Shown here piece after piece: positions 1 to 64,000 of a DNA stretch of 64,000 nucleotides. The DNA lies in assembly GCF_014649915.1 (NCBI RefSeq), contig NZ_BMTY01000020.1, positions 80,068-144,067 on the forward strand, given 5' to 3'. The translations under genes were made by a program, and so were the position numbers. The DNA comes from Streptomyces toxytricini (lineage in GTDB: Bacteria > Actinomycetota > Actinomycetes > Streptomycetales > Streptomycetaceae). Position 1 is the stretch's first letter. Each line of letters starts with the position of its first letter. Under the pieces are notes generated by a model, which was not told the DNA's origin, searched no databases, and worked only from the letters and a program-made list of their open reading frames with translations.

Positions 1-15
1 GATCCGAAGATCCTG

Positions 16-87
16 TGGACGATACTGGGATTGAACCAGTGACCTCTTCCGTGTCAGGGAAGCGCTCTCCCGCTGAGCTAATCGTCC
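16..87 (-). tRNA. tRNA-Val (anticodon GAC)
   Basis: Read on the minus strand this is a 72-base cloverleaf with a 7-bp acceptor stem (GGACGAT/ATCGTCC), a D arm, an anticodon stem CTTCC/GGAAG around loop CTGACAC (anticodon GAC), and a TTCAA T loop. The CCA end is not encoded. It is the last gene of a three-tRNA minus-strand operon. Confidence 0.97.
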
Positions 88-91
88 TTGG

Positions 92-162
92 AGGTGGAGA
101 CGGGATTTGAACCCGTGTAGACGGCTTTGCAGGCCGTTGCCTCGCCTCTCGGCCACTCCACC
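92..162 (-). tRNA. tRNA-Cys (anticodon GCA)
   Basis: Minus-strand cloverleaf of 71 bases with acceptor stem GGTGGAG/CTCCACC, discriminator U as usual for tRNA-Cys, and anticodon loop CTGCAAA flanked by ACGGC/GCCGT. It lies 4 bases upstream of tRNA-Val in transcript order. CCA is not encoded. Confidence 0.97.
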
Positions 163-201
163 TCGGAGTTGCGGGGTATCTCGGGAAGATCCCCCACTCA
201 G

Positions 202-274
<73 letters not shown>

Positions 275-330
275 ACCGTCACCCTGTTCGCTCCGGGGTT
301 TTCCCCCTTCGCTCCCTGGCGACGTGTTGA

Positions 331-358
331 ACTCTAGCGGATTCCCCGGCCAGCTCAA
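331..358 (-). promoter_or_regulatory. Housekeeping promoter of the tRNA operon
   Basis: On the minus strand TTGAGC (358-353) and TAGAGT (336-331) are separated by 16 bases, a good match to the HrdB-type -35/-10 consensus. Predicted transcription start is near 324, giving a roughly 50-base leader before tRNA-Gly. Confidence 0.7.
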
Positions 359-455
359 AAACGCGTTTCCGCAGCGTGCTGCCGCGCGATCACCACCGGT
401 CACCCACCGGTCACCTCCCCGGCGCCTTTCGGCCACCGGCCATAGACTCGCAGCC

Positions 456-1511
456 GTGCACGACCTGCCTCCCCTGGCCCGCTTCGGCGGCCTCCTCGCG
501 ACCGACCTCCGCGACGTCACCAGCGACCCGGCGGCCCTGGACTCCTCGGGCTTCTGGGCGGTGGCCGCCGACTTCGAGGGGCGCCTGGTCTGCGCGCGCT
601 TCGGCGACATACGCCCCGACCCCGTCCCGGAGCCCGTCCCCGGCGCCTGGCGCGGCCCCGCCGCCGACCGGTGGTCCTCCTCCCTGGACCGCGCCGCCTA
701 CACGGCGGGCGTCCGCCGCATCCGCGAGCACATCGCCGCCGGCGAGGTCTACCAGGCCAACCTGTGCCGCGTGATGTCCGCGCCCCTGCCCGACCCGGAG
801 CGCGCCGACGTCGACGCCCTGACCGCGCTGCTGGCCCGCGGCAACCCGGCCCCCTATGCAGGAACGATCCGCCTCCCGGCGCACGGCGTCGAGATCGCCA
901 CCGCCTCCCCGGAGCTCTACCTGCGCCGCTCCGGCCGCCACGTCGAGTCCGGCCCCATCAAGGGCACCGGCCGCACCGCCGCCGACCTCCTGCCCAAGGA
1001 CCACGCCGAGAACGTGATGATCGTGGACCTGGTCCGCAACGACCTCGGCCGCGTCTGCGCCACCGGATCCGTCGCCGTACCCGAACTGTGCGCCGTCGAG
1101 GAGCACCCCGGCCTCGTCCACCTCGTCTCCACCGTCAGCGGGGAACTCGCCGAAGGCGCCGGCTGGCCCGAGCTGCTCGCCGCGACCTTCCCGCCCGGCT
1201 CCGTCACCGGCGCCCCCAAGTCCTCCGCCCTGCGGATCATCGAGGCCCTGGAGACAGCCCCGCGCGGCCCCTACTGCGGCGGCATCGGGTGGGTCGACGC
1301 CGACCGCGGCCTCGCCGAGCTCGCCGTCGGCATCCGGACCTTCTGGATCGACCGCCAGGCCCCCGGCGGCGCCCGCCTGCTCTTCGGCACCGGCGCCGGC
1401 ATCACCTGGGGATCAGACCCGGAGCGCGAATGGGCCGAGACCGAGCTGAAGGCCGCCCGCCTGCTGGAGGTAGCGTCGGGCTCCCGGGCGGTGACAGGTG
1501 CCCCCGGGTGA
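456..1511 (+). CDS. pabB: Aminodeoxychorismate synthase component I (PabB-like)
   Basis: Chorismate-utilising enzyme of the TrpE/PabB family, 351 aa, converting chorismate with ammonia to 4-amino-4-deoxychorismate for p-aminobenzoate and folate. Family motifs in order: IKGTGRT (about residue 168), ENVMIVDLVRNDLG (about 185), GSVTGAPK (about 248), CGGIGW and ELAVGIRTFW near the C-terminus. The reading frame is open from 324, but GTG at 456 is preferred: TAGACT at 443-448 would start a leaderless transcript on it and the longer N-terminus has no family similarity. It is shorter than usual because the N-terminal half is reduced. The class IV aminotransferase that follows completes the PABA pair. 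TrpE or isochorismate synthase function is less likely given that neighbour. Confidence 0.85.
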   Translation: MHDLPPLARFGGLLATDLRDVTSDPAALDSSGFWAVAADFEGRLVCARFGDIRPDPVPEPVPGAWRGPAADRWSSSLDRAAYTAGVRRIREHIAAGEVYQANLCRVMSAPLPDPERADVDALTALLARGNPAPYAGTIRLPAHGVEIATASPELYLRRSGRHVESGPIKGTGRTAADLLPKDHAENVMIVDLVRNDLGRVCATGSVAVPELCAVEEHPGLVHLVSTVSGELAEGAGWPELLAATFPPGSVTGAPKSSALRIIEALETAPRGPYCGGIGWVDADRGLAELAVGIRTFWIDRQAPGGARLLFGTGAGITWGSDPEREWAETELKAARLLEVASGSRAVTGAPG

Positions 1512-1527
1512 GCGGAGGGATCGTACG

Positions 1528-2349
1528 GTGAGGATCTGGCTCGACGGCGCACTGCGGGACGCCGACCACGCGCACGTGTCCGTGTTCGACCACGGCCTGA
1601 CGGTCGGCGACGGCGTGTTCGAGACGGTGAAGGCGGAGCACGGGCAGGCCTTCGCGCTCACCCGCCACCTGGAGCGGCTCGCCCGCTCCGCCCGCGGCCT
1701 CGGACTGCCCGAGCCCGACCTGGACGAGGTGCGCCGCGCCTGCACGGCAGTCCTCGACGACAACCCCGTACCGCTGGGCCGCCTGCGCATCACCTACACC
1801 GGCGGCATCTCCCCCCTCGGCTCCGACCGCGGCGACAGCGGCCCCACGCTCCTCGTCGCCCTCGGCGCCACCACCCGGCGGCCCGACACCACCGCCGTGA
1901 TCACCGTGCCGTGGGTGCGCAACGAGCGCTCCGCCGTGGCCGGCCTCAAGACCACCTCGTACGCCGAGAACGTCGTCGCCCTCGCCGCCGCGAACAAGGC
2001 CGGCGCCTCCGAGGCCCTCTTCGCCAACACCGTCGGCCAGCTGTGCGAGGGCACCGGCTCCAACGTGTTCGTCGTCCTCGACGGCGAGCTGTACACCCCG
2101 CCCGTCTCCTCCGGCTGCCTCGCCGGCATCACCCGCGCCCTCGTCGTCGAATGGGTGGGCGCCAAGGAGGCCGACCTGCCCTTCGCCGCCCTGGAGCGGG
2201 CCGAGGAGGTCTTCCTCACCTCCACCCTCCGCGACGTCCAAGCCGTCCACCGCATCGACGGCCGCACCACCCCGGCCGCCCCGGGACCGGTCACGGCCCG
2301 CGCCGCGCGGATCTTCGAGGAGCGTGCCGCAGACGACCTCGACCCGTAG
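1528..2349 (+). CDS. pabC: Class IV aminotransferase, likely aminodeoxychorismate lyase
   Basis: PLP fold-type IV enzyme of 273 aa, probably the lyase releasing p-aminobenzoate and pyruvate from aminodeoxychorismate. The N-terminus carries SVFDHGLTVGDGVFET, typical of the family, and the central TTSYAENVVALAAANKAGASEALF contains the expected PLP lysine region. GTG at 1528 is chosen because GGAGGG at 1514-1519 sits 8 bases upstream. It follows pabB by 16 bases, so they are likely co-transcribed. Branched-chain or D-amino acid aminotransferase activity cannot be excluded from sequence alone; the pabB neighbour favours PabC. Confidence 0.8.
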   Translation: MRIWLDGALRDADHAHVSVFDHGLTVGDGVFETVKAEHGQAFALTRHLERLARSARGLGLPEPDLDEVRRACTAVLDDNPVPLGRLRITYTGGISPLGSDRGDSGPTLLVALGATTRRPDTTAVITVPWVRNERSAVAGLKTTSYAENVVALAAANKAGASEALFANTVGQLCEGTGSNVFVVLDGELYTPPVSSGCLAGITRALVVEWVGAKEADLPFAALERAEEVFLTSTLRDVQAVHRIDGRTTPAAPGPVTARAARIFEERAADDLDP

Positions 2350-2424
2350 GCCGCTGCCGTCACGCGGGGCGCCCGCACCGGAAATCGCTGTCGTACGGGG
2401 GCCGGTGGCGGGTACACATCCCTG

Positions 2425-3249
2425 ATGACCACCACGCTGCGGCCGAGCGGGCCGCTCCAGGAGGGCGCCGCCGGCGCCCGCTCGCGCCCGTACGAGATCC
2501 GGGTCAACAGCCGGCGCGTCGGCGCCCTGCTCCTCGCCTGCGACAGCGCCTTCGGGCCGGCCGTCGGTGAGATCCGCGACCTCGCCGTCGACGAGCCCGA
2601 CCGGCGGCGCGGGCGCGCCACCGTCGGCGCGCTCGCCGCCGAGGAGGTCCTGCGCGGCTGGGGCTGCCGGCGCGTCCAGGCGTCCGTGCCCGCCGACTCC
2701 CCGGGCGGCCTGCGCATGGCCGCCTCCCTCGGCTACACCGAGTACAGCCGCGCCATGTCCAAGGAGCTCCCCGCCGCCCCGCCCGCCCTGCCCGACGGGA
2801 CCACGGGCCGGCCGATGACCGCACAGGAGTACGCGCGGTGGCTGCCCGCCGCCGTCGACGGCTACGCCGAGGACATGGCGGGCCGTGGCATGCCCGCCGC
2901 CGCGGCACGGCGGAAGGCGGAGGACGACCACCACCGCCAGTTGCCGCAGGGACCCGACACGCCCGGCAACGACCTCCTCGTCCTGGAGGCCGCCGGAGAA
3001 GCGGTCGGGCACATCTGGATCGGGCCCTCCGCAGCCGGCGCGTACGTCTACGACGTCGCGGTCGCCGAGGCGCACCGGGGGCGCGGGCACGGCCGCTCCC
3101 TGATGCTCCTCGCCGAACGGGCCGCGCTCGCCCGCGGCCACCGCGCGCTCGGCCTCCAGGTCTTCGCCGGGAACACGCCCGCCCTGCGGCTCTACGAGTC
3201 GCTGGGCTACCGCACGCTCCGGTTCACCTACGGCAAGGACCTGCTCTGA
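2425..3249 (+). CDS. Tandem GNAT-family N-acetyltransferase
   Basis: Protein of 274 aa with two GNAT-like halves. The N-terminal half has EIRDLAVDEPDRRRGRATVGA (about residues 48-68), resembling the acetyl-CoA pyrophosphate loop but incomplete. The C-terminal half has [20 protein letters not shown] (about 208-227), a canonical R/Q-x-x-G-x-G/A loop, then LGLQVFAGNTPALRLYESLGY. The C-terminal domain is probably the active one. The substrate is unknown. The start is ATG, and TACACA lies about 10 bases upstream, so the transcript may be nearly leaderless. Monocistronic, and convergent with the downstream DsbA-like gene. Confidence 0.85.
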   Translation: MTTTLRPSGPLQEGAAGARSRPYEIRVNSRRVGALLLACDSAFGPAVGEIRDLAVDEPDRRRGRATVGALAAEEVLRGWGCRRVQASVPADSPGGLRMAASLGYTEYSRAMSKELPAAPPALPDGTTGRPMTAQEYARWLPAAVDGYAEDMAGRGMPAAAARRKAEDDHHRQLPQGPDTPGNDLLVLEAAGEAVGHIWIGPSAAGAYVYDVAVAEAHRGRGHGRSLMLLAERAALARGHRALGLQVFAGNTPALRLYESLGYRTLRFTYGKDLL

Positions 3250-3268
3250 CCCGCCGGACCGGCCGCGG

Positions 3269-3769
3269 CTACGCCCGGCCGGCCAGCAGCCGGTCCGCGA
3301 TCTCCTCGATGCGGGCGCGCAGCCCCTCCTGGCTCTTGCCGCCGTCGAGGCGCTCGCCGCCGATCACGTACGTCGGGGTGCCGGACACCCCGATCGCCTT
3401 CCCCTCGGCCTGGTCGGCGTCCACGATCAGGATGTGCCGGCCGTCGATCAGGGCCGTGTCGAACTCCTCGACGTCCAGGCCGAGTTCACGCGCCACGTCC
3501 AGCAGGACCGCCTCGCCGCGCTCGCCGAGCTCGGCGGTGCGGGCCAGCACGGCCTCCGCGTACGCCCAGCCCTGCCCCTGCACGGCCGCCTCCTCGGCGG
3601 CCTGCGCAGCGGCGAAGGCGTGCTTGTGCTTCTCCAGGGGGAAGTGGCGCAGCCGGATGTCCAGCCGGTCGCCGTAGCGGGCGCGCAGGGCCCGTACGTC
3701 GTCCAGGGCGCTGTGGCAGTCCGGGCACTGGAGTTCGCACCAGACGTCGAGGATCACGGAATCGGTCAT
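3269..3769 (-). CDS. DsbA-family (FrnE-like) thiol-disulfide oxidoreductase
   Basis: Thioredoxin-fold protein of 166 aa. The active site CPDC lies near the N-terminus (WCELQCPDCHSAL, residues 11-23), a helical insertion follows, and VSGTPTYVIGG (about 128-138) supplies the cis-Pro loop of DsbA/FrnE proteins. No signal peptide or membrane segment is visible, so it is probably cytoplasmic. It is close in length to short DsbA proteins but lacks the larger C-terminal part of FrnE. Convergent with the acetyltransferase, 19 bases apart; likely monocistronic. Confidence 0.88.
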   Translation of the reverse strand: MTDSVILDVWCELQCPDCHSALDDVRALRARYGDRLDIRLRHFPLEKHKHAFAAAQAAEEAAVQGQGWAYAEAVLARTAELGERGEAVLLDVARELGLDVEEFDTALIDGRHILIVDADQAEGKAIGVSGTPTYVIGGERLDGGKSQEGLRARIEEIADRLLAGRA

Positions 3770-3954
3770 GCCCCCAGTCTCCCAGCCGCCCGGCCGCTGC
3801 CGGGCCGCGCACCCCCTGCGGAGGAGGCCGACCCGGAGATGTCCCCGAGATCGGCGCCGGAGCCCCGGGGGGCGTGGCCGGGCCGGCGTCCGGCGGTGCA
3901 GGATGGAGGGAGCGGGGAACGAAGAGGGCCCCGACGGCCGCCCTGGAGGACCGC

Positions 3955-4383
3955 ATGCTCGCCGAGACCGTATGTTCCGCGCTGGCCGCGGCAGGCCTGG
4001 GCATCGCCGCGGTGACCGCGTTCCGCAGGCGCTACCTCACGGCCACCCGGATCGCCGCGTACGCCCTGGTGCCGGCGGGCCTGGTGCTGACGGGCGTCGT
4101 CGAGTGGGCGGCCGGGATCGTCTTCCAGCCCGCCGTGTGGGTCGGCTTCGGCCTGCTGGGCCTGTCCTGGCTCCTGCTGGCCGCCACCCGGGCCGTCGAG
4201 CGGCGCGGCGCGGGCAGGGCCCGCAAGGCCGCCGAGGCCTCGGGCCCGCAGGCCGTCGCCCCCTCCGCCGCCGCGCCCCAGGTCGGCCGGGGGAGCCGTC
4301 CGCAGCCCGCACCGGGCCGTGCGGCCGCTCCCGAGGAGGACTTCTCCGACATCGAGGCCATCCTGAAGAAGCACGGCATCTGA
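3955..4383 (+). CDS. Small membrane protein of unknown function
   Basis: 142 aa with three predicted hydrophobic segments (about residues 3-22, 34-52 and 57-77), a positively charged linker, then an Ala/Pro-rich tail ending DFSDIEAILKKHGI. The conserved-looking acidic C-terminal helix suggests a cytoplasmic interaction motif. GGAGGA at 3945-3950 fixes the ATG at 3955. No enzyme motif is visible and I do not recognise a named family. Confidence 0.75.
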   Translation: MLAETVCSALAAAGLGIAAVTAFRRRYLTATRIAAYALVPAGLVLTGVVEWAAGIVFQPAVWVGFGLLGLSWLLLAATRAVERRGAGRARKAAEASGPQAVAPSAAAPQVGRGSRPQPAPGRAAAPEEDFSDIEAILKKHGI

Positions 4384-4498
4384 GCGGCGCCGCGGGCGCG
4401 CGCCCGCGCCCGCGCCGTGACGAGAAGGGGTGAACGCGGCCGCCGCACGGGCGTGTTGGGGCCGGCCCGGGGGCGCCGTGGGCCATCATCGCCCCGAC

Positions 4499-4684
4499 AT
4501 GCCGGACACATCGCACAGGGCGCCGGCGGCACCGGCCCGGACGCCCGCCACGGTCCCCGCTCCCGCCGCCGAGGAGCAGCGCGGCTGCCTCTTCGCGCTC
4601 TCCCAGCCCCCGCTGATGATCTTCTTAGGGGTGGTCGGCACCCTGCTGCTGCTGGCCGGCGTGCACGACCTGTTCCTGCTCTGA
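4499..4684 (+). CDS. 61-residue single-pass membrane protein with a TTA codon
   Basis: Begins ATG at 4499, has a Pro/Ala-rich 30-residue soluble part, then RGCLFALSQPP and one hydrophobic helix (about residues 39-60) ending at the C-terminus. Codon 43 is TTA (4625-4627), the only in-frame TTA I found, so translation should need the bldA leucyl-tRNA. Its 3' end overlaps the convergent CGNR gene by 60 bases, and the TTA is also that gene's TAA stop. No good ribosome-binding site is visible. The gene is likely real but its function is unknown. Confidence 0.6.
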   Translation: MPDTSHRAPAAPARTPATVPAPAAEEQRGCLFALSQPPLMIFLGVVGTLLLLAGVHDLFLL

Positions 4685-5254
4685 GTGGTCCGCCGGCCCC
4701 GCGTCGGCCTCCTTGCGCCGCGCCCGGTACGCCGCCACGTGCAGCCGGTTCCCGCAGGTGCGGCTGTCACAGTAGCGCCGGGAGCGGTTGCGCGAGAGGT
4801 CCACGAAGGCCCGCCGGCAGTCCGGGGCCTCGCAGCGGCGCAGCCGCTCCTGCTCGCCGGCGACCACGATGAACGCGAGCGCCATGCCGCCGTCGGCGGC
4901 CAGGTGGTCGCCGAGGGAGGCGCCGGGGGCGAAGTAGTGCACGTGCCAGTCGTAGCCGTCGTGGTCGGTGAGCTGGGGCGTGGTCCCCGCCGTCGCCACC
5001 AGCTCGTTGATCAGCGAGGCCGCGACCCGGGCGGTGGGCGCCGCGAAGACCTGCGCGAACTTGCCCCGGACCGTCCGCACGCCGGCCAGGTCCCGCGCGC
5101 CGAGCTCGCCGACGTCGCTGATGTCGTACTCCCGGACGAAGGCGCGCAGCGAGCCCAGGTCCGCGAGGCCGTCGGGCTGGTCCGCCTCGGCGGCCGTGTT
5201 CACCAGAGCGACGACGACGTCGAGCGCTCGACGGGTGTCGTGGGGAATCTGCAC
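4625..5254 (-). CDS. CGNR zinc-finger (ABATE domain) transcriptional regulator
   Basis: 209 aa. The N-terminal alpha/beta domain of the ABATE type is followed by a C-terminal zinc ribbon with CEAPDC, then RYC, then TCGNRLHVAAYRARR: four cysteines and the CGNR signature. Family members are putative DNA-binding stress regulators. GTG at 5254 is chosen because AGGGAG lies 8 bases upstream and the longer frame adds only low-complexity residues. The last 20 codons overlap the small membrane protein on the other strand. Monocistronic. Confidence 0.85.
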   Translation of the reverse strand: MQIPHDTRRALDVVVALVNTAAEADQPDGLADLGSLRAFVREYDISDVGELGARDLAGVRTVRGKFAQVFAAPTARVAASLINELVATAGTTPQLTDHDGYDWHVHYFAPGASLGDHLAADGGMALAFIVVAGEQERLRRCEAPDCRRAFVDLSRNRSRRYCDSRTCGNRLHVAAYRARRKEADAGPADHSEQEQVVHAGQQQQGADHP

Positions 5255-5514
5255 GGAAGTCGCTCCCTGTGGCCGGGCCTGCGGCGACGGGCCGGTGTCG
5301 CCGCCGGGGGCCGACTCTAGCCGCCCGGGGCCCCGGCCGGGAGGTGTCTCTTGTGCGAACAAGCACACCGGCGCCGCCCCCGCGGACGGCCTCCGCGGGA
5401 ACAGCGCCGGCACTGCCGTATGTGGTTCTCCAGCCGGCCCGCACCGTCGCCCCGAGTCGGACGGTGCCGGGCGGCCCCGGCGTCAGCCGGGAGGTTCTTC
5501 CCCGGGGGGCCGGC

Positions 5515-5928
5515 TCAGCTCTCGGCCAGGATGTGTGAGAGCTCCTTGTCGAGGTCGAAGTGCCGGTGCTCGGTCCCGGGCGGGACCGCGGCGTCAGTCC
5601 GCTTGAGGAATGACTCGAGTGCCCGGGCGGGCGCCTCGAGCAAAGCTTCTCCCTCCGGTGAGCTCAGGGCGATGCAGACGACGCCCTGACCGTGGCTGCG
5701 GGACGGCCAGACACGGACGTCCCCGGTTCCGGTGGGCCGGTGCAGGCCCTCCGCGAGCAGGTCGCGGGCGAACACCCACTCGACCGTCTCCTCGGCGCCG
5801 GTGTGGAAGGTGGCGTGCACGGCGTAGGGGTCGGCCGTGTCATACCGCAGGCCCGCGGGAACAGGCAGTGAGGACTCGCTCGACACAACGAGGCGCAGGT
5901 GCAGCTCGCAGCTGACCGTGGTGTTCAT
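5515..5928 (-). CDS. ssgB: SsgB, sporulation-specific cell division activator
   Basis: 137-aa SsgA-like protein recognised by its near-invariant sequence, beginning MNTTVSCELHLRLVVSSESS, with VHATFHTGAEETVEWVFARD mid-protein and the C-terminal end HFDLDKELSHILAES. SsgB localises to future septum sites in aerial hyphae and tethers FtsZ there (established in S. coelicolor). Soluble, with no membrane segment. The ATG at 5928 gives the exact family length; a longer in-frame extension upstream is not conserved in character. Its 177-base divergent upstream region holds a sigmaH-like promoter candidate and a partial BldD box. Confidence 0.97.
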   Translation of the reverse strand: MNTTVSCELHLRLVVSSESSLPVPAGLRYDTADPYAVHATFHTGAEETVEWVFARDLLAEGLHRPTGTGDVRVWPSRSHGQGVVCIALSSPEGEALLEAPARALESFLKRTDAAVPPGTEHRHFDLDKELSHILAES

Positions 5929-5995
5929 AAGCGCCAGGGCCTTTCGCTCAGTGTGCGCTCGGGGATTCGCACGTCGGCGAAATCGACATGCCACC

Positions 5996-6013
5996 TACGG
6001 TGCCGTTGTAAAC
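5996..6013 (-). promoter_or_regulatory. Candidate stress-sigma (sigmaB/sigmaH-type) promoter of ssgB
   Basis: On the minus strand GTTTAC (6013-6008) is followed after 12 bases by GGTGGC, resembling the GTTT-N12-14-GGGWAW class. The -10 match is imperfect. ssgB has been reported as sigmaH-dependent in S. coelicolor, which is why this pair is worth noting. Confidence 0.35.
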
Positions 6014-6069
6014 CCCTCTGACCGTTTTGCGGCTCTCTGGGTCCCTCGAACGGCGGATCCAAACCTCCA

Positions 6070-6098
6070 TTCACGTGTGCTTCCGGCTCCGGTAGATT
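6070..6098 (+). promoter_or_regulatory. Promoter giving a nearly leaderless transcript
   Basis: TTCACG (6070-6075), a 17-base spacer and TAGATT (6093-6098). The predicted start of transcription falls at or within a base or two of the ATG at 6106. Confidence 0.55.
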
Positions 6099-6105
6099 CG
6101 AGCCC

Positions 6106-6588
6106 ATGAACACGGGGAGTGACCGCGAGGCCGGGGCGTCCAACGCCGAGGAGACCGCCGGGCACGCCGTCGGCGGTACCGCCGACGGCAGCACCGGAGA
6201 GACCGAACAGGAAGCGCCGCACGTTTCGAAGGCGCCGGAATTCATCAAGAGGCGCCGCACCCTGCACCTGAGCTGGCAGGTCGGCGTCTTCATCGTCGGC
6301 CTCGCCGTGATCGGGGCAGGCGCGGCGATGCTCGTCCTGCCCGGCCCCGGGTGGGTCGCGATCTTCGCCGGCCTGGCGATCTGGGCGACCGAGTTCGCCT
6401 GGGCGCACCTCGTCCTGCGCTGGACCAAGCGCAAGGTCACCGAGGCCGCCCAGAGGGCCCTCGACCCGAAGGTCCGCCGCCGCAACCTGATCCTGACCGG
6501 CACGGGGCTCGTGATCGCGGGCGCGCTGATCGGCTTCTACCTGTGGAAGTACGGGTTCACCCTGCCCTGGAACCTGAAGGACCAGTGA
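6106..6588 (+). CDS. TIGR02611-type PGPGW membrane protein
   Basis: 160 aa. An acidic, disordered N-terminal 50 residues is followed by RRRTLHLSWQ, a membrane segment (about 58-78), the hallmark PGPGW at the end of that segment, a second hydrophobic stretch and a third near the C-terminus (about 128-147). The family is widespread in actinobacteria and of unknown function. Divergent from ssgB. The ATG at 6106 is supported by the promoter spacing. Confidence 0.85.
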   Translation: MNTGSDREAGASNAEETAGHAVGGTADGSTGETEQEAPHVSKAPEFIKRRRTLHLSWQVGVFIVGLAVIGAGAAMLVLPGPGWVAIFAGLAIWATEFAWAHLVLRWTKRKVTEAAQRALDPKVRRRNLILTGTGLVIAGALIGFYLWKYGFTLPWNLKDQ

Positions 6589-6633
6589 TGGTCGGGAGCG
6601 CCGCTGACATGCGGTAATGTTTGCGGTGTGCCC

Positions 6634-6705
6634 GGGCGATTAGCTCAGTGGGAGAGCGCTTCGTTCACACCGAAGAGGTCACTGGTTCGAACCCAGTATC
6701 GCCCA
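6634..6705 (+). tRNA. tRNA-Val (anticodon CAC), copy 1
   Basis: 72-base cloverleaf with acceptor GGGCGAT/ATCGCCC and anticodon loop TTCACAC in a CTTCG/CGAAG stem. A -10 element TAATGT lies at 6615-6620. It differs from copy 2 at 9906 by four bases. CCA is not encoded. A strong terminator follows 6 bases later. Confidence 0.97.
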
Positions 6706-6711
6706 CCCGGA

Positions 6712-6750
6712 CCGAGGGCCCGGAGACGTCGACCGTCTCCGGGCCCTCGG
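6712..6750. terminator. Strong terminator hairpin after tRNA-Val
   Basis: Perfect 17-bp inverted repeat (6712-6728 with 6734-6750) and a 5-base loop, followed by CGTTT. It also ends the convergent membrane-protein gene. Confidence 0.85.
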
Positions 6751-6773
6751 CGTTTCCGCCGGGGCCGGGCCCC

Positions 6774-9257
6774 TCAGTGAAGCCGGCCCAGCGCCTCCCT
6801 CAGGCGCCGCGCGTCGCGCAGCCGCTTCTCGTACGTCGCCCCGACCGCGAGGAGCAGCAGCCCCGCCAGCGCCGGGAGCACCCAGCGCGGCAGCAGCCCG
6901 GCCACCTGCACCACGTACGGGGCCAGCTCGTGCACCGCGACGGCCGCCAGGCAGGCCCCGCCCAGCAGCAGCGGTGCCTGGAGCCGCCGGCGGGCGCCCG
7001 CCAGGGTCACCGCCAGGGCCCCCGCGCCGAGCAGCAGCGGCCGCAGCCAGTGCGCGTCCCCCCAGGCCGCCACCAGGCTCGGCAGCAGCGTCGCGGCCAG
7101 GCCCGGGCCGTACGCCGTCCAGGAGGAGGCCAGCGGGTCCCGGCGGCGGCGCAGGAAGCCCACCGCGAGCGCGGCCGCCGTCACCGGCAGCGTGTACGCC
7201 TCCACCGCCGTCACCCCGGACTCCCACAGCCGCAGCCAGGCCGCGGCCACGCCGAGCACCGCCGCGGCCCAGCCGAGCCGGCGCCGCTCGGGCCGCACCG
7301 CGGCGCCCGCGCAGACGACCCCGGCCAGTGCGCACGCCGCCGACCACACTCCGGGCCGGCCGGCCGGGAGCAGCACCGCCACCACGCCGACCGCCGCGGC
7401 CGCCGCCTCGGCGGGCACCCGTACGCGGCCCAGGCGCGGGCCCGCGGCCGCCGCCGCGGCCGGCACCGCGAGCAGCGGCAGCGACCAGCGGGGCGCCGGC
7501 AGCCCGGCCAGCGCGGCGGCCGCCGCCACCAGGCCCGCGGCCGCGCCCACCGCGAGCACCGCCCCGCCCGCCCGCACGGCCGCCGCAGCGGTACGCCGGG
7601 CCGCCACGGCCGCGCTGCCCGCGCCGACGGCGCCCAGGACCGTGAAGGTCGCCGCGCGCCCGTCCAGGGCCGCCAGGGACACGGCCACCGCACCGGCCGC
7701 CGCGCACAGCGCCGCCGCGGCCCGCGCCGGGCCGTCCGCCGAGGCCGCCGCCGGGCGCACCGCGAGGAGCGCGGCCACCGCCGTCACCCCCAGCTGGACG
7801 CCGAGCACCGCCGCGACCGGCAGCCCGTACCCCAGCGGCGCCGCGAACAGCGCGGCCCAGGCGCACACCACCGCGACCGCGCCCGCGGCGGCCGGCCCGG
7901 CCGCCGGGGCGACCGGCGGGGCGACCGGCGGGGGCCCCGCGGGCATCGGACCGGCCGCGGGGCCGGCCGGCCGCGGGGCCGGCCAGTGGGACGGCACCCG
8001 CCCCGCCCACCACGCCGCGCCCGCCGCCAGCAGCAGGGCCACCACGGCCGCGGCACCGGGCCCGTGCACATCGGCAGGGGCCGTCACCGCCCACGCGTCG
8101 CGCACCACCGAGAGCCGCCCGGCGACGGCCCGGCCGGCCGCCGCCAGCCCCCACAGCGCGACCAGGGCGGCCACCGCGGCCCCCGCCGCGCCCAGACCGC
8201 GCCGCACCGCCTCCGGGACGCCGCCGGCCGCGGCCGCCCCCAGCAGCGGCAGCGCCGCCGCCAGCACCGCGACCGCCGCCCAGCCTCCGGACGCCTCCGG
8301 CAGCACCGGCCCGGCGAGCGCCGCCACCGCCGCCAGGCCACCCGCCGACGCCGATACCGCGGCCGACGGGAAGCGCCAGGCCACCGCCACACCCAGCACC
8401 GCGCACCCCGCCGCCAGCAGCGCCGGGGACGCCGCCACCCCCGCGCTCCCCGCCGCGGCCAGCCGCACCACCGCCGCCGACAGCGCGCCCGCCCACAGCA
8501 GCCCCGCCGGCACCCACACCGCCGCGGCCGTCCACGCGGCCCGCGCCCGCAGCCACCCCGCGCCCGCCGGGACCGCCGCGAGCGCACCGTCCAGCGCCGC
8601 CGTCGCCAGCAGCGCCCACCCGAACCCCACCGGGCCCGCATCCGCCGCCAGCGCCGCCAGCGGCAGCGGCAGCTGCACCGCGAGCACCGCGGCCGGAGCG
8701 GGCACGGCCAGCCGGGGCAGCACCGCACCGTACGCCGCCCACAGTGCGGCCAGCGCCGCCGCGGCCCCCGCCGCGTACGCCGCCCCGTCCGCGCCCGCGA
8801 GCGCGACCGCGTAAAGCGCGTACGCGTCCAGCACCGTCAGCAGCAGCCCCAGCGCCGCCACCGACTCGGCCGTCGACCGCAGCCCGCGCCGCACCAGCAG
8901 CGCCGGCGCGGCCAGCGCCCCCGCCGTCACCGCGGCCAGGACGGCCGCCCGCCCGCCGATGCCCAGAGAGCCCCAGCTGACCAGCGTGAACGCCAGCGCC
9001 GCCACCGCCAGCAGCACCGCACCCAGCGTCAGCAGCACGTTCTGCGCACTCGGAGCCGATGCCTCGGGGCCCCGCCCCGCCCCCGGCGCCGCGGCCGCCC
9101 CGGCACCCCATCCGGCCGGGGCCGTCCACCCGGCCGGCGCCGCCGACCGCAGCAGCCACTCCCGGCGGGCCAGCAGGTAGCCGCGGCGCGCATCCAGCTG
9201 CGCCAGCTCGCGGTCGATGAGCGCCAGCTCCTGGGCCGGCGGGAGGGGTGTTTCCAT
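6774..9257 (-). CDS. Large polytopic membrane protein, unknown function
   Basis: 827 aa, extremely rich in alanine, glycine, valine and leucine, with a short charged N-terminal helix (LALIDRELAQLDARRGYLLARREWLL, about residues 9-34) and then roughly two dozen hydrophobic helices to the C-terminus, where a charged tail (YEKRLRDARRLREALGRL) returns. This layout resembles Streptomyces proteins carrying the SCO7613-type membrane domain, but I cannot confirm membership. No transport or catalytic motif is visible. The ATG at 9257 is preferred over an in-frame ATG 24 bases upstream. It stands alone between two tRNA-Val genes. Confidence 0.75.
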   Translation of the reverse strand: METPLPPAQELALIDRELAQLDARRGYLLARREWLLRSAAPAGWTAPAGWGAGAAAAPGAGRGPEASAPSAQNVLLTLGAVLLAVAALAFTLVSWGSLGIGGRAAVLAAVTAGALAAPALLVRRGLRSTAESVAALGLLLTVLDAYALYAVALAGADGAAYAAGAAAALAALWAAYGAVLPRLAVPAPAAVLAVQLPLPLAALAADAGPVGFGWALLATAALDGALAAVPAGAGWLRARAAWTAAAVWVPAGLLWAGALSAAVVRLAAAGSAGVAASPALLAAGCAVLGVAVAWRFPSAAVSASAGGLAAVAALAGPVLPEASGGWAAVAVLAAALPLLGAAAAGGVPEAVRRGLGAAGAAVAALVALWGLAAAGRAVAGRLSVVRDAWAVTAPADVHGPGAAAVVALLLAAGAAWWAGRVPSHWPAPRPAGPAAGPMPAGPPPVAPPVAPAAGPAAAGAVAVVCAWAALFAAPLGYGLPVAAVLGVQLGVTAVAALLAVRPAAASADGPARAAAALCAAAGAVAVSLAALDGRAATFTVLGAVGAGSAAVAARRTAAAAVRAGGAVLAVGAAAGLVAAAAALAGLPAPRWSLPLLAVPAAAAAAGPRLGRVRVPAEAAAAAVGVVAVLLPAGRPGVWSAACALAGVVCAGAAVRPERRRLGWAAAVLGVAAAWLRLWESGVTAVEAYTLPVTAAALAVGFLRRRRDPLASSWTAYGPGLAATLLPSLVAAWGDAHWLRPLLLGAGALAVTLAGARRRLQAPLLLGGACLAAVAVHELAPYVVQVAGLLPRWVLPALAGLLLLAVGATYEKRLRDARRLREALGRLH

Positions 9258-9338
9258 GCTCCGCAGTGTGGCGCCCGCCACCGCCCGGGAACATGGGGGC
9301 CCCTACTCAGATCCGTCCTGAGTACCGACACTGGTCGC

Positions 9339-9866
9339 ATGGGCCCCCGCCGCACCCCCTGCGCAGACCGCAGCCCCGACCCCCGCCGCCGACCGTCGGT
9401 ACACCGGTTCCGCTTCCGCACCGCCTGGGACTTCGACGCCCCGCCCGACCGCGTGTACGCCGTCCTCGCACACGCCGAGGACTACCCCCGCTGGTGGCCC
9501 CAGGTCCGCCGGGCCGAACGCACCGGCGGGCACACCGGCACCGCGTACATCCGCGCCGCCCTGCCGTACACGCTCCGCGTCACCACCGCCGAACTCCTGA
9601 GCGACCCCCGCGGCGGCATCCTCGAAGCGGCCCTCGGCGGCGACATGGAGGGCTGGGCCCGCTGGACCGTCCGCCCCCGCCGCGGCCCCGGCGGCACCAC
9701 CGGGACGCGGGCCCTGTACGAGCAGGAGGTCGAGGTCCGCCGCCCGCTGCTGCGCCGGCTCTCCGCCCCCGCCCGGCCCCTGCTGCACCTCAACCACGCG
9801 CTGATGATGCGCTCCGGACGGCGCGGTCTCGCGCGCCTCCTGGCGGGCCCGCCCGAAGCGGTTTGA
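9339..9866 (+). CDS. SRPBCC-family (polyketide cyclase/START-like) protein
   Basis: 175 aa. After a basic N-terminal 30 residues it shows FDAPPDRVYAVLAHAEDYPRWWPQV, the classic opening of SRPBCC ligand-binding proteins. Further features are LPYTLRVTTAEL, a GGDMEGWARWTV turn and a C-terminal amphipathic helix (LLHLNHALMMRSGRRGLARLL). These proteins bind hydrophobic ligands or act as cyclases; the ligand is unknown here. GACACT at 9327-9332 would make the transcript nearly leaderless on the ATG at 9339. Confidence 0.8.
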   Translation: MGPRRTPCADRSPDPRRRPSVHRFRFRTAWDFDAPPDRVYAVLAHAEDYPRWWPQVRRAERTGGHTGTAYIRAALPYTLRVTTAELLSDPRGGILEAALGGDMEGWARWTVRPRRGPGGTTGTRALYEQEVEVRRPLLRRLSAPARPLLHLNHALMMRSGRRGLARLLAGPPEAV

Positions 9867-9892
9867 ACCCGGGCCCGTGCCTCTTGTATTGT
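9863..9892 (+). promoter_or_regulatory. Promoter of tRNA-Val copy 2
   Basis: TTGAAC (9863-9868) and TATTGT (9887-9892) with an 18-base spacer; the predicted start is about 6 bases before the mature tRNA. It overlaps the stop codon of the SRPBCC gene. Confidence 0.65.
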
Positions 9893-9905
9893 TCAGTGCG
9901 TTCCC

Positions 9906-9977
9906 GGGCGATTAGCTCAGCGGGAGAGCACTTCGTTCACACCGAAGGGGTCACTGGTTCGATCCCAGTATCGCCCA
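9906..9977 (+). tRNA. tRNA-Val (anticodon CAC), copy 2
   Basis: 72-base cloverleaf with the same acceptor and anticodon arms as the copy at 6634, but four base differences (D stem, near the anticodon stems and T loop: GATCC instead of GAACC). Confidence 0.97.
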
Positions 9978-9987
9978 CCGCCGGGAC

Positions 9988-10017
9988 AGGCCGGTCCGTC
10001 AGACGACGGACCGGCCT
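9988..10017. terminator. Terminator after tRNA-Val copy 2
   Basis: 13-bp inverted repeat around AGAC loop (GGCCGGTCCGTC with GACGGACCGGCC, plus an A-T pair), followed by TTCC. It also serves the convergent exonuclease gene. Confidence 0.8.
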
Positions 10018-10069
10018 TCCGCATTCCCGGCCCCCGCGCGCAGCCACCGCCCCCGCCGCGCACGGCGCT

Positions 10070-10795
10070 TCACGCCGCCGTCGACACCTCCGGCCGCAGC
10101 GGCCAGTGCGGGTCCACCGCCTCCGGCGTCCCCTGCCGCGCGAACCACGCCTGCAGCCCGCGCGCCTGCGCCGCGAACCACACCGCCTGGAGCGTGTGCA
10201 GCTCCGCCGGACTCAGCCGCTCCAGCCGGGCCGCGAACCGCCGGCCCACCGCCCGCACCACCTCCAGCGACGCCAGCGCGTCCGCCCCCGCGTCGTGCGC
10301 CCCCTCCAGCTCTATCCCGTAGTGCGCACACAGGTCCGCCAGCGTCCGCCGCCCCTTGCGGTACCGGTCCAGGTGCTTGTCCAGCACCCGCGGGTCCAGC
10401 ACCGTCAGCGGCCGGTTGTCCAGGTACCGCGCCAGCGACGACGCCCGGTGCCGGCGCAACTCCCGGTCCAGCAGCGTCAGGTCGAACGGCGCGTTCATCA
10501 CCACCACCGGCCGGCCCGCCACCTGCTGTTCCGCCAGCGCCCTCGCTATCTCCTCCATCACCGGCGCCGGCCACCGCCCGTGGTGCTGGAGGTGCTCGTC
10601 CGTCAGACCGTGCACCTCCGTCGCCTCCCGCGGCACCGGGATGCCGGGATTGACCAGCCAGCGGGTCTGGCGGACCCGGCCGCCCGCACACTCCTGCACG
10701 ACGAGAGCGGCGGACACGATCCGGTCCCGCTCCACGTCCACCCCGGTCGTCTCCGTGTCGAATGCGGCCAGCGGCCCCTCGTACCAGCGCGTCAT
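10070..10795 (-). CDS. DEDDh 3'-5' exonuclease (DnaQ-like)
   Basis: 241 aa with all three Exo motifs: FDTETTG (about residue 12), NAPFDLTLL (about 107) and HDAGADA with the DEDDh histidine (about 164). These proteins degrade DNA or RNA 3' to 5' using two metal ions and serve as proofreaders or repair/RNA exonucleases. There is no polymerase or helicase domain and no polymerase partner nearby, so the substrate is unknown. GAGGAG 6 bases before the ATG at 10795 fixes the start. Divergent from the DUF4365 pair. Confidence 0.9.
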   Translation of the reverse strand: MTRWYEGPLAAFDTETTGVDVERDRIVSAALVVQECAGGRVRQTRWLVNPGIPVPREATEVHGLTDEHLQHHGRWPAPVMEEIARALAEQQVAGRPVVVMNAPFDLTLLDRELRRHRASSLARYLDNRPLTVLDPRVLDKHLDRYRKGRRTLADLCAHYGIELEGAHDAGADALASLEVVRAVGRRFAARLERLSPAELHTLQAVWFAAQARGLQAWFARQGTPEAVDPHWPLRPEVSTAA

Positions 10796-11003
10796 GGCGA
10801 ACTCCTCGTTCCCGATCGGCGGATGGGGCGCACCGCGCCGCCGCCCCCCTCGCCCGATTCCGTGATACCCGGCCCGTTTGCGCCGTACGCCGTTTGCGAC
10901 CGGTCCGGTACGGAGACAACTTCCCCGGGGGGACGCACACATGAACGGCCGTCACCCCGACCGCAACCACCCGGCATTGCCCGCGAGGCAGGGGGAGCCG
11001 GCC

Positions 11004-11594
11004 ATGGCACTCACCCGACCCGAACCGGGCGGGGTGCTGCCGGGGCAGACCGGCGCGCAGGACGGCGCGCGCCCGGCCCCGCTGCGCGGCACGCTCGCCA
11101 CCACCGCCTGCATGGAGACCCTCCAGGTGGGATACCTGCACGCCGTCGCGGCGGCCGCCGGCTGCTCGCTCTCCCAGCCGTTCCCCGACAACGGCATCGA
11201 CTGGCAGGTCAACCACGGCGCACCCGAGCACACCGTCGACGACGAAGTCACCATCAAGGTCCAGCTGAAGGCCACCTACCAGGTCGCGCCCGCACCGCCC
11301 GGGCCCACGTTCGGCTTCACCCTCGACAACGAACACCTCGTCAAACTCGCCCGCACCCCCGTCGCCGTCCACAAGATCCTCGTCGTCATGCTCGTCCCGC
11401 GGGAGCGCGACCAGTGGCTCGCCGCCGGGCACGACCGGCTCGACCTGCGCCACTGCTGCTACTGGACCAACCTCGCCGGGCACCCCGTGACCGGCCGCCG
11501 GCGCACCACCGTCCGGATCCCCACCACGCGGATCTTCGACGACCGGGCCCTGTGCGAGATCATGACCCGGGTCGGGTCGGGAGGGACACCCTGA
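11004..11594 (+). CDS. DUF4365-domain protein, possible PD-(D/E)XK-type nuclease
   Basis: 196 aa. The central part reads NGIDWQVN and then [11 protein letters not shown] about 25 residues later, a spacing and composition like the D...(E/Q)xK core of PD-(D/E)XK nucleases, which DUF4365 is thought to resemble. The domain continues [24 protein letters not shown] and [10 protein letters not shown]. The preferred start is ATG at 11004 with AGGGGGAG upstream; ATG at 10941 (with GGGGGGA) is possible and would add 21 residues. The stop overlaps the next gene's ATG by one base (TGATG), so the two are translationally coupled. Confidence 0.75.
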
Positions 11595-12889
11595 TGCACC
11601 GCAACCCGCCGGACCGCGACCGCCGCCAACCGCCGCCGCTGCCGGCGGCGCCGCCCGCGTACGCCGCCCACCCGGCCCGCCCCGGCCTCCCCGGGCACGG
11701 CGACCCCGCGGACCCGGCGGCGCCCGACCCCGCCCGCGTCGACCCCGCCGTCCTCGGCGCCCTGCTGCGCCGGCACGGCTGGCAGCGGCGCGGCGGCGCC
11801 GCCGGACGCTTCGGCCGCTGGACCCCGCCCGCAGCCGGCCCGGGCAACGCCCCGGCCAGCATCCTCGTCCCGGAGAGCCGCGCCTTCCCCGACTGCACCG
11901 ACCTCCTCGAAGAGGCCCTCGCCGCGCTCGCCCGCAGCGCCCTGCCCGCCGCCCGCGAGGTGCTGTACGGCCTCGGCGTGCCCAGCGACGAGGTCCGCTG
12001 GGAACGCCGCGTCCCCCAAGGGCCGGCAGCGGCGTACGGGCTTCCGGGCGAGGCCGCCTGGAACGTGCAGGAGCAGCTCCGCTCGGCCGCCCGCCGGCTC
12101 CTCCTCGCCGGAGCCCTCGCCGACCGGGCCCGCGTCGGCTACCACGGGGCCCGGCACCGCGCCCGCGCCGAACGCGCCCTCGACGGGGTCCTCGTCGGCC
12201 CGGCCCCCGCCGGGCGGGCGCTGACCGCGTACGTGCCCGTCGCCGGCGGCCGCGGCACGGTCGCCCGCCTGCACCACGCCCTGCACGCCGCCCGGGAGGC
12301 CGTCGACTACCGGCGCGCCACCGGCCGCATGGAGGCCTTCGACGCCGCGGTCCCCGCCGGCGTCAGCCGGGAGCTCGCCGACGCGCTCATCGCCCTCGTC
12401 CGCGGCTCCGAAGGGGCCCGGATCGCGCTGGCCTGGGCGCCGGCCGCCGGGCCGCCCCCCGGGTGCGCGGCCCGCCCGGAGCCCGTCGAGTTCTCCCCCG
12501 GGGACCTGCCCGCGCTCCGCGAGGCCGCGGCCCGCTACACCCGGGCCGAGCCGGCCGTCCCCGTACGGCTCTCCGGCACGGTCGTCCGGATGCGCAGATC
12601 GGCCCCCGGCGGCGGGGGCACCGTACGGCTGCGGGTGCTGTCCGGCGCGGAGATCGCGTACGCCCGCGTCGCCCTGGACGAGGACGCCTACCGGGTGGCC
12701 GGCCGCGCCCACCTCGCCGGCGTCCCGATCCGGCTCGCCGGCCGCCTCCAGCGGCGCGGCGGCTTCCGCCGGCTGACCGACGCCGAGGACGTGGCGCCCG
12801 TCCCCCTGGACGAGGTGCAGCGCGACCGGCTGATGAAGTCCCTGGACGACCCCTCGGGCCCGGCGGACTTCCTGCCGGGCGACGACTAG
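11594..12889 (+). CDS. Uncharacterised partner of the DUF4365 protein
   Basis: 431 aa, coupled to the upstream gene by a one-base stop/start overlap. A Pro-rich N-terminal 50 residues is followed by a helical middle (about 95-330) with no known motif and a C-terminal region (about 340-425: [41 protein letters not shown]) that looks like a small beta-rich, OB-like domain. No signal peptide or membrane segment. The function is unknown; co-occurrence with a nuclease-like protein suggests a two-component nucleic-acid-related system. Its stop codon shares a CTAG with the convergent gene's stop. Confidence 0.7.
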
Positions 12890-13368
12890 GACGCGCGCGG
12901 GGCCAGCGCGAACGAGGCCATCACCAGGCCCGGAGCGGGGGAGAAGTCCGCACCGCGGACGAAGCCCAGCCGCTCGTACAGGGCGACCGCCGGCGCGTTC
13001 GCCGCGCCCGTCGTCACCGTGACCGGCACCCGGGGCGGGACCTCGGCCAGCAGGTGGCGCAGCAGCAGCGAGGCGATGCCGAGGCGGAAGCGGGCCGGGT
13101 CGACGCACAGCCGGTCCACGCAGACCGAGCCGTCCGCCTCCCGCTCCCAGGCGACGAACCCGCCGATCTCCCCGTCCGCGCCGACGGCGCCCCGCCACTG
13201 GAGGGGCCTGGCGCGCAGGTCGGCAAGGCTCTCGTGCAGGGCGGGGATGCCGTCGAAGCCGATCAGCTCCGCCTCCACCGCGTACGCCGCCCGCCCGATC
13301 CGGTGGACGGCGGCGGCGACCTCCTCGTCGGCCAGGTCCAGCGGCCGCACCGGCCATGTCGTATTCAT
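12886..13368 (-). CDS. GNAT-family N-acetyltransferase
   Basis: 160 aa. The acetyl-CoA loop region is [25 protein letters not shown] (about residues 83-107), weaker than consensus (R-x-x-x-G-I-A), followed by [21 protein letters not shown], the typical C-terminal GNAT signature. The substrate is unknown. ATG at 13368 is preferred over GTG at 13374 because TAGCGT at 13380-13375 places transcription initiation on the ATG (leaderless). Convergent with the DUF4365 partner; both stop codons lie in the same CTAG. Confidence 0.82.
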
Positions 13369-13530
13369 GGGCACACGCTATCGACGGCGCGGGCCGCCGG
13401 AGCAGCGGGTCGGGCACAACCGCTTCGCGGCGGACCCGCTCCGCTCGGTACGATTCACACGCGCGGCGTCCACCGCCGCACGCCTCCCCGGGCCGACCGC
13501 CGGGAGGCGCCACCAGAGTCAGGAGAGACC

Positions 13531-15507
<1,977 letters not shown>

Positions 15508-15533
15508 CCGGCTCCCCGCACCGGCGGGGATCG

Positions 15534-15565
15534 AGCCCCCGGGAAGTGATCACTTCCCGGGGGCT
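15534..15565. terminator. Bidirectional terminator between thrS and the channel gene
   Basis: Perfect palindromic inverted repeat (15-bp arms 15535-15549 and 15550-15564, plus an A-T pair) followed on the plus strand by TCGTCG. Its centre TGATCA contains the minus-strand gene's stop codon, so the right arm lies inside that gene's last codons. Confidence 0.8.
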
Positions 15566-16236
15566 TCGTCGTCGCCCTCCTGGGCGAAGACCGACAGCAG
15601 CCACGAGGAGAACGAGCCGGTCACTGCGCCCAGCAGGGCCAGACCCCCGATCATCATCCCCACCGCCACGGCGCGGCCCCGGGCCGTCACCGGGACGACG
15701 TCCCCGTACCCGACCGTGGTGAGGGTGGCGGCCACCCACCACACCGAGTCCCCGAAGGTCGTGATCGTCGCGTCCGGTGCGTGGCGCTCCGCCTGGTACA
15801 CGTTCAGCGCCCCGGCGAAGCCGAGCAGCAGCGCGGACAGCCCGGCGTACGTGATCACGCGCGCATGGAGGCCGAGGCGGGCGCGGCTGCCGCGGCGCCG
15901 GATCGCGGTGTACACCTTCACCACCCGCAGGGGGCGCAGCAGCGGCAGCAGGAGGACGACGGTGTCCAGCCAGTGGGTGCGGACGAAGCGGACGAGCCGC
16001 TGCCGGCTGAGCCGGTAGCGCACGGCGTAGTCCACGAGGAACATCAGCCAGGTGACGCCGACGGCGACCAGGCCCGTGTCGCGGACGAAAGGGTTGCCTT
16101 CCGGTACCAGGACGTGGAGCGCGTAGCCCGCGAGGAAGACCAGGGACGCTGCGAGCAGCGGCAGCTCCGCCCCGGCCTCCCAGCGTTCCAGCCGGGGGTC
16201 CGGGGGCACCGTGGCTTTCGGCGTGCGGTGTCTCAT
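15550..16236 (-). CDS. Voltage-gated-type potassium channel protein
   Basis: 228 aa. Several hydrophobic helices (about 27-48, 54-73, 84-104, 127-146), an S4-like basic stretch with RPLRVVKVYTAIRRRGSRAR, then a pore helix and the selectivity filter TTVGYGD (about residue 170), and a final helix (about 190-212). This is the layout of Kv-type bacterial channels, with no RCK domain. It likely conducts K+ across the membrane. The charge-bearing S4 is shorter than in true voltage sensors. Convergent with thrS. Confidence 0.9.
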   Translation of the reverse strand: MRHRTPKATVPPDPRLERWEAGAELPLLAASLVFLAGYALHVLVPEGNPFVRDTGLVAVGVTWLMFLVDYAVRYRLSRQRLVRFVRTHWLDTVVLLLPLLRPLRVVKVYTAIRRRGSRARLGLHARVITYAGLSALLLGFAGALNVYQAERHAPDATITTFGDSVWWVAATLTTVGYGDVVPVTARGRAVAVGMMIGGLALLGAVTGSFSSWLLSVFAQEGDDEAPGK

Positions 16237-16315
16237 CCGGCCAGGATGGCCGCCCGCCGGGGGATCTCCGCCCCGGCGACACGCCGCCCGGCGGCAAGGT
16301 CATATGCTGCATGGC

Positions 16316-16864
16316 ATGACGACTGAGCCGGAGCAGCAGAACGGCGTGGGTACGCAGGACGCCTTCCAGCGTCTGTGGACCCCGCACCGGATGGCGTACA
16401 TCCAGGGCGAGAACAAGCCCACCGGCCCCGCGGCCGGGGACGGCTGTCCCTTCTGCGGGATCCCGGCGATGTCGGATGCGGACGGGCTGGTCGTGGCCCG
16501 CGGCAAGCACGTCTACGCGGTGCTGAACCTGTACCCGTACAACGGCGGCCACCTGATGGTGGTGCCCTACCGGCACGTCGCCGACTACACCGAGCTGGAC
16601 GCGGACGAGACGGCCGAGCTGGCCGACCTGACCAAGCGGGCCATGGTGGCGCTGCGCAAGGCGTCCGGCGCGCACGGCTTCAACATCGGCATGAACCAGG
16701 GCGCCGCGGCCGGCGCGGGGATCGCCGCCCACCTGCACCAGCACATCGTGCCGCGGTGGGGCGGGGACACCAACTTCATGCCGGTCGTCGGGCACACCAA
16801 GGTGCTGCCGCAGCTCCTGGCCGACACCCGCCAGATGCTCGCGGACGCCTGGCCGGCCGAGTAG
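16316..16864 (+). CDS. HIT-family nucleotide hydrolase/phosphorylase (Rv2613c-type)
   Basis: 182 aa. CPFCGIP near residue 45 looks like half of a zinc site, and the HIT motif HLHQHIVPR (H139, H141, H143) supplies the catalytic histidine. Mycobacterial orthologues beside pgsA/pimA act on diadenosine tetraphosphate, so an Ap4A-cleaving role is likely. ATG at 16316 is chosen: CATATG at 16301-16306 would make the transcript nearly leaderless and the upstream frame is unlike the family. In mycobacteria this gene directly precedes pgsA; here two minus-strand genes separate them. Confidence 0.9.
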   Translation: MTTEPEQQNGVGTQDAFQRLWTPHRMAYIQGENKPTGPAAGDGCPFCGIPAMSDADGLVVARGKHVYAVLNLYPYNGGHLMVVPYRHVADYTELDADETAELADLTKRAMVALRKASGAHGFNIGMNQGAAAGAGIAAHLHQHIVPRWGGDTNFMPVVGHTKVLPQLLADTRQMLADAWPAE

Positions 16865-16880
16865 TCGCAGGGTGCGCAGC

Positions 16881-16911
16881 GGGGCGGGAGGCGCCCAACG
16901 CCTCCCGCCCC
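16881..16911. terminator. Bidirectional terminator
   Basis: Perfect 13-bp inverted repeat (16881-16893 with 16899-16911) and a 5-base loop between the convergent HIT gene and the 554-aa membrane-protein gene. Confidence 0.8.
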
Positions 16912-16924
16912 GCCCGCGTGCGCC

Positions 16925-18589
16925 TTACGCGTCGTAGACGTCGGCCTTGCGCGGGGCGGCGTCCTGGACGATGCCGCTGACGATGAGCGAGCGGTTGGTG
17001 AAGCGCTCGATGTCGACGCCGTTCTCGTCGAGGACGCGCATCGCGGCGGCGTGCACCGCCCGCAGGACGGGCGTCGCCGCGCGCAGGGCGTCGTCCGCCA
17101 TGAAGCGGTGGCGCCAGGGCTGTCCGGCCCAGACGTGCCGGACGCCGAACGGCTCGGGCAGGACGAGCTTGCCGCCGAAGAACTCCAGCAGCGGCGGGTA
17201 CCAGGTGAGGGGGGCTCGGACCGCGAGCCGCACCACCTCCGCCGCGTCGACCAGCGGCAGCGGGCGCTCGACGGTCTCCCAGAAGCGGACGGACTTGGGG
17301 ACCTCGACCTTGGGTGCCGCGGACTTGGTCGTGAAGAGGCCGTGGACGGGGCCGAGGGCGTGCCCGGTGACCTCGATGCGGAGGGTCTTGTAGAGGACCG
17401 TCACCGTGACCAGCATCGTGATCACGAGCTGTCCGTCCCACAGCGGGTACTGGATGCCGAGGTAGTGCCGGTTGCCGCCGCTGAACTGCTGCTCGTTGCA
17501 GATGCGGGTGACCTCGTGCGGTTTGACGAGGAAGGTGTCGACGTCCGCGCCGGACGGCCGGGCCACCTCGGCGGCGCCCTCGCCGACGGGGGTGACGATC
17601 CAGTGCTGGATGCTCGCGGGCGGGAGGCCGCCGGTGTGCAGGGGGCCGCGCTCCAGCTTGCGCAGCTCGCTGTCGACCGCGCGTATGACGTCCCAGCTGC
17701 GGAAGGGGTGGATCTCCGCGGCGCCGGGCTTGGGGACGAGCTCCTCGGCGAGCTGCCAGCTGCCCCAGCGGGTGCCCATGCCGAGGATGCCCTTGGGGCC
17801 GGCGTAGAAGACGGAGTTGCTGCGGTTCTCGGCGGTCAGCTTGGCCAGGGAGTGGCGCAGGTCCTCGCGGGCCTTCTCGTCCGGGTTGCCGGGGACCGCC
17901 TCGGGGATCTTCGCGCCGACGCCGCCGCCCGAGAGGAGGCCGTCCCAGCGGGAGCGCAGGTCGGCGGCGGTGGACTCGCAGATCCGGCGGGCGAGGAACC
18001 AGCCGGCCACGGGGGCGATGACCATGCCGCGCAGGTAGAGGCCGAGGAAGCCGTCGAACGGGAGCCGGAACATCATCACGGCGACGACGACGCCGACGCC
18101 GACGAGGAGGAGCGTGCTCAGCCAGGAGGCGTACTTCTCGTTTCCGGTCAGGGTCCGGCGCAGTTGGAACAGGGCCAGCCACAGCAGCAGGCCCGGCAGG
18201 AAGAGCACCCCCGCGACCAGCATGATCAGGCGGAGCTTGCGGTCGCGCTGCTTGCGGATGTGCGAGGCGGCCAGGCAGTGCTCGACGACGGTCTGCGGGT
18301 CGGCGCCGAAGGACTGGATGACCGGCTTGCGGCCGGCGGAGAGGGTGCGGGCCTCCACGGCGCGGCAGAAGGCCTCGCCCAGGTTGGGCTCGAAGAGGGA
18401 GATCTTCGGCGGCTTGACGGTGGAGGAGTGGTATTCGTTGTTGGCGCCGAGTATGGCGGAGAGCTTGGTGTCCTTCCCGCCGTCCCGGTAGGCCGCCGAG
18501 GCCAGCGCGTGCGTCGCCGCGGTCTGGCCCCCGCCCCCCTGGAGGGGTACCTGCGCCCCGGGCCTGAAGTCGAATCCGTCGTCCGCCAC
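16925..18589 (-). CDS. Streptomyces membrane protein of unknown function (554 aa)
   Basis: A soluble N-terminal 115 residues, two adjacent hydrophobic helices (about 120-144 and 157-178), a third hydrophobic stretch (about 186-203), a long soluble domain, another hydrophobic helix (about 394-412) and a C-terminal soluble domain of about 130 residues. No enzyme motif is recognisable. GTG at 18589 has GGGGG 6 bases upstream; an in-frame TTG at 18601 is the alternative. It lies between the HIT gene and an EF-G paralogue, splitting a phospholipid gene cluster that is contiguous in mycobacteria. Confidence 0.75.
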   Translation of the reverse strand: MADDGFDFRPGAQVPLQGGGGQTAATHALASAAYRDGGKDTKLSAILGANNEYHSSTVKPPKISLFEPNLGEAFCRAVEARTLSAGRKPVIQSFGADPQTVVEHCLAASHIRKQRDRKLRLIMLVAGVLFLPGLLLWLALFQLRRTLTGNEKYASWLSTLLLVGVGVVVAVMMFRLPFDGFLGLYLRGMVIAPVAGWFLARRICESTAADLRSRWDGLLSGGGVGAKIPEAVPGNPDEKAREDLRHSLAKLTAENRSNSVFYAGPKGILGMGTRWGSWQLAEELVPKPGAAEIHPFRSWDVIRAVDSELRKLERGPLHTGGLPPASIQHWIVTPVGEGAAEVARPSGADVDTFLVKPHEVTRICNEQQFSGGNRHYLGIQYPLWDGQLVITMLVTVTVLYKTLRIEVTGHALGPVHGLFTTKSAAPKVEVPKSVRFWETVERPLPLVDAAEVVRLAVRAPLTWYPPLLEFFGGKLVLPEPFGVRHVWAGQPWRHRFMADDALRAATPVLRAVHAAAMRVLDENGVDIERFTNRSLIVSGIVQDAAPRKADVYDA

Positions 18590-18725
18590 CGCTGCCCCCA
18601 ACCCCCATCGCTGTGCGTCGTGCCCACATGCCGCGCGGACGAGCCTATCGGCGTATCCGCTCCCGCGGTCGCGGGACGGGGAAAGCCGCCCGCGGCAACC
18701 GGGCCGTGCGGGCGGCTTCCTGGCG

Positions 18726-20930
18726 TCACGTCAGAGGACTTCCCTTCTCCAGGCGTTCGCGCACCTTCTCGGCGATGTTCGGGGGCATCGGCTCGTGGCG
18801 GGCGTACGAGCGGGAGAAGCGGCCGGTGCCGTGGGAGACGGAGCGGAGCTCGACCGCGTACCGGCTGATCTCGATCTCGGGGATCTCCGCGCGGACCAGG
18901 GTGCGGCCCGATCCGGACTGCTCGGTGCCGACGACGCGGCCGCGGCGGCCCGCGAGGTCGCTCATGACGGGGCCGACGTAGTCGTCGGGGACGAGGACGG
19001 CGAGTTCGGCGACGGGCTCCAGGAGGTGGATGGCGGATGCGGCGGCGGCCTCGCGCAGGGCCAGCGCGCCCGCGGTCTGGAAGGCGGCGTCGGAGGAGTC
19101 CACCGAGTGGGCCTTGCCGTCGAGGAGGGTGACGCGGACGTCGACCAGCGGGTATCCGGCGGCGAGTCCGCGCGCCGCCTGGGCGCGGACGCCCTTCTCG
19201 ACGGACGGGATGAACTGGCGGGGGACGGCGCCGCCGACGACCTTGTCGACGAACTCGATGCCGCTGCCGGGCGGGAGCGGCTCCACCTCGATCTCGCAGA
19301 TCGCGAACTGGCCGTGGCCGCCGGACTGCTTGACGTGCCGGCCGCGGCCGGCGGCGCGGGCGCCGAAGGTCTCGCGGAGGCTGACCTTGTGGGGGACGGG
19401 GTCGACCTGGACGCCGTACCGGGTGCGCAGGCGTTCGAGGGCGACGTCCTGGTGGGCCTCGCCGAGGCACCACAGGACCACCTGGTGGGTGTCGGGGTTC
19501 TGCTCCAGCCGCATCGTGGGGTCCTCGGCGGCGAGGCGGGCGAGGCCCTGGGAGAGCTTGTCCTCGTCGGCCTTGCTGTGGGCCTCGACGGCCAGGGGGA
19601 GCAGCGGGTCGGGCATCGGCCAGGGCTCCATCAGGAGCGGCCGGTCCTTGGCGGAGAGGGTGTCCCCGGTCTCGGCGCGGGTGAGCTTGGCGACGCAGGC
19701 GAGGTCGCCGGCGACGACGCGGGCGACGGGGCGCTGCTGTTTGCCGAAGGGGCAGGAGAGGGCGCCGATGCGCTCGTCGACGTCGTGGTCCTCGTGGCCG
19801 CGGTCGGTGAGGCCGTGGCCGCTGACGTGGACGGTCTGCTCGGGCAGGAGGGTGCCGGAGAAGACGCGGACGAGGGAGATGCGGCCGACGTAGGGATCGG
19901 AGGAAGTCTTGACGACCTCGGCGACGAGCGGGCCGTCGGGGTCGCAGGCGACGGCGGGGCGGTCGGCGCCGTCGGGGGCGGTGACGGGCACGGGATCCCG
20001 TTCGAGGGGGGTGGGGAAGCCGCGGGTGACCAGCTCCAGCAGTTCGACGGTGCCGAGGCCCTGGCGGGCGCCGTCGGCGGCGGGCGCCGCCATCAGGACG
20101 GGGTGGAAGGTGCCGCGGGCGACGGCCCGCTCCAGGTCGGCGACGAGCGATTTCAGGTCGATGTCCTCGCCGCCGAGGTAGCGGTCCATGAGGGTCTCGT
20201 CCTCGCTCTCGGCGATGACGGCCTCGATGAGGCGGGAGCGGGCCCCGGCGATCTGCGCCAGCTCCTCCGGCTCGGGGTCGCGCTCGGTGCGCTCGCCGGA
20301 GGAGTAGTCGTGGACCCGCTGGGTGAGCAGGTCGAGGAGTCCGGTCACGGGGGCGTGGCCGTCCGGGCCGGCGGGGCCGTACAGCGGCAGGTGGAGGGGG
20401 ACGACGGCGTCGGGGTCGTCGCCGCCGAAGGCGTCCGCGCACACGGCGGCCATCCGGGCGTGGTCGGCGCGGGCGGCCTCCAGGTGGGTGACGACGATGG
20501 CGCGGGGCATGCCGACGGCCTGGCACTCCTCCCAGACCATGCGGGTGGCGCCGTCGATGCCGTCGGAGGAGGAGACGACGAAGAGGGCCGCGTCGGCGGC
20601 GCGCAGGCCTGCCCGCAGCTCCCCGACGAAGTCGGCGTACCCGGGGGTGTCCAACAGGTTGACCTTGGTCCCGGCCCATTCGACGGGGACGAGGGAGAGC
20701 TGGACGGACCGCTGCTGGCGGTGCTCGATCTCGTCGTGGTCGGAGACGGTGGAGCCGTCCTCGACGCGGCCGGCCCTGGTGACGGCTCCGGCGGTGAGGG
20801 CGAGGGCTTCGACCAGGGTGGTCTTCCCGGCTCCGGTGTGGCCGACCAGCACCACGTTCCGTACGGAGGAGGGGTGGTCGGCCGTCGGTGCCCTGCCGGC
20901 GGCTCCGGCGTGGTGTGATGTGGCTCCCAT
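18726..20930 (-). CDS. Elongation factor G-like GTPase (EF-G2 type)
   Basis: 734 aa with EF-G domain order: G domain with P-loop GHTGAGKTT (30-38) and DTPGY (94-98), domain II, then domains III-V (RETFG, SGGHGQFA, FIPSVEKGV, PMPPNIAEKV). The guanine-specificity motif, normally NKxD, reads THLE at 148-151, so guanine recognition may be altered. It is shorter in switch I than canonical EF-G. Actinobacterial EF-G2 proteins are not the main translocase; ribosome-linked stress roles are plausible but unproven. GGGAGG upstream supports the ATG at 20930. Divergent from pgsA. Confidence 0.88.
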   Translation of the reverse strand: MGATSHHAGAAGRAPTADHPSSVRNVVLVGHTGAGKTTLVEALALTAGAVTRAGRVEDGSTVSDHDEIEHRQQRSVQLSLVPVEWAGTKVNLLDTPGYADFVGELRAGLRAADAALFVVSSSDGIDGATRMVWEECQAVGMPRAIVVTHLEAARADHARMAAVCADAFGGDDPDAVVPLHLPLYGPAGPDGHAPVTGLLDLLTQRVHDYSSGERTERDPEPEELAQIAGARSRLIEAVIAESEDETLMDRYLGGEDIDLKSLVADLERAVARGTFHPVLMAAPAADGARQGLGTVELLELVTRGFPTPLERDPVPVTAPDGADRPAVACDPDGPLVAEVVKTSSDPYVGRISLVRVFSGTLLPEQTVHVSGHGLTDRGHEDHDVDERIGALSCPFGKQQRPVARVVAGDLACVAKLTRAETGDTLSAKDRPLLMEPWPMPDPLLPLAVEAHSKADEDKLSQGLARLAAEDPTMRLEQNPDTHQVVLWCLGEAHQDVALERLRTRYGVQVDPVPHKVSLRETFGARAAGRGRHVKQSGGHGQFAICEIEVEPLPPGSGIEFVDKVVGGAVPRQFIPSVEKGVRAQAARGLAAGYPLVDVRVTLLDGKAHSVDSSDAAFQTAGALALREAAAASAIHLLEPVAELAVLVPDDYVGPVMSDLAGRRGRVVGTEQSGSGRTLVRAEIPEIEISRYAVELRSVSHGTGRFSRSYARHEPMPPNIAEKVRERLEKGSPLT

Positions 20931-21184
20931 GGTGCTCGTGCCTCCCGGTGGGACGGTGACGAGGGTGGTCGGGGCTCCTCCGAGCTTTGCACCGGTGCCA
21001 CACCGCGTCCATACGGAGTACCCCGCACGGGTCCGGGGGGCGGCTCCGGCGCGGACGGCCGGTGACGGGCCGATTGTGCGGGGCGAACCGCGGGTGCGCG
21101 GGCGTGCGGCCCCGGGGCGCTGGCTACGATGGGCCAGCCGGTGGCCGTAGGGGCCGTGCGGCCCAGCGACCCTCCGGGAAGGCC

Positions 21185-21847
21185 ATGCTGAACAAGTACG
21201 CGCGTGCGTTCTTCACGCGTGTTCTCACGCCATTCGCCGCTTTTCTGCTCCGGCGGGGGGTGAGCCCGGACGCGGTCACGCTGATCGGCACCGCCGGAGT
21301 CGTGGCCGGCGCGCTGGTCTTCTTCCCCCGGGGCGAGTTCTTCTGGGGAACGATCACCATCACGCTGTTCGTGTTCTCCGACCTCGTCGACGGGAACATG
21401 GCCCGCCAGGCCGGGGTGTCCAGCCGGTGGGGAGCCTTCCTCGACTCCACGCTGGACCGGGTGGCCGACGCGGCGATCTTCGGCGGCCTCGCGCTCTGGT
21501 ACGCGGGCTCCGGCAGCGACAACGTGCTGTGCGCGGTGGCGATCTTCTGCCTGGCCAGCGGCCAGGTCGTCTCGTACACCAAGGCCCGCGGCGAGTCCAT
21601 CGGGCTGCCCGTGGCCGTCAACGGCCTCGTCGAGCGTGCCGAGCGCCTGGTGCTGACGCTGGTGGCCGCCGGACTGTCGGGGCTGCAGGTCTTCGGGGCG
21701 CCCTCGTGGCTGGGCGTCCTGCTGCCGGTCGCGCTGTGGGCGGTCGCCGCGGGCTCGCTGGTCACCCTGGTGCAGCGGGTCGTCACCGTGCGCCGCGAGG
21801 CGGCCGAGGCCGACGCGGCCGCGGCCTCCGAGCCGGGCGCCGCCTGA
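21185..21847 (+). CDS. pgsA: Phosphatidylinositol phosphate synthase (CDP-alcohol phosphotransferase)
   Basis: 220 aa membrane enzyme joining CDP-diacylglycerol with inositol 1-phosphate. The signature D-x2-D-G-x2-A-R-x8-G-x3-D-x3-D is complete: D66, D69, G70, A73, R74, G83, D87, D91. About six hydrophobic helices follow the usual layout. ATG at 21185 follows GGGAAGG, and TACGAT at 21125-21130 is a possible -10. The stop overlaps the acyltransferase start by one base (TGATG). First gene of the PIM biosynthesis operon. Confidence 0.93.
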   Translation: MLNKYARAFFTRVLTPFAAFLLRRGVSPDAVTLIGTAGVVAGALVFFPRGEFFWGTITITLFVFSDLVDGNMARQAGVSSRWGAFLDSTLDRVADAAIFGGLALWYAGSGSDNVLCAVAIFCLASGQVVSYTKARGESIGLPVAVNGLVERAERLVLTLVAAGLSGLQVFGAPSWLGVLLPVALWAVAAGSLVTLVQRVVTVRREAAEADAAAASEPGAA

Positions 21848-22752
21848 TGGGGGGCTACCGGGAGCGGCTCGTCGACGGCCTGTACGGCCTCGGCTGGGCC
21901 GGAGTGAAGAAGCTGCCCGAGCCGGCCGCCGCGGCGCTCGGCCGGCGGATCGCGGACACGGTCTGGCGCCGCCGCGGCAAGAGCGTGCTGCGCCTGGAGT
22001 CCAACCTGGCCCGCGTGGTGCCGGATGCCGGGCCGGAGCGGCTGCGCGAGCTGTCGCGGGCCGGGATGCGCTCGTACATGCGGTACTGGATGGAGTCGTT
22101 CCGGCTGCCGGCGATGGACCCGCGGCGCTTCGGCACCGACGTGGTGACGAAGGACGGGCACATCCTGCGCGAGGCCCTCGCCTCCGGCCGCGGGGTCGTC
22201 GTCGCGCTGCCGCACCTGGCCAACTGGGACCTGGCCGGGGCCTGGGTCACCGGCCACCTGGGCGTCCCGTTCACCACCGTCGCCGAGCGGCTGCGGCCCG
22301 AGTCCCTCTACGACCGGTTCGTCGCCTACCGCGAGGGGCTCGGCATGGAGGTCCTCCCGCACAGCGGCGGGGCCGCGTTCGGCGTGCTCGCGCGGCGGCT
22401 GCGCTCCGGCGGCCTGGTGTGCCTCGTCGCCGACCGCGACCTGTCCGCGTCCGGCGTCGAGGTGGAGTTCTTCGGAGCGGCGGCGCGGATGCCGGCCGGG
22501 CCGGCCCTGCTCGCCCAGCAGACGGGCGCCGCGCTGCTGCCCGCGACCCTGCACTACGGCGAGAGCCCGCAGATGCACATCCGGATCCACCCCGAGGTCG
22601 AGGTGCCCGAATCCGGCGACCGCGTGCAGAAGACGGCCGCGATGACGCAGGCGGTGGCCGACGCCTTCGCGGAGGGCATCGCCGACCACCCGGAGGACTG
22701 GCACATGCTCCAGCGGCTGTGGCTGGACGACCTGGAGGAGCGCTCCCCGTGA
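21847..22752 (+). CDS. Phosphatidylinositol mannoside acyltransferase (PatA-like)
   Basis: 301 aa LpxL/HtrB-type acyltransferase with the HxxxxD motif HLANWD (about residue 122) and VADRDLSASGVEVEFFG (about 198), plus the ending DWHMLQRLW. It transfers an acyl chain to the mannose of PIM1/PIM2 at the inner face of the membrane. No strong membrane helix, so peripheral. Coupled upstream to pgsA (TGATG) and downstream to pimA (GTGA). Confidence 0.93.
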   Translation: MGGYRERLVDGLYGLGWAGVKKLPEPAAAALGRRIADTVWRRRGKSVLRLESNLARVVPDAGPERLRELSRAGMRSYMRYWMESFRLPAMDPRRFGTDVVTKDGHILREALASGRGVVVALPHLANWDLAGAWVTGHLGVPFTTVAERLRPESLYDRFVAYREGLGMEVLPHSGGAAFGVLARRLRSGGLVCLVADRDLSASGVEVEFFGAAARMPAGPALLAQQTGAALLPATLHYGESPQMHIRIHPEVEVPESGDRVQKTAAMTQAVADAFAEGIADHPEDWHMLQRLWLDDLEERSP

Positions 22753-23918
22753 AGATCGGCATCGTCTGCCCGTACTCGTGGGACGTACCAGGCGGCGTCC
22801 AGTTCCACATCCGGGACCTCGCCGAGCACCTCATCCGCCTCGGCCACGAGGTGTCCGTCCTGGCCCCGGCGGACGACGACACCCCGCTGCCGCCGTACGT
22901 GGTCTCGGCCGGGCGGGCCGTCCCGGTGCCGTACAACGGTTCGGTGGCCCGGCTGAACTTCGGGTTCCTGTCGGCCGCGCGGGTGCGCCGATGGCTGCAC
23001 GAGGGCGTCTTCGACGTCATCCACATCCACGAGCCGGCCTCGCCCTCCCTGGGCCTGCTGGCCTGCTGGGCCGCCCAGGGGCCGATCGTGGCCACCTTCC
23101 ACACCTCCAACCCCCGGTCCCGGGCGATGATCGCCGCCTACCCGATCCTCCAGCCCGCGCTGGAGAAGATCAGCGCGCGGATCGCGGTCAGCGAGTACGC
23201 GCGGCGCACGCTCGTGGAGCACCTCGGCGGCGACGCCGTGGTGATCCCGAACGGAGTGGACGTCGACTTCTTCGCCTCCGCCGAGCCCAAGGCCGAGTGG
23301 GGCGGGCGGACCCTCGGGTTCATCGGCCGCATCGACGAGCCCCGCAAGGGGCTGCCCGTCCTGATGGCGGCCTTCCCGGAGATCGCCCGGGAGTGCCCCG
23401 ACGTCCGGCTGCTCGTGGCCGGCCGCGGCGACGAGGAGGAGGCCGTCGCCTCGTTGCCGCCGGAGCTCCGCTCCCGCGTCGAGTTCCTCGGCATGGTCTC
23501 GGACGAGGACAAGGCCCGCCTGCTGCGCAGCGTCGACGTCTACGTCGCCCCCAACACCGGCGGCGAGAGCTTCGGCATCATCCTCGTCGAGGCCCTGTCG
23601 GCGGGCGCCGCCGTCCTCGCCTCCGACCTGGACGCCTTCGCCCAGGTCCTCGACCAGGGAGCGGCCGGCGAGCTGTTCGCGAACGAGGACGCCGGCGCGC
23701 TCGCCGCGGCCGCCGTGGCCCTGCTGCGCGACCCGGCGCGCCGGGCGGAGCTCAGCGCGCGCGGCTCCGCGCACGTGCGGCGCTTCGACTGGTCGACGGT
23801 CGGCGCGGACATCCTCGCCGTGTACGAGACGGTCACGGACGGCGCGTCCGCGGTGGCCGCCGACGAGCGGGCGCCGCTGCGCACCCGCCTCGGGTTGACC
23901 CGGGACACCTCCGCCTGA
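22749..23918 (+). CDS. pimA: Phosphatidylinositol alpha-mannosyltransferase
   Basis: 389 aa GT4 (GT-B fold) glycosyltransferase adding the first mannose from GDP-mannose to phosphatidylinositol. The N-terminus MKIGIVCPYSWDVPGGVQ has the acceptor-side glycine loop, VFDVIHIHEPASPSL is characteristic of PimA, GRIDEPRKGL begins the donor domain, and ESFGIILVE (about 273-281) is the EX7E catalytic motif. Starts at GTG, overlapping the acyltransferase stop by 4 bases (GTGA). The last roughly 25 residues are a variable tail. Confidence 0.96.
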   Translation: MKIGIVCPYSWDVPGGVQFHIRDLAEHLIRLGHEVSVLAPADDDTPLPPYVVSAGRAVPVPYNGSVARLNFGFLSAARVRRWLHEGVFDVIHIHEPASPSLGLLACWAAQGPIVATFHTSNPRSRAMIAAYPILQPALEKISARIAVSEYARRTLVEHLGGDAVVIPNGVDVDFFASAEPKAEWGGRTLGFIGRIDEPRKGLPVLMAAFPEIARECPDVRLLVAGRGDEEEAVASLPPELRSRVEFLGMVSDEDKARLLRSVDVYVAPNTGGESFGIILVEALSAGAAVLASDLDAFAQVLDQGAAGELFANEDAGALAAAAVALLRDPARRAELSARGSAHVRRFDWSTVGADILAVYETVTDGASAVAADERAPLRTRLGLTRDTSA

Positions 23919-23973
23919 CGCCCGCGGGCCGCCGGGGCAGCACGGCCCCCGGCCGTGCTGCCCGCCGCGGGCG
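23919..23973 (+). terminator. Long terminator hairpin after pimA
   Basis: Two-tier inverted repeat: outer CGCCCGCGG/CCGCGGGCG (23919-23927, 23965-23973) and inner 13-bp arms (23935-23947, 23951-23963). It abuts the -10 element of the next, leaderless gene. Confidence 0.75.
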
Positions 23974-23988
23974 GTAGAGTCGCGGGCC

Positions 23989-24528
23989 GTGATCGAAACC
24001 CTTGTCTGGACCGCCCTGGCCCTCGCCGTCATCGGGGTCTACCTGAGCTGGACCGCCGGACGCCTGGACCGGCTCCACTCGCGGATGGACGCCGCCCGCG
24101 CCGCCCTGGACGCCCAGCTGCTGCGGCGCGCCTCCGTGGTCATCGAGGTGGCGGCCTCCGGCGCCCTCGACCCGGCCTCCTCGATCGTGCTGTACGAGGC
24201 CGCGCACGCCGCCCGCCAGGCCGACGAGGAGCACCGCGAGGTCGCCGAGAGCGAGCTCAGCCAGGCGCTGCGCGCGGTGTTCGCCGACGCCGCCCAGGTC
24301 GAGGCGGTGCGGGAGGCGCCCGGCGGGGAGGCCGCCGCGGAGGAGCTGGCAGCGGCGGTGCGGCGGGTGCCGATGGCCCGCCGGTTCCACAACGACGCCG
24401 TACGGGCGGCCCGGGCGCTGCGCCGGCACCGCAAGGTCCGCTGGTTCCGGCTGGCCGGGCACGCGCCGTTCCCGCTCGCGTTCGAGATGGACGACGAACC
24501 CCCGGTGGATCTTGCCGACCGGCCGTAG
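23989..24528 (+). CDS. LemA-like membrane-anchored protein
   Basis: 179 aa. One N-terminal membrane helix (about 3-21), then charged helical segments, and near the C-terminus [17 protein letters not shown] followed by [15 protein letters not shown]. The helix order and the YND/FHND-type motif followed by an FPLAFE-like end resemble LemA-family proteins, though similarity is weak. TAGAGT at 23975-23980 would give a leaderless transcript on the GTG at 23989. Function unknown. Confidence 0.7.
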
Positions 24529-24570
24529 CACCACCGACACCCGGACACTTGTACCCAATGGCCAAGTCGA

Positions 24571-24599
24571 AAGGGGCCACCGGCTCCTCATTGGCCCTT
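24571..24599. other. Hairpin in the pdxS upstream region
   Basis: AAGGGGCCA (24571-24579) pairs with TGGCCCTT (24592-24599) with one bulged G. It could be the terminator of the preceding gene or part of the pdxS leader. TGGCC recurs at 24559, 24592 and 24609. Confidence 0.4.
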
Positions 24600-24677
24600 G
24601 CGGTGGACTGGCCGGGGACGGTTTGCTCGGCTGAGCATCACCGCAGCACCCGTCTTCCCCTTCCAGTGAGGTCATCC

Positions 24678-25589
24678 GTGAGCACGCTTCCCTCCACCCC
24701 GCAGACCCCCGAGACCGGCACCGCCCGCGTCAAGCGCGGCATGGCCGAGCAGCTCAAGGGCGGCGTGATCATGGACGTGGTCAACGCCGAGCAGGCGAAG
24801 ATCGCCGAGGACGCCGGCGCCGTCGCCGTCATGGCCCTGGAGCGGGTCCCCGCCGACATCCGCAAGGACGGCGGCGTCGCCCGCATGTCGGACCCGAACA
24901 TGATCGAGGAGATCATCGGCGCGGTCTCGATCCCGGTCATGGCCAAGTCCCGCATCGGCCACTTCGTCGAGGCCCAGGTCCTGCAGTCCCTCGGCGTCGA
25001 CTACATCGACGAGTCCGAGGTCCTCACCCCGGCCGACGAGGTCAACCACTCCGACAAGTGGGCCTTCACCACCCCCTTCGTCTGCGGTGCCACCAACCTG
25101 GGCGAGGCCCTGCGCCGCATCGCCGAGGGCGCGGCCATGATCCGCTCCAAGGGCGAGGCCGGCACCGGCAACGTCGTCGAGGCCGTCCGCCACCTGCGCC
25201 AGATCAAGAACGAGATCGCCAAGCTGCGCGGCTTCGACAACAACGAGCTGTTCGCCGCCGCCAAGGAACTGCGCGCCCCGTACGAGCTCGTCAAGGAGGT
25301 CGCCGAGCTCGGCAAGCTGCCCGTGGTGCTGTTCAGCGCCGGCGGCGTCGCCACCCCGGCCGACGCGGCCCTGATGCGCCAGCTCGGCGCCGAGGGCGTC
25401 TTCGTCGGCTCCGGCATCTTCAAGTCGGGCGACCCGGCCAAGCGCGCCGCCGCCATCGTGAAGGCCACCACCTTCTTCGACGACCCGAAGGTCATCGCGG
25501 ACGCCTCCCGCAACCTGGGCGAGGCCATGGTCGGCATCAACTGCGACACCCTGCCCGAGGCCGAGCGCTACGCCAACCGCGGCTGGTAA
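24678..25589 (+). CDS. pdxS: Pyridoxal 5'-phosphate synthase lyase subunit
   Basis: 303 aa (beta/alpha)8 barrel combining ribose 5-phosphate, glyceraldehyde 3-phosphate and ammonia into PLP. D33 (GVIMDVVN) and K90 ([10 protein letters not shown]) match the family's catalytic residues, and [12 protein letters not shown] carries the second lysine region and phosphate loop. GTG at 24678 has AGTGAGG upstream. It forms the PLP synthase with PdxT, whose gene starts 12 bases downstream. Confidence 0.98.
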
Positions 25590-25601
25590 GGCGCCACGAC
25601 C

Positions 25602-26195
25602 ATGGACAACACCCCCGTCATCGGTGTCCTGGCCCTCCAGGGCGACGTACGGGAGCACCTGATCGCCCTGGCCGCGGCGGACGCCGTGGCCAGGCCGGTC
25701 CGGCGTCCCGAGGAGCTCGCCGAGGTCGACGCCCTGGTGATCCCCGGCGGCGAGTCGACGACCATGTCGAAGCTCGCCGTCCTCTTCGGCATGCTGGAGC
25801 CGCTGCGCGAGCGCGTCCGCGGCGGCATGCCCGTGTACGGGACCTGCGCCGGCATGATCATGCTCGCCGACAAGCTGCTCGACGGCCGCGAGGACCAGGA
25901 GACGCTCGGCGGCATCGACATGATCGTCCGCCGCAACGCCTTCGGCCGGCAGAACGAGTCCTTCGAGGCGTCGATCGACTTCGCCGGCATCGACGGCGGA
26001 CCCGTCGAGGGAGTCTTCATCCGCGCCCCCTGGGTGGAGTCCGTCGGCGCCGAGGTGCGGGTCCTGGCCACGTACGACGGCCACACGGTCGCCGTCCGCC
26101 AGGGCAACGTACTGGCCACGTCGTTCCACCCGGAGCTGACTGGGGACGACCGCGTGCACGCCTACTTCGTCGACATGGTGCGCACGGGGCTGTGA
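25602..26195 (+). CDS. pdxT: Pyridoxal 5'-phosphate synthase glutaminase subunit
   Basis: 197 aa class I glutamine amidotransferase delivering ammonia to PdxS. The nucleophile is C82 in GTCAGMI, the oxyanion region is [10 protein letters not shown], and the His-Glu pair is in SFHPELTGD near residue 170. Operon partner of pdxS. Confidence 0.97.
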
Positions 26196-26252
26196 GCGGC
26201 TCCCGGTAGGATCAGGAGCGAACACCATTGGTTACGCGAAGGAGACAGGCGG

Positions 26253-27005
26253 ATGTCCGGCCACTCTAAATGGGCTACGACGAAGCACAAGAAGGCCGTG
26301 ATCGATGCCAAGCGCGGCAAGCTCTTCGCGAAGCTGATCAAGAACATCGAGGTCGCGGCCCGCATGGGCGGCGCCGACCCCGAGGGCAACCCGACGCTCT
26401 TCGACGCCATCCAGAAGGCCAAGAAGCAGTCGGTCCCTAACAAGAACATCGACTCCGCGGTCAAGCGCGGCGGCGGCCTCGAAGCCGGCGGCGTGGACTA
26501 CGAGACGATCATGTACGAGGGCTACGGCCCCAACGGCGTCGCGGTGCTCATCGAGTGCCTCACCGACAACCGCAACCGCGCCGCCTCCGACGTCCGCGTC
26601 GCCATGACCCGCAACGGCGGCTCCATGGCCGACCCGGGCTCGGTCTCGTACCTGTTCAACCGCAAGGGCGTCATCATCCTGCCCAAGGGCGAACTGAGCG
26701 AGGACGACGTCCTCGGCGCGGTCCTCGACGCCGGCGCCGAAGAGGTCAACGACAACGGCGAGACGTTCGAGATCATCAGCGAGGCCACCGACCTGGTCGC
26801 GGTCCGCACCGCGCTCCAGGAGGCGGGCATCGACTACGACTCGGCCGACTCCAGCTTCGTCCCGACCATGCAGGTCGAGCTCGACGAAGAGGGCGCGCGC
26901 AAGATCTTCAAGCTGATCGACGCGCTGGAGGACAGCGACGACGTCCAGAACGTCTTCGCCAACTTCGACGTCTCGGACGAGGTCATGGAGAAGGTCGACG
27001 CCTGA
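26253..27005 (+). CDS. yebC: YebC/PmpR-family protein
   Basis: 250 aa, full family length, opening [25 protein letters not shown], with the three-domain YebC pattern to VMEKVDA. Members are described as DNA-binding regulators and, more recently, as translation factors relieving ribosome stalling at proline stretches. AGGAGA sits 8 bases upstream. It lies just before ruvCAB as in many actinobacteria; a terminator at 27035-27065 separates them. Confidence 0.95.
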
Positions 27006-27034
27006 CCGGCGTCCACCTCCCACCGCAGGTGAGA

Positions 27035-27065
27035 CGGGCCGACGGGGACACACCCCGTCGGCCCG
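27035..27065 (+). terminator. Terminator after yebC
   Basis: Perfect 13-bp inverted repeat (27035-27047 with 27053-27065) with loop ACACA, just upstream of the ruvC promoter. Confidence 0.8.
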
Positions 27066-27070
27066 CCGCG

Positions 27071-27093
27071 TTGTCGGTGCCACCCGGTAGCCT
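27071..27093 (+). promoter_or_regulatory. DNA-damage (RecA-independent, PafBC-type) promoter of ruvCAB
   Basis: TTGTCGGTG (27071-27079), exactly 8 bases, then TAGCCT (27088-27093): a full match to the mycobacterial RecA-independent damage promoter consensus TTGTCRGTG-N8-TANNNT. The ruvC GTG lies 33 bases downstream. Confidence 0.75.
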
Positions 27094-27126
27094 GCACCGA
27101 CAGGTGGATCCGAGGAGGGGGGTGCG

Positions 27127-27657
27127 GTGCGCGTACTCGGTGTGGACCCGGGACTGACCCGCTGCGGCGTCGGCGTGGTCGAAGGCGTCGCCGGCCGGGC
27201 CCTGACCATGCGCGGGGTGGGCGTCGTCCGCACCCCGGCCGACGCGGAGCTCGGGGACCGGCTCGTCGCCGTCGAGCGCGGCATCGAGCAGTGGCTCGAC
27301 GAGCACCGGCCCGAAGTCGTCGCCGTCGAGCGGGTCTTCAGCCAGCACAACGTCAGCACGGTCATGGGCACCGCCCAGGCCAGCGCCGTCGCCATGCTCT
27401 GCGCGGCCCGCCGCGGCATACCGGTCGCCCTGCACACCCCCAGCGAGGTGAAGGCCGCCGTCACCGGATCCGGCCGGGCCGACAAGGCCCAGGTCGGCGC
27501 CATGGTCACCAGGCTGCTGCGGCTCGCCGCCCCGCCCAGGCCGGCCGACGCGGCGGACGCCCTCGCGCTCGCCATCTGCCACATCTGGCGGGCACCCGCC
27601 CAGAACCGCCTCCAGCAGGCGGTCGCCCTGCACACCCCGAAAGGCCGAACCCGATGA
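27127..27657 (+). CDS. ruvC: Holliday junction resolvase RuvC
   Basis: 176 aa RNase H-fold endonuclease that cuts Holliday junctions. D7 (VLGVDPGLT), the glutamate in VAVERVF (about 69), and the C-terminal [12 protein letters not shown] pair supply the four acidic metal ligands. GTG at 27127 follows a GGAGGGGGG ribosome-binding site. Overlaps ruvA by 4 bases (ATGA). Confidence 0.97.
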
Positions 27658-28283
27658 TCGCCTTCGTCAGCGGCCCGGTCGCCGCCCTCACCCCCACCCT
27701 CGCCGTCGTCGAGGTCGGGGGAGTGGGCATGGCCGTGCAGTGCACCCCGGGCACCATCGCCGGCCTGCGCATCGGGGAGCCCGCCCGCCTCGCCACCTCC
27801 CTGGTGGTCCGCGAGGACTCCCTCACCCTGTACGGCTTCGCCGACGACGACGAGAGGCAGGTCTTCGAACTCCTCCAGACCGCCAGCGGCGTCGGGCCGC
27901 GCCTCGCCCAGGCCATGCTCGGCGTCCACAGCCCCGACGCGCTGCGCCGCGCGGTCGAGTCCGGCGACGAGAAGGCCCTCACGGCCGTCCCCGGCATCGG
28001 CAAGAAGGGCGCCCAGAAGCTCCTCCTCGAACTCAAGGGCAAGCTCGGCGCCCCCGCCGGCACCGGGGCCCTCGTCGGCGCCCAGCGCGCCGCCGCCGGC
28101 CCCGCCCCCTGGACCGAGCAGCTCTCCGCCGCGCTCATGGGGCTGGGCTACGCCCCGCGCGAGGCCGAGGAGGCGGTCGCCGCCGTCACCCCGCAGGCCG
28201 AGGCCGCCATCGCCGAGAACGGCTCCGCGCCCGTCCCGCAGCTGCTGCGCGCCGCCCTGCAGTCCCTCAACCGCGCGCGCTGA
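27654..28283 (+). CDS. ruvA: Holliday junction DNA helicase subunit RuvA
   Basis: 209 aa. N-terminal OB domain ([22 protein letters not shown]), two helix-hairpin-helix motifs ([36 protein letters not shown]), then a flexible linker and the C-terminal domain III ([15 protein letters not shown]) that contacts RuvB. Overlaps ruvC by ATGA. Confidence 0.96.
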
Positions 28284-28326
28284 CCGGCCGCAGCCCCCGT
28301 ACGAACCGAGAAGGCAGACTGACACC

Positions 28327-29385
28327 GTGAACTGGGACGACGAGACCGACCGCATTGTCGCGCCGGCTGCGGACGGCGAGGACACCGCCGTCGAGGCGGC
28401 CCTGCGGCCGAAGGACCTCGGCGAGTTCGTGGGCCAGGAGAAGGTCCGCCAGCAGCTGGACCTCGTCCTGAAGGCGGCCAGGCAGCGCGGGGCCACCGCC
28501 GACCACGTGCTGCTCTCGGGCGCCCCCGGCCTCGGCAAGACCACCCTCTCGATGATCATCGCGGCGGAGATGGGCGCCCCGATTCGGATCACCTCCGGCC
28601 CGGCCATCCAGCATGCCGGCGACCTCGCCGCGATCCTCTCCTCCCTCCAGGAGGGCGAGGTCCTCTTCCTCGACGAGATCCACCGCATGTCCCGGCCCGC
28701 CGAGGAGATGCTCTACATGGCCATGGAGGACTTCCGCGTCGACGTCATCGTCGGCAAGGGCCCCGGCGCCACCGCGATCCCCCTGGAGCTGCCCCCCTTC
28801 ACCCTCGTCGGGGCGACCACCCGGGCAGGCCTCCTCCCGCCGCCGCTGCGCGACCGCTTCGGCTTCACCGGGCACATGGAGTTCTACGCCCCCGGGGAGC
28901 TCGAAAGGGTCATCCGCCGCTCCGCCGGACTCCTCGACGTCGAGATCGACCCGGCCGGCGCCGCCGAGATCGCGGGCCGCTCCCGCGGCACCCCCCGCAT
29001 CGCGAACCGACTGCTGCGCCGCGTCCGCGACTACGCCCAGGTCCGGGCCGACGGGGTGATCACGCGCGAGGTGGCCGCCACCGCCCTGCAGGTGTACGAG
29101 GTCGACGGGCGCGGCCTGGACCGGCTCGACCGGGCCGTGCTGGAGGCCCTGCTGAAGCTGTTCGGCGGCGGTCCCGTCGGCCTGTCCACCCTCGCCGTCG
29201 CCGTCGGCGAGGAGCGCGAGACCGTCGAGGAGGTCGCCGAGCCGTTCCTCGTCCGCGAGGGCCTCCTCGCGCGCACCCCCCGCGGCCGGGTCGCGACCCC
29301 CGCCGCATGGGCTCACCTGGGACTTGTCCCGCCGCAGCAGGGCGTGACCGGATCGGCGGGGCAGCAGGGCCTGTTCGGAGTGTGA
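28327..29385 (+). CDS. ruvB: Holliday junction branch migration ATPase RuvB
   Basis: 352 aa AAA+ motor. Walker [10 protein letters not shown] (about 62), Walker B LFLDEIHR (about 113), sensor 1 GATTRAG, and the C-terminal winged helix with [13 protein letters not shown] and RTPRGRVAT. It drives branch migration with RuvA. GTG start 43 bases after ruvA. Confidence 0.98.
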
Positions 29386-29432
29386 CGGCGCGGAGGTTGG
29401 CCCGGCCGGGAACTGCGGTGCCATGCTGGGCG

Positions 29433-29462
29433 TTGTTCCATCGGTGCGGACTCGCCTAGACT
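29433..29462 (+). promoter_or_regulatory. Promoter of the yajC-sec operon
   Basis: TTGTTC (29433-29438), 18-base spacer, TAGACT (29457-29462). Predicted start near 29469, which would place a 7-8 bp hairpin (29471-29489) at the very 5' end of an 81-base leader. Confidence 0.55.
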
Positions 29463-29549
29463 CCGCCGATGCCGACCCTTCGGGTCGGCGTGCCCACCCC
29501 CGTAGAAAAAGGCCGTCTCCCGAGCGGTCGTGCGAAGGATCTCCGTCCC

Positions 29550-30020
29550 GTGAATCTCGTGACCCTCCTCCCGTTCATTGTGCTCATCGGGGCGATGTTC
29601 CTGATGACGCGCTCCGCGAAGAAGAAGCAGCAGCAGGCCGCGCAGATGCGCGACACCATGACGCCCGGCACCGGCATCCGCACCATCGGCGGCATGTACG
29701 CCACGGTCAAGGAGCTCGGCGACGACACCGTCACCCTCGAGGTGGCCCCCGGCGTCCACGCGATCTACGCGAAGATGGCCATCGCGGCGGTTCTGGAGGA
29801 CGACGAGTACAACCGCATCGTCCACGGCACCGCGGCCCCGGCCGACGCGGACTCGCCCGTCGTCCCCGACGACATCTCGTCCCTGACCCGGGACGGGGCC
29901 GAGGCCCCGGAGGCCGGCCAGGCCGAGAAGGCCGACAAGGATGCCGCCGAGGAGCCCAAGCTCGACCTGGGCAAGAAGGACGCCGACGGCAAGGGCGACG
30001 GCGAGGGCGGCGCGAAGTAA
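29550..30020 (+). CDS. yajC: Preprotein translocase subunit YajC
   Basis: 156 aa. One N-terminal membrane helix (about 3-20), then the YajC core: RSAKKKQQQAAQMRDTMTPGTGIRTIGGMYATV and DTVTLEVAPGVHAIYAKMAI. The C-terminal 60 residues are acidic and disordered, longer than in E. coli YajC (110 aa). GTG at 29550 is preferred, with GAAGGA at 29534-29539; the frame is open further upstream but reads through the leader hairpin. Forms SecDF-YajC with the following genes. Confidence 0.92.
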   Translation: MNLVTLLPFIVLIGAMFLMTRSAKKKQQQAAQMRDTMTPGTGIRTIGGMYATVKELGDDTVTLEVAPGVHAIYAKMAIAAVLEDDEYNRIVHGTAAPADADSPVVPDDISSLTRDGAEAPEAGQAEKADKDAAEEPKLDLGKKDADGKGDGEGGAK

Positions 30021-30035
30021 CGCGCGGCCGGGACC

Positions 30036-30070
30036 GCGGGACCGCCCGACCGGCGGCCGCGCGGTCCCGC
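30036..30070 (+). terminator. Hairpin between yajC and secD
   Basis: GCGGGACCGC (30036-30045) pairs with GCGGTCCCGC (30061-30070), followed by TTGTG. It may be an attenuator rather than a full terminator, since secD follows by 100 bases on the same strand. Confidence 0.45.
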
Positions 30071-30170
30071 TTGTGACACTTCTGCGGGGGGCAGGGGTCC
30101 CCACCACACATTTCGTGGCCGTCCGCGCGCTGACCCGGCGCGGGACGGTTGGACAGGGAGATACGACAAG

Positions 30171-31952
30171 GTGGCAGCACCGAAGAAGGGCCGGCGGCCC
30201 ACGGGGGCGCAGGGGAGGCCGGGGCGCGCCCTGGCGGTCATCCTGATCGCGATGGTGGCGCTCACCGCGGGGATGTTCCTCACGAAGCAGACGACGCCCC
30301 GGCTCGGCATCGACCTCGCGGGCGGCACGAGCATCACGCTCAAGGCCAAGAGCGAGCCGGGCAAGCCGGACGCGATCAACGAGACCAACATGAACACGGC
30401 GGTCGGCATCATCGAGCGCCGCGTCAACGGTCTCGGCGTCTCGGAGGCCGAGGTCCAGACCCAGGGCCGCGACCACATCATCGTGAACATCCCCAAGGGG
30501 ACGAACGAGAAGCAGGCCCGCGAGCAGGTCGGCACCACCGCCCAGCTCTACTTCCGACCGGTCCTGGCGTTCGCCGACGGCGCCCCGGCGGCGCCCGAGA
30601 CCGCGCCGAGCCCGTCCGCCAGCCCCTCCGGCGCCCCCAAGGCCGAGGGCAGCTCCAAGCCCAGCGCGTCGGCCACCCCGTCGTCCAGCGCCACTTCCCA
30701 GGGCCGTGCGCTCAGCGAGGCCCTCAAGGCCCCCGCCGCTACGGCCTCTCCCTCGCCCTCGGCGAGCGAGTCGAAGAAGGCAGACGACAACAAGGCCGCC
30801 CCGTCCCCCGCCCCGACCCCGTCGGGCGCGGACGCGGCCGTGGCGGGCCTCCAGGCCAAGTTCGCCGCCCTGGACTGCACCGACGAGGCGCAGCGCGCCA
30901 CCGCCGGCAAGGAGGCCAAGCCCGAGGAGCCGACGGTGGCCTGCGGCCAGCGCGGCGACGCCTGGGGCAAGTGGATCCTCGGCCCGGCGGGTGTCGCCGG
31001 TACGGACGTCAAGGACGCCAAGGGCGTCGTCGACCCGCAGCGCGGCATGTGGATCGTCACGATGGAGTTCACCGACAAGGGCGCCGACAAGTTCGCCAAG
31101 ATCACCGGTGAGCTCGCCACCAAGCAGGCACCGCAGAACCAGTTCGCGATCGTGCTCGACGGCCAGGTCATCTCCGACCCGTCCGTCAGCCAGGCGCTGA
31201 CCGGCGGCAACGCCGAGATCTCCGGCGGCTTCACCCAGCAGTCCGCGCAGGACCTGGGCAACATGCTCTCCTACGGCGCCCTGCCGCTGTCCTTCCAGGA
31301 GGACAGCGTCACCACCGTCACCGCCGCGCTCGGCGGCGAGCAGCTGAAGGCCGGCCTCATCGCCGGCGCCATCGGCCTGTTCCTCGTGGTCGTCTACCTG
31401 CTCGTGTACTACCGGGGCCTGTCCCTGATCGCCATCGTCAGCCTGCTGGTCTCCGCGATCCTCACGTACACGCTCATGGCGCTGCTCGGCAAGGCGATCG
31501 GCTTCGCGCTGAACCTGCCGGCCGTCTGCGGTGCCATCGTCGCGATCGGCATCACCGCGGACTCGTTCATCGTGTACTTCGAGCGCATCCGCGACGAGAT
31601 CCGCGAGGGCCGCACCCTGCGACCCGCCGTGGAGCGGGCCTGGCCGCGCGCCCGGCGCACCATCCTGGTGTCCGACTTCGTGTCGTTCCTGGCCGCCGCG
31701 GTGCTGTTCGTCGTCACCGTCGGCAAGGTGCAGGGCTTCGCCTTCACGCTCGGCCTGACCACCCTGCTCGACGTGGTCGTGGTGTTCCTCTTCACCAAGC
31801 CGATCATGACGCTGCTGGCCCGTACGAAGTTCTTCTCCAGCGGTCACCCCTGGTCCGGACTCGACCCGAAGCGGCTCGGCGCCAAGCCGCCGCTGCGCCG
31901 GTCCCGCCGCACCGGCCCCGTCACCGCTCCCGTCGACGCAAAGGAGGCGTGA
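30171..31952 (+). CDS. secD: Protein translocase subunit SecD
   Basis: 593 aa RND-family component that uses the proton gradient to finish Sec export. First helix about 21-41, then RLGIDLAGGTSITLK opening the periplasmic P1 domain, and the C-terminal six-helix membrane domain with AIVAIGITADSFIVYFERIRDE. Residues about 138-225 are an insertion of Ser, Pro, Ala and Lys that looks disordered, enlarging P1 relative to E. coli SecD. GTG at 30171. secF begins 3 bases after the stop. Confidence 0.95.
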   Translation: MAAPKKGRRPTGAQGRPGRALAVILIAMVALTAGMFLTKQTTPRLGIDLAGGTSITLKAKSEPGKPDAINETNMNTAVGIIERRVNGLGVSEAEVQTQGRDHIIVNIPKGTNEKQAREQVGTTAQLYFRPVLAFADGAPAAPETAPSPSASPSGAPKAEGSSKPSASATPSSSATSQGRALSEALKAPAATASPSPSASESKKADDNKAAPSPAPTPSGADAAVAGLQAKFAALDCTDEAQRATAGKEAKPEEPTVACGQRGDAWGKWILGPAGVAGTDVKDAKGVVDPQRGMWIVTMEFTDKGADKFAKITGELATKQAPQNQFAIVLDGQVISDPSVSQALTGGNAEISGGFTQQSAQDLGNMLSYGALPLSFQEDSVTTVTAALGGEQLKAGLIAGAIGLFLVVVYLLVYYRGLSLIAIVSLLVSAILTYTLMALLGKAIGFALNLPAVCGAIVAIGITADSFIVYFERIRDEIREGRTLRPAVERAWPRARRTILVSDFVSFLAAAVLFVVTVGKVQGFAFTLGLTTLLDVVVVFLFTKPIMTLLARTKFFSSGHPWSGLDPKRLGAKPPLRRSRRTGPVTAPVDAKEA

Positions 31953-31955
31953 GAG

Positions 31956-33017
31956 ATGTCGAAGCTGGGAGATCTCGGCGCCAAGCTGTACCGCGGCGAG
32001 GTCGGGTACGACTTCGTCGGCAAGCGCTTCGTCTGGTACGGCGTTTCCATCCTGATCACCATCACGGCGATCGTGGCCCTGGCCGTCCAGGGCCTCAACA
32101 TGGGCATCGAGTTCAAGGGCGGTGCCGTCTTCACGACCGGCAAGACCACCGTCTCCGACACCAAGGCCCGTGAGCTCGCCAAGGAGGCCTCCGGCCACGA
32201 GGCGATCGTCCAGAAGCTCGGCAACGGCACGCTGCGCATCCAGATCGCCAGCCTGGACACCGACTCCGCGGCCGACGTCAAGAAGGAGCTGGCGACCGGC
32301 CTGAAGATGCCGGAGCAGGACATCAACGCGGACCTGGTCGGCCCGAGCTGGGGCGAGCAGATCGCGAACAAGGCCTGGACCGGCCTCGGCGTCTTCATGA
32401 TCCTCGTGGTGATCTACCTCGCCATCGCCTTCGAGTGGCGGATGGCGGTCGCCGCGCTGATCGCCCTGGTCCACGACCTCACCATCACCGTCGGCATCTA
32501 CGCGCTCGTCGGCTTCGAGGTCACCCCGGGCACCGTGATCGGCCTGCTGACCATCCTCGGCTACTCCCTCTACGACACCGTCGTCGTCTTCGACGGCCTG
32601 AAGGAGAGCTCGAAGGACATCACCAAGCAGACCCGCTACACCTACGCCGAGGTCGCCAACCGCAGCATCAACGGCACCCTGGTCCGCTCCATCAACACCA
32701 CGGTCGTCGCACTGCTGCCGGTCGCCGGCCTGCTGTTCATCGGCGGCGGCTTCCTGGGCGCCGGCATGCTGAACGACATCTCGCTGTCGCTGTTCGTCGG
32801 CCTCGCGGCCGGCGCGTACTCCTCGATCTTCATCGCGACCCCGCTGGTCGTCGACCTCAAGGAGCGCGAGCCGGCGATCAAGGCGCTGCGCAAGCGGGTC
32901 CTCGCCAAGCGGGCCGCGGGCGCGGCCAAGGGCGGCTCCGCCGAGGACGAGCAGGCGTACGGCTCCGACGAGGCCCCGCAGATCGTGGCGCAGGGCCGGG
33001 CGGAGCGGCGCCGGTGA
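31956..33017 (+). CDS. secF: Protein translocase subunit SecF
   Basis: 353 aa, six membrane helices. GIEFKGGAVF marks the start of the SecF periplasmic domain, and TILGYSLYDTVVVFDGLKE with NRSINGTLVRSINTT carry the family's membrane-embedded signature. The C-terminus is a charged cytoplasmic tail. Overlaps apt by 4 bases (GTGA). Confidence 0.96.
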   Translation: MSKLGDLGAKLYRGEVGYDFVGKRFVWYGVSILITITAIVALAVQGLNMGIEFKGGAVFTTGKTTVSDTKARELAKEASGHEAIVQKLGNGTLRIQIASLDTDSAADVKKELATGLKMPEQDINADLVGPSWGEQIANKAWTGLGVFMILVVIYLAIAFEWRMAVAALIALVHDLTITVGIYALVGFEVTPGTVIGLLTILGYSLYDTVVVFDGLKESSKDITKQTRYTYAEVANRSINGTLVRSINTTVVALLPVAGLLFIGGGFLGAGMLNDISLSLFVGLAAGAYSSIFIATPLVVDLKEREPAIKALRKRVLAKRAAGAAKGGSAEDEQAYGSDEAPQIVAQGRAERRR

Positions 33018-33565
33018 GCCCGGCGGCGCCCGAGGTCCGCGAGCTGCTGCTCGCCCGGATCAAGGACATCCCGGACTACCCGAAGCCGGGCGTGGTATTC
33101 AAGGACATCACGCCGCTGCTGGCCGACCCGCAGGCGTTCGCCGCGCTGACGGACACCCTCGCGGGCCTCGCCGCCCGCTACGGCGCCACGAAGATCGTCG
33201 GCCTGGAGGCGCGCGGCTTCATCCTCGCGGCCCCCGTCGCCGTGCAGGCGGGCGTCGGCTTCGTCCCGGTCCGCAAGGCCGGCAAGCTGCCGGGCGCGAC
33301 GCTGGCACAGGCGTACGAGCTGGAATACGGCACCGCGGAGATCGAGGTGCACGCCGAGGACCTGAAGCCCGGCGACCGGGTCATGGTCATCGACGATGTC
33401 CTGGCCACCGGCGGCACCGCCGAGGCCTCGCTGTCGCTGATCCGCCGGGCCGGCGCCGACGTCGCCGGTGTGGCGGTGCTCATGGAGCTGTCCTTCCTGC
33501 CCGGCCGCGCGCGGCTGGCGGAGGGCCTGGCCGGCGCACCGCTGGACGCGCTGATCACCGTCTGA
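33014..33565 (+). CDS. apt: Adenine phosphoribosyltransferase
   Basis: 183 aa. PRPP-binding motif VMVIDDVLATGGTAEA (about 121-136), GLEARGFILAAPVA and FVPVRKAGKLPG are the Apt signatures. It salvages adenine to AMP with PRPP. GTG at 33014 overlaps the secF stop. The apt-relA neighbourhood is conserved in actinobacteria. Confidence 0.97.
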   Translation: MSPAAPEVRELLLARIKDIPDYPKPGVVFKDITPLLADPQAFAALTDTLAGLAARYGATKIVGLEARGFILAAPVAVQAGVGFVPVRKAGKLPGATLAQAYELEYGTAEIEVHAEDLKPGDRVMVIDDVLATGGTAEASLSLIRRAGADVAGVAVLMELSFLPGRARLAEGLAGAPLDALITV

Positions 33566-33591
33566 CGGGCGCAGTACGCCCCCGGCCCGCC

Positions 33592-33633
33592 GAGCGGCGG
33601 GTTTCCCGGACCTCCCCGGGGAACCCGCCGCTC
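33592..33633 (+). terminator. Terminator after apt
   Basis: GAGCGGCGGGTT (33592-33603) pairs with AACCCGCCGCTC (33622-33633), with an inner CCCGG/CCGGG tier. Confidence 0.75.
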
Positions 33634-33812
33634 CGCCGTTTCCGGGCGGCTCCGCCCCGGGCAGGGGGTCCGCCGTACAGACCGGGGAAGGGCCGGGGAA
33701 CGGCCCGGGGAACGGGCCGGCGGAACCCTCGCTACCATTGGTTATCCGGACCTGACCGGGGCACCGGATCCTCCCCCGGACTCCGCCCGGGGGGACGCCC
33801 AGAGGAGCGCTC

Positions 33813-36260
<2,448 letters not shown>

Positions 36261-36290
36261 ACCCGGCCGGCGGGAGAGCCCCGGACACAC

Positions 36291-36327
36291 GGAGGGCCCC
36301 GGTACGCGCCGCGTACCGGGGCCCTCC
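36291..36327. terminator. Bidirectional terminator between relA and the DUF349 gene
   Basis: Perfect 17-bp inverted repeat (36291-36307 with 36311-36327) and a 3-base loop between convergent genes. Confidence 0.85.
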
Positions 36328-36370
36328 CGCCGTTCCGGCCGGGGCCGAAGGCCCCTGGGCCCGGCAGGCC

Positions 36371-37600
36371 TCAGCCGCCGAACTCCTCCAGGCCCTTCAG
36401 CGCCTGGTCCAGCAGCGCCTGGCGGCCCTCCAGCTCACGCGCAAGCTTGTCGGCCTTCGCGTTGTTGCCCGCCGCACGCGCCGCGTCGACCTCCGCGCGC
36501 AGCTTGTCGACCGCCGCCTGGAGCTGGCCCGTCAGGCCGGCCGCACGGGCCCGCGCCTCCGGGTTCGTCCGGCGCCACTCGCCCTCCTCGGCCTCCTGGA
36601 TCGCCCGCTCGACGGCGTGCATGCGGCCCTCGACCTTGGCCCGGGCGTCCCGCGGCACGTGGCCGATGGCCTCCCAGCGCTCGTTGACCGACCGGAACGC
36701 GGCCCGGGCCGCCTTCAGGTCCGTCACCGGGACGAGCTTCTCGGCCTCCTCGGCCAGCTCCTCCTTCAGCTTGAGGTTCTCCACCTGCTCGGCGTCGCGC
36801 TCGGCGAACACCTCGCTGCGCGCCGCGAAGAAGACGTCCTGCGCACCGCGGAAACGGTTCCACAGGTCGTCCTCGGCCTCGCGCTGCGCCCGGCCCGCCG
36901 CCTTCCAGTCGGCCATCAGCTCCCGGTACCGCGCGGCCGTCGGACCCCAGTCCGTCGACCCCGACAGCGCCTCCGCCTCGGCGACCAGCCTCTCCTTCAC
37001 CTTGCGGGCGTCCTCGCGCTGCGCGTCCAGCGCGGCGAAGTGCGCCTTGCGGCGCTTGGAGAAGGCGGAGCGGGCGTGCGAGAAGCGGTGCCACAGCTCG
37101 TCGTCCGACTTGCGGTCCAGCCGCGGCAGGCCCTTCCAGGTGTCCACCAGGGCGCGGAGCCGCTCGCCCGCCGAACGCCACTGGTCGCTCTGCGCCAGCT
37201 CCTCGGCTTCGGCCACCAGGGCCTCCTTGGCCGTGCGGGCCTCGTCCGCCTGCTTGGCCTTCTGCGCCCGGCGCTCCTCGCGCCGCGCCTCGACCGTCGC
37301 GACCAGCTTGTCCAGCCGGACGCGCAGCGCGTCCAGGTCGCCGACGGCGTGGTGCTCGTCGACCTGCGTGCGCAGGTGGTCGATCGCCGTCTGCGCGTCC
37401 TTGGCGGACAGATCGGTGGTCCGCACCCGCCGCTCGAGGAGGCCGATCTCGACCACCAGGCCCTCGTACTTGCGCTCGAAGTAGGCCAGGGCCTCCTCGG
37501 GGGTGCCCGCCTGCCACGAGCCGACGACCTTCTCCCCCTCGGCAGTACGCACGTACACGGTGCCCGTCTCGTCGACGCGGCCCCACGGGTCGCTGCTCAC
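36371..37600 (-). CDS. DUF349-repeat coiled-coil protein
   Basis: 409 aa, largely alpha-helical and highly charged. It has repeated DUF349 units recognisable by the recurring WK/WR ... LWxRF pattern (about DDELWHRFSHARSAFSKRR, EDDLWNRFRGAQDVFFAAR, and a third at RWEAIGHVPRDARAKVEGRM). The N-terminus (SDPWGRVDETGTVYVRTAEGEKVVGSW) is a small conserved module. No membrane segment. Such proteins are RNA/ribosome- or envelope-linked in other bacteria but unproven here. GTG at 37600 has GGAGGAGG upstream. Confidence 0.88.
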   Translation of the reverse strand: MSSDPWGRVDETGTVYVRTAEGEKVVGSWQAGTPEEALAYFERKYEGLVVEIGLLERRVRTTDLSAKDAQTAIDHLRTQVDEHHAVGDLDALRVRLDKLVATVEARREERRAQKAKQADEARTAKEALVAEAEELAQSDQWRSAGERLRALVDTWKGLPRLDRKSDDELWHRFSHARSAFSKRRKAHFAALDAQREDARKVKERLVAEAEALSGSTDWGPTAARYRELMADWKAAGRAQREAEDDLWNRFRGAQDVFFAARSEVFAERDAEQVENLKLKEELAEEAEKLVPVTDLKAARAAFRSVNERWEAIGHVPRDARAKVEGRMHAVERAIQEAEEGEWRRTNPEARARAAGLTGQLQAAVDKLRAEVDAARAAGNNAKADKLARELEGRQALLDQALKGLEEFGG

Positions 37601-37790
37601 AGCGCCTCCTCCACCTGATGCCTGCAAAGGGGGTCGCCCCCTGGGCATCGTCCACAGTTTCCTCGGGCGGGCAGCACCCGCCCTGCACAACGCCAACATA
37701 GGCGACCGCCGGGCCGGCTGTCCGCATCCCGCACGACGCAATATCGCCGCACGGGCGCGGGGCCGGCCGGACGCGGCGCCGCCGCCCCCG

Positions 37791-38573
37791 TCAGTTCCGG
37801 GTGACGGTGCCCTTCTCGATGGTCACGGGGGTCTTCGGGGCCCCGTCCTGGCCGCCGTCGGCGGTGCCCGCCTTGGCGACCTCCTCCAGCGCCTTCATGC
37901 CCCCCGCGTCGATCTTGCCGAACGGGGTGTACGACGGCGCCAGCGGGCTGTCCTTGTAGACCAGGAAGAACTGGCTGCCGCCGCTGTGCGGCCGACCGGT
38001 GTTCGCCATCGCCACCGTGCCCGCCGGGTAGACCACCTGGCCCTGCTCGTTCGGCTTGCCCAGCGCGTCCAGGTTCTCGTCCGCGATCGTGTAGCCCGGG
38101 CCGCCCATGCCGGTGCCCTCCGGGTCGCCGCACTGCAGCACGTAGATCCCCGAGGTGGTCAGGCGGTGGCACTTCGTGTTGTCGAAGAAGCCCTTGTCCG
38201 CCAGCGCCTTGAACGAGTTGACGGTCTCCGGAGTCTTGGCCGCGTCCATCTCGACCTTGACCTCACCCGCGCTCGTCTTCAGCGCGAAGGTGTACTTCGC
38301 CTTCTGGTCGATCGCCATCGCGGGCGCCGGGGAGGCCTTCGGGCTCGCCGACGCCGTCGGGTCCGCCGCCGGGTCGGCGGCATTGTCCTTCTTGCCGGAG
38401 TCGAACACCCCGCCCACCACCAGGCCGACCAGCGTCGCGGCCACCACGGCCGCCGCCGCGCCCGCGATGACCGCCCGCTGCCGCGCCTTGCGACGGGCCT
38501 CGGCGCGCCGCTTCTGCTGACGCTCGAACTTCTCCCTGGCGAGCTGTCGCCGCCGCTGATCGCTCGTGACCAC
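37791..38573 (-). CDS. Membrane-anchored peptidyl-prolyl cis-trans isomerase (cyclophilin)
   Basis: 260 aa. A basic cytoplasmic N-terminus (about 1-30), one membrane helix (about 33-52), a Ser/Ala/Pro linker, then a cyclophilin domain with VNSFKALADKGFFDN, MGGPGYTIADE and VAMANTGRPHSGGSQFFLVYKDSPLAPSYTPFGKI. The catalytic Arg of eukaryotic cyclophilin A is not obvious (CHRLTTSG holds the HR). It probably folds exported proteins. GTG at 38573 is placed by AAGGAG 7 bases upstream. Confidence 0.93.
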   Translation of the reverse strand: MVTSDQRRRQLAREKFERQQKRRAEARRKARQRAVIAGAAAAVVAATLVGLVVGGVFDSGKKDNAADPAADPTASASPKASPAPAMAIDQKAKYTFALKTSAGEVKVEMDAAKTPETVNSFKALADKGFFDNTKCHRLTTSGIYVLQCGDPEGTGMGGPGYTIADENLDALGKPNEQGQVVYPAGTVAMANTGRPHSGGSQFFLVYKDSPLAPSYTPFGKIDAGGMKALEEVAKAGTADGGQDGAPKTPVTIEKGTVTRN

Positions 38574-38614
38574 CGGGTCGTCTCCTTGTGCGTGTCTGGT
38601 ACCGCTGTCCGGGC

Positions 38615-38632
38615 ACGGTATGGCCGTACCGT
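38615..38632. promoter_or_regulatory. Inverted repeat in a divergent promoter region
   Basis: ACGGTA-N6-TACCGT (38615-38620, 38627-38632), a perfect 6-bp inverted repeat, lies between the divergent cyclophilin and metallo-hydrolase genes and is followed by TATATG. It is a candidate operator; the regulator is unknown. Confidence 0.4.
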
Positions 38633-38738
38633 ATATGGGTTCGCTGTGGAACGAGCCGCGCCGGTAGGCTCTGAGCAGCAGCATTGGCGGACAACCACCG
38701 CAGCTGCAGCTCCCGCCGGACGAAGAATGAGGACGAAC

Positions 38739-39452
38739 GTGCTGATTGCCGGGTTCCCCGCCGGGGCCTGGGGGACCAACTGCTACGTGGTCGCCCCCGC
38801 CGCCGGTGAGGAGTGCGTGATCATCGACCCGGGCCACCAGGCGGCCCAGGGCGTCGAGGAGACCCTCCGCAAGCACCGGCTCAAGCCCGTGGCCGTCGTC
38901 CTCACCCACGGCCACATCGACCACGTGGCCTCCGTCGTCCCGGTGTGCGGAGCGCACGACGTGCCGGCCTGGATCCACCCCGAGGACCGCTACATGATGA
39001 GCGACCCGGAGAAGGCCCTCGGCCGCTCCATCGGGATGCCGCTCATGGGCGAGCTGACCATCGGCGAGCCGGACGACGTCCGCGAGCTCACCGACGGCGC
39101 CGGGCTGAAACTGGCCGGCCTCGACTTCACGGTGGCGCACGCGCCCGGCCATACCAAGGGGTCGGTGACCTTCCGGATGCCCGAGCAGGCGGACATCCCG
39201 CCGGTGTTCTTCTCGGGCGACCTCCTCTTCGCCGGCTCCATCGGACGCACCGACCTGCCCGGCGGCTCCCACGCCGAGATGCTCGAGTCGCTGGCCCGCG
39301 TGTGCCTGCCCCTCGACGACTCGACCGTGGTGCTGTCCGGCCACGGTCCCCAGACCACCATCGGCCGCGAGCGCGCGACCAACCCGTACCTGCGGGAGGT
39401 CGCCGCCGGCCTGGCAGCGGACCCCACGGCCGCTCCACGACGAGGAATGTGA
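38739..39452 (+). CDS. Metallo-beta-lactamase-fold hydrolase (glyoxalase II-like)
   Basis: 237 aa. The metal motif [11 protein letters not shown] (about 61) and later HAPGHTKGS and [18 protein letters not shown], then [19 protein letters not shown] at the C-terminus, match the hydroxyacylglutathione hydrolase-like subfamily. Streptomyces uses mycothiol, so the substrate is probably another thioester. GTG at 38739 is chosen; ATG at 38727 is possible. Precedes hisS by 10 bases. Confidence 0.9.
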
Positions 39453-39462
39453 CGAGACTTTC

Positions 39463-40722
39463 GTGAGCACCTTCAAGGCCCCCAAGGGCACGTACGACCT
39501 GATTCCGCCCCGCTCGGCCAAGTTCCTGGCGGTCCGCGAGGCCATCGCCGCGCCCCTGCGCAACTCCGGCTACGGGTACGTGGAGACCCCCGGCTTCGAG
39601 AACGTCGAGCTGTTCTCCCGTGGCGTCGGCGAGTCCACGGACATCGTGTCCAAGGAGATGTACACCCTCACGACCCGCGGGGGCGACAAGCTCGCGCTGC
39701 GCCCCGAGGGCACCGCGTCCGTGCTGCGCGCGGCCCTGGAGGCCAACCTCCACAAGCAGGGCAACCTGCCGGTCAAGCTCTACTACTCCGGCTCGTACTA
39801 CCGCTACGAGCGCGCCCAGGCCGGCCGCTACCGCCACTTCTCGCAGGTCGGCGCCGAGGCGATCGGCGCCGAGGACCCCGCCCTGGACGCCGAGCTGATC
39901 ATCCTGGCCGACCAGGCCTACCGCTCGCTGGGGCTTAAGAACTTCCGGATCCTGCTGAACTCCCTGGGCGACAAGGAGTGCCGTCCCGCGTACCGCGAGA
40001 CCCTCCAGGCGTTCCTGCGCGGGCTCGACCTGGACGAGGAGACCCTCCGCCGCGCCGAGATCAACCCTCTGCGGGTCCTCGACGACAAGCGGCCCGAGGT
40101 CCAGAAGCAGCTCGCCGACGCACCCCTGCTGCGCGACTACCTCTGCGACGGGTGCAAGGCGTACCACGAGGAGGTGCGCGCGCTGGTCACCGCGGCGGGC
40201 GTCGTCTTCGAGGACGACCCGAAGCTGGTCCGCGGCCTGGACTACTACACCCGCACCACCTTCGAGTTCGTCCACGGCGGCCTGGGCTCGCAGTCCGCGG
40301 TCGGCGGCGGCGGCCGCTACGACGGCCTGTCCGAGATGATCGGCGGCCCGGCACTGCCGTCGGTGGGCTGGGCGCTCGGCGTCGACCGCACCGTCCTGGC
40401 CCTGGAGGCCGAGGGCGTCGAGCTGGACATCGCACGGAGCACCGACGTCTTCGCCGTCGCGCTGGGCGACGCGAAGCCGACCGTGTTCGGCCTGGTCACC
40501 GAGCTGCGCCGGGCCGGTGTGTCCGCGGACATGTCGTACGGCGGCAAGGGCCTCAAGGGCGCCATGAAGGACGCCAACCGCTCGGGCGCCCGCTTCGCCG
40601 TCGTCGCGGGGGACCGCGACCTCGCCGAGGGCGTCGTCCAGCTCAAGGACATGGAGTCCGGCGAGCAGACGGCCGTGCCGCTGGACGCCCTGGTCGAGAG
40701 CGTGCGCGCGAAGCTCGCGTGA
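39463..40722 (+). CDS. hisS: Histidyl-tRNA synthetase
   Basis: 419 aa class II synthetase. [13 protein letters not shown] at the N-terminus, [13 protein letters not shown] as motif 2 context, [15 protein letters not shown] and GGGGRYDGL as the histidine-binding and insertion signatures, and a C-terminal anticodon domain. GTG start; a strong terminator follows immediately. Confidence 0.97.
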
Positions 40723-40726
40723 TGTG

Positions 40727-40760
40727 TCGAGGCCGGACGGCGGACACCGTCCGGCCTCGA
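40727..40760 (+). terminator. Terminator of hisS
   Basis: Perfect 14-bp inverted repeat (40727-40740 with 40747-40760) with loop CGGACA, 5 bases after the hisS stop. Confidence 0.85.
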
Positions 40761-40843
40761 ACCCCGCGAGTGCGGGGAGCAGGCGCCGCCGTTCGTCTCG
40801 AAGGCGTACATCTCCGGGTCATCCCCGCACCGTCGGGGAGCAG
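40754..40843 (-). CRISPR. Orphan two-repeat type I-E-like CRISPR relic
   Basis: Two 29-base units start at 40754 and 40815, a period of 61. Each ends in a 9-base identical GGGGAGCAG after a CCCC-type hairpin (CCCCGC-GAGT-GCGGGG in unit 1, CCCCG-CACCGT-CGGGG in unit 2). The interval is 32 bases (40783-40814), the standard I-E spacer length. Unit 2 resembles the reverse complement of the known I-E repeat (compare E. coli). Unit 1 is degenerate at the end that would be its 3' end on the minus strand, as terminal repeats often are. There is no leader-like AT-rich flank and no cas gene in the window. The right arm of the hisS terminator overlaps unit 1. Confidence 0.45.
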
Positions 40844-40921
40844 CTGACCGGACAACGACCGGCGGCCGCACGCGGTTACCGCCCGGCAGGCCCCACAGGA
40901 CCGTGCGGCAGAATGCAGCGC

Positions 40922-41530
40922 ATGACGACGACTACAGGCGACACGACCGTGCGGACCGTCGGCGCGAGCAGGGCCCTGGCCTGGCTGCTGGTGATCACCG
41001 GCGCGGCCGGGCTGCTGGCGGCCTGGGTGATCACGATCGACAAGTTCAAGCTGCTGGAGGACCCGAACTTCACGCCCGGGTGCAGCCTGAACCCCATCGT
41101 CTCCTGCGGCAACATCATGAAGAGCGAGCAGGCGGCGGTGTTCGGCTTCCCGAACCCCATGCTCGGCCTCGTCGCCTACGGCATCGTGGTCTGCGTCGGC
41201 ATGAGCATCCTGGCCGGGGCCCGCTTCCGGCGCTGGTACTGGCTCACCTTCAACGCCGGCACCCTCTTCGGCGTCGTCTTCTGCGCCTGGCTGACGTACC
41301 AGTCGCTGTACAGCATCAGCGCGCTCTGCCTGTGGTGCTGCCTGGCCTGGGCCGCCACCATCCTGATGTTCTGGTACGTCACCGCGCACAACGTCCGCGA
41401 GGGGCTGCTGCCCGCACCGGCCTGGCTGCGGAACTTCCTCGACGAGTTCACCTGGGTGCTGCCCGTGCTGCACATCGGGATCATCGGCATGCTGATCCTG
41501 ACCCGCTGGTGGGACTTCTGGACCTCCTGA
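40922..41530 (+). CDS. Vitamin K epoxide reductase-family membrane protein
   Basis: 202 aa with four to five membrane helices and the VKOR cysteines: a pair in the first periplasmic loop (GCSLNPIVSCGNIM) and the CxxC active site in CLWCCLAW. VKOR reoxidises extracytoplasmic thiol oxidases by passing electrons to quinone. ATG at 40922 is chosen, with CAGAAT at 40909-40914 suggesting a near-leaderless start. Located between hisS and rarA. Confidence 0.92.
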   Translation: MTTTTGDTTVRTVGASRALAWLLVITGAAGLLAAWVITIDKFKLLEDPNFTPGCSLNPIVSCGNIMKSEQAAVFGFPNPMLGLVAYGIVVCVGMSILAGARFRRWYWLTFNAGTLFGVVFCAWLTYQSLYSISALCLWCCLAWAATILMFWYVTAHNVREGLLPAPAWLRNFLDEFTWVLPVLHIGIIGMLILTRWWDFWTS

Positions 41531-41541
41531 GCCCGCCCGGC

Positions 41542-41564
41542 CTGTCGGCGGGAGCGCTTAGGCT
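41542..41564 (+). promoter_or_regulatory. Damage-type promoter of rarA (near match)
   Basis: CTGTCGGCG (41542-41550), exactly 8 bases, TAGGCT (41559-41564): seven of nine positions and exact spacing of TTGTCRGTG-N8-TANNNT. The rarA GTG is at 41571, so the transcript would be leaderless. Confidence 0.55.
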
Positions 41565-41570
41565 TCCCGT

Positions 41571-42929
41571 GTGGAACCAGACCTGTTCACCGCCGCAGCC
41601 GAAGACCGCGCGGAGAAGGATCCGGCGAGCTCCCCGCTCGCCGTCCGGATGCGCCCGCGCACCCTGGACGAGGTCGTCGGGCAGCAGCACCTGCTGAAGC
41701 CGGGCTCGCCGCTGCGGCGGCTGGTCGGCGAGGGCGCGGGCGGCCCGGCCGGTTCCTCGTCGGTGATCCTGTGGGGCCCGCCGGGCACCGGCAAGACGAC
41801 CCTGGCGTACGTGGTGAGCCAGGCGACGCAGAAGCGCTTCGTGGAGCTGTCCGCGATCACCGCCGGCGTCAAGGAGGTCCGGGCCGTCATCGAGGGCGCC
41901 CGGCGCGCCGCCGGCGGCTACGGCAAGGAGACCGTCCTCTTCCTCGACGAGATCCACCGCTTCAGCAAGGCGCAGCAGGACTCCCTGCTCCCGGCCGTCG
42001 AGAACCGCTGGGTGACCCTGATCGCGGCGACGACCGAGAACCCGTACTTCTCGGTGATCTCCCCGCTGCTGTCGCGCTCGCTTCTGCTGACGCTGGAGCC
42101 GCTGTCCGACGGGGACCTGAGCGGCCTGCTGCACCGGGCGCTGGCCGAGGAGCGGGGGCTGGGCGGGGCGGTGTCGCTGCCGGAGGACGCGGAGGCGCAC
42201 CTGCTGCGGATCGCGGGCGGGGACGCCCGGCGGGCGCTGACGGCGCTGGAGGCGGCCGCGGGGGCGGCCCTCGCCAAGGGCGAGGACGAGATCACGCTGG
42301 GGACGGTGGAGGAGACCGTCGACCGGGCGGCCGTGAAGTACGACCGGGACGGCGACCAGCACTACGACGTGGCGAGCGCCCTGATCAAGTCGATCCGCGG
42401 CTCCGACGTGGACGCGGCCCTGCACTACCTGGCGCGGATGATCGAGGCGGGGGAGGACCCGCGGTTCATCGCGCGGCGCCTGATGATCTCGGCGAGCGAG
42501 GACATCGGGCTGGCCGATCCGAACGCGCTGCCGCTGGCGGTGGCCGCCGCGCAGGCGGTGGCGATGATCGGCTTCCCGGAGGCGGCGCTGACCCTGTCGC
42601 ACGCGACGATCGCGCTGGCGCTCGCCCCGAAGTCGAACACGGCGACGACGGCGATCGGCGCGGCCCTCGCGGACGTGCGGGCGGGTCTGGCCGGGACGGT
42701 GCCCGCACACCTGCGGGACGGGCACTACAAGGGCGCGGCGAAGCTCGGGCACGCGGTGGGGTACGTGTACCCGCACGACGTTCCGGGGGCGATCGCGGCG
42801 CAGCAGTACGCGCCGGACGCGGTGCACGGCAAGCGGTACTACGAGCCGACGCGGTACGGCGCGGAGGCGCGCTACGCGGACGTGGTGGAGAAGGTCCGCG
42901 AGCGGCTCCGCGGCGCGGGCGGCGCCTGA
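41571..42929 (+). CDS. rarA: Replication-associated recombination ATPase RarA (MgsA)
   Basis: 452 aa AAA+ clamp-loader-like protein. Walker [10 protein letters not shown] (about 69), Walker [16 protein letters not shown] (about 123), sensor 1 AATTENPYF, arginine-finger region SRS, and the family C-terminal domain ending with EKVRERL. It acts at stalled or gapped replication forks. GTG at 41571 gives the expected length. Ends next to a hairpin-prone 31-base gap before the convergent DUF2470 gene. Confidence 0.94.
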
Positions 42930-42960
42930 CCGGCCGCCGGTGAACCCGGCGGAGGGGTTC

Positions 42961-43845
42961 CTAGCGGCCGGCCGCGGCGAAGAGGTGGTGCATCGCGCGG
43001 CGCAGGCCGCACACGTCGCGCACCGGGGCGGGGAAGTCGAAGCGGGCGTCGAAGGAGGAGGACACCGCGGCGCCGGGTCGGCTGAAGCGGACGCGCAGGC
43101 CGAGGCGGTCCAGGGCCAGGGGGACGGCGGTGAGGGCGCCGTCGCGGCGGGGGCCCAGCAGGGAGCCGAGGTCGGCGACCCGGTCGCGGTGTGCGGCGGC
43201 GAGGTGCTGGAGGAGCTCGGTCTCGTGGTCCAGGAGGGGGTCGGGTTCGGCGGAGGCGAGGTCGTCGGGGTCGACGTGCTCGGCGCCCCACAGGTCGTCG
43301 AGGGAGATCTCGCCGACCTCCAGGCGCAGCAGCACCCATCCGGGGCGGGAGTCCAGGCCGAGGAGTCCGCCGACGGGGCGGCGCTCGGCGAGGAGGGCGG
43401 CGCAGGCGGCGCGCTCGGCCGCCGGGACCCGCGTCAGCCACCCCGCGAGCCACGCGCGGCCTCGGATACGATGGGGCACGGACACCGGCGCCACATCCGT
43501 GATCTCGATCACGGCGGTGAGGTCGTCGTCCTGGGCGTGAGCGGCTGCCCTGGCAGCCGCGGATTCCCCTGGTACCAGGAGAAGCACGTCCCCGTCCGGG
43601 GTGACGGTCCGCGCGGCCGGCACCCCTGTCCACCACTCTCCCTGGTCGTGAGCACCCGGCAGCGTGAGGGATACTGAGGCGTTGGACTCTACGAGGGTTC
43701 GTACGCGTTCGGCTCCGGTGAGCTGCCGAACGCCTTCCCTGGGACGCGGCTGACCTTGTTCATCGTCGTCGAAAGCGGATTCCGGTTGATGGGAATCCGA
43801 ACTCCGATGCGCTCTGGGCAGGGGGATCCCATGCGGTCGAGACAT
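42961..43845 (-). CDS. DUF2470-domain protein, probable heme/iron-related flavin-type protein
   Basis: 294 aa. After a Pro/charged N-terminus, RVRTLVESNASVSLTLPGA and VTPDGDVLLLVPGES look like the split beta-barrel (PNPOx-like) half, and the C-terminal region ending CGLRRAMHHLFAAAGR looks like DUF2470. This combination occurs in HugZ-like heme-utilisation proteins. ATG at 43845 is fixed by GAGGAGG at spacing 5. An iron box immediately upstream (43860-43878) supports an iron-responsive role; the enzymatic activity is unknown. Confidence 0.75.
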   Translation of the reverse strand: MSRPHGIPLPRAHRSSDSHQPESAFDDDEQGQPRPREGVRQLTGAERVRTLVESNASVSLTLPGAHDQGEWWTGVPAARTVTPDGDVLLLVPGESAAARAAAHAQDDDLTAVIEITDVAPVSVPHRIRGRAWLAGWLTRVPAAERAACAALLAERRPVGGLLGLDSRPGWVLLRLEVGEISLDDLWGAEHVDPDDLASAEPDPLLDHETELLQHLAAAHRDRVADLGSLLGPRRDGALTAVPLALDRLGLRVRFSRPGAAVSSSFDARFDFPAPVRDVCGLRRAMHHLFAAAGR

Positions 43846-43859
43846 TACGTCCTCCTCGA

Positions 43860-43878
43860 TAAGGTAAGCCTCACCTAA
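43860..43878. promoter_or_regulatory. Iron box (DmdR/IdeR-type operator)
   Basis: TAAGGTAAGCCTCACCTAA, a 19-base element matching the actinobacterial iron box TTAGGTTAGGCTCACCTAA at 16 of 19 positions with intact dyad symmetry. It lies 15 bases upstream of the DUF2470 gene on the minus strand and 23 bases upstream of rpsD on the plus strand. Confidence 0.7.
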
Positions 43879-43900
43879 CTTACATGGAGGTAGGTTCCCC

Positions 43901-44512
43901 GTGAACCAGAAGCGACCCAAGGTCAAGAAGTCGCGTGCTCTCGGCATCGCCCTGACGCCGAAGGCCGTCAAGTACTTCGAGGCCCGCCCCTACCCGCCGG
44001 GCGAGCACGGCCGTGGCCGCAAGCAGAACTCGGACTACAAGGTCCGTCTGCTCGAGAAGCAGCGTCTGCGCGCCCAGTACGACATCTCCGAGCGCCAGAT
44101 GGCCCGCGCCTACGACCGCGCCAAGAAGGCCGAGGGCAAGACGGGCGAGGCGCTGGTCGTCGAGCTCGAGCGTCGCCTCGACGCCCTGGTCCTGCGTTCG
44201 GGCATCGCCCGCACCATCTACCAGGCCCGCCAGATGGTCGTCCACGGCCACATCGAGGTCAACGGCGCCAAGGTCGACAAGCCGTCGTTCCGTGTCCGCC
44301 CGGACGACGTCATCACCGTGCGCGAGCGCAGCCGCGAGAAGGTCCCGTTCCAGATCGCCCGCGAGGGCGGCTACGCAGGCGAGGGCGAGACCCCGCGCTA
44401 CCTGCAGGTCAACCTGAAGGCCCTGGCCTTCCGCCTGGACCGCGACCCGAACCGCAAGGAGATCCCGGTCATCTGCGACGAGCAGCTCGTCGTCGAGTAC
44501 TACGCCCGCTGA
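43901..44512 (+). CDS. rpsD: 30S ribosomal protein S4
   Basis: 203 aa, binding 16S rRNA and nucleating the 30S body. The N-terminus [37 protein letters not shown] lacks zinc-binding cysteines, so this is the zinc-free paralogue form. The S4 RNA-binding domain ([30 protein letters not shown]) is intact. GTG with GGAGGTAGG upstream. An iron box lies just upstream and a strong terminator follows. Confidence 0.97.
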
Positions 44513-44540
44513 TCCAGCGGACGCAGGCTCACAGCCGGTC

Positions 44541-44576
44541 AGCCCGCCGGCTCCCCCTCGGGGGAGCCGGCGGGCT
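44541..44576 (+). terminator. Terminator of rpsD
   Basis: 15-bp perfect inverted repeat (44542-44556 with 44561-44575, plus an A-T pair), loop CTCG, followed by TCCTGCTTG. Confidence 0.85.
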
Positions 44577-44711
44577 TCCTGCTTGCCGGCCCCTGCCGCC
44601 CGGGCGCGGCCCCGCCGACCCGGTATTCCGGTACGGCGGCGGATCTCCGGCGCGATAGGGTCGGAGGACGACTTTTCGACGTAGCGACCAACATGCAGAG
44701 AGCGGTGCAAC

Positions 44712-45143
44712 GTGTCCGGTGGAGAGGTGGCCGGGATCCTCGTGGCCGTCTTCTGGGCCATCCTCGTCTCCTTCCTCGCCGTGGCGCTGGCGAGGCTGGC
44801 GCAGGTGCTCAAGGCGACCACCAAGCTGGTGGCCGACGTGACCGAGCAGGCAGTCCCCCTGCTCGCCGACGCCTCCACCACCGTCCGCTCCGCGCGCACC
44901 CAGCTCGACCGGGTCGACGCCATCGCGAGCGACGTCCAGGAGGTCACGTCCAACGCCTCCGCCCTGTCCTCGACCGTGGCCTCCACCTTCGGAGGCCCGC
45001 TCGTCAAGGTCGCCGCCTTCGGCTACGGGGTCCGCAAGGCCCTGGGCAGGACGCAGGACGGGGCGCCGCGCACCGCCGAACGGCGTACCGTGATCGTTGG
45101 CCGCACGGTGCCGGCCGCGCGGCGCCGTAAGCAGAAGGGCTGA
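44712..45143 (+). CDS. DUF948-family membrane-anchored protein
   Basis: 143 aa. N-terminal membrane helix (about 8-30), then a helical stretch with repeated VRSARTQLDRVDAIASDVQEVTSNASALSSTV that resembles a chemoreceptor/coiled coil, and a basic tail. DUF948 proteins are of unknown function. GTG start at 44712. First gene of a likely operon with the DUF6167-like gene and alaS. Confidence 0.85.
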   Translation: MSGGEVAGILVAVFWAILVSFLAVALARLAQVLKATTKLVADVTEQAVPLLADASTTVRSARTQLDRVDAIASDVQEVTSNASALSSTVASTFGGPLVKVAAFGYGVRKALGRTQDGAPRTAERRTVIVGRTVPAARRRKQKG

Positions 45144-45151
45144 GAGAGCCG

Positions 45152-45511
45152 ATGTTCCGCCGAGCCTTCTGGTTCACCGCAGGCGCAGCCGCCGGCGTGT
45201 GGGCCACCACCAAGGTCAACCGCCGGCTGAAGCAGCTGACGCCGGAGAGCCTCGCCGCCCAGGCCGCCGACAAGGCCGTCGAGGCCGGCCACCGGCTCAA
45301 GCACTTCGCCCTCGACGTCAAAGCGGGAATGTCGCAGCGCGAGGACGAGCTGAACGACGCACTGGGGTTGTGCCGGTCCGAAGAAGGCGCAGCCCGGCCC
45401 GACAACGTCACCGCCCTCCCGGGGCCGCGGCGGCTGCAGGCCATCGAGAACCCGCAACGCACCACCCACCGACCGAACTTCTCCCACATCAACCGGAATG
45501 AGGACCACTGA
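45152..45511 (+). CDS. Small DUF6167-type membrane protein
   Basis: 119 aa. One hydrophobic N-terminal segment (about 4-19) followed by a charged, partly helical tail ([28 protein letters not shown]). Probably membrane-anchored. It starts 8 bases after the DUF948 gene and its stop overlaps the alaS ATG by one base (TGATG). Function unknown, but constant linkage to alaS in Streptomyces suggests a co-regulated envelope role. Confidence 0.8.
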
Positions 45512-48180
45512 TGGAGTCGGCTGAAATCCGCCGCCGCTGGCTGAGCTTCTTCGAGGAGCGCGGTCATGCCGTTGTCCCTTCGGCGTCGCTCATCGCGGAC
45601 GACCCGACTCTGCTGCTGGTCAACGCGGGCATGGTCCCGTTCAAGCCGTACTTCCTCGGTGAGACCAAGCCGCCGGCCCCGCGGGCCACCAGCGTGCAGA
45701 AGTGCGTCCGCACCCCGGACATCGAAGAGGTCGGCAAGACGACCCGCCACGGCACGTTCTTCCAGATGTGCGGCAACTTCTCCTTCGGCGACTACTTCAA
45801 GGAAGGCGCCATCAAGCTGGCCTGGGAGCTGCTGACCACCCCGGTGGCGGACGGCGGCTACGGGCTGGAGCCGGAGAAGCTCTGGATCACCGTCTACCAG
45901 GACGACGACGAGGCCGAGCAGATCTGGCGCGACGTGATCGGCGTCCCCGCCGAGCGCATCCAGCGCCTGGGCAAGAAGGACAACTTCTGGTCCATGGGCG
46001 TCCCCGGCCCCTGCGGCCCCTGCTCCGAGATCAACTACGACCGCGGCCCCGAGTTCGGCGTCGAGGGCGGCCCCGCCGTCAACGACGAGCGGTACGTGGA
46101 GATCTGGAACCTCGTCTTCATGCAGTACGAGCGGGGTGTCGGCGACGGCAAGGAGGACTTCCCGATCCTCGGCGACCTGCCGTCGAAGAACATCGACACC
46201 GGTCTCGGCCTCGAACGCCTGGCGATGATCCTCCAGGGTGTCCGGAACATGTACGAGACCGACACCCTGCGCGTCGTCATGGACAAGGCGACCGAGCTGA
46301 CCGGGGTCCGCTACGGCGCCTCCCAGGAGACCGACGTGTCGATGCGCGTGGTCGCCGACCACATGCGCACCTCCGTCATGCTCATCGGCGACGGCGTCAC
46401 CCCCGGCAACGAGGGCCGCGGCTACGTGCTGCGCCGCATCATGCGCCGCGCCATCCGCAACATGCGCCTCATGGGCGCCACGGGCCCGGTCGTCCAGGAG
46501 CTGCTGGACACCGTCATCGACACGATGGGGCAGCAGTACCCGGAGCTGATCACCGACCGGCAGCGCATCGAGACCGTCGCGCTCGCCGAGGAGGCCCGCT
46601 TCCTGAAGACCCTCAACGCCGGCACCAACGTCCTCGAAGGCGCCATCACCGAGACCAAGGCCGGCGGCGGCACGGTCCTGGCCGGCGACAAGGCGTTCCT
46701 GCTCCACGACACCTGGGGCTTCCCGATCGACCTGACCCTGGAGATCGCCGCCGAGCAGGGCCTGAGCGTCGACGAGCCCGGCTTCCGCCGCCTGATGCAG
46801 GAGCAGAAGGACAAGGCCAAGGCGGACGCGAAGGCCAAGAAGACGGGCCACGCCGACGTCGCCGCCTACCGCGAGATCGCCGACTCGGCGGGCGGCACGG
46901 AGTTCACCGGCTACGCCACCAACCAGGGCGAGGCCACCATCGTGGGCCTCCTCGTCAACGGCGTGTCCTCCCCGGCGGCCTCCGAGGGCGACGAGGTCGA
47001 GGTCGTCCTGGACCGCACCCCCTTCTACGCCGAGGGCGGCGGCCAGCTCGCCGACCAGGGCCGCATCAAGCTCGACTCGGGCGCGGTCATCGAGGTCCGC
47101 GACGTCCAGCAGCCGGTGCCCGGCGTCTCCGTGCACAAGGGCTCCGTCCAGGTCGGCGAGGTGACCGTCGGCGCCTCCGCGTACGCCGCGATCGACGTCC
47201 GCCGCCGCCGGGCCATCGCCCGCGCCCACTCGGCCACCCACCTGACCCACCAGGCGCTGCGCGACGCCCTGGGCCCGACGGCCGCGCAGGCCGGCTCGGA
47301 GAACAGCCCGGGCCGCTTCCGCTTCGACTTCGGCTCGCCGAACGCCGTCCCCGGCACCGTCCTCACCGACGTCGAGCAGAAGATCAACGACGTGCTCTCG
47401 CGCGAGCTGGACGTCACCGCCGAGATCATGAGCATCGACGAGGCGAAGAAGCAGGGCGCCATCGCCGAGTTCGGCGAGAAGTACGGCGAGCGGGTCCGCG
47501 TCGTGACCATCGGCGACTTCTCCAAGGAGCTGTGCGGCGGCACGCACGTCGGCAACACCGCCCAGCTGGGCCTGGTGAAGCTGCTCGGCGAGTCCTCCAT
47601 CGGCTCCGGCGTGCGCCGAGTCGAGGCGCTCGTGGGTGTGGACGCCTACAACTTCCTCGCCAAGGAGCACACGGTCGTCGCCCAGCTCCAGGAGCTGGTG
47701 AAGGGCCGCCCGGAGGAGCTGCCGGAGAAGATCGCCTCCATGCTCGGCAAGCTGAAGGACGCCGAGAAGGAGATCGAGAAGTTCCGCGCGGAGAAGGTCC
47801 TCCAGGCCGCCGCCGGCCTCGCGGAGAACGCCCAGGACATCCGCGGTGTCGCGCTCGTGGTGGGGCAGGTCCAGGACGGCACCGGCGCCGACGACCTGCG
47901 CAAGCTGGTCCTCGACGTCCGCGGCCGCATCCAGGGCGACCGCCCGGCCGTCGTCGCCCTGTTCACCGTCGCGGGCGGCCGCCCGCTGACCGTGGTCGCC
48001 ACCAACGAGGCCGCCCGCGAGCGCGGCCTGAAGGCCGGCGACCTGGTCCGCACGGCCGCCAAGACCCTCGGCGGCGGCGGTGGCGGCAAGCCCGACGTCG
48101 CCCAGGGCGGCGGCCAGAACCCGGACGCCGTGCCGGAGGCCATCGCCGCGGTCGAGCGCCTCGTCGTCGAGACGGTCTGA
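45511..48180 (+). CDS. alaS: Alanyl-tRNA synthetase
   Basis: 889 aa. Class II catalytic domain ([50 protein letters not shown]), editing domain with zinc ligands [11 protein letters not shown] and [14 protein letters not shown], and the C-terminal C-Ala domain. It charges tRNA-Ala and clears mischarged Ser/Gly. Starts within the stop of the upstream gene; ruvX begins 2 bases after its stop. Confidence 0.98.
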
Positions 48181-48182
48181 CG

Positions 48183-48653
48183 ATGGCACTGCGCCGCGGA
48201 CGCCGTCTCGCCGTCGACGTCGGGGACGCCCGGATCGGGGTCGCGACCTGCGACCCCGACGGGGTGCTGGCCACACCGGTGGAAACCGTGCCCGGCCGGG
48301 ACATCCCCTTCGCCCACCGGCGGCTGCGGCAGCTCGTGGAGGAGTACGAACCCCTGGAGGTCGTGGTCGGCCTGCCCCGCTCGCTCAGCGGGCGGGAGGG
48401 GCCGGCCGCGGCCAAGGTGCGCGCCTTCGCCGCCGAACTGGCCAAGGGCGTCAAGCCCGTTCCCGTCCGCCTCGTGGACGAGCGGATGACCACGGTCACC
48501 GCCGCCCAGGGGCTGCGGGCCTCCGGGCGGAACGCCAAGAAGGGGCGGTCGGTGATCGACCAGGCCGCCGCCGTGGTGATCCTCCAGAACGCTCTTGAGA
48601 CCGAACGGGTATCGGGTAATCCGCCCGGCGAGTGCGTCGAAGTGGTTGTCTGA
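48183..48653 (+). CDS. ruvX: RuvX/YqgF-family RNase H-fold nuclease
   Basis: 156 aa. LAVDVGDARIGVA gives the first acidic residue, VVVGLPRSLSG and LVDERMTTVTA the middle acidic pair, and SVIDQAAAVVILQNAL the last. YqgF/RuvX proteins process pre-16S rRNA ends and may act as junction resolvases. Downstream of alaS in the same operon, as in many bacteria. Confidence 0.95.
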   Translation: MALRRGRRLAVDVGDARIGVATCDPDGVLATPVETVPGRDIPFAHRRLRQLVEEYEPLEVVVGLPRSLSGREGPAAAKVRAFAAELAKGVKPVPVRLVDERMTTVTAAQGLRASGRNAKKGRSVIDQAAAVVILQNALETERVSGNPPGECVEVVV

Positions 48654-48779
48654 TCGCGGTACGGTAACGTTCCGCGAGATGCGGCGGCATTCGAACAGTC
48701 GTCGCCCACCACTTCAGAGGCGGAACCGGGTGCCTGGCGGCCGTTGCCGGGCACTCCGTCTCGCGGCTCTAGGGGATCC

Positions 48780-50543
48780 ATGACTGAATATGGCCGGGGC
48801 TCCGGCCCCGAACCGTGGCACCCGGAGGACCCCCTGTACGGGGACTCCGGGTGGAGCGGGCACGAGGCCCAGCAGGGCCGGATGCCGTTCGGCGGGGGCC
48901 CGCAGCAGCAGTACCCACAGGAGCCGCACCACCAGCAGTACCTCCAGCAGGAGCAGTACCCGGGGCAGATGCAGGGCTACCCGCAGCAGTCCCACCAGCA
49001 GATGCCGGTGCAGCAGCCCGCCTACGACGGCGGCGGGCAGCCCTGGGACACGGCCCACGGCGGCTACACCGGGGCCCCGCAGGCCGCCCAGGGCTACCCG
49101 GACACCGGGCAGTACCCGGGGGCGGCCGAGGGCTACCCCGGGACCGACGCCTACCCGGCCGGCGACCCGTACCCGGCGCCGGACCCCTACGCGGGCGCGG
49201 ACCCGTACGCCCAGCAGCCGGTCGGCGGCTACCCGGGGGAGGCCCCGGACCTCTACGGCACCCCCGAGGCCTACCCGCCCCCGAAGCCCCCCGGCCGCCG
49301 CGATCCGGAACCCGATGCGGAAGCGGAGGACGGCGAGCCGGACGAGGACTCGCCCCTGGCCGACAGCGGCCGCGACGGCGACGACGACAGCCGCGAGGCC
49401 GGATCCGGCGGCGGACGCCGCGCCGGCCGCTCCAAGGGGAAGGGCAAGGGGAAGCCGAAGCGGAGCGGCGCCGCCTGCCTCGTCGCGGCCCTGGTCATCG
49501 CCGGCGTCGTCGGCGGCGGCGGGTACTACGGCTACACCTACCTCAAGGCCCGCTTCGGCAGCGCCGAGGACTACGCCGGCTCCGGCAACGGCGAGAGCGT
49601 CGAGGTCGAGATCCCGAACGGCGCGACCGTCGCCCAGATGGGGTCGATCCTCAAGGAGGCCGGAGTCGTCGCCAGCACGCAGGCCTTCGTCGACGCCGCC
49701 ACCGCCGACAAGCGGAGCACCGGCATCCAGCCGGGCACGTACACGCTGCAGAAGAAGATGTCGAGCGCGTCCGCCATCGCGGTCCTCATCGACCCCTCCA
49801 AGCTCAACGTCCTCACCATCCCCGAGGGCAAGCGCGCGGTCGAGGTCTACAAGATGATCGACAAGAAGCTCGGCAAGCCCGAGGGCACCACCGCCCAGGT
49901 CGCGCAGCAGCAGGCGAAGAACCTCGGCCTGCCCGCGTGGGCCGTGAGCACCAGGAAGGTGCGCGACCCGCTGGAGGGCTTCCTCTACCCGACGCGCTAC
50001 GACCTGTCGAAGGAGACCACGCCCGAGTCCCTGCTCAAGCAGATGGTCAAGAACGCGAACGACAAGTACGCGGCGCTCGGCCTGGAGGGCAAGGCCAAGG
50101 AGCTGGGCCTGGCGAACCCGTACGAGCTCGTCATCGTCGCGAGCCTGGTGCAGGTCGAGGGCAACAAGCACGACGACTTCCGCAAGATGTCCGAGGTCAT
50201 CTACAACCGCCTGAAGCCGTCGAACACCGCCACGAACCAGAAGATCGAGTTCGACTCGACGATCAACTACATCAAGGGCACCAGCAACATCAACGTCAGC
50301 CGCGAGGAGACGCGGAAGATCGACGACCCGTACAACACCTACCGCTACGCCGGACTCCCGCCCGGCCCCATCAGCAACCCGGGCGACGAAGCCGTCAACG
50401 CCGCGCTCGACCCGGACAAGGGCGGCTGGATGTTCTTCGTGTCCATCGACGGCAACACCACGACCTTCACCAAGACGTTCGCGGAACACGACAAACTGGT
50501 GACGGAGTTCAACGAACGTCAGAAGAAGAAGTCGGGCGGGTAG
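48780..50543 (+). CDS. mltG: Endolytic murein transglycosylase MltG
   Basis: 587 aa. A Gln/Gly/Pro/Tyr-rich disordered N-terminus of about 180 residues, an acidic patch, a basic stretch, one membrane helix (about 229-252), a LysM-like/YceG region, and the catalytic part with SLVQVEGN (catalytic Glu about 460), VIYNRL, and PYNTYRYAGLPPGPISNPG. MltG cuts nascent glycan strands at the membrane. The ATG at 48780 follows AGGGGA. The cytoplasmic extension is much longer than in E. coli MltG. aroE follows by 11 bases. Confidence 0.94.
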   Translation: MTEYGRGSGPEPWHPEDPLYGDSGWSGHEAQQGRMPFGGGPQQQYPQEPHHQQYLQQEQYPGQMQGYPQQSHQQMPVQQPAYDGGGQPWDTAHGGYTGAPQAAQGYPDTGQYPGAAEGYPGTDAYPAGDPYPAPDPYAGADPYAQQPVGGYPGEAPDLYGTPEAYPPPKPPGRRDPEPDAEAEDGEPDEDSPLADSGRDGDDDSREAGSGGGRRAGRSKGKGKGKPKRSGAACLVAALVIAGVVGGGGYYGYTYLKARFGSAEDYAGSGNGESVEVEIPNGATVAQMGSILKEAGVVASTQAFVDAATADKRSTGIQPGTYTLQKKMSSASAIAVLIDPSKLNVLTIPEGKRAVEVYKMIDKKLGKPEGTTAQVAQQQAKNLGLPAWAVSTRKVRDPLEGFLYPTRYDLSKETTPESLLKQMVKNANDKYAALGLEGKAKELGLANPYELVIVASLVQVEGNKHDDFRKMSEVIYNRLKPSNTATNQKIEFDSTINYIKGTSNINVSREETRKIDDPYNTYRYAGLPPGPISNPGDEAVNAALDPDKGGWMFFVSIDGNTTTFTKTFAEHDKLVTEFNERQKKKSGG

Positions 50544-50554
50544 GTAGGTAGCAG

Positions 50555-51382
50555 ATGTCACGCATACGGGCCGCGGTGCTGGGTTCCCCCATCGAGCACT
50601 CCCTCTCGCCGGTGCTGCACCGCGCCGCCTACCGGGAGCTCGGCCTCGCCGACTGGTCGTACGACCGCTTCGACCTCGGCGAGGCCGCGCTCGCGGACTT
50701 CATGGCCGGCCTCGGACCCGAGTGGGCCGGGCTGTCCCTGACCATGCCGCTCAAGCGTGCGGTCATCCCGCTGCTCGACGAGATCAGCGACACCGCCGCC
50801 TCCGTCGAGGCCGTCAACACCGTCGTCCTCACCGCGGACGGCCGCCGCCTCGGCGACAACACCGACATCCCCGGAATCATCGCCGCCCTCCACGAGCGCG
50901 GCGTCGACAAGGTCGACAGCGCCGCGATCCTCGGCGCCGGAGCCACCGCCTCCTCCGCGCTGGCCGCCCTCGGGCGGATATGCACCGGCGAGGTCACCGC
51001 GTACGTCCGCTCCCGCGCCCGCGCCGACGAAATGCTCCGCTGGGGCGAGCGGCTCGGCGTCGACGTCCGCACCGCCGACTGGGCGGACGCCTCCCGCGCC
51101 CTCACCGCCCCCCTGGTCATCGCCACCACCCCCGCCGGCGCCGCCGACCCGCTCGCCGCCGACGTCCCCGACGCGCCCGGCACCCTCTTCGACGTCCTGT
51201 ACGACCCCTGGCCGACCGCCCTCGCCGCCGCCTGGTCGGCCCGCGGCGGCCGCCTGCTGGGCGGCCTGGACCTCCTCGTCCACCAGGCCGTCCTCCAGGT
51301 GGAGCAGATGACCGGCCGCACCCCCGGCCCGCTCGCCGCGATGCGGGCCGCCGGCGAGGCGGCCCTGCGGGCCCGCCACTGA
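50555..51382 (+). CDS. aroE: Shikimate dehydrogenase
   Basis: 275 aa. IEHSLSPVLHRAAYRELGL and LSLTMPLKRAV supply the substrate site (Ser and catalytic Lys), NTDIPG matches the NTDxxG motif, and AAILGAGATASSALAAL is the NADP glycine loop. It reduces 3-dehydroshikimate with NADPH. AGGTAGG-type site upstream of ATG at 50555. Confidence 0.95.
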   Translation: MSRIRAAVLGSPIEHSLSPVLHRAAYRELGLADWSYDRFDLGEAALADFMAGLGPEWAGLSLTMPLKRAVIPLLDEISDTAASVEAVNTVVLTADGRRLGDNTDIPGIIAALHERGVDKVDSAAILGAGATASSALAALGRICTGEVTAYVRSRARADEMLRWGERLGVDVRTADWADASRALTAPLVIATTPAGAADPLAADVPDAPGTLFDVLYDPWPTALAAAWSARGGRLLGGLDLLVHQAVLQVEQMTGRTPGPLAAMRAAGEAALRARH

Positions 51383-51604
51383 GGCATCCGCGCCGCCGCA
51401 CCCGCCCTACCTGATGCACTGTGCCGCCCGGTGTTGCTCCCGCCGGGCGCTGCGGCCAGGGTGGGCCGGGTGGACCGCCCGTCCCGCCAGCTGGACCGGG
51501 GGGCGGTGCACCGGCCCGGACGTGGGAGGATCGGGTAAAGGCGGGTCCGGGCCGCGCACCCGGCCGCGCCGCCGCTGTACCAGGCGCGAGCATGAGGAGC
51601 ATCG

Positions 51605-54829
<3,225 letters not shown>

Positions 54830-54913
54830 GGAGGGCGCCGGTGGGCGGCGCCGCGCCCGCAGTCATATAACGTTCTCGCATCAGTCGGTGGAACGAGACG
54901 GAGTGGCAGCGGA

Positions 54914-55729
54914 ATGCACCAGGGAGTCGGGGGCGGCAGCGGCGGCTGGGGTCCGCAGGGACACCGGCCGGCGCTGCCGCCGCAGCCGCCGATACCGCCC
55001 GCCCAGGGCTGGCCGGGCTCCCCGCAGCCCCCGCACATGCCCCCGCCGGGCCCGCAGCCCGGCCCGCCCTCGGGCCCGCCCGCCGGGCCCGAGGCCACCG
55101 GGCACATCCCGCTGCCGCCCGCCGCCGCCGCGCCGGCCGCCGGCAGCGGGACCGGCAACGGCACGGGCACCGGCACGGCCACCATCGCCGTGCTCCTCAT
55201 CGGCCCGGCCGGAGCCGGCAAGACCACCGTGGCCCGGCACTGGGCGGGCAGCCGCCCCGTGCCCACCGCGCACATCAGCCTCGACGACGTCCGCGAATGG
55301 GTCTGCTCAGGCTTCGCCGACCCCCAGGCCGGATGGAACGACCACTCCGAGGCCCAGTACCGCCTCGCCCGCCGCACCTGCGGCTTCGCCGCCCGCAACT
55401 TCCTGGCCAACGGGATCTCCTGCATCCTCGACGACGCCGTCTTCCCCGACCGGCCCGTCGTCGGACTCGGCGGCTGGAAGCGCCACGTCGGCCCCCACCT
55501 GCTGCCCGTGGTGCTGCTGCCGGGCCTGGAAATCGTCCTGGAGCGCAACGCGCAGCGCTCAGGCAACCGCAGGCTCTCCGACGAGGAGGTCGCCCGCATC
55601 CACGGCCGGATGGCCGGGTGGTACGGGTCCGGGCTGCCGATCATCGACAACTCCGACCTCGACGTCGAAGCCACCGCCCGCGCCCTGGACGAGGCCCTGG
55701 CCCGCTCCCTCTCCACCGCCTCCCCCTGA
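54914..55729 (+). CDS. P-loop kinase-like protein with a Pro-rich N-terminus
   Basis: 271 aa. The first 85 residues are almost only Pro, Gly, Gln and Ala. A P-loop kinase domain follows: GPAGAGKTT (about 97-105), LDDVREWVCSGFADPQAGWNDH (the acidic motif resembling AAA_33/zeta-toxin-like kinases), and a C-terminal LERNAQRSGNRRLSDEEV as a possible lid. No N-terminal secretion signal or membrane helix. Substrate unknown. A good TATAAC -10 lies at 54866-54871. Not part of the aro or pepQ operon by spacing (84 and 79 bases). Confidence 0.8.
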   Translation: MHQGVGGGSGGWGPQGHRPALPPQPPIPPAQGWPGSPQPPHMPPPGPQPGPPSGPPAGPEATGHIPLPPAAAAPAAGSGTGNGTGTGTATIAVLLIGPAGAGKTTVARHWAGSRPVPTAHISLDDVREWVCSGFADPQAGWNDHSEAQYRLARRTCGFAARNFLANGISCILDDAVFPDRPVVGLGGWKRHVGPHLLPVVLLPGLEIVLERNAQRSGNRRLSDEEVARIHGRMAGWYGSGLPIIDNSDLDVEATARALDEALARSLSTASP

Positions 55730-55808
55730 GCTCCCTCCGGACACGGCCCCGCACCGGACGGGGGCGCTCGCCGGGCCGGATGCGCCGGGCGCTCGTAGGC
55801 TCGAAGAC

Positions 55809-56918
55809 ATGTCAGACGTGTACGCGGCCCGCCGGGGCCTGCTTCGCGACCGCTGTGCCGCCGCCGGGAACGACGCCGCACTGATCACGCGTCCGGCGAA
55901 CGTCCGCTACCTCGCCGGGGGAGCCCCGCGCGGAGCCGTCCTGCTCCTGGGACCCGGCGGCGAGGACAGCCTCTTCACGGTCGGCCCGCCCAGCGGCGAG
56001 CTCGACGAGGGCCGCCTCGACGAGCGGCTGCGGCTCTCCGTCCTGGCGGGGCCCGGCGCGGACGCGGCCGTCGCCGCCGCCGACCTGGCCGGCTCGGCCC
56101 GCGCCGACTGCCTCGCCGTCGAGGAGCACCACCTCACCGTCGCCCGCCACCGGGCCCTGCGCTCCGTCGCGCCGCGGCTGCGGCTCACCGACCTCGGGAC
56201 CGCAGTCGAACAGCAGCGCCTGGTCAAGGACGAGGAGGAGATCGCCTGCCTGCGGATCGCCGCCGAGATCGCCGACCAGGCCCTCGGCGAACTGCTGGAG
56301 TCGATCCTCGTCGGGCGCACCGAGCGCCACCTCGCCCTCGAGCTGGAGCGCCGCCTCGTCGACCACGGGGCCGACGGCCCGGCCTTCCCGACCTCCGTCG
56401 GCACCGGGCCGCACTCGGGCCGCGGCCGGCACCGGCCCTCGGACCGGCGGGTGGAGGAGGGCGACTTCCTGACCGTCTGCCTGGGCGCCAACTACCGCGG
56501 CTACCGGTGCGAGATCGGCCGGACCTTCGTCATCGGCACCAGCCCCGCCGACTGGCAGATCCAGCTGTACGACCTCGTCTTCGCCGCCCAGCGGGCCGGC
56601 CGCGAGGCGCTCCTGCCGGGGGCCGCGTACCGGGACGTGGACCGCGCGGCACGCTCCGTACTGGACTCGGCGGGCCACTCGGAAGCCGTCGCTCCGTCGA
56701 CCGGGCACGGGGTCGGCCTCGAAATCGACGAGGACCCGCAGCTTGCACCTACGGCAATGGGTAAACTGGACGCTTGCGTGCCGGTCACCGTCGAACCGGG
56801 GGTCCACCTCCCGGGCCGGGGCGGAGTCCGGATCGATGACACGCTCGTCGTACGCCCCGAGGCGGACGGCGGTCCCGAGCTACTCACCATTACGACCAAG
56901 GAGCTGCTCGCACTGTAG
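55809..56918 (+). CDS. M24-family (Xaa-Pro peptidase-like) protein with altered metal ligands
   Basis: 369 aa with the creatinase N-terminal domain and the pita-bread catalytic domain. The five expected ligands D, D, H, E, E appear here as C224 (VCLGAN), E235 (CEIGRTF), H300 (STGHGVGL), E329 (TVEPGV) and D343 (VRIDDT). Three of the five differ from canonical, so prolidase-like activity is doubtful; a modified metal site or non-catalytic role is possible. It directly precedes efp, as pepQ does in many bacteria. Confidence 0.85.
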
Positions 56919-56977
56919 GCCCGTCCGGCGGGCCGTGTGCGCACCCGTGGTCTTCCAGTGCAGGAGATTCCGCAACC

Positions 56978-57544
56978 GTGGCTTCCACGAACGACCTCAA
57001 GAACGGCATGGTGCTCAAGCTCGACGGTGACCAGCTCTGGTCCGTCGTCGAGTTCCAGCACGTCAAGCCCGGCAAGGGCCCGGCCTTCGTGCGCACCAAG
57101 CTCAAGAACGTGCTGTCCGGCAAGGTCGTCGACAAGACCTTCAACGCGGGCGTGAAGGTCGAGACGGCCACCATCGACCGCCGCGACATGCAGTTCTCGT
57201 ACATGGACGGCGACTACTTCGTCTTCATGGACATGCAGACCTACGACCAGCTGCACGTCGACCGCAAGGCCGTCGGCGACGCCGCCAACTTCCTCATCGA
57301 GGGCTTCACCGCCTCCGTCGCCCAGCACGAGGGCGAGGTGCTCTACGTCGAGCTGCCGGCCGCCGTCGAGCTGGTCATCGAGCACACCGACCCGGGCGTC
57401 CAGGGCGACCGCTCCACCGGCGGCACCAAGCCCGCCCGCCTGGAGACCGGCCACGAGATCCAGGTCCCGCTGTTCGTCACCACGGGCGAGAAGGTCAAGG
57501 TCGACACCCGCACCAGCGACTACCTCGGCCGGGTGAACGGCTAA
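56978..57544 (+). CDS. efp: Translation elongation factor P
   Basis: 188 aa, three-domain EF-P that rescues ribosomes at polyproline. N-terminal [41 protein letters not shown] with the loop lysine in PGKG (K33). C-terminal domains intact. No EpmA/EpmB pathway is evident nearby, so the lysine may be unmodified. GTG start, AGGAG upstream. nusB starts 2 bases after the stop. Confidence 0.97.
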
Positions 57545-57546
57545 CC

Positions 57547-57978
57547 GTGGCTGCCCGCAGCAACGCGCGCAAGCGCGCCTTCCAGATCCTGTTCGAGGCC
57601 GACCAGCGCGGGGTGCCCGTGCGGGAGGTCCTCGCGGACTGGGTCCGCCACGCGCGGTCGGACGACCGGCAGCCTCCGGTCAACGCCTTCACGATGGACC
57701 TCGTCGAGGGCTACGCCGACAAGGTGAAGCGCATCGACGACCTGATCGTCACCTACGCCGTGGACTGGGAGCTCGACCGCATGCCGGTCGTCGACCGGAA
57801 CATCGTGCGGCTCGGGGCGTACGAGCTGATCTGGGTGGACGACACCCCGGACGCCGTGGCCATCGACGAGGCCGTGCAGCTGGCCAAGGAGTTCTCCACG
57901 GACGACTCGCCGTCCTTCGTCAACGGGCTCCTCGCCCGCTTCAAGGACCTGAAGCCGAGCCTGCGCCGGGGCGAGTAG
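57547..57978 (+). CDS. nusB: Transcription antitermination factor NusB
   Basis: 143 aa, all-helical. ARKRAFQILFEAD, VDWELDRMPVVDRNIVRLGAYEL, and IDEAVQLAKEFSTDDSPSFVNGLL are the family's hallmark helices. Acts in rRNA antitermination with S10. GTG start, in the efp operon. Confidence 0.96.
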   Translation: MAARSNARKRAFQILFEADQRGVPVREVLADWVRHARSDDRQPPVNAFTMDLVEGYADKVKRIDDLIVTYAVDWELDRMPVVDRNIVRLGAYELIWVDDTPDAVAIDEAVQLAKEFSTDDSPSFVNGLLARFKDLKPSLRRGE

Positions 57979-57998
57979 CCCCCGGCAGCCGCCGGCAC

Positions 57999-58044
57999 GC
58001 CGGAAGGGGCCCGCAGCGCGTACGCGCCGCGGGCCCCTTCCGGC
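57999..58044 (+). terminator. Terminator of the efp-nusB operon
   Basis: 16-bp inverted repeat (57999-58014 with 58029-58044) with a smaller GCGC hairpin in the loop. Confidence 0.75.
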
Positions 58045-58073
58045 TCTCCGGCCCCCTGGCGGCCTACGCGAAA

Positions 58074-58119
58074 ACCGGTGCGGGCCGGGAGCCGAATCCG
58101 GCTCCCGGCCCGCACCGGT
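58074..58119 (-). terminator. Terminator of bldD
   Basis: Perfect 21-bp inverted repeat (58074-58094 with 58099-58119), loop AATC. On the minus strand it is followed by GGTTTT-like TTTTCG, so it acts on bldD. Confidence 0.85.
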
Positions 58120-58151
58120 AACGTTTCTGCTGGCCCCGGGGGACCGGGGGA

Positions 58152-58652
58152 CTACGCGTCCTCGTGCGCCACGGCGCGGCGCGCGTCCGCGTCGAGCACG
58201 CCCCAGCTGATCAGCTGCTCGGTCAGGACCGAGGGCGACTGGTCGTAGATGACGGCCAGGGTGCGCAGGTCGTCCTGGCGGATCGACAGCACCTTGCCGT
58301 TGTAGTCGCCGCGCTGGCTCTGGATCGTCGCCGCGTAGCGCTGGAGCGGTCCGGCCTTCTCCGCGGGGACGCCCGCCAGGCGCTCCAGGTCCAGGCGCAG
58401 CTTCGGCGGCGGCTCGGCCGCCCCGCCGGGCGTCGTGCCCGGCAGCAGCTCCTGCACCGGCACGCCGTAGAAGTCCGCCAGCTCGGCGAGGCGCTGGACG
58501 GTCACGGCGCGGTCCCCGCGCTCGTACGAACCGACCACCACGGCCTTCCACCGGCCCTGGGACTTCTCCTCGACACCGTGGAGGGAGAGGCCCTGCTGGG
58601 TGCGGATGGCGCGGAGCTTGGCCCCGAGCTGTTTGGCGTATTCGCTGGACAT
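58152..58652 (-). CDS. bldD: BldD, c-di-GMP-responsive developmental repressor
   Basis: 166 aa, the known family length. N-terminal helix-turn-helix (about 1-70, with QGLSLHGVEEKSQGRWKAVVVGSYERGDR) and the C-terminal c-di-GMP motif RGD-X8-RQDD at residues 114-128, identical in numbering to the S. coelicolor protein. BldD, dimerised by tetrameric c-di-GMP, represses sporulation genes during vegetative growth. Its upstream region carries two BldD-box matches (58715-58742), consistent with autoregulation. Strong terminator downstream. Confidence 0.98.
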   Translation of the reverse strand: MSSEYAKQLGAKLRAIRTQQGLSLHGVEEKSQGRWKAVVVGSYERGDRAVTVQRLAELADFYGVPVQELLPGTTPGGAAEPPPKLRLDLERLAGVPAEKAGPLQRYAATIQSQRGDYNGKVLSIRQDDLRTLAVIYDQSPSVLTEQLISWGVLDADARRAVAHEDA

Positions 58653-58714
58653 AACGCTCCCGGACGCTGTGACGCTGTGGCTACTTGACTCCGAGCGGCT
58701 CGCCGCGCGGCTGG

Positions 58715-58742
58715 TAACTCACTGTGAGGTTACGCAGCGTGA
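58715..58742. promoter_or_regulatory. Two BldD operator boxes in the bldD promoter region
   Basis: TAACTCACTGTGA (58715-58727, eight of nine conserved positions of TNACNCWGNGTNA) and TTACGCAGCGTGA (58730-58742, all nine). They are separated by 2 bases, 62-90 bases upstream of the bldD start. Confidence 0.6.
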
Positions 58743-58863
58743 CTTGGGTGCGTCAAGCCGAATGCCGACCCCGGCCCACGGACGAGGGGCCGCGCCCGCC
58801 CCCGGTTCGGCCCCCGCCCGGACCGCTGGTACGGTGGGGAGCGTTGCAGACGTCCTTTAAGGT

Positions 58864-59492
<629 letters not shown>

Positions 59493-59599
59493 CCCGACCC
59501 CCTGACGGGCCCCGCACGGGCCCGCGCTCCGGCCTGCCCCGCACCCCTCCGGCACGCCGGCCCGCCGCTCTGCCCTCCTTCGACCCACGGAGCACCCAG

Positions 59600-60583
59600 A
59601 TGAAGCGCCACCTCATCTCGGCCGCCGACCTCACGCGCGACGACGCCGTCCTGATCCTCGACACCGCCGAGGAGATGGCGCGCGTCGCCGACCGGCCGAT
59701 CAAGAAGCTGCCCACCCTGCGCGGCCGTACGATCTGCAACCTCTTCTTCGAGGACTCCACCCGCACCCGGATCTCCTTCGAGGCCGCCGAGAAGCGCCTC
59801 TCCGCGGACGTCATCAACTTCGCGGCCAAGGGCTCCTCCGTTTCCAAGGGCGAATCCCTCAAGGACACCGCGCAGACGCTGGAGGCGATGGGCGTCGACG
59901 CCGTCGTCATCCGGCACGGCGCCTCAGGCGCCCCCTACCGCCTGGCGAACTCCGGCTGGATCGACGCCCCCGTCATCAACGCCGGCGACGGCACCCACCA
60001 GCACCCCACCCAGGCCCTGCTGGACGCCTTCACCATGCGCCGCCGACTCGTCGGTCGCGACGCCGGCCTCGGCAAGGACCTCGCAGGCCGCCGCATCACC
60101 ATCGTCGGCGACGTCCTCCACAGCCGCGTCGCCCGCTCCAACGTCGACCTGCTGCACACGCTCGGCGCCGAGGTCACCCTCGTGGCCCCGCCCACCCTCG
60201 TCCCCGTCGGCGTCGAGACCTGGCCCTGCGAGGTCTCCTACAGCCTCGACGAGGTGCTGCCGAAGTCCGACGCGGTCATGATGCTGCGTGTGCAGCGCGA
60301 ACGGATGAACGCCGCGTTCTTCCCCACCGAGCGCGAATACTCCCGCCGGTACGGGCTCGACGCCGCCCGGATGGCGAGGATGCCCGAGCACGCCATCGTG
60401 ATGCACCCCGGCCCCATGGTCCGCGGCATGGAGATCACCGCCGAGGTCGCCGACTCCGACCGCTGCACCGTCGTCGAGCAGGTCGCCAACGGCGTCTCCG
60501 TCCGCATGGCCGTCCTCTACCTCCTGCTCGGCGGCTCCGAGCCCGCCGTCACCGCCCCGTCCCGCACCGAGGAGACCAAGTAA
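59600..60583 (+). CDS. pyrB: Aspartate carbamoyltransferase catalytic subunit
   Basis: 327 aa. Carbamoyl phosphate motif [11 protein letters not shown] (about 53), the HPTQALLD region, and [12 protein letters not shown] near the C-terminus. Condenses carbamoyl phosphate and aspartate. No regulatory subunit (pyrI) gene follows, as usual outside enterobacteria. 107 bases after pyrR. Confidence 0.97.
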
Positions 60584-60585
60584 CC

Positions 60586-61875
60586 ATGTCCAAGACCCTG
60601 ATCCGCGGTGCGAAGGTCCTCGGCGGCGAGGCACAGGACGTCCTCATCGACGGGGAGACCATCTCCGAGGTCGGCACCGGGCTCTCCGCCGACGGCGCGA
60701 CCGTCGTCGAGGCCGCCGGCCAGGTCCTCCTCCCCGGCCTCGTCGACCTCCACACCCACCTGCGCGAGCCCGGCCGCGAGGACTCCGAGACCGTCCTGAC
60801 CGGCACCCGCGCCGCCGCCTCCGGCGGCTACACCGCCGTCTTCGCCATGGCGAACACCTTCCCCGTCGCCGACACCGCCGGCGTCGTCGAGCAGGTCTAC
60901 CGCCTCGGCAAGGAGTCCGGCTACTGCGACGTGCAGCCCATCGGCGCCGTCACCATCGGCCTGGAGGGCAAGAAGCTCTCCGAGCTCGGCGCCATGCACG
61001 AGTCCGCCGCCCGCGTCACCGTCTTCTCCGACGACGGCAAGTGCGTCGACGACGCCGTGATCATGCGCCGCGCCCTGGAGTACGTGAAGGCCTTCGGCGG
61101 CGTCATCGCCCAGCACGCCCAGGAGCCCCGCCTCACCGAGGGCGCCCAGATGAACGAGGGCATCGTCTCCGCCGAGCTGGGCCTCGGCGGCTGGCCCGCC
61201 GTCGCCGAGGAGTCGATCATCGCCCGCGACGTCCTCCTCGCCGAGCACGTCGGCTCGCGCGTCCACATCTGCCACCTCTCCACCGCCGGCAGCGTCGAGA
61301 TCGTCCGCTGGGCCAAGTCCCGCGGCATCGACGTCACCGCCGAGGTCACCCCGCACCACCTCCTCCTCACCGACGAGCTGGTCCGCTCCTACAACCCCGT
61401 GTACAAGGTCAACCCGCCGCTGCGCACCGAGCGCGACGTCATGGCCCTGCGCGAGGCGCTCGCCGACGGCACGATCGACATCGTCGCCACCGACCACGCC
61501 CCGCACCCGCACGAGGACAAGGACTGCGAGTGGGCCGCCGCAGCCATGGGCATGGTCGGCCTGGAGACCGCCCTGTCCGTCGTCCAGCAGACGATGGTCG
61601 AGACCGGCCTCCTCGACTGGGCCGGCGTCGCCGAGCGCATGTCCTTCGCGCCCGCCCGCATCGGCGGCCTGTCCCACCTCCACGGACGCCCCGTCTCGGC
61701 AGGTGAACCCGCGAACCTCACCCTGGTCGACACCTCGTACCGTGGTGTCGTGGACCCCGCAGGTTTCGCCTCCCGCAGCCGCAACACCCCCTACGAGGGC
61801 CGCGAGCTGCCGGGCCGCGTCACCCACACCTTCCTGCGGGGCCGGACAACGGTCGTGGACGGGAAGCTCGCGTGA
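60586..61875 (+). CDS. pyrC: Dihydroorotase
   Basis: 429 aa amidohydrolase. [16 protein letters not shown] supplies two zinc histidines, further ligands occur in HICHLS and [12 protein letters not shown]. Starts 2 bases after pyrB and overlaps the next gene by GTGA. Confidence 0.97.
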
Positions 61876-62453
61876 CACCTGCAGTGATCCAACTGGCCGC
61901 CGAGGCCGCCGAACGCAAGTCGGCGGAGGTGACGGACTGGGGCGCCCGCATCGCGTGGGTCATCGGTCTGCTCGTCTTCATCGCCTTCGTCTACTGGCTG
62001 ATGCGGCAGGGCTGGAAATGGCGCGGCGCCCTGCAGAGCGATCTGCCGGAACTGCCCGCCGCCCCCGAAGGACTCCCCGACCACCGGCTGGCGCTCACCG
62101 GCCGCTACCACGGGTCGACCACCGCCGGACAGTGGCTCGACCGGATCGTCGCCCACGGGCTGGGCGTGCGCAGCCGGGTGGAGCTCACCCTCACCGACGC
62201 GGGCCTCGAAGTGGTCCGTCCGGGTGCAGGCGACTTCTTCGTACCCGCCGCGCAGCTGCGCGGCGCCCGCCTCGACAAGGGAATCGCGGGCAAGGTACTC
62301 ACCGAGGGCGGTCTGCTCGTCGTGACCTGGGAGCACGGCGACACGCTGATCGACTCCGGATTCCGCTCCGACCGGGCGGCCGAGCACGCCGCCTGGGTCG
62401 AGGCCATCACCTCCATGAACCACACCACCACGACGGAAGGCGCCGAACGATGA
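61872..62453 (+). CDS. PH-like-domain membrane protein inside the pyr operon
   Basis: 193 aa. One membrane helix (about 24-43) then a soluble beta-rich region ([58 protein letters not shown]) resembling bacterial PH-like domains. It overlaps pyrC by 4 bases (GTGA) and carA by 4 bases (ATGA), so it is translationally coupled on both sides. No pyrimidine enzyme motif; role unknown. Confidence 0.85.
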
Positions 62454-63605
62454 CGACCTCCACCAGGGGAGCAGCCAAAGCTCCCGCCGTACTCGTCCTG
62501 GAGGACGGCCGCATCTTCCGCGGCCGCGCCTACGGCGCAGTGGGGGAGACCTTCGGCGAGGCCGTGTTCTCCACCGGCATGACCGGCTACCAGGAGACCC
62601 TCACCGACCCGTCGTACCACCGGCAGGTCGTCGTGATGACCGCCCCGCACGTCGGCAACACCGGCGTCAACGACGAGGACCCCGAGTCCGCCCGCATCTG
62701 GGTCGCCGGCTACGTCGTCCGCGACCCCGCCCGCGTCCCCTCCAACTGGCGCGCCAAGCGCTCGCTCGACGAGGAGCTCGCCGCGCAGGGCGTCGTCGGC
62801 ATCAGCGGCGTCGACACCCGCGCCCTCACCCGCCACCTGCGCGAGCGCGGCGCCATGCGCGTCGGCATCTTCTCCGGCGCCGCCGCCGAGGGCGTCCACG
62901 ACGAGGCCCTGGTCGCCCGCGTCCAGGAAGCCCCGCAGATGAAGGGCGCGAACCTCTCCGCCGAGGTCGCCACCAAGGAGCCCTACGTCGTCCCCGCCGT
63001 CGGCGAGAAGCGGTTCACCGTCGCCGCCGTCGACCTCGGCATCAAGGGCATGACCCCGCACCGCATGGCCGAGCGCGGCATCGAGGTGCACGTCCTGCCC
63101 GCCACCGCCACCGTCGAGGACGTCTACGCGGTCTCCCCGGACGGCGTCTTCTTCTCCAACGGCCCCGGCGACCCGGCCACCGCCGACCACGCCGTCTCCG
63201 TCATGCAGGGCGTCCTGGAGCGCAAGACGCCGCTCTTCGGCATCTGCTTCGGCAACCAGATCCTCGGCCGCGCGCTCGGCTTCGGCACCTACAAGCTGAA
63301 GTACGGCCACCGCGGCATCAACCAGCCGGTCCAGGACCGCACCACCGGCAAGGTCGAGGTCACCGCCCACAACCACGGCTTCGCCGTCGACGCGCCCCTC
63401 GACAAGGTCTCCGAGACCCCCTACGGCCGCGCCGAGGTCTCCCACGTCTGCCTGAACGACAACGTCGTCGAAGGCCTCCGACTGCTCGACCAGCCGGCCT
63501 TCAGCGTCCAGTACCACCCCGAGGCGGCCGCCGGCCCGCACGACGCCGCGTACCTCTTCGACCGCTTCACGTCTTTGATGGAAACCGCCCTGATGGAGGC
63601 CGAGC

Positions 63606-63613
<8 letters not shown>
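62450..63613 (+). CDS. carA: Carbamoyl phosphate synthase small subunit
   Basis: 387 aa glutaminase subunit. N-terminal CarA domain ([17 protein letters not shown]) and class I amidotransferase domain with nucleophile Cys in [11 protein letters not shown] and the [10 protein letters not shown] histidine-glutamate pair. ATG at 62450 overlaps the upstream stop. Overlaps carB by 8 bases. Confidence 0.97.

Positions 63614-64000
<387 letters not shown>

Follow-up and report, generated by a model that had tools for sequence, protein, structure and literature searches.

A minimal type I-E CRISPR beside hisS of Streptomyces toxytricini carries a guide that fits foreign hisS alleles better than its own

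In the draft genome of Streptomyces toxytricini (7.2 Mb, 53 contigs) we analysed one stretch of 64,000 nucleotides, C20:80068-144067, which is called the window below and whose numbering is used throughout. Judged by its sequence, the interval 40754-40843 on the minus strand is an ectopic minimal type I-E CRISPR, with two repeats and one spacer, placed between hisS and a gene of the VKOR family. Its guide fits non-self hisS alleles better than the hisS gene next to it. The mini-array is orphaned only locally, because the I-E effector genes lie on another contig of the same genome. Our preferred explanation, held at somewhat less than even confidence, is that the mini-CRISPR would make a crRNA against non-self hisS and is linked to an immune hisS, like a poison supplied together with its antidote.

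Table 1. Features of the hisS locus and of the mini-array, in window positions
Feature	Positions	Strand	Remarks
hisS (histidine--tRNA ligase)	39463..40722	+	NCBIfam TIGR00442, E 1.1e-129; the only hisS of the genome
Site B, place in hisS matched by the G330 spacer	39580..39611	-	24/32 in own hisS, preceded by AAC
AAG at the PAM position of site A	39652..39654	+	directly before own site A
Site A, counterpart of the spacer in own hisS	39655..39686	+	23/32, with an exact match over the first 9 nt
Hairpin after hisS, taken as its terminator	40727..40760		inverted repeat with 14-bp perfect arms
Second repeat, R2	40754..40782	-	hairpin retained (20/21); final 8 nt lost to the hairpin that follows hisS
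Spacer, 32 nt, GAGATGTACGCCTTCGAGACGAACGGCGGCGC	40783..40814	-	hisS-derived; translates EMYAFETNGG
First repeat, R1	40815..40843	-	5' part and handle ATGACCCG kept, hairpin loop altered
Stretch upstream of R1	40844..40905	-	alignable with G330; candidate promoter
VKOR family gene, downstream flank of the array	40922..41530	+	NCBIfam NF011480, E 2.3e-12, under the model's cut-off

The layout is 29 + 32 + 29 nt with repeat starts 61 apart (Table 1), and the two units with 29 + 32 geometry and a 61-base period described at this place in an earlier sequence-only reading are thereby confirmed. Because the array runs along the minus strand, its first repeat is the right-hand unit. Read as crRNA, R1 has the sequence CTGCTCCCCGACGGTGCGGGGATGACCCG and R2 the sequence CTGCTCCCCGCACTCGCGGGGTTCGAGGC; the reference repeat, taken from the first array on contig C5, is CTGCTCCCCGCACACGCGGGGATGACCCC. 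Both units are repeats of about 29 nt with a CCCCG...CGGGG hairpin of the I-E type, and there are only two of them, where the usual array criterion is three or more. R1 agrees with the reference at 23/29 positions (16/21 in the first 21 nt, 7/8 in the handle) and R2 at 22/29 (20/21 in the first 21 nt, 2/8 in the last 8 nt). By the 29-nt total R1 is the closer to the native repeat (23 vs 22) because R2 is without its last 8 nt; the hairpin is more altered in R1. The final 7 nt of R2 (40754-40760) lie within the right arm of the hairpin after hisS (arms 40727-40740 and 40747-40760), so the partial overlap of one unit with the hisS terminator, also seen earlier, is real. On the minus strand this hairpin is the next one after R2, and no T-run terminator was scored at it. 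The best-kept parts are those that one crRNA needs, namely the R1 handle, the spacer and the R2 hairpin.

When the window was shuffled 100 times with dinucleotides preserved, 29-mers reached 22 at most (in 3/100 shuffles) and 21-mers 18. The 29-nt score of R1 and the 21-nt score of R2 exceed these maxima; the 29-nt score of R2 (22) does not. A genome-wide search for CTGCTCCCCGNNNNNNCGGGGNT at zero mismatches gave the two C5 arrays and the two units described here, and nothing else. Folded separately, R1 gave -10.9 and R2 -13.2 kcal/mol, against -14.3 for the native repeat; when the 90-nt RNA was folded whole, R1 paired with R2 and two separate hairpins did not form, a pairing that, in this model, could hinder Cas6e. 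Upstream of R1 no leader resembling those of the C5 arrays was found in a by-eye comparison, which saw no likeness beyond the repeat, and no consensus promoter for the mini-array was recognised. A third unit resembling the I-E repeat (22/29) was observed elsewhere in the window, at 15509-15537, just after the thrS stop codon (15507). It had no partner visible about 61 nt away and, with a score reached by 3/100 shuffles, may be chance.

Contig C5 carries two long type I-E arrays with a cas operon between them. Their repeats, mostly CTGCTCCCCGCAC[A/G]CGCGGGGATG[A/T]CCCC, are near-identical to those of the mini-array. The operon encodes a 1598-aa Cas3-Cse1 fusion, Cse2, Cas7, Cas5, Cas6e and Cas2, and Cas3 and Cse1 were observed as a single 1598-aa open frame (L116 4694-9487). 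The cas1 gene of this genome is split over two reading frames (L117 2975-3930, with the break near L117:3380), which is either an error of the draft or a real defect that may have switched off spacer uptake. The I-E interference module is apparently intact. The earlier statement that no cas genes are present thus holds at the locus and fails for the genome, where a search for similar repeats and I-E cas genes, proposed at the same time, found both on C5. The suggestion of a type I-E array without local cas genes that is served by a distant cas locus agrees with the C5 operon and its two arrays of nearly the same repeat. We also examined the native C5 spacers for a PAM: each array had matches in two phage records, at 69-75% and in segments that ran across repeats; these established no protospacer.

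Where does the spacer come from? The hisS gene, which ends 31 bp from R2, was among the own-genome matches of a search with the spacer seed. Against 134 other hisS sequences the spacer agrees at up to 30/32 positions, and AAG stands before all 15 of the 15 best sites; AAG is a working PAM for type I-E and the presumed one of this system. As controls, 300 random 32-mers of the window reached at most 25 against hisS, and 45 regularly spaced C5 spacers at most 23. By these alignment scores the mini-array spacer is derived from Streptomyces hisS and the ordinary C5 spacers are not, an origin in the adjacent gene that was overlooked earlier. A source in phages or plasmids, for which a check had been proposed, was not borne out: matches were weak only (best E 0.9 for phages and 0.06 for plasmids), and a 21-nt exact spacer pattern had 0 matches in viral contigs. 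A scan of 141 loci for hisS-like 32-mers lying outside hisS found them in rows of the own genome only. Estimated from distance alone (about 2.4 kb of 7.2 Mb), an orphan array placed at random would be expected so close to its own target gene only a few times in 10,000. A second hisS copy acting as a rescue was considered and rejected, since the genome has none.

Sequences that this guide fits are widespread in the genus. The first 30 nt of the spacer, at up to 3 mismatches, occur in 262 of 392 genus genomes (the own genome included, its match being the spacer itself). At site A in other hisS rows, among best matches of at least 20/32, AAG precedes 130/132 and AAA the other 2, both from one genome, G042. 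The commoner site-A allele, KEMYAFETKGG, is present in 70/115 rows and mostly agrees with the spacer at 28-30/32.

A 171-nt query with the array, run against 391 other genomes of the genus, found one other carrier, G330 (76% over 168 nt, E 8.6e-24). Its mini-array stands at the orthologous place after hisS, and the comparison of this intergenic region between relatives, suggested earlier, shows that the arrangement hairpin-32 nt-hairpin is kept with starts 61 apart. The spacer is a different one, AGGTTCACGTCTTCGAATCCGGGCGTCTCAAC, and it also comes from hisS, from the opposite strand about 75 nt upstream of site A. It agrees with hisS of other species at up to 28/32, with AAG before 9/9 best sites, and with G330 hisS at 24/32, with AAA before the site and a mismatch at nt 3. 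Site B in other rows gave 132 best matches at 20/32 or better, preceded by AAC in 72 cases and by AAG in 60. In G330, whose draft comprises about 720 contigs and is rated as 100% complete, neither Cas6e nor Cas7e was found, which means that the array cannot now work there as I-E; Cas7e was present in 6/20 genomes tested in a survey that included G330. The sequence closest to G330 by hisS among six rows compared is L127 (genome G188), at 90.6%, and no mini-array was found there. By VKOR, G330 is closest to the own genome, at 92.7% among ten rows compared.

Behind hisS, paired CCCCG/CGGGG hairpins at a distance of 56-66 nt were seen in 3/137 distinct stretches, which are the own genome (two rows) and G330. 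The handle plus spacer pattern at zero mismatches was found only in G000 among 392 genomes, and four others with 2 mismatches look like chance. When the stretches downstream of hisS were compared with a hisS panel (E 0.01), 78 had matches, against 23 in shuffles. Among the best 25 of those 78, the own and G330 stretches are spacer-like and the rest are apparently hisS end, downstream coding sequence or GC-rich noise; the L249 stretch among those matches is GC-rich and has no repeat pair. No hisS match came from a further eight loci that look like arrays; these have 3 to 30 units of the repeat pattern, and four are on plasmids. Six viral contigs (L276-L281) were observed to carry I-E-type repeats like those of the own genome, in some apparently arranged as mini-arrays with two or three repeats, and these contigs too gave no hisS match. 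An unusually long gap between hisS and VKOR was rejected, as it measures 202 nt here and 77-1174 nt in 112 rows.

The target tract itself is variable. Across Streptomyces, hisS codons 68-70 show a three-codon AFE/TLT dimorphism. On a hisS tree built without that tract we counted at least 9 AFE/TLT changes, at least 6 of them on well-supported branches, and such repeated switching suggests that the tract is often exchanged or converted. The own hisS has TLTT (the TLT type), as do 17/22 rows of its cluster in carrying TLT (SH-aLRT 91). Since its cluster is mostly TLT, the immunity of the own hisS may predate the guide.

Windows of VKOR and of the hydrolase-like gene upstream show 91-98% identity between the own genome and G330, against 79.3% in 39601-39750. 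Low values occur elsewhere too (79-81% near the hisS end, 83% at 38251-38400, 83-85% at 42901-43500), so low identity is not unique to the target. Within hisS nt 120-225 the identity of this pair is 13.8 points under the gene average, and a fraction of 0.000 of 1928 control pairs with the same overall identity is as low, the control mean being 3.8 points above their gene mean. By deviation at site A among 136 hisS sequences, G330 ranks 1, L127 ranks 2 and the own gene ranks 3, and the same three are in the top 4 within 45 TLT sequences and at third codon positions, in rankings whose rows are not independent of one another. This pattern fits a past escape from a guide against site A, in the two array genomes and in a close relative of one of them. 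Other measures speak against it. Ranked by raw divergence, own site A comes only 60th of 409 windows when compared with all rows, 55th with the nearest 40 and 86th with TLT rows; after scaling, 22/408 windows of the own hisS are as low as site A, and its C-terminal stretch at nt ~960-1030 is more extreme at longer windows. In G330 hisS 10/408 windows are as low, the lowest at nt 169, and site B there is ordinary (rank 37/136). A rare-codon test was weak, with p 0.049 and 0.166 (combined 0.047), and 0.19 and 0.31 at a looser threshold. Replacement of the whole hisS gene was unsupported: the discordance of own-G330 identity between hisS and VKOR is ordinary, 15.9% of 44 pairs being as low. As a separate observation, G042 (L119/L221), which is second to G330 by VKOR among ten rows compared and is without Cas7e, has the common site-A allele with AAA in place of AAG at the PAM, as the sole such row of 115. 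This is suggestive only.

How could such an element act? Under the poison-antidote explanation, Cas6e encoded on C5 would cut the transcript into one crRNA, composed of the handle ATGACCCG, the hisS guide and the R2 hairpin. This crRNA would load into an I-E Cascade with the fused Cas3-Cse1 and would direct cleavage of hisS alleles that have the matching site after AAG, as most other Streptomyces examined have. The adjacent hisS would be spared because its target site differs. A sensitive hisS, incoming or resident, would be destroyed, and recombinants that keep the linked hisS would survive. The different guide in G330, together with the local hisS change at the first target site, would fit repeated rounds of such conflict. 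Both guides match sensitive alleles of an essential gene after AAG (30/32 for the own guide, 28/32 for that of G330), and in both genomes the linked copy differs at the target (23/32 in the own genome; 24/32 with AAA and the nt 3 mismatch in G330). Against function count the idle G330 copy, the split cas1, the missing native-like leader and recognisable promoter, and the R1-R2 pairing of the folded RNA. The linkage of array and target is the point that the rival readings explain worst.

A further step, which we consider doubtful, is that this may be a natural RNA-guided poison-antidote element that borrows the host Cascade to lock in or spread its own hisS, with the guide being replaced once relatives are immune. 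Such replacement is suggested by the different hisS guides of the two species and by the altered first target site. Against spread counts the sparse distribution, 1 of 391 other genus genomes and not L127, which is near G330. If the explanation is true, it would be a new use of CRISPR: an element beside an essential housekeeping gene, with a guide taken from that gene, a poor fit to self, and recurrence with another guide. It would then mark allele exclusion, or be a naturally occurring equivalent of the cleave-and-rescue drives that have been engineered.

It is also possible, and nearly as likely as the poison-antidote explanation because carriers are few and one of them is without cas6e or cas7e, that we see a fragment of an I-E array with hisS-derived spacers, left beside hisS after an old episode of self-targeting or anti-hisS activity, with the site since changed or replaced and the fragment inactive today. 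The presence of only two repeats, the altered R1 and the absence of a native-like leader speak for this relic, as do the loss of cas6e and cas7e in G330, the sparse distribution among genomes and the split cas1 of the own genome. However, a relic leaves unexplained why two species, each with a spacer of its own, both have the array right next to the gene that the spacer matches. In the own genome the interference module is apparently intact, and what is best preserved in the array is what a single crRNA needs. The degraded array proposed earlier is thus one of several live readings.

That the element is a regulator of the CreA/CreR kind we consider improbable. In such a case the crRNA would bind the own hisS through AAG and a 9-nt seed, without cleavage, and Cascade would lower hisS transcription. 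The architecture is creA-like, with two degenerate repeats of which R1 is the more altered, in so far as the available text of two reports describes it (PMC9458426, PMC8501985), the element adjoins its target, and the own hisS indeed offers AAG, a 9-nt seed and 23/32. Yet the site is about 190 nt into the coding sequence rather than in a promoter, the guide resembles foreign hisS far more closely than the own gene, and the G330 guide mismatches its own hisS at nt 3, after AAA, so that binding would be required at a site poorly matched in both genomes. The cas region (C5:224500-244500) contains no match of at least 7 seed bases after AAG.

A chance pair of GC-rich, terminator-like hairpins spaced 61 nt, the independent origin that had also been considered, can be dismissed in spite of the third unit (22/29) after thrS and the R2 29-nt score of 22 reached by 3/100 shuffles, because R1 over 29 nt and R2 over 21 nt fall outside 100 shuffles, similar repeats stand on C5, an exact 32-nt spacer is hisS-derived with AAG, G330 has an orthologous copy, and such a hairpin pair is absent from the other 134/137 stretches examined. 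Neither of the two findings named earlier as evidence of chance similarity, a genome without similar repeats elsewhere and an orthologous region without the 61-base period, was made.

Among known systems, the nearest are the Streptomyces type I-E arrays on C5, with which the mini-array shares repeat sequence, 29 + 32 geometry and crRNA orientation. Unlike them, it has two altered repeats only, no native-like leader, a place far from cas and a spacer from a neighbouring housekeeping gene. Synthetic toxin-antidote (cleave-and-rescue) drives direct a guide against a sensitive allele of an essential gene and link it to a recoded resistant copy. The mini-array has in common with them the guide against a sensitive essential allele and the linked resistant copy; in contrast to these drives it is natural and bacterial, would use the Cascade of its host, and its killing and biased spread are putative.

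Ectopic mini-CRISPRs are described, in the available portions of the reports, as repressing toxin or cas promoters (CreA/CreR; PMC8501985, PMC9458426, PMC12737573), and in creA genes the R1 hairpin is more altered than that of R2 (PMC9458426). So far as these accounts extend, the mini-array is alike in having a single spacer flanked by two diverged repeats in which the 5' handle and 3' hairpin persist, in adjoining its target, and in having R1 more diverged than R2 (16/21 vs 20/21 in the first 21 nt, with the R1 handle at 7/8). It differs from that description in being directed at the hisS coding region rather than a toxin or cas promoter, in matching foreign alleles better, and in that no toxin was identified beside it by searches for which CreT-type toxins are too small. 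Because the target type differs, we do not class it as CreA/CreR. A CreR acting on the own cas operon was rejected, as the spacer has no match of at least 7 seed bases after AAG in the C5 cas region.

No hisS-linked array in Streptomyces was found in the open-licence literature; a search of 2401 genomes is stated, in the accessible part of one report, to have given 472 Streptomyces strains with a complete Cascade set (PMC11941474). In Pelobacter carbinolicus, as given in the excerpts available, type I-E spacer #1 matches the own hisS exactly and belongs to an array of 112 repeats (PMC2923632; also PMC6990116). There, on the same excerpts, another part of the gene is matched, from a long array and with exact self identity, whereas the mini-array has one spacer beside hisS and a mismatched own target. 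Common to both is a type I-E guide directed at hisS (PMC2923632), and Streptomyces would be added to this single case found earlier, as far as that source describes it.
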